From contig WJIV01000088.1 in the NCBI GenBank assembly GCA_014730055.1, forward strand, positions 1 to 16,564: DNA of 16,564 bases. The letters run 5' to 3'. Below the pieces are notes generated by a model. That model ran no database searches. It worked only from the letters and a program-made list of their open reading frames with translations, and was not told the origin of the DNA. A program made the translations under genes and the position numbers. This document shows positions 1 through 16,564 of this stretch, one piece after another. How positions within the stretch are numbered: position 1 is the stretch's first letter; each line of letters starts with the position of its first letter. The stretch comes from Candidatus Bathyarchaeota archaeon. GTDB lineage: Archaea > Thermoproteota > Bathyarchaeia > TCS64.

Positions 1-1
1 G

Positions 2-220
2 ACAAATGAGAGGATCCTTTTCGTCAAACAGGAAGGCCTCTTTAGGAAGAACTATGAGATAACGATGGATCTCACAAAAGAGAACATCCAAACTCTAGAA
101 ACTTCAAACGGAAACAGGATCAATATAGTCCACCAAGACGGGTCAAAATACCTCTTTGAATCCGAGATCAAAGCGTCTATCATCCAGGAAAGCTTACAAG
201 AAGTATTAATGGCCAACTAA
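2..220 (+). CDS. C-terminal part of an unrecognised small protein, PH/GRAM-like by eye
   Basis: The frame is open from the left edge to TAA at 218-220, giving the last 72 residues of a protein whose start lies outside the window. The visible part alternates short hydrophobic strands with polar turns (ILFVKQEGLF, NYEITMDLTKENIQTL, NRINIVHQDGSKYLFE) and ends in a helix (IIQESLQEVLM). That is the rough outline of a bacterial PH or GRAM-like beta-barrel with a closing helix, but no diagnostic motif is visible and the assignment is weak. No membrane segment is seen. A T7 run follows the stop within 11 bases, so the gene probably ends its own transcript. Confidence 0.6.
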   Translation, partial: TNERILFVKQEGLFRKNYEITMDLTKENIQTLETSNGNRINIVHQDGSKYLFESEIKASIIQESLQEVLMAN

Positions 221-224
221 CCAC

Positions 225-231
225 TTTTTTT
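225..231 (+). terminator. T-run after the partial gene
   Basis: Seven consecutive T residues lie five bases after the TAA at 218-220, with no stem in front. Archaeal termination commonly uses such T-tracts. It separates the partial gene from the next promoter. Confidence 0.4.
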
Positions 232-242
232 CTAATTCCTAG

Positions 243-249
243 TTTATAA
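243..249 (+). promoter_or_regulatory. TATA-like box before the broken membrane-protein gene
   Basis: TTTATAA is centred about 35 bp before the GTG at 281. An archaeal start site about 26 bp downstream would fall near 272, leaving a leader of under ten bases. Confidence 0.35.
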
Positions 250-280
250 CTTACCGATCTCACCCAAGTACAACAAGAAA

Positions 281-645
281 GTGAAAATTATCTGTTCATT
301 GGTTGGGATCTGGATTACTGTTTCCGAGTTTATCAGAAATGAATTTCTGCTCAAATACTACTGGTTTAGTCATTATAATGAGCTGGGTCTTGAGTTTAAA
401 ACCCTCCCCATAAACATTTTTTGTGGGGTATCTGGAGTTTCCTGTTTTCTTACTTGTTATATACACTTCTTCAGATTTTCTCCTTAAGAGCTACAGTCTT
501 AACTGGGTGGATGTTTACCTTTCTGCTGATGTGGATAACTGCATACAACTTACAGGTTTTTCCTCTGGGTTTGCTGATATTTGCGATCCTCTCAGTATTC
601 TTGAAACCCCTAGTGGCGGTGCTAATTATAAGGAAAATTAGCTGA
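281..645 (+). pseudogene. Small multi-pass membrane protein, split by a frameshift at a T6 run
   Basis: Two overlapping frames together read as one protein of about 121 residues. The first runs from GTG 281 (KIICSLVGIWITVSEFIRNE, ending ...TLPINIF) and the second continues from about 420 (LWGIWSFLFSYLLYTLLQIF...) to TGA at 643-645. The joined product has about four hydrophobic helices and reads like a known type of small uncharacterised membrane protein with conserved 'SE-LRNE', 'GLEF..-PIN', 'WG-WS' and 'LMW---N' patches; this resemblance is from memory. The break is at the T-run 417-422, where one extra T would restore the frame exactly at the PIN-x-x-WG junction. It could be a true inactivation, a homopolymer sequencing error, or -1 slippage on TTT TTG. 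Function unknown. Confidence 0.6.
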
Positions 646-661
646 AGATTAAATGGTTGTA

Positions 662-667
662 TTTTTT
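662..667 (+). terminator. T-run after the broken membrane-protein gene
   Basis: A T6 tract lies 17 bases after the TGA at 643-645. It is a weak, stemless signal of the archaeal type. Confidence 0.25.
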
Positions 668-695
668 ACAGTTTAGCATAGTTTGATTAGATTGA

Positions 696-1170
696 ATGAG
701 ATTGGGCTCTTCTATTGATTTAGCTAATAAGATAAACGAAGAAATCCAAAGCTTAGACAATAGAAACACCCCTGTAGTTCGAAAAATTAGAAGAAGGCAT
801 ACTAGGGTGATCAAGAATTAATCGCCAATATGTGTATGAGCTTGGGAAAGCTTGACGACCAGGTTATTACTAGCATGGCAAAATCAGACGCCCTTTGGTG
901 GCGCCGGGCCGCTCTGGTTAGACGGTTGCATTAAATGTGCGTTCTCATGGAGGTTATGGGGATACCGTAAGAACAATAGCGATCTATCCTATCTTGGTTG
1001 ATGACCATGAGGACATGGTTGTGAAAGCGTTATCCCGGGCTCTTCGAGAACTTGTGATTCATGATCCTGGTGCAGTAAGGCACTTTTTAGAAGAGTATGA
1101 TAATAGGCTCGCAGCAAGAGTTAGCAGATAGGTACGTAAGAAATAAGAGACGGTTAAAAAAAATCCTTAA
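696..1170 (+). pseudogene. Decayed AlkD-like DNA alkylation repair protein (HEAT-repeat glycosylase family)
   Basis: Three reading-frame pieces keep the family order. Piece 1 (ATG 696 to TAA 819-821) holds the N-terminal helices with NTPVVRKIRRRHTRV, like the family's 'NTPSVRAVRR-YS'. Piece 2 (about 806-934) holds LDDQVITSMAKSDALWWRRA followed by ALV. Piece 3 (about 925-1131) holds VALNVRSHGGYGDTVRTIAI and DDHEDMVVKALSRALRELVI. After the TAG at 1129-1131 the homology still runs on (VRKK, stop, ETVKKNP), so two later codons have become stops. Pieces 1 and 2 are joined too early: roughly 80-90 residues normally between them are missing, which suggests an internal deletion. Pieces 2 and 3 are separated by a one-base loss near 920-926. 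Intact relatives are HEAT-like proteins that remove alkylated bases. With a deletion, a frameshift and stops, this copy is almost certainly dead. Confidence 0.75.
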
Positions 1171-1198
1171 AAAAATTGAAATAAAAAAAATAATTGAA
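1155..1198 (-). terminator. T-rich terminator of the VOC gene (minus strand)
   Basis: Read on the minus strand, the 10-50 bases after the stop of the 1208-1624 gene contain three runs of seven or eight T residues broken by short A/T-rich pieces. This is a convincing archaeal T-tract terminator. It also overlaps the tail of the decayed alkylation repair gene. Confidence 0.5.
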
Positions 1199-1207
1199 GA
1201 TCTCGTT

Positions 1208-1624
1208 TTAAGTCTCTTCGTCCTGGAATAACTCCACGATCTCGCCATCAGGTCCTTTGAAGAATGCTATACGTATTGGTATAGGCGGCTTACTTGAAAG
1301 GTTAACATCCCTCGGCTCCATTGTTACTTCAGCTCCAGCCTTCCTCGCTAGTTCTATGGCTGCGTCGCAGTCATCAACCCTCAGAGCGATGTGTTTGAAA
1401 ACACCCTCCTCAAAGGTCTTGTCTGATTCACCTTGTGATAGCTCGAAATAGTTCCCGTCACCGGTGTCCAGTAACACGGTTCTTCTAGGCGGGGTTCCCC
1501 ATGATACACGTTCTTTGAAGCCGAGGCCTTCGACATAGAATTTTATTGACCTGTCCAAGTCTCTTACACTCATTGAGAGGTGGTGAAATCCACATCCCTT
1601 TATTTTCTCGTTCGTTCCAGGCAT
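1208..1624 (-). CDS. VOC/glyoxalase-fold metalloprotein
   Basis: 138 residues, the usual length for a single two-module vicinal oxygen chelate (VOC) protein. Module 1 begins HHLSMSVRDLDRSIKFYVEG and module 2 begins FKHIALRVDDCDAAIELARK; each is a beta-alpha-beta-beta-beta unit. The four expected metal ligands are present: His15, Glu61 (NYFELS), His78 (FKHIAL) and Glu131 (GEIVELF). The family includes glyoxalase I, extradiol dioxygenases, epimerases and fosfomycin-type resistance enzymes, all using a divalent metal; the substrate here cannot be read from sequence. The start is ATG, with AAAGGGA a few bases upstream. The gene is 115 bp downstream of an MFS gene on the same strand, and its own T-rich terminator follows, so it may be read alone or with the transporter. 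Cytosolic. Confidence 0.85.
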   Translation of the reverse strand: MPGTNEKIKGCGFHHLSMSVRDLDRSIKFYVEGLGFKERVSWGTPPRRTVLLDTGDGNYFELSQGESDKTFEEGVFKHIALRVDDCDAAIELARKAGAEVTMEPRDVNLSSKPPIPIRIAFFKGPDGEIVELFQDEET

Positions 1625-1739
1625 TTGCTTTCCCTTTTGATGTGGGGTAAGTCAATTAAAATTGTTTTTACATTTCTACGTGGTGCGATTTTTGTGATTT
1701 CTGTATTTAGTATAAACCTGTTTTGAAATTGAAGATCTA

Positions 1740-3101
1740 TTATGCGTATATTTCTTTGACGAATCCCTCTTTGCTATATCGCTCCATCAATATCACAAGT
1801 ATTGGGAACGCGATTAAACTCCACTGGAATACGGGTATCCAGAAGAGAAGATTAGGGTTAATTCCCCAGATATAGCCACCAATAACTGGGCCAGCTATAC
1901 CTATCAACCCAGCGATAAGGTTTTTAACGCCAACATAGCTGCCCCTCATAGTTTGAGGTATTGCTTCCTGGCTGTACGCATCCATGCCTACATACAGACA
2001 TCCTTCAAGGCTACCAAGAACACTGACCAGTATAAGCAGAGATGGAAGACTAGCAGGTGTCAGCACTAGTAACAGTCTTGCTAGTATGCCTAAAAAGTGG
2101 CCTATATAGGCCGTCTTCTTGCGACCGTATTTCTCAACAATGTTAGCCAATGGGATGCTGAAAAATATGTCAATGAAGGGTTCAGCGACCCCTATCCAGC
2201 CGAAGATAATGAGGGTAGCGGTCTTGATATCTACTTGGTATATACCTCTGAAAGGGCTCATCATTGTCATTACTAATAGTGTGGTTATTTCGCTAAACAG
2301 TAGAAGCTTTAAACGGAAAGGGGAGTTAATTATCGCCCTTACCCCATCAAGGATATTCTCGGATTTTTTCTCACGGCGGATGTTCACGGGTTCAAGATGC
2401 TTATAGACGAGGTAGAGAATCAGGAGATCTGCTAGAAAGAATAACAGGAATAGGGGTCTGATGTTATCGGCTGATCCTAATCCGCCGAGTCGGTCTATGG
2501 CTAGAGCAATGAGCATTGGTGAAGTAACTCCCGCTAAAGCTGTGATTGTTCTATAGAATCCGAGGCCCGAGACCCTTGAAGTATCCTCCATGGAGTCGAT
2601 GTCAATAATTAGCTGGCTTGGAAACTTGATGCTCAAGCTTGCTGTATAGACCAGCATCATGGCAAGATACATCCTCCAACCCGTTGAGAAATATAATCCA
2701 AGGAATGCTGGTAGACCTAACAGGAAGCTGCCGTAGTAAATACGTCTTATATCATTTGAGTTGTCAATAAATAACCCACTGGGGACTGCCAGCAGTAACC
2801 CGAGTAGGCTCTGAGCTCCGTTAACATACCCTATATGGAGGGCTGAGGCACCGAGTCTGCTAAGGAAAATACTCTCATATCCAGCCATGCCTCTCTCAAG
2901 GGGCCGTCTCCCACTGAACATGGTAATGCTATCCCGGATAATCATAACCTTGTAGTTCTGTTTCTGGGTTATCCAGAATTTTCTCATGTCCGAGATTATG
3001 CCCAAGAGATATCCGGCTAGATAATGTGAACCAAGATATGAATTAATCGACGTCGTGTTTGCGATGTAGTGTTCCAGAATGAAGTATAATGCAAGGTTCA
3101 A
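1740..3101 (-). CDS. MFS transporter, 12 transmembrane helices
   Basis: Integral membrane carrier of the major facilitator superfamily. The first motif-A loop is degenerate (GLFIDNSNDIRR, residues about 109-120), while the matching loop of the second half is good (LANIVEKYGRKKT, about 318-330). A charged central loop at about 236-257 separates the halves. The stretch MIIRDSITMFSGRRPLERGM (53-72) just before the first helices, and the weak first motif A, fit a drug- or metabolite-type efflux carrier group common in archaea; the substrate is unknown. The 453-residue form starts with TTG at 3101. ATG codons at residue 39 (2987) and residue 53 are better-looking starts, because residues 1-38 precede the family-like region. 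The next gene upstream on this strand is another MFS protein, 154 bp away and not a close paralogue. Function: proton-coupled transport, direction unproven. Confidence 0.85.
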   Translation of the reverse strand: MNLALYFILEHYIANTTSINSYLGSHYLAGYLLGIISDMRKFWITQKQNYKVMIIRDSITMFSGRRPLERGMAGYESIFLSRLGASALHIGYVNGAQSLLGLLLAVPSGLFIDNSNDIRRIYYGSFLLGLPAFLGLYFSTGWRMYLAMMLVYTASLSIKFPSQLIIDIDSMEDTSRVSGLGFYRTITALAGVTSPMLIALAIDRLGGLGSADNIRPLFLLFFLADLLILYLVYKHLEPVNIRREKKSENILDGVRAIINSPFRLKLLLFSEITTLLVMTMMSPFRGIYQVDIKTATLIIFGWIGVAEPFIDIFFSIPLANIVEKYGRKKTAYIGHFLGILARLLLVLTPASLPSLLILVSVLGSLEGCLYVGMDAYSQEAIPQTMRGSYVGVKNLIAGLIGIAGPVIGGYIWGINPNLLFWIPVFQWSLIAFPILVILMERYSKEGFVKEIYA

Positions 3102-3118
3102 TATCCTGTTTGCTCTGA

Positions 3119-3126
3119 ATATATAA
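3119..3126 (-). promoter_or_regulatory. TATA-like box before the first MFS gene
   Basis: On the minus strand this reads TTATATAT, 18-25 bp before the TTG at 3101. A second A/T-rich candidate (CTATATTTATAG) lies at about 3184-3195. If the true start is the ATG at 2987, the transcript has a leader of about 100 bases. Confidence 0.35.
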
Positions 3127-3222
3127 CGATGTGCATGAATTGCAGGTTCAAGAATAATAATACTAGAATATTCTTAACTATAGCTATAAATATAGTTCAC
3201 TGATATTCTTTAATATTATGAG

Positions 3223-3240
3223 TTGAAACGAGGGTTTCAA
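3223..3240 (-). promoter_or_regulatory. Perfect inverted repeat between the two MFS genes
   Basis: TTGAAAC-GAGG-GTTTCAA: 7-bp arms and a 4-bp loop, starting 16 bases after the stop of the gene at 3256-4464 and about 120 bp before the start of the next. No T-run follows on the minus strand, so an operator or RNA processing hairpin is as likely as a terminator. Confidence 0.35.
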
Positions 3241-3255
3241 TATATTCTTAAGATT

Positions 3256-4464
3256 TTAAGACATCTGATTGGAACGGGTGTTTACCTGCGATACTAATAA
3301 TATGTTTAATACCGACAATAGAATTCCCAGATAAAAGGTTGAAAGGGGGTTAATCTGTTTATAGACAATTACATAGATTATGGGTCCCAGAAATCCGCCA
3401 AAGTCCATGAAAGTTCTGAACAGACCTACAACGGCTCCCCTCGCAGACTCCGGTGCGATATCGGTCAAGAGAGCCATAAGTGTGGTCATATCCAAGGCAT
3501 CCCCAGCACCGGCTAAAAGACCTGAGATGAAGAGAAGTATCCAACTATCAGATATGCTAAATGCGAAGAGAGCTACCCCAGATACTAAGTACCCTGCCAC
3601 GAGAACCGGTTTTCTTCCATATCTATCTGAAAGAGAGCCGGCTACAAATAGGAACAGGACCATCCCTGCAATTCTCATGCTGATTACCCAGCCGATATCT
3701 GCCACGCTCAATCCGAGTATCTGGTTGAGGTATAGCTGAAGAACAGTCTGGTACATACCGAATCGGGTGAACATTCTGAAAAAATTACATAGACAGACGA
3801 GAATGATGTCCAGGTTTCTAAGATTTACTAATATCTCTCCAAGATTCAACTGGGTAGTGGTTATATCCTTATTCTTCAATCTTCTAATGTTCTTAGAAGT
3901 ATACGCAATTGCAAAGCTTACCATCATGAAAAAGGCAGTAAAGTAAAACACTTGCGTAAAGGTGAAGATCGTGGCTAGAAAAGCACCTATGGGAGCCCCG
4001 ATGAAACTTCCAATAAACTCGAATCCCTGGAATATCCCTAGAGCACTGCCACGAGAAGCAGAGGGCAAAATATCCATCAGGATGGCCAAGTTACTCATAA
4101 AATAGAGAGCAGTGCCCATTCCCCAGATAGCTCGCCCGAAGATAAGAATATAGATATGGTTGGCCTGGCTGCATATGATGGGTCCAAAAAAGCTCATTGC
4201 AAGTCCAAGGACAAGCAGCCTTCTCCTCCCGACCCTATCGGAGATAATACCAGCGGGTATCTCGATAAAGATCCTTGAGAAGAACCAAGATGAAACCACT
4301 AAACCTACAAGAACTCCTGAGGGATCAAGGGCATTCGCCAATATAGGTAGAAATGATGAGGATAGACTCATACCAGTCATAATGCTAAAACCAATAAACA
4401 GGAGCTCAAAGTAGACGCCCGGGACATCTTTACCCAGAAACTTCTCCTGCCATTCCTGAAGCAA
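3256..4464 (-). CDS. MFS transporter with two intact motif-A loops
   Basis: 402 residues, the standard length for a 12-helix MFS carrier. The signature cytoplasmic loop between helices 2 and 3 is complete (GIISDRVGRRR, residues 72-82) and so is its repeat in the second half (GSLSDRYGRK, 276-285). The central loop is short and basic (about 189-215, KNIRRLKNK). Helix 4 carries GRAIWGMGTAL and helix 5 an RGSALGIFQG segment, as in drug:proton antiporters. The start used is TTG 4464, preceded in frame by GTTAGATTAGAT; a TATA-like box lies 30-37 bp upstream, so a near-leaderless transcript is possible. It lies 104 bp downstream of the two-gene operon 4569-5590 on the same strand. An efflux role for a small metabolite is plausible, but the substrate is not indicated. 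Confidence 0.85.
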   Translation of the reverse strand: MLQEWQEKFLGKDVPGVYFELLFIGFSIMTGMSLSSSFLPILANALDPSGVLVGLVVSSWFFSRIFIEIPAGIISDRVGRRRLLVLGLAMSFFGPIICSQANHIYILIFGRAIWGMGTALYFMSNLAILMDILPSASRGSALGIFQGFEFIGSFIGAPIGAFLATIFTFTQVFYFTAFFMMVSFAIAYTSKNIRRLKNKDITTTQLNLGEILVNLRNLDIILVCLCNFFRMFTRFGMYQTVLQLYLNQILGLSVADIGWVISMRIAGMVLFLFVAGSLSDRYGRKPVLVAGYLVSGVALFAFSISDSWILLFISGLLAGAGDALDMTTLMALLTDIAPESARGAVVGLFRTFMDFGGFLGPIIYVIVYKQINPLSTFYLGILLSVLNILLVSQVNTRSNQMS

Positions 4465-4493
4465 ATCTAATCTAACCCCTAACGCTACATCCT

Positions 4494-4501
4494 GATATAA
4501 C
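4494..4501 (-). promoter_or_regulatory. TATA-like box before the second MFS gene
   Basis: Reads GTTATATC on the minus strand, centred about 33 bp before the TTG at 4464. It suggests the transporter can be transcribed apart from the operon in front of it. Confidence 0.3.
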
Positions 4502-4568
4502 TGCTTCTAAATACAGGTTTGATATAGCATTACCTCTAAAGGTAGAGAAAGGTCATCCATAGTTCTTC

Positions 4569-5135
4569 CTATTCTGTGGAAAGGGATTGGAACTTGTGTT
4601 TGCTTAGCCTGTCCAGTTCGGCGATGTCTTCCTCTGTTACTAATTGGTGCTGTAGTCCGTGATGCCATGGGAATACTAAGAAGAACCACCTGTTGAGACA
4701 ATCCACATAATTAAACCAGCTCCATAGGAGGTCGTTCAATTCTTCTTTAGTCTGTACCGTGGGTAAGGCTTCGTAGATGGCTTGTGAGAACTTGTAGAGA
4801 TTTGGTACGTTTAGCCAAGGTGCTGGGCAGCCCGGTGGATTCTGGTTTCCCAGCATCTTGGCGATGTGAAGGGTGCTGTACTGCCATATCTTTTTACAAG
4901 TCTCCAAGGGTATTTCTGGGTCTTTTATTGCGGCGGTTACAGTGGGTTTTGCGCATTTCCAGCCCATGGCCTGGGTGTCGGCGATGAGGAATAGGAGGTT
5001 GCCGAGTACCTGTCCCCCTACATTAGCACCGCTGGGGTAAATGCCCTTCCTGCACATGGTCACCTCTGTGGGTTCCTCCCAGAAGATGCGATCTATGTCA
5101 TCCTCTATCATGTCCTTGACCTTTTTCCAGTGCAT
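4569..5135 (-). CDS. Helical protein resembling the C-terminal domain of cucumopine synthase-related proteins
   Basis: 188 residues, predicted mostly helical and soluble. Recognisable stretches are DDIDRIFWEEPTEVTMCRKG (12-31), PSGANVGGQVLGNLLFLIAD (34-53), TKEELNDLLWSWFNYVDCLN (129-148) and FPWHHGLQHQL (155-165). From memory these match the helical-bundle domain fused to a cyclophilin-like domain in cucumopine synthase and bacterial relatives (E-I-W-x-EP, PSGA, TKEEY, FPWG-G). Here the two domains are separate genes: the partner at 5135-5590 is directly upstream and overlaps by one base (TAATG), with a strong SD site, so equal expression and a complex are likely. Cucumopine synthase condenses histidine with 2-oxoglutarate into an opine; whether this protein does anything similar is unknown. 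No metal-binding motif is obvious despite five scattered cysteines. Confidence in the gene is high, in the family moderate. Confidence 0.6.
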   Translation of the reverse strand: MHWKKVKDMIEDDIDRIFWEEPTEVTMCRKGIYPSGANVGGQVLGNLLFLIADTQAMGWKCAKPTVTAAIKDPEIPLETCKKIWQYSTLHIAKMLGNQNPPGCPAPWLNVPNLYKFSQAIYEALPTVQTKEELNDLLWSWFNYVDCLNRWFFLVFPWHHGLQHQLVTEEDIAELDRLSKHKFQSLSTE

Positions 5136-5590
5136 TAGGTGTACCTCCTTGCGGTCATTGTGATTGGAGTATGCAGCAGGTAATAGTGTTTCCAGACCGT
5201 CTCACCTGCTTTTCTAAGCTGAGGGAACTGGTTCTCCGGTATCTTTCCGACCACTGCCCCACTTACCGTTATGGGCTCCGTACAGGGTCCATAGTAAAGG
5301 CTGATACCTCCATAACCTCCGTGAACACTATAGTTCACGCTTCCCACAGGTATCTCACAGAACATCCTTTTATTTCGTCCAAGGGCTGTACCAGTCTTCA
5401 CAGGGTGCCTTGGTGGTCTAGCTGCTGCACTGAACTCTTCACCGGTACTAACAGGGTGCCTGCAAAAAAGTTTAAGTGGATTCTCTAAATTTTCCCATAG
5501 TAACTCTGTTAATTCTGGTTCTTCCTCTCCCAGGAGTCTAGCTGTGAGCGTAGTGTTGATGGTTGGAAATTCCAGTCGGATCTTTCTCAT
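5135..5590 (-). CDS. Cyclophilin-like fold protein (DUF3830 / cucumopine synthase N-domain-like)
   Basis: 151 residues. The opening MRKIRLEFPTINTTLTARLL is a beta-hairpin, followed by a helix EEPELTELLWENL, then STGEEF (48-53), NKRMFCEIPVGSVNYSVHGG (73-92), GGISLYYGPCTEP (94-106) and VVGKI (113-117). This order matches cyclophilin-like small barrels of the DUF3830 type, where a 'SGE' loop and a 'G-I-YYG--EP' strand line the pocket; the comparison is from memory. A long loop PPRHPVKTGTALGRNK (59-74) is inserted. It is the first gene of a two-gene operon with the helical partner downstream, a layout equivalent to a split cucumopine synthase-like protein. The ATG at 5590 has a TATA-like box 20-27 bp upstream and no SD, so a leaderless mRNA is likely. 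Cytosolic; reaction unknown. Confidence 0.6.
   Translation of the reverse strand: MRKIRLEFPTINTTLTARLLGEEEPELTELLWENLENPLKLFCRHPVSTGEEFSAAARPPRHPVKTGTALGRNKRMFCEIPVGSVNYSVHGGYGGISLYYGPCTEPITVSGAVVGKIPENQFPQLRKAGETVWKHYYLLHTPITMTARRYT
5143..5150 (-). promoter_or_regulatory. Strong Shine-Dalgarno site inside the upstream gene
   Basis: AAGGAGGT on the minus strand ends seven bases before the ATG at 5133-5135. It fixes that start and shows translational coupling with the overlapping gene, in contrast to the apparently leaderless operon start at 5590. Confidence 0.7.
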
Positions 5591-5889
5591 AAAGGATATG
5601 CTAGGAACTTAATATAAGAAGTGATTTACTCGAATTATTCTAATTGAATTGATCTTATATAAAATTGGTAACCGGAGCACAACTGAATTATCAGTTGAAT
5701 TTGTCATTCATTTCTTTATGTTCTGTAACGGAAACGGTGGAGATTGGATAGATTAGTCTTTTTACTCGTTCTACTCGTGAGAGTTGAATTAAACACATTA
5801 GATCGCAAACAGTTAGGCGCATAGTGAAACTTATCAATAAATTTATGCAGCTTCGCTTTCATTTTCTCTTTTAAATTGGAATTTTTTTC
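5591..5889. other. 299-bp gene-free region with a plus-strand promoter-like signal, a dyad and a T-rich end
   Basis: No credible protein gene is seen. The left end holds the minus-strand promoter at 5610-5617. A strong plus-strand TATA (TTATATAAA, 5655-5663) would start transcription near 5685, right at a perfect dyad AACTGA-ATTA-TCAGTT (5681-5696). Only tiny frames follow. From about 5867 the plus strand becomes T-rich, with a T7 run at 5882-5888 and further T-runs to about 5907. This could mark a short untranslated transcript of roughly 200 bases, but the TATA is nearly palindromic and may be chance. Confidence 0.3.
5610..5617 (-). promoter_or_regulatory. TATA-like box of the two-gene operon
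   Basis: Reads TTATATTA on the minus strand, 20-27 bp before the ATG at 5590. With the usual archaeal spacing the transcript would start at or next to the ATG. Confidence 0.5.
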
Positions 5890-6108
5890 TTATTTTTTAT
5901 TCTTTTTCATCCCTTTGAATAATCTTATCTCGGAGCATTCCTTACAAATAATTCCTACTCCGTATCTTATTCGGGGCATGGATCCTTGGGGGATCTCCTT
6001 TCCACAAATTTTGCAGTAAAACTTCTCAGGAGGCTTGTAAGTATATTGGTTCTGCTTTTTCAGCATGTCCCAGTAATACATTTTCTCCCGATCCCTATTC
6101 GATGACAA
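5890..6108 (-). CDS. Small zinc-ribbon protein
   Basis: 72 residues. Two CxxC knuckles, Cys32/Cys35 (YCKICGKEIP) and Cys55/Cys58 (ICKECSE), are 19 residues apart and form one treble-clef or zinc-ribbon site. The N-terminus is basic and aromatic (DREKMYYWDMLKKQNQYTYK) and the C-terminus is a Lys-rich tail (KGMKKNKK), suggesting nucleic-acid or ribosome contact rather than catalysis. The long form starts at TTG 6108; ATG 6081 (Met10) is an alternative that keeps the whole zinc site. A TATA-like TTATAA at 6135-6140 sits 27-32 bp upstream of the TTG, which supports the longer form as a leaderless product. It is divergent from the surface protein at 6176, sharing the intergenic region, so it may be a small regulator of that gene; that is inference. 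Confidence 0.65.
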   Translation of the reverse strand: MSSNRDREKMYYWDMLKKQNQYTYKPPEKFYCKICGKEIPQGSMPRIRYGVGIICKECSEIRLFKGMKKNKK

Positions 6109-6130
6109 TATGGGAAAACATTCACAATTG

Positions 6131-6162
6131 AAACTTATAACCTGATCCCAACAATCAGGAGA
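6131..6162. promoter_or_regulatory. Divergent promoter with inverted repeat and SD
   Basis: The 67-bp gap between the zinc-ribbon gene and the surface-protein gene holds a near-symmetric TATA (CTTATAA, 6134-6140) usable in both directions. A dyad CCTGAT-N7-ATCAGG lies at 6141-6159, placed like an operator, and AGGAGA at 6157-6162 acts as an SD for the rightward gene. Confidence 0.4.
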
Positions 6163-6175
6163 TTAAAATAAATGC

Positions 6176-7237
6176 ATGAAAGTAGAACTATATTTGATTC
6201 TCATGAAAAAGGGCAAAAGCTCGATACTGATCCTTCTAATTTTAGTGGCTCAAAATGTCCTGACTGCAAGCTGCCTTACGACGGGAGATTATCATTTAAA
6301 GTTCTGGGGAGGAGGACTAAATATCTGGCTCTACTACCCAGAGGACGCTAGCCCAGGAGACTCCGTAAACCTTAACGTGTATATAGTCTCATCAAAGTTT
6401 CCCAGGGGAAACCATGTAGGTGAGGTATACCTCAAGGTCACAGCCCTAACCACCTCTTCCCAGATCACCCTCTTCGACCAGAAACTCATAACCGATACCT
6501 ACCTGCAATCAGGGTCCACTTTCAACCAGACTATATCTGTAACCTTACCATCGGATGCCAGATGGTATCTATCTGTCCAGATGGACACTGTATCCTATCA
6601 ACAGGACTTGACGAACCGTCAGGAAGCCCATGTGACGCTCGACACAACAAAAATAGTAACTTCCACTTACAGTGAACTCCAGAATAATATACTGGAATAT
6701 CAGGCACTGTACAAAACGCTGGACCAGAAATATGAGGACCTAAGCCAACAACTCGAAAATTTACAAACCCCAGTTACAGGGGACTGCACACAGCTTCAGT
6801 CAGACTATCTTCAACTGATGCAGGAATTTACTTCTTTGACTACCCTATATAATGAACTGCTATTAAGTAACCAGACTAAGGCTGATGGGGATCTTCAGAA
6901 CGACCTGCAAGAGATGGAGCAAATATACGCTAATCTTCTAGAAGAATTCGAAGTAACTATTATCAACATGGATGAGTTAATCCACGAAAAAGATGTAAAT
7001 TTAGCGGAACTTGAAGAGGAAACTCAATTCTTATTAGAGGAAAATCAGAAAATGGAGGACGAAATAAAATCTCTTGAATTTGAACTTGAATCTGAAGAAA
7101 ATGCCGCTGAGGAATTAGAAGTTATTCGAGGGAAATTAAACAGCGCAGTGGGTCTCAGGAATATCTTAGCACTCTTAACATTACTATCATTTGGGGCTTC
7201 TGGTTTTATATTTTACAAGTATAGAAGTATCGTTTAG
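6176..7237 (+). CDS. Secreted, membrane-anchored coiled-coil protein
   Basis: 353 residues (or 344 from the in-frame ATG at 6203, MKKGKSSILILLILVAQNVL, which gives a better signal peptide). Order: signal segment about 10-31 with a possible cleavage near TASCLTTG; a beta-rich domain about 37-155 with Ig-like strands (DSVNLNVYIVSSKF, GEVYLKVTALTTSS, RWYLSVQMD); a long coiled coil about 160-322, acidic and rich in E, L and Q; and one C-terminal helix about 328-346 followed by the short tail YKYRSIV. The topology is therefore outside the cell with a C-terminal anchor, an antenna-like stalk. No enzyme motif is seen and I do not recognise the family. It starts the rightward series ending in the CHAT and 1019-residue genes, but a T-run (7247-7252) and a fresh promoter follow it, so linkage is by position only. 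Confidence 0.75.
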   Translation: MKVELYLILMKKGKSSILILLILVAQNVLTASCLTTGDYHLKFWGGGLNIWLYYPEDASPGDSVNLNVYIVSSKFPRGNHVGEVYLKVTALTTSSQITLFDQKLITDTYLQSGSTFNQTISVTLPSDARWYLSVQMDTVSYQQDLTNRQEAHVTLDTTKIVTSTYSELQNNILEYQALYKTLDQKYEDLSQQLENLQTPVTGDCTQLQSDYLQLMQEFTSLTTLYNELLLSNQTKADGDLQNDLQEMEQIYANLLEEFEVTIINMDELIHEKDVNLAELEEETQFLLEENQKMEDEIKSLEFELESEENAAEELEVIRGKLNSAVGLRNILALLTLLSFGASGFIFYKYRSIV

Positions 7238-7246
7238 TTTCATATA

Positions 7247-7252
7247 TTTTTT
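7247..7252 (+). terminator. T-run after the coiled-coil gene
   Basis: T6 in the A/T-rich stretch following the TAG at 7235-7237, flanked by ATATAT on both sides. It is a weak archaeal-type end signal before the next promoter. Confidence 0.3.
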
Positions 7253-7294
7253 ATTCATATATCGTAGAAACCTATGTAAGTTTAGTTATTTCGG

Positions 7295-7313
7295 GTAGAA
7301 AAAATTATAGAAT
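7295..7313 (+). promoter_or_regulatory. Promoter copy 1 of the duplicated OB/TM gene
   Basis: GTAGAAAAAATTATAGAAT places a purine-rich BRE-like stretch directly before TTATAG, 38 bp before the ATG at 7333. The same element recurs at the same distance before the paralogue. Confidence 0.5.
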
Positions 7314-7332
7314 CCAAGAAGATAACTAGATC

Positions 7333-7914
7333 ATGTCTAATGCGGCGAATAGAGTATCTAAGCTTCTAGGATGGATTGTCACATCTATAATAGTTGGCTT
7401 CTTGCCCGCTTATATAATAGCAAATAGCGATGTGGGATTTCCCAGTCCTTGGCTACTCTGGATTATTCTATCTATAATTGTATCGATACCTATAAGACGG
7501 TTAATCTACGGAAAAGATATTTCAATGGGAAGGGGAAAATGGGACGCACCGGAGAAAATTCGTTCACAAGTTGTTAACACTCCCCAGTTCGTTGGAAGGT
7601 TCGATAGAGAAAAAGGTCTCCTAGATTCAACAGCAAGAATGGTAGAACCAGTAATGCCAGATACCCAGATAGCTTGGATGGGACAACAGAAAAATATTAA
7701 CATTACCAGATTCAGAGGTGAAATCTTAGACCAAAACGGATCCCCACTCGAATACATCTCAGTAGAACTAAAGGGAGAACAGAAAAAGTGGGTAGGGTCT
7801 CTAGTTGATGGAGATAGAGTCAGAGTAGAGGGAAAGGTTGAAGATGATGGCATTCTACACGCTAAGAACGCCTTTAACTACTCCACGAATTCATGGGTAG
7901 GGGAAACTAAATAA
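7333..7914 (+). CDS. Membrane protein with C-terminal OB-like domain, copy 1
   Basis: 193 residues. Two membrane helices (about 12-31 and 38-56) are followed by a basic RRLIYGK stop-transfer stretch, a linker with NTPQFVGRFDREKGLLDSTA (82-101), and a compact beta domain (about 124-190) containing RFRGEILDQNGSPLEYISVE, DGDRVRVEGKVEDDGILHAK and FNYSTNSWVG. The strand pattern 'G-I--NG-PL--V-VE-KG...GDRVRVEG' is typical of small OB-fold barrels, so the C-terminal half probably faces the cytosol and binds nucleic acid, a ligand or a partner. Copy 2 at 7990 is nearly identical in the last 110 residues. The gene has its own promoter (TATA centred about 27 bp upstream, leader near zero). It sits upstream of the CHAT protease, suggesting a sensor or substrate for it. 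Family unknown. Confidence 0.7.
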   Translation: MSNAANRVSKLLGWIVTSIIVGFLPAYIIANSDVGFPSPWLLWIILSIIVSIPIRRLIYGKDISMGRGKWDAPEKIRSQVVNTPQFVGRFDREKGLLDSTARMVEPVMPDTQIAWMGQQKNINITRFRGEILDQNGSPLEYISVELKGEQKKWVGSLVDGDRVRVEGKVEDDGILHAKNAFNYSTNSWVGETK

Positions 7915-7951
7915 AAAAGGATTGTTCAAGGATAAGTTCAAATTTTTAGAA

Positions 7952-7970
7952 ATAGAAAAAGTTATAGAAT
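7952..7970 (+). promoter_or_regulatory. Promoter copy 2 of the duplicated OB/TM gene
   Basis: ATAGAAAAAGTTATAGAAT lies 38 bp before the ATG at 7990. It matches the element before copy 1 at 17 of 19 positions and at the same distance, so the duplication carried its promoter. It would also drive the CHAT gene. Confidence 0.5.
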
Positions 7971-7989
7971 TAATGCAAGTTTTTTAATC

Positions 7990-8568
7990 ATGGCAAAAGT
8001 AGTAAAATTACTAGGGTTATTAGTAATTTCCATAATAATAGCATTCATACCAACCTTCATTATTGCTAACTCTTTTAAGTCGAGCATTGGAAGCACATCG
8101 ATGCCTTACTTTTTATGGGGAATCTTAAGCATAGTTATTACATTATCCTTGAGAAGGCTGTGGAGTAAAGGGTTAAAAAGGGAAACTGGTTCCTGGGAAT
8201 CCCCTGAGCAGATGAGGGCTCAGGTAATTAATACCCCTCAATTTGTGGGTAGATTTGATAAAGATAGAGGTTTACTTGAATCCACTGCGAGAATGGTAGA
8301 ACCTGATAGGATCCAGTATCAAACAGTCTGGATGTCTCAACCCAAAGAATTATCAGTAATAAGATTCAGGGGGGAAATATTAGACCAGAATGGCTCTCCC
8401 CTCGAGTATATTCCAGTTGAAATCAAAGGAGAAAACAGGAAATGGGTGGGAAATATAGTTGACGGGGATAGAGTCAGAGTGGAAGGGGAAATCGAAAAGG
8501 ATGGTATACTACATTCAAAAACCGCTTTCAACTACTCCACCAACTCTTGGGTTGGAGAGAGAAGATAA
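7990..8568 (+). CDS. Membrane protein with C-terminal OB-like domain, copy 2
   Basis: 192 residues, paralogue of the protein at 7333-7914. Two membrane helices (about 7-27 and 38-55) have little identity to copy 1 outside a few positions (SII, IIANS, LW-ILSI). The cytosolic part is strongly conserved: NTPQFVGRFDKDRGLLESTA (81-100), RMVEP, RFRGEILDQNGSPLEYIPVE (125-144), DGDRVRVEGEIEKDGILHSK (158-177) and a shared end AFNYSTNSWVGE. The longer loop between the helices (SFKSSIGSTSMP) differs most, as expected if the outer face contacts different things. The TAA is followed after three bases by the CHAT gene, with GGAGAGAG near the end of this gene as its SD, so the two are one transcript. This ties the OB/TM pair to the protease. 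Confidence 0.7.
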   Translation: MAKVVKLLGLLVISIIIAFIPTFIIANSFKSSIGSTSMPYFLWGILSIVITLSLRRLWSKGLKRETGSWESPEQMRAQVINTPQFVGRFDKDRGLLESTARMVEPDRIQYQTVWMSQPKELSVIRFRGEILDQNGSPLEYIPVEIKGENRKWVGNIVDGDRVRVEGEIEKDGILHSKTAFNYSTNSWVGERR

Positions 8569-8571
8569 CAG

Positions 8572-9645
8572 ATGCCTGGATACAGACTGGAAATAAAATT
8601 TGAGGATGAAGCATCTGAGATAACACTAATAGGACTAAAACGTAATTATTGTGGAGCCTTAAAATCATCAAGTTCATTCACTAGGAGCCTTGCTAGTTTA
8701 TACTATGGGACAGAATTCTCTAATGAAGCACTGGAACTGGCAGAGGAAGTGGAGAAAAAGTTTCTACCCCAAGGTAGCATAAAGCATTATGTATCAGCCT
8801 GGCCAAACTGGATCAAAGCCCTGGGACAGTATATCTTCAATGAAATAATTCCTAGTGATGTTTCTAAAGTAATTCGAAGTCTTCCTAGAGATAGCCTTAT
8901 TCAACTTGAGATTGGTGAAAATGTCTCTCATGTCCCATGGGAACTAATGCATACAGGGACAGACTTTCTCTGCTTAGAACATATAATTGGTCGAGTTAAA
9001 GGGGACATGGGAGACTCCCCTAAACCAGCAAGTGGTCCTATACCTATGCTGATGGTTGCTGATCCTACCGGCGATCTTTATGGCGCTCAAAACGAGGCAA
9101 ACTATATCATAAGTCAACTCCGTGGCTCTAATCTAAGGATCTCACGATACGGAGCCGAGATAAGGAAAAAAGATTATCTTCAACTTTTAGAATCAGGAAA
9201 ATACCGCATAGTACACTATTCTGGTCACTCAGCCAGCAGCACTGATCCGGGTAAGAGTCATCACTTTTTCTTAGATGGACCATGCTACGCTGAGAATATT
9301 GAGGCTCTGGATATGATATCTCCACCTTTCCTAGTTTTTTCCAACTCCTGTCAATCTGCCGAGGATAGCCTTGAGAAGGAGGAGACTGGAAATACCTCAT
9401 TAGCAGGTGCTTACTTGAAGGCAGGGGTAAAGGGATGTATGGCAGCCATATGGTTGGTGAGTGACCTAGGAGCAAGCAACTTTGCCTCAGATTTTTATCG
9501 TTTCTTGCTTTTTGGTGCTTCGCTTGGAGAAGCAGTTCTCAGAGCTCGTAGGGCAGCTTTCAAGAGATGGGGGTACCAGGACTTTATCTGGGGATCCTAT
9601 ATACTCTATGGAAATCCAGAGGTAAGAATGGTATTGAGAAATTAA
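8572..9645 (+). CDS. CHAT-domain cysteine protease (caspase/separase fold)
   Basis: 357 residues. The CHAT domain fills about 110-355: LPWELM-like VPWELMHTGT (121-130), the conserved LCLEHIIGR, the core MLMVADPTGD (159-168), a linker helix NEANYIISQL, the catalytic His219 in IVHYSGHSASS, the catalytic Cys260 in LVFSNSCQSAED, GAYLKAGVKGCMAAIWLVSD (279-298), and the closing WGSYILYGNPE (340-350). Both catalytic residues are intact, so an active peptidase is likely. The first 110 residues are a small beta/alpha region I do not recognise; there is no TPR array, unlike the CRISPR-linked TPR-CHAT. Known CHAT proteases are usually switched on by a partner and cut a specific protein, often in immunity or cell-death modules. 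The partner is probably encoded next door: the OB/TM gene ends three bases upstream, and the 1019-residue protein follows after 100 bp. Cytosolic. Confidence 0.88.
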   Translation: MPGYRLEIKFEDEASEITLIGLKRNYCGALKSSSSFTRSLASLYYGTEFSNEALELAEEVEKKFLPQGSIKHYVSAWPNWIKALGQYIFNEIIPSDVSKVIRSLPRDSLIQLEIGENVSHVPWELMHTGTDFLCLEHIIGRVKGDMGDSPKPASGPIPMLMVADPTGDLYGAQNEANYIISQLRGSNLRISRYGAEIRKKDYLQLLESGKYRIVHYSGHSASSTDPGKSHHFFLDGPCYAENIEALDMISPPFLVFSNSCQSAEDSLEKEETGNTSLAGAYLKAGVKGCMAAIWLVSDLGASNFASDFYRFLLFGASLGEAVLRARRAAFKRWGYQDFIWGSYILYGNPEVRMVLRN

Positions 9646-9654
9646 ACATTAATT

Positions 9655-9670
9655 GGAGGATATATTCTCC
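9655..9670 (+). promoter_or_regulatory. Near-perfect palindrome after the CHAT gene
   Basis: GGAGGATATATTCTCC, 16 bases, is palindromic except for one pair that would be G-U in RNA. It sits ten bases after the CHAT stop and about 33 bp before the TATA of the next gene. It could be an operator for that gene or the end hairpin of the CHAT transcript. Confidence 0.3.
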
Positions 9671-9702
9671 ATCATGCAACTTATTTATTTGTACAACTTT
9701 TC

Positions 9703-9710
9703 TTTATATA
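9703..9710 (+). promoter_or_regulatory. TATA-like box before the 1019-residue gene
   Basis: TTTATATA is centred about 40 bp before the GTG at 9746. A start site near 9733 gives a leader of about 13 bases. No SD is present. Confidence 0.45.
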
Positions 9711-9745
9711 GGACTAGATTGCTATGATTTTGATTCTTCCACTAG

Positions 9746-12700
9746 GTGTTGGTCGTGGATAAGATAGAGGTCTCTAGGGATGCATTGGGTAGAATAGAAT
9801 CCATCGATAGAAACTGGGCAAATAGAGAGTACAGGCGTCTTTCCCCAAAAGCCAGAAGGTTATTCGATAACGAGGTTAACAAGATATTCTGGCTAAAAAA
9901 CCCTGAAAGATATGATAAGAAACTCGATCCAGCTAGACCAGAGGACGCAGCTTACCGTGATAAATGGATAAAAATAAGTCACAGCCTTATTGGAGGCACA
10001 GGATCACAGTACTGGGAGAAAAAAGTAAAAGAAGATCAAGTCCTCAGACGGGAAGCAGATAGATACTCTGAGAAGTTACTTGAATCCTTGGACATACAGA
10101 AGACTAGGGAAAAACCCTTAACCTCAACAGAAAGGGCAGCAAGAGGGATCCTCAGGCAGGAGTTCACTGGGGAGGAATTTGTTCAGTATGTAGAAAAATC
10201 ACTCAAAGAGCCTTATGCTGAGCCAAAACAAGTCGCCTTCAACATTGTCCGGTACGCTGAACATAGGCATTTGGTAAATGCTTGCAGAGATCCTGTCGCA
10301 AAGGAAAAGATATTCTGGCTCCACGATCTCTTAATTTCTGATCCAGATAACAAAGAACATATTCAACAGGCTAACAGGATAGTGGCCGCTGTGGGTAACT
10401 TATCTGATCCTAGCACAGGCTTATTGGATAAACCGTATATCTTTCCAGCTCAGTTTACCCTCTTCAACAGCTCCCATATCACCGCGAGACTTACAGAAGA
10501 CAAAAAGATATGGGTTAAGCTAAACCAGCACTCGACTGACGGGCATCCAGAAGGCCTGTCAGCAGGGATAGAAGCCTTCACTACAGGCATAACGCTCGAA
10601 CCTCATGAATGGGTCCGATTCAAACTTTATGATGAGGGAGGGATTACAATCTGCAGACCAGCAATTTATCTCCTCCAACTCTCCAACAAAAGCACAAGTG
10701 AAACCTATTCAAATATGATCAATGTTGGGTCCTTAGGACTTCCTGGAGGTCCTCTTTTACGTGTCGGAGGAATTGTGGGAAGAGGAGCGAGCAGAGCTGT
10801 CGTAGCCCTAAGCAGGTTAGAGAAAGCTGCAGATATTCTTGCCAACGGGTTCATACTAGGCAATATCGTGGTAAGGGAAAATAGAGGTTGGCTAATTGAA
10901 AATTATGGAGATAAGGGAAGAAGATTTATTGAGTACTTTGATATCGCAGCGACTGTAGCCACCTTTTACGGACTCGGAAAAGCAATGAGTACACCCGTGT
11001 TGAGAAAATCCCTCGAGCACATGACGAAAAACTGGGATGATATCAAATCAAGTGGGTTCAATCCGGAAGATGCTTCGAAGATATCCCAAATTGATAAAAC
11101 TGTAAACGAGTTTAAGGCAGTACTAAAAGAATACGAAGGGATAGACGACGCTACCAAAGCGATTGATGAGGGAGCTGAGAGATCTGTTCGTTTTGACGAC
11201 TCCGTCTCTAGTGTACGGAGCGAAAGATCAAGGGTGAGGGAAGCTACACGAAGTCTTGATAGAATGGAGAGCACTAATAGTGTTTTAAGAAATATTGAGA
11301 CAAATCCAGATTACGTAGATTGGGTATGGAACAGAAATATTACAAGTAAAGAGTTTAGAAACTGGACAAACACCCTACCCGAAGAAACGAGAGCAGACAT
11401 TTTGAGACTTCTCAAAGATACATCCTCACCAGAAAGCTTAAGGATCAAACGTTTCGTTCTAAGGGATGCTGCCCACGAGATTAGAGTGAACAAAGAATTG
11501 AGAAAAATGGGAATTGACCAGCTTCATGGAGATTTTATTGGACCGGGTAACAAAGCAAAGCCTGGAATCGCTGAGATTCTATCAAGAAATGCCCAAAAAG
11601 GGGACGAAGTTGTGGATGCCGCCGTTAAAGCCCACGGTGAGGGAAGAGTTCACCATAACCCGGTTACAGCTGATGATTATCTGCACCAAGCCCTAGACCA
11701 GTATGATGCGGTTAGAGACCCACTTCGAGCAACAGAGGGCTATGGTTATCGAAAGAGTACAATGGAACATGAAGATATTAGAAAGATCTTCGTCACTAAC
11801 GAGGAAAACATCTACAAGAAAAAAGCTATGGAAGCAATATTAGATTACAAAGAGAAAGGAATAGAACCAAGCAAGGTTAGAAAAGAATACCAGGACTTTT
11901 TCGTTAACGCAAAAACTCAAGAACGCATTACCCCGAGAGATGGAACCCAGCCGAGTCCTGAATACTCAACAACTCAGCTTCAACCGAAAAAAGACTTCAA
12001 TGGTTTATCACAGACCAAACCTCCGCTTCCATATTCTAAAATAAATGTGAAGTACCTCGGTGATGACATAGCAGATAAACTTAATCAAATGGGAGTGGAT
12101 GAAAAACTCCTTGATGAATATATATGGAGATTGAACTGGGAATCCTCCAAAGCTGATCCAACAGAGATAGCTCTAGGAAGAGTGCAGGAAGGAGTAAAGA
12201 AAACCATCAATGAGCAAGTTAATACATCGCTAAGGTTGGGAGAGAACCTATCCAGTAAACTTGTTAGATATGGGTATGATCCCAGTGATATTTCAGCTTC
12301 AATTAATGAACTCTCTGAAAAGGGAATTCGCCCGTCCCAGATAAGGGAAACACTCAGAAAAGAGACTCTCTTGATGGACTATCTTAGAGATCAGCTATAT
12401 GGAGGGTCCCAAGTTGACGCCAGAATCAGTATGATAGTTTCTGATGGAAACGTGAGAAGCGCCATTAAACAGAAACTATGGGAAAACATGGTTGAGGAGT
12501 GGAACCATAATAACCCAAAATTTGGTCCTGGAGCAGAGAGACTAGCAAAATTCTCTGATGAAGCTGAGCAAATGACTGGAAACATCGAGAGAAAAATTCT
12601 AGGAGGTGGTGGATTTTCCTCAGGAGCGGTTATTACACAGATAAGAAAAGAGAAGAAAGAACCACTAACAGAGGCAAAAGAAGAAAAACGAAAAACGGAT

Positions 12701-12805
12701 ACGGCAGAACAAAGGAAACTCCAAATAAGGGAAACAACAAAACAAGCTCAGCAGAAAAATATTAGTGAAACTAAAAAACTGAAGCATAATAAATCCTTCT
12801 TTTAG
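9746..12805 (+). CDS. Large protein with DUF4157/injection-system-cargo-like N-terminal half
   Basis: 1019 residues. Residues 44-85 (VNKIFWLKNPERYDKKLDPA, then RDKWIKI) resemble the 'VN--FW--(H/N)P-L...W--IRD' segment seen in DUF4157-type proteins linked to contractile injection systems and polymorphic toxins. The resemblance goes on at GITLEPHEWVRFKLYDEGGI (281-300), PAIYLLQLSN (305-314), a Gly-rich stretch 328-352, and ENRGWLIENYGDKGRRFIEY (378-397) plus FYGLGKAM. This match is from memory and needs a profile search. Residues from about 420 to 940 are helical and unrecognised. The last 70 are a Lys/Glu/Gln-rich, probably disordered tail. No signal peptide and no nuclease or other catalytic motif is visible. 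GTG 9746 is used; GTG 9755 is an alternative. It may be a cargo, a toxin with an unknown tip, or a substrate of the CHAT protease encoded just upstream. Not recognised at family level. Confidence 0.65.
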   Translation: MLVVDKIEVSRDALGRIESIDRNWANREYRRLSPKARRLFDNEVNKIFWLKNPERYDKKLDPARPEDAAYRDKWIKISHSLIGGTGSQYWEKKVKEDQVLRREADRYSEKLLESLDIQKTREKPLTSTERAARGILRQEFTGEEFVQYVEKSLKEPYAEPKQVAFNIVRYAEHRHLVNACRDPVAKEKIFWLHDLLISDPDNKEHIQQANRIVAAVGNLSDPSTGLLDKPYIFPAQFTLFNSSHITARLTEDKKIWVKLNQHSTDGHPEGLSAGIEAFTTGITLEPHEWVRFKLYDEGGITICRPAIYLLQLSNKSTSETYSNMINVGSLGLPGGPLLRVGGIVGRGASRAVVALSRLEKAADILANGFILGNIVVRENRGWLIENYGDKGRRFIEYFDIAATVATFYGLGKAMSTPVLRKSLEHMTKNWDDIKSSGFNPEDASKISQIDKTVNEFKAVLKEYEGIDDATKAIDEGAERSVRFDDSVSSVRSERSRVREATRSLDRMESTNSVLRNIETNPDYVDWVWNRNITSKEFRNWTNTLPEETRADILRLLKDTSSPESLRIKRFVLRDAAHEIRVNKELRKMGIDQLHGDFIGPGNKAKPGIAEILSRNAQKGDEVVDAAVKAHGEGRVHHNPVTADDYLHQALDQYDAVRDPLRATEGYGYRKSTMEHEDIRKIFVTNEENIYKKKAMEAILDYKEKGIEPSKVRKEYQDFFVNAKTQERITPRDGTQPSPEYSTTQLQPKKDFNGLSQTKPPLPYSKINVKYLGDDIADKLNQMGVDEKLLDEYIWRLNWESSKADPTEIALGRVQEGVKKTINEQVNTSLRLGENLSSKLVRYGYDPSDISASINELSEKGIRPSQIRETLRKETLLMDYLRDQLYGGSQVDARISMIVSDGNVRSAIKQKLWENMVEEWNHNNPKFGPGAERLAKFSDEAEQMTGNIERKILGGGGFSSGAVITQIRKEKKEPLTEAKEEKRKTDTAEQRKLQIRETTKQAQQKNISETKKLKHNKSFF

Positions 12806-12855
12806 CCAAAGATTTCATCCAAAAAAGTCAATTATTTACCAAAGTTGAAGAAAAA
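12806..12855. other. Convergent gap between the large protein and the ATPase
   Basis: Fifty A/T-rich bases separate the two stop codons. There is no clear stem or long T-run on the plus strand (A-rich). Minus-strand reading through it gives TTTTTT at about 12821-12826, a possible end signal for the ATPase transcript. Confidence 0.3.
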
Positions 12856-15800
12856 TTAAGGAAAACTAACCTCGTGAGTATTAATTAACTCATAGAGATT
12901 ACTCATAACCTGGTCCACATGACGTTTCTCAAAACTCTCCAGCGTGTAACATTTCTGTAGAGCATAACAGAGAGCTATTTTGTTTAATGCCTCATCGGTA
13001 AGCCCGGCTACAAGAGTAGAAGCAACGTTAAAGCAGTGCTTGTAAAGTATTTCCCACATATCAGATCCCCCCTCATTAATAGTCTCAACGAAGATATTGT
13101 GATAAAATTCATCATCCAGACTCTTTTGGAGACTGTATCGATATCTGCATGTTCCGTCATCACATATATTTCCACAGAAACTCTCAGGTTGTTTCCCATG
13201 AACTAGGCTTAGAAAAGTCTTAGAAAATGAATTTATTTTCCCTTCATCAAGTTCAAGACGTCTCTCCTTTATATAATTGGATAAAGTATCCACATAGAGA
13301 TCAAGGAAATTTGATAACACCTTTGACTGTTCATCATAAGTCCAGTGGTATTTTGAGCCTAGATATCCGAAAAAGTTTTCGGCTCCCTGGATTGCAGCGC
13401 AGATTTTCACTCCAATGGGGTTACCGCTAATTCGAGCCTGGTCATTTCCCGTCTCAAACATCTGAATTAAAAAATCCTCGTAGCCTATATTTTCGACAAG
13501 TGATAAGACTAGTGGGTGGTACGCGTTTCGGATCCTGTAATCTTCTCTTATTTCCTCACCTACATCCTTGTATAAGCATACTTTACTGCAGAAGACTGGA
13601 CAAGACAGATAAGGCGAGATATAATGATCATCCCCAAGATATGTACTCATCTTTTCTTGAATTAACAAGTCCTCATCAAGTTCTGTGATATCGTCAAGCT
13701 TTGCATATGGAACCTGTATATTATATGCTCCGTCGTCGCCATCACTGTAGACTACAGCTTCACCAACGGATAAAGTTGCAACGATGTCGGCTTCCTCATT
13801 CTTTATGTTCATGGATGAAGCCATTACCCTTCGATCATCCTCCGAGACGATCCTGTGCATTACTTTTAGGTTGGTATTCTTCACGACATCTGATGAAAGC
13901 TTTGTAGGTATCTGCTCCGCTATTAGGAATCCCTCACCATAAGCTCTAATCTCAGATAGAATATTGGTGAAAGTCTCAACCGCCTTTCCCTTCATATCAC
14001 CTTTAAATGCGTTATCTTTATCCGTATTACCTAGAAGCCTGTGAGCTTCCTCAATGACTGTAACATGGCCCAAGTCCTTTTCCTCAGAGAATCCTTGGGC
14101 TACATAGTACTCATACATCATTGTTAGTACTAGCCCCATCATGAAGGCTTTCTCCTCGTCATCACCTAAAGTCTCAAGCTCCAGTATAGTAGGACGTTTC
14201 AGGAGGTTTTCGAAGGACACAGAGCTTTTAGTATCAAGCATAAGACCTTTTCCACCAATTCTCAGACTGTTTAACCTGGTCTTCAGGGAAGATTTCAACT
14301 CCATCGTCGTCTCAGGGCTATAGCCAAGCTCGTCCACAACATCATCAACCTTATTGTACAGATCCGTCAGTGTCGGGTAAGCGTTAATGTGGACCCCCCG
14401 GGAGTTCCTGTTAGAGGTTAGATCCCACCCCTTATCGCGATAGATCTCGTAAAGACAGCGCTCAAGGACGTGAGGTAGTGGTCCCCACATGTAAAAGCTG
14501 GCATTAAATACAGACTTAAGCAGATCAAGGTGAGTCTGAACCGAGATCCCTTCGTGAACCTTGAACGGGTTCAGCCTGAAAGGTGAGACGTTATTATCCC
14601 CTAGAGTAAACACTTGAAGCTTGTCGCTGAAAACATCACTATAAAGCAGCTTTCGGTACTCAGTCTTCGCAGGCTCCAGCACTAAAAAAGGTATATCCTT
14701 CCAGATGAGATCCCTCAACATGTAAAATAGGGTATTAGTCTTGCCACTTCCCGTTCCACCAACAATTAACCCATGTTTCTTCAGACCCTTCACAGGCACC
14801 TTATAGTAAGAACTAAGGCGTTTACCCTGATCAAGAACCTCACCAACGTTAATCCCATCTTCCTCTTCCTTAGAAACGTTGAACCTGACATAGGGCATAA
14901 CTTTGAACCCTGGAAACTCCTGACTTGGAAGCTGTATAAGATTAGCCAGGTCACTGGAAGCTAAGATGTTGGAGTACATGTAAGGCCACTTGAACTGCCC
15001 TGGTGATGCTGGGGCAGGGTTCAGTATTAACCCCGGCTTGGCGTATCCACCAGTTAATTGCAGAGTCCTTATCCTATCTGGCACACTTTCCCTACCAGAG
15101 AAAGCAGACTTGGCAAGTGCTTTAAGCTGGTCCAGTGTATCAGGTCTATCTGCATACATGAAAAAATTTGAGACCCATAAACCCTGAGACTTGGACCTCT
15201 GAAGCTTCTCAAGATACTTCTCCAGCAGAGCCTTGTACTGCCTAACTGTGGGATTCTCCTGTCCTACATGCCTCTCTGATTCAAGGATAATTCTAATCTC
15301 ATTCAGCACCATATTGAATAAGGAGTTTATCCCCTCATTTTCCATAGGACTACCAACAACAACGAACCCACAGCCGCGACCACTTATCCCTCTCATAAGT
15401 CTCTCAATGTTAGCGAAATCTATACGCTCCTGTAAGATCTTCTCCGATGGAGCTCCTGTCATAACACCCATATGGTTAAAAGCTGAAAGTCTGGATAACA
15501 TTGCTTCACCTTTAACTGATGTCAAGTCTAGGCCGTGGAAAGAACTCTCCAAACAGGTCTTCAGAATGTCAGCGTTAAGATTGAGAGATGACCCATCCTC
15601 AGAGAAGGTACCAAAAATAATCTCCAATCCACCATCTTTACCGCAGGCGGAGAAAAAAACTGGGACGCCACTCTCAAAAAGCCCTGAGACTAGATCTTCC
15701 ATCACAAGACTGATAGAAAACGATTCCTCCCTTCTCTCACCCCAAAACTTCGGTAAACCCTTAATATGAAAGAGACGTAAATCCCCCAAGCTCTTCATGT

Positions 15801-15900
15801 TTATTTTATTAGAATTAACTACTCCTCTTAACTGATCAAGAAAATCTCTCTCAAAGTACTGTATATTCTTGGGAGAAAACCCCTGCCTTTGCATATGCAA
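12856..15900 (-). CDS. HerA/VirB4-type ATPase (DUF87-like) with C-terminal cysteine clusters
   Basis: 1014 residues; TTG 15900, or better ATG 15894 (residue 3). The N-terminal 370 residues match the long pre-ATPase region of this group (LRLFHIKGLPKFWGERREES, 41-60; DRPDTLDQLKALAKSAFSGR, 251-270). The RecA-like core has Walker A GGTGSGKT (381-388), the hallmark VLEPAKTEYRKLL (407-419), Walker B VTVIEEAH (613-620) and the HerA/FtsK sensor region AEQIPTKLSSDVVKNTNLKV (661-680). HerA-type enzymes form hexameric ring motors that move DNA or protein; VirB4-type relatives power secretion. After the core lies an unusual tail with C-x3-C-x3-C (Cys767, 771, 775) and C-x3-C-x4-C (Cys909, 913, 918), a likely metal site. 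No nuclease (NurA) gene is adjacent. It is convergent with the 1019-residue gene, so a functional pair is possible but not proven. Cytosolic, perhaps docked to the membrane. Confidence 0.85.
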   Translation of the reverse strand: MHMQRQGFSPKNIQYFERDFLDQLRGVVNSNKINMKSLGDLRLFHIKGLPKFWGERREESFSISLVMEDLVSGLFESGVPVFFSACGKDGGLEIIFGTFSEDGSSLNLNADILKTCLESSFHGLDLTSVKGEAMLSRLSAFNHMGVMTGAPSEKILQERIDFANIERLMRGISGRGCGFVVVGSPMENEGINSLFNMVLNEIRIILESERHVGQENPTVRQYKALLEKYLEKLQRSKSQGLWVSNFFMYADRPDTLDQLKALAKSAFSGRESVPDRIRTLQLTGGYAKPGLILNPAPASPGQFKWPYMYSNILASSDLANLIQLPSQEFPGFKVMPYVRFNVSKEEEDGINVGEVLDQGKRLSSYYKVPVKGLKKHGLIVGGTGSGKTNTLFYMLRDLIWKDIPFLVLEPAKTEYRKLLYSDVFSDKLQVFTLGDNNVSPFRLNPFKVHEGISVQTHLDLLKSVFNASFYMWGPLPHVLERCLYEIYRDKGWDLTSNRNSRGVHINAYPTLTDLYNKVDDVVDELGYSPETTMELKSSLKTRLNSLRIGGKGLMLDTKSSVSFENLLKRPTILELETLGDDEEKAFMMGLVLTMMYEYYVAQGFSEEKDLGHVTVIEEAHRLLGNTDKDNAFKGDMKGKAVETFTNILSEIRAYGEGFLIAEQIPTKLSSDVVKNTNLKVMHRIVSEDDRRVMASSMNIKNEEADIVATLSVGEAVVYSDGDDGAYNIQVPYAKLDDITELDEDLLIQEKMSTYLGDDHYISPYLSCPVFCSKVCLYKDVGEEIREDYRIRNAYHPLVLSLVENIGYEDFLIQMFETGNDQARISGNPIGVKICAAIQGAENFFGYLGSKYHWTYDEQSKVLSNFLDLYVDTLSNYIKERRLELDEGKINSFSKTFLSLVHGKQPESFCGNICDDGTCRYRYSLQKSLDDEFYHNIFVETINEGGSDMWEILYKHCFNVASTLVAGLTDEALNKIALCYALQKCYTLESFEKRHVDQVMSNLYELINTHEVSFP

Positions 15901-16018
15901 CCAGAATATTTTAACAAAATGAACTAAAAGATATTACTATTTGGATAAGTATAAGAAATTCAAAATGCGAACGACTTGACTAGTTTAATATAAACAAGGA
16001 AACATTAGACTATCGGGC
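15901..16018. other. Divergent intergenic region before the ATPase and the YdeI-like gene
   Basis: 118 bp, A/T-rich. Rightward it carries the clear TATA at 15984-15994. Leftward, candidate boxes such as GTAATATCTTTTA (about 15929-15941, minus strand) and TTAAAATAT (about 15906-15914) are weaker, so the ATPase promoter is not fixed. Confidence 0.35.
15984..15994 (+). promoter_or_regulatory. TATA box of the YdeI-like gene
   Basis: TTTAATATAAA is centred 30 bp before the ATG at 16019. There is no SD between them, so a leaderless or near-leaderless mRNA is expected. Confidence 0.55.
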
Positions 16019-16564
16019 ATGGTCTTCTGGAATAAAGTGAATACTCTTTATGTTTATGACCGTGAAGACTGGAGATCATGGCTCGAGAAGAATTTTGAAT
16101 CAGAACGAGAAGTTTACTTACTATATCCCAAAAAATCCTCAGGGAAGCCAAGAATCTCATACAATGATGCAGTTGAAGAAGCATTATGTTTTGGTTGGAT
16201 TGATAGCATTGTCAGGAAATTCAACGAGTGGTTTAGTGCCCAGCGATTCAGCCCCCGCAAGAATAAGAGAAATTACTCACAGCCTAATATTGAGCGATTG
16301 AGGTGGTTACAAAAAGAAGGCTTACTCCACCCTAGAATTGAAACCGAGGTGAATGAAGTCATATCTCAGGAATTTGTCTTTCCAGAGGATATAATTGAAA
16401 GGCTCAAAGAAGACAAAGAGATCTGGAAGAACTATCAAGGCTTTTCTGAAGGCTATAAGCGGATTAGAATTGCATATATTGATAGTGCTAGAAAACGACC
16501 TGAGAAATTTGAAAAGAGGCTTGGGAATTTCATAAAGAAAACAAGAGCTAACAAGGTATACGGC
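16019..16564 (+). CDS. YdeI/OmpD-associated (OmdA) family protein, 3' end missing
   Basis: ATG 16019 opens a frame with no stop for 182 codons to the right edge. The family signature is clear: W-LEKN at 18-26, VYLLYPKKSSGKPRISYNDA (about 33-52), VEEALCFGWIDSIVRK (about 53-68), FSPRKNKRNYSQPNIERLRW (about 77-96), and a C-terminal helical part with GYKRIRIAYIDSARKRPEKF. Full-length members are about 190 residues, so only a few residues are cut off. In enteric bacteria YdeI is linked to polymyxin and cationic-peptide tolerance through OmpD; in an archaeon without porins the role must differ and is unknown. Cytosolic. It is divergent from the ATPase and probably unrelated to it. Confidence 0.85.
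   Translation, partial: MVFWNKVNTLYVYDREDWRSWLEKNFESEREVYLLYPKKSSGKPRISYNDAVEEALCFGWIDSIVRKFNEWFSAQRFSPRKNKRNYSQPNIERLRWLQKEGLLHPRIETEVNEVISQEFVFPEDIIERLKEDKEIWKNYQGFSEGYKRIRIAYIDSARKRPEKFEKRLGNFIKKTRANKVYG

Follow-up and report, generated by a model that had tools for sequence, protein, structure and literature searches.

The window analysed here, i.e. the whole stretch of 16,564 nucleotides (nt), contains three neighbouring genes on its plus strand, here referred to as OBTM1, OBTM2 and CHAT. OBTM1 (7333-7914) encodes a protein of 193 amino acids (aa) with two predicted membrane helices and an OB-like tail, OBTM2 (7990-8568) encodes a 192-aa paralogue of OBTM1, and CHAT (8572-9645) encodes a 357-aa CHAT protease without a membrane helix and with the dyad His219/Cys260. 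In the window DNA, the ATG of CHAT lies three bases past the OBTM2 stop codon, as given in an earlier note on this DNA, whose coordinates and start codons were correct. The same note called the protease "fused by operon" to its neighbour; this wording is loose, as no genes are fused and a promoter-like motif precedes OBTM1 and OBTM2 individually. This motif, GAAAAAATTATAGAAT, lies upstream of OBTM1 (7298-7313, plus strand) and again upstream of OBTM2 (7955-7970, plus strand), in both cases starting 35 nt ahead of the ATG, and we take it to be a BRE/TATA element of archaeal type, with transcripts starting leaderless. The pattern GAAAAA.TTATAGAAT is exact at both positions; with at most two mismatches, it has three matches in the window, the third at 5480-5495 on the minus strand, compared to a mean of 0.21 in shuffled sequences, and three matches were reached in one of 200 shuffles. 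No own copy of the motif was found before CHAT, and CHAT is probably co-transcribed with OBTM2.

To the left of the module lie genes for a glyoxalase, two MFS transporters, a protein with a cucumopine-synthase-like domain and one protein without an assigned family. The match to the Cucumopine synthase C-terminal helical bundle domain (4569-5135; PF18631, E 3e-14, over the cut-off) is odd in an archaeal-looking contig. Immediately upstream, a plus-strand gene (6176-7237) encodes a 353-aa protein that has hydrophobic stretches at both termini; its matches are weak and of coiled-coil type, led by LmuB of PADLOC (E 6.3e-06). The module also adjoins the gene for a 1019-aa protein (9746-12805), for which there were no matches over the Pfam and NCBIfam cut-offs and none in PADLOC, PHROGs or plasmids. 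On the minus strand, 12856-15900 encodes a 1014-aa HerA/FtsK-like ATPase that has DUF87 over the Pfam cut-off, is nearest to the NCBIfam models NF033849 and DNA translocase CedD, both under their cut-offs, and is matched by the PADLOC HerA models (best E 1.5e-15). HerA-like ATPases occur beyond defence, and neither the HerA nor the LmuB matches were counted as defence context, although a link to defence is conceivable.

The OBTM proteins form a sharply bounded family, with 92 clusters recovered in the protein search down to a weakest E of 2.1e-30. Neither window copy reached a Pfam cut-off or was matched by a PADLOC or PHROGs model, and we conclude that OBTM is a family without a name in the libraries searched. 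The earlier note described tandem paralogues, each combining two membrane helices with an OB-like tail, and hydropathy peaks, the structure model and fold comparison agree on this architecture. Among the 77 of 92 proteins used for counting helices, i.e. excluding those shorter than 185 aa, a first hydrophobic peak was present in 76, a second in 73 and any peak after residue 80 in none. An AlphaFold2 model of OBTM2 (pLDDT 88.5, pTM 0.62) has helices at 2-28 and 38-59 and strands spanning 88 to 190. Its inter-helix loop of just ~9 residues argues against a separate sensor domain on the outside. Lysine and arginine outnumber aspartate and glutamate at the N terminus in 45 of 45 alignment rows and after helix 2 in 44 of 45, but in the outer loop in just 4 of 45; by the positive-inside rule, these charges support a cytoplasmic location of the tail.

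Fold comparison of the modelled OBTM2 tail returned OB-fold proteins, supporting that the tail has a predicted OB-like fold, while the OBTM sequence gave chance-level matches against the PDB (best eIF2 alpha, E 0.56). Moreover, the pattern of a conserved tail and a drifting membrane half, first noticed between the two window copies, holds over 45 members: mean column entropy is 0.67 at 84-102, 1.01 at 121-148 and 0.93 at 149-192, compared to 2.08-2.19 in the helices and 2.49 at 103-120. Within the window, OBTM1 and OBTM2 are identical in 55 of 68 tail columns and in 32 of 74 columns of the membrane half, where nine of the 74 are gapped, and dN is 0.11 in the tail vs 0.51 in the membrane half. 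Recent gene conversion was rejected as an explanation for the tail similarity: dS was not computable (returned as -1) and was read as saturated, and the tail DNA is 73% identical across 207 nt.

Two OBTM clusters are also present on each of seven further contigs, matched by the size of the longest contig of each cluster. In a midpoint-rooted tree of 84 of 93 rows (proteins shorter than 160 aa excluded; 16 of 81 inner branches open), the pairs on the contigs of 2272, 9585 and 17156 bases are split between two large clades, those of 4642 and 2499 have both members inside one of these clades, and the pair of the window and those of 2098 and 8076 have both members inside the other; the long-branch joins of P0081 with P0137 and of P0136 with P0139 are unsure. 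We infer from the tree that OBTM pairs originated on more than one occasion, and this repeated origin suggests that two unlike subunits may be useful. An xPFG motif in the outer loop was tried as a clade marker and was not clean, being present in 14 of 29 proteins inside the clade and in 2 of 63 outside.

The CHAT protein scored over the Pfam cut-off for PF12770 (E 4.1e-20; 72.8 bits vs 24). The dyad was noted earlier as intact, and His219 and Cys260 are indeed kept in 49 of 49 homologues. None of these 49 homologues has a 19-residue window with a mean hydropathy of at least 1.8. By sequence, the CHAT profile had no match among PDB chains at E 0.01; the His and Cys motifs align with those of PDB chain 3bij in a weak alignment (E 0.34). 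The structure model, by contrast, matches Csx29 and separase along its length. Separase is the eukaryotic cohesin protease, and its protease domain was matched by structure and not by sequence at E 0.01. The solved CHAT-type structures matched here are bacterial or eukaryotic. In the model, the loop adjoining the catalytic cysteine (262-275) has pLDDT below 50, and low pLDDT by itself is no evidence of regulation. Both structure predictions, of OBTM2 and of CHAT, are of single chains.

To assess whether OBTM and CHAT recur together, we scored co-occurrence elsewhere as OBTM and CHAT clusters with longest contigs of identical size; the order of genes was read directly from the DNA of the window alone. 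OBTM2 and CHAT are both filed under a longest contig of 16564 bases, and the window thus appears to be an entire contig. Each cluster gives one longest contig, so partners may be hidden: OBTM1 of the window apparently belongs to cluster P0014 (99% identical), which is filed under a contig of 1209 bases and not under 16564. The OBTM clusters have 85 distinct sizes and the CHAT clusters 49, of which 16 are common to both and 15 physically possible; size 1035 (P0055 and P0128) was dropped because two genes need ~1.56 kb. When CHAT sizes were jittered by up to 10% in 2000 trials, the mean number of shared sizes was 0.59 and the maximum six. All 15 co-occurring CHAT proteins are within the 39 best-scoring homologues (P0084-P0122), while the sole shared size among the next eight (P0123-P0130; 38-49% identity over partial length) is the impossible 1035 and the last two homologues share no size with OBTM. 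The association put forward in the earlier note is supported by the 15 possible shared sizes. On the other hand, 21 of 32 OBTM contig sizes of at least 3 kb have no CHAT cluster of equal size and 13 of 24 CHAT contig sizes have no OBTM of equal size, 9 of these 13 being among the 39 nearest CHATs; as partners may be hidden, these unpaired sizes are compatible both with and without the existence of OBTM loci that lack CHAT. Moreover, OBTM and CHAT distances correlate across 14 contigs (r 0.50; none of 5000 permutations as high), with size 2968 omitted because P0138 is partial (107 aa); this correlation speaks for joint inheritance and not for contact. In total, OBTM and CHAT are well supported as a real module that recurs on other contigs of environmental origin, though many contigs show one family only.

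Among 132 proteins from the OBTM and CHAT searches, four carry an organism name: three, all from the 17156-base contig, are from a Thermoproteota archaeon and one is from a Candidatus Bathyarchaeota. The window is probably from an archaeon of this kind, and the module probably belongs to uncultured archaea. A scan of genome contigs with OBTM2, using few peptide patterns, found no relative, and a scan with the CHAT alignment, also with few peptide patterns, found 24 distant loci, none titled archaeal. Viral contigs scanned with CHAT, the OBTM alignment and the CHAT alignment gave no matches, and OBTM2 had no match in plasmids and phages. Distant bacterial CHAT genes sit behind a sigma-factor-like gene (L001 8485-12034, L002 500-3771, L003 8409-11026, L004 2525-7583 and L006 7279-12256); sigma-region matches were obtained for five of five genes tested, that of L001 under the cut-off. 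Near these genes, a zf-HC2 anti-sigma-like gene was matched in L001, L002 and L006, and not among the L003 and L021 genes tested.

The earlier note had found no TPR, CRISPR or gasdermin-type gene and no likeness to known CHAT modules. PADLOC, searched at E up to 1, gave zero families for each of OBTM1, OBTM2 and CHAT. In Pfam, none of 11 window proteins scored over the cut-off for a TPR or gasdermin family, a search that divergent gasdermins may escape, and no CRISPR-like array was present among the direct repeats of the window. Craspase contains the TPR-CHAT protein Csx29 together with a Cas7-11 gene and a CRISPR array; by contrast, the CHAT protein described here is just 357 aa with no TPR match (CHAT alone in Pfam), and neither Cas7-11 nor an array was seen in this window. 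Similarly, SAVED-CHAT of type III CRISPR has a SAVED domain, while Pfam gives CHAT alone for the window protein. Csx30 is described as a sigma-factor inhibitor that is cut at residues 427-429 (PMC10028731), whereas OBTM is a membrane OB protein of ~190 aa. HetF, the sole NCBIfam model matched by CHAT, is a CHAT protein tied to the membrane, but the score against the equivalog NF045509 is 37.9 bits, far under the cut-off of 1200. Moreover, HetF has its own TM and TPR parts (PMC8406250), while the membrane helices are here in the separate OBTM proteins. DdvA, with 991 residues, carries the PDB title "transmembrane anti-sigma factor"; no sigma-factor family was found among the 11 window proteins scanned.

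Altogether, the reading that we favour, with a probability of roughly 40%, is that OBTM acts as an OB scaffold anchored in the membrane, recruiting and gating the soluble CHAT protease, with a stress or defence switch as the likeliest use. The OB tails would assemble into an oligomeric platform at the membrane, where CHAT, encoded three bases downstream, would be bound and kept inactive. A signal, read via the variable OB hairpin (~103-120) or the membrane hairpin, would then release or order CHAT, whose cysteine-adjacent loop has very low predicted confidence. CHAT would then cut a target, which might be OBTM itself within the linker 61-66, a segment with pLDDT below 50 in the OBTM2 model. 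A bolder version, in which an SSB-like OB hetero-oligomer anchored in the membrane senses damage to the membrane or incoming single-stranded nucleic acid and directly unleashes CHAT, as a new archaeal immune or death switch without CRISPR, TPR or a second messenger, we regard as quite speculative.

Alternatively, OBTM might be both substrate and effector: CHAT would cut the linker that follows helix 2 and leads into the OB domain, and the freed hairpin would oligomerise and damage the membrane with a gasdermin-like outcome. A low-confidence linker does precede the OB domain in the OBTM2 model, and the known CHAT protease Csx29 cleaves its partner Csx30 in a small flexible loop (PMC10028731); however, by eye, the linker varies in sequence and length across the alignment with no common cleavage motif, and the helices, which would be the damaging part, are among the least conserved parts of the family (entropy 2.08-2.19), making this possible but rather unlikely. 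A sensor role of the OB tails, which would capture single-stranded nucleic acid at the membrane and thereby switch on CHAT in response to incoming or exposed DNA or RNA, is also unlikely; the mean charge of the OB domain is near neutral (15.9 K+R vs 16.6 D+E), which is mildly against it.

NfeD with stomatin is a known case of an OB protein of the membrane paired with a protease, and short NfeD proteins are similar in outline, with two helices and an OB fold. By analogy, the module could serve in housekeeping membrane quality control, and both this shared outline and the ordinary transport and metabolic genes among the left neighbours are consistent with such a function. On the other hand, 45 OBTM members searched against Pfam at E 0.1 matched 20 families, with NfeD not among them, and the genome-contig scans (OBTM2 alone and the CHAT alignment, few peptide patterns) gave no archaeal locus, unlike what a widespread core function would give, and we consider this reading improbable. 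A chance neighbourhood of unrelated genes would fit the many contig sizes that are not common to both families, but is very improbable given 15 possible shared sizes vs a jittered mean of 0.59 and a maximum of six, and given the linked divergence of OBTM and CHAT.

To our knowledge, partners have been identified for few CHAT proteases. Among the titles and abstract starts of the open-access matches listed, with bioRxiv and most subscription papers outside this search, we found no description of a CHAT protease paired with an OB protein of the membrane, and the same open-access collection gave nothing on the CHAT domain together with Bathyarchaeota. Being compact and apparently archaeal, the combination of a soluble CHAT protease with the OBTM family would lend itself to experiments on how proteases of this kind are restrained and released at a membrane.
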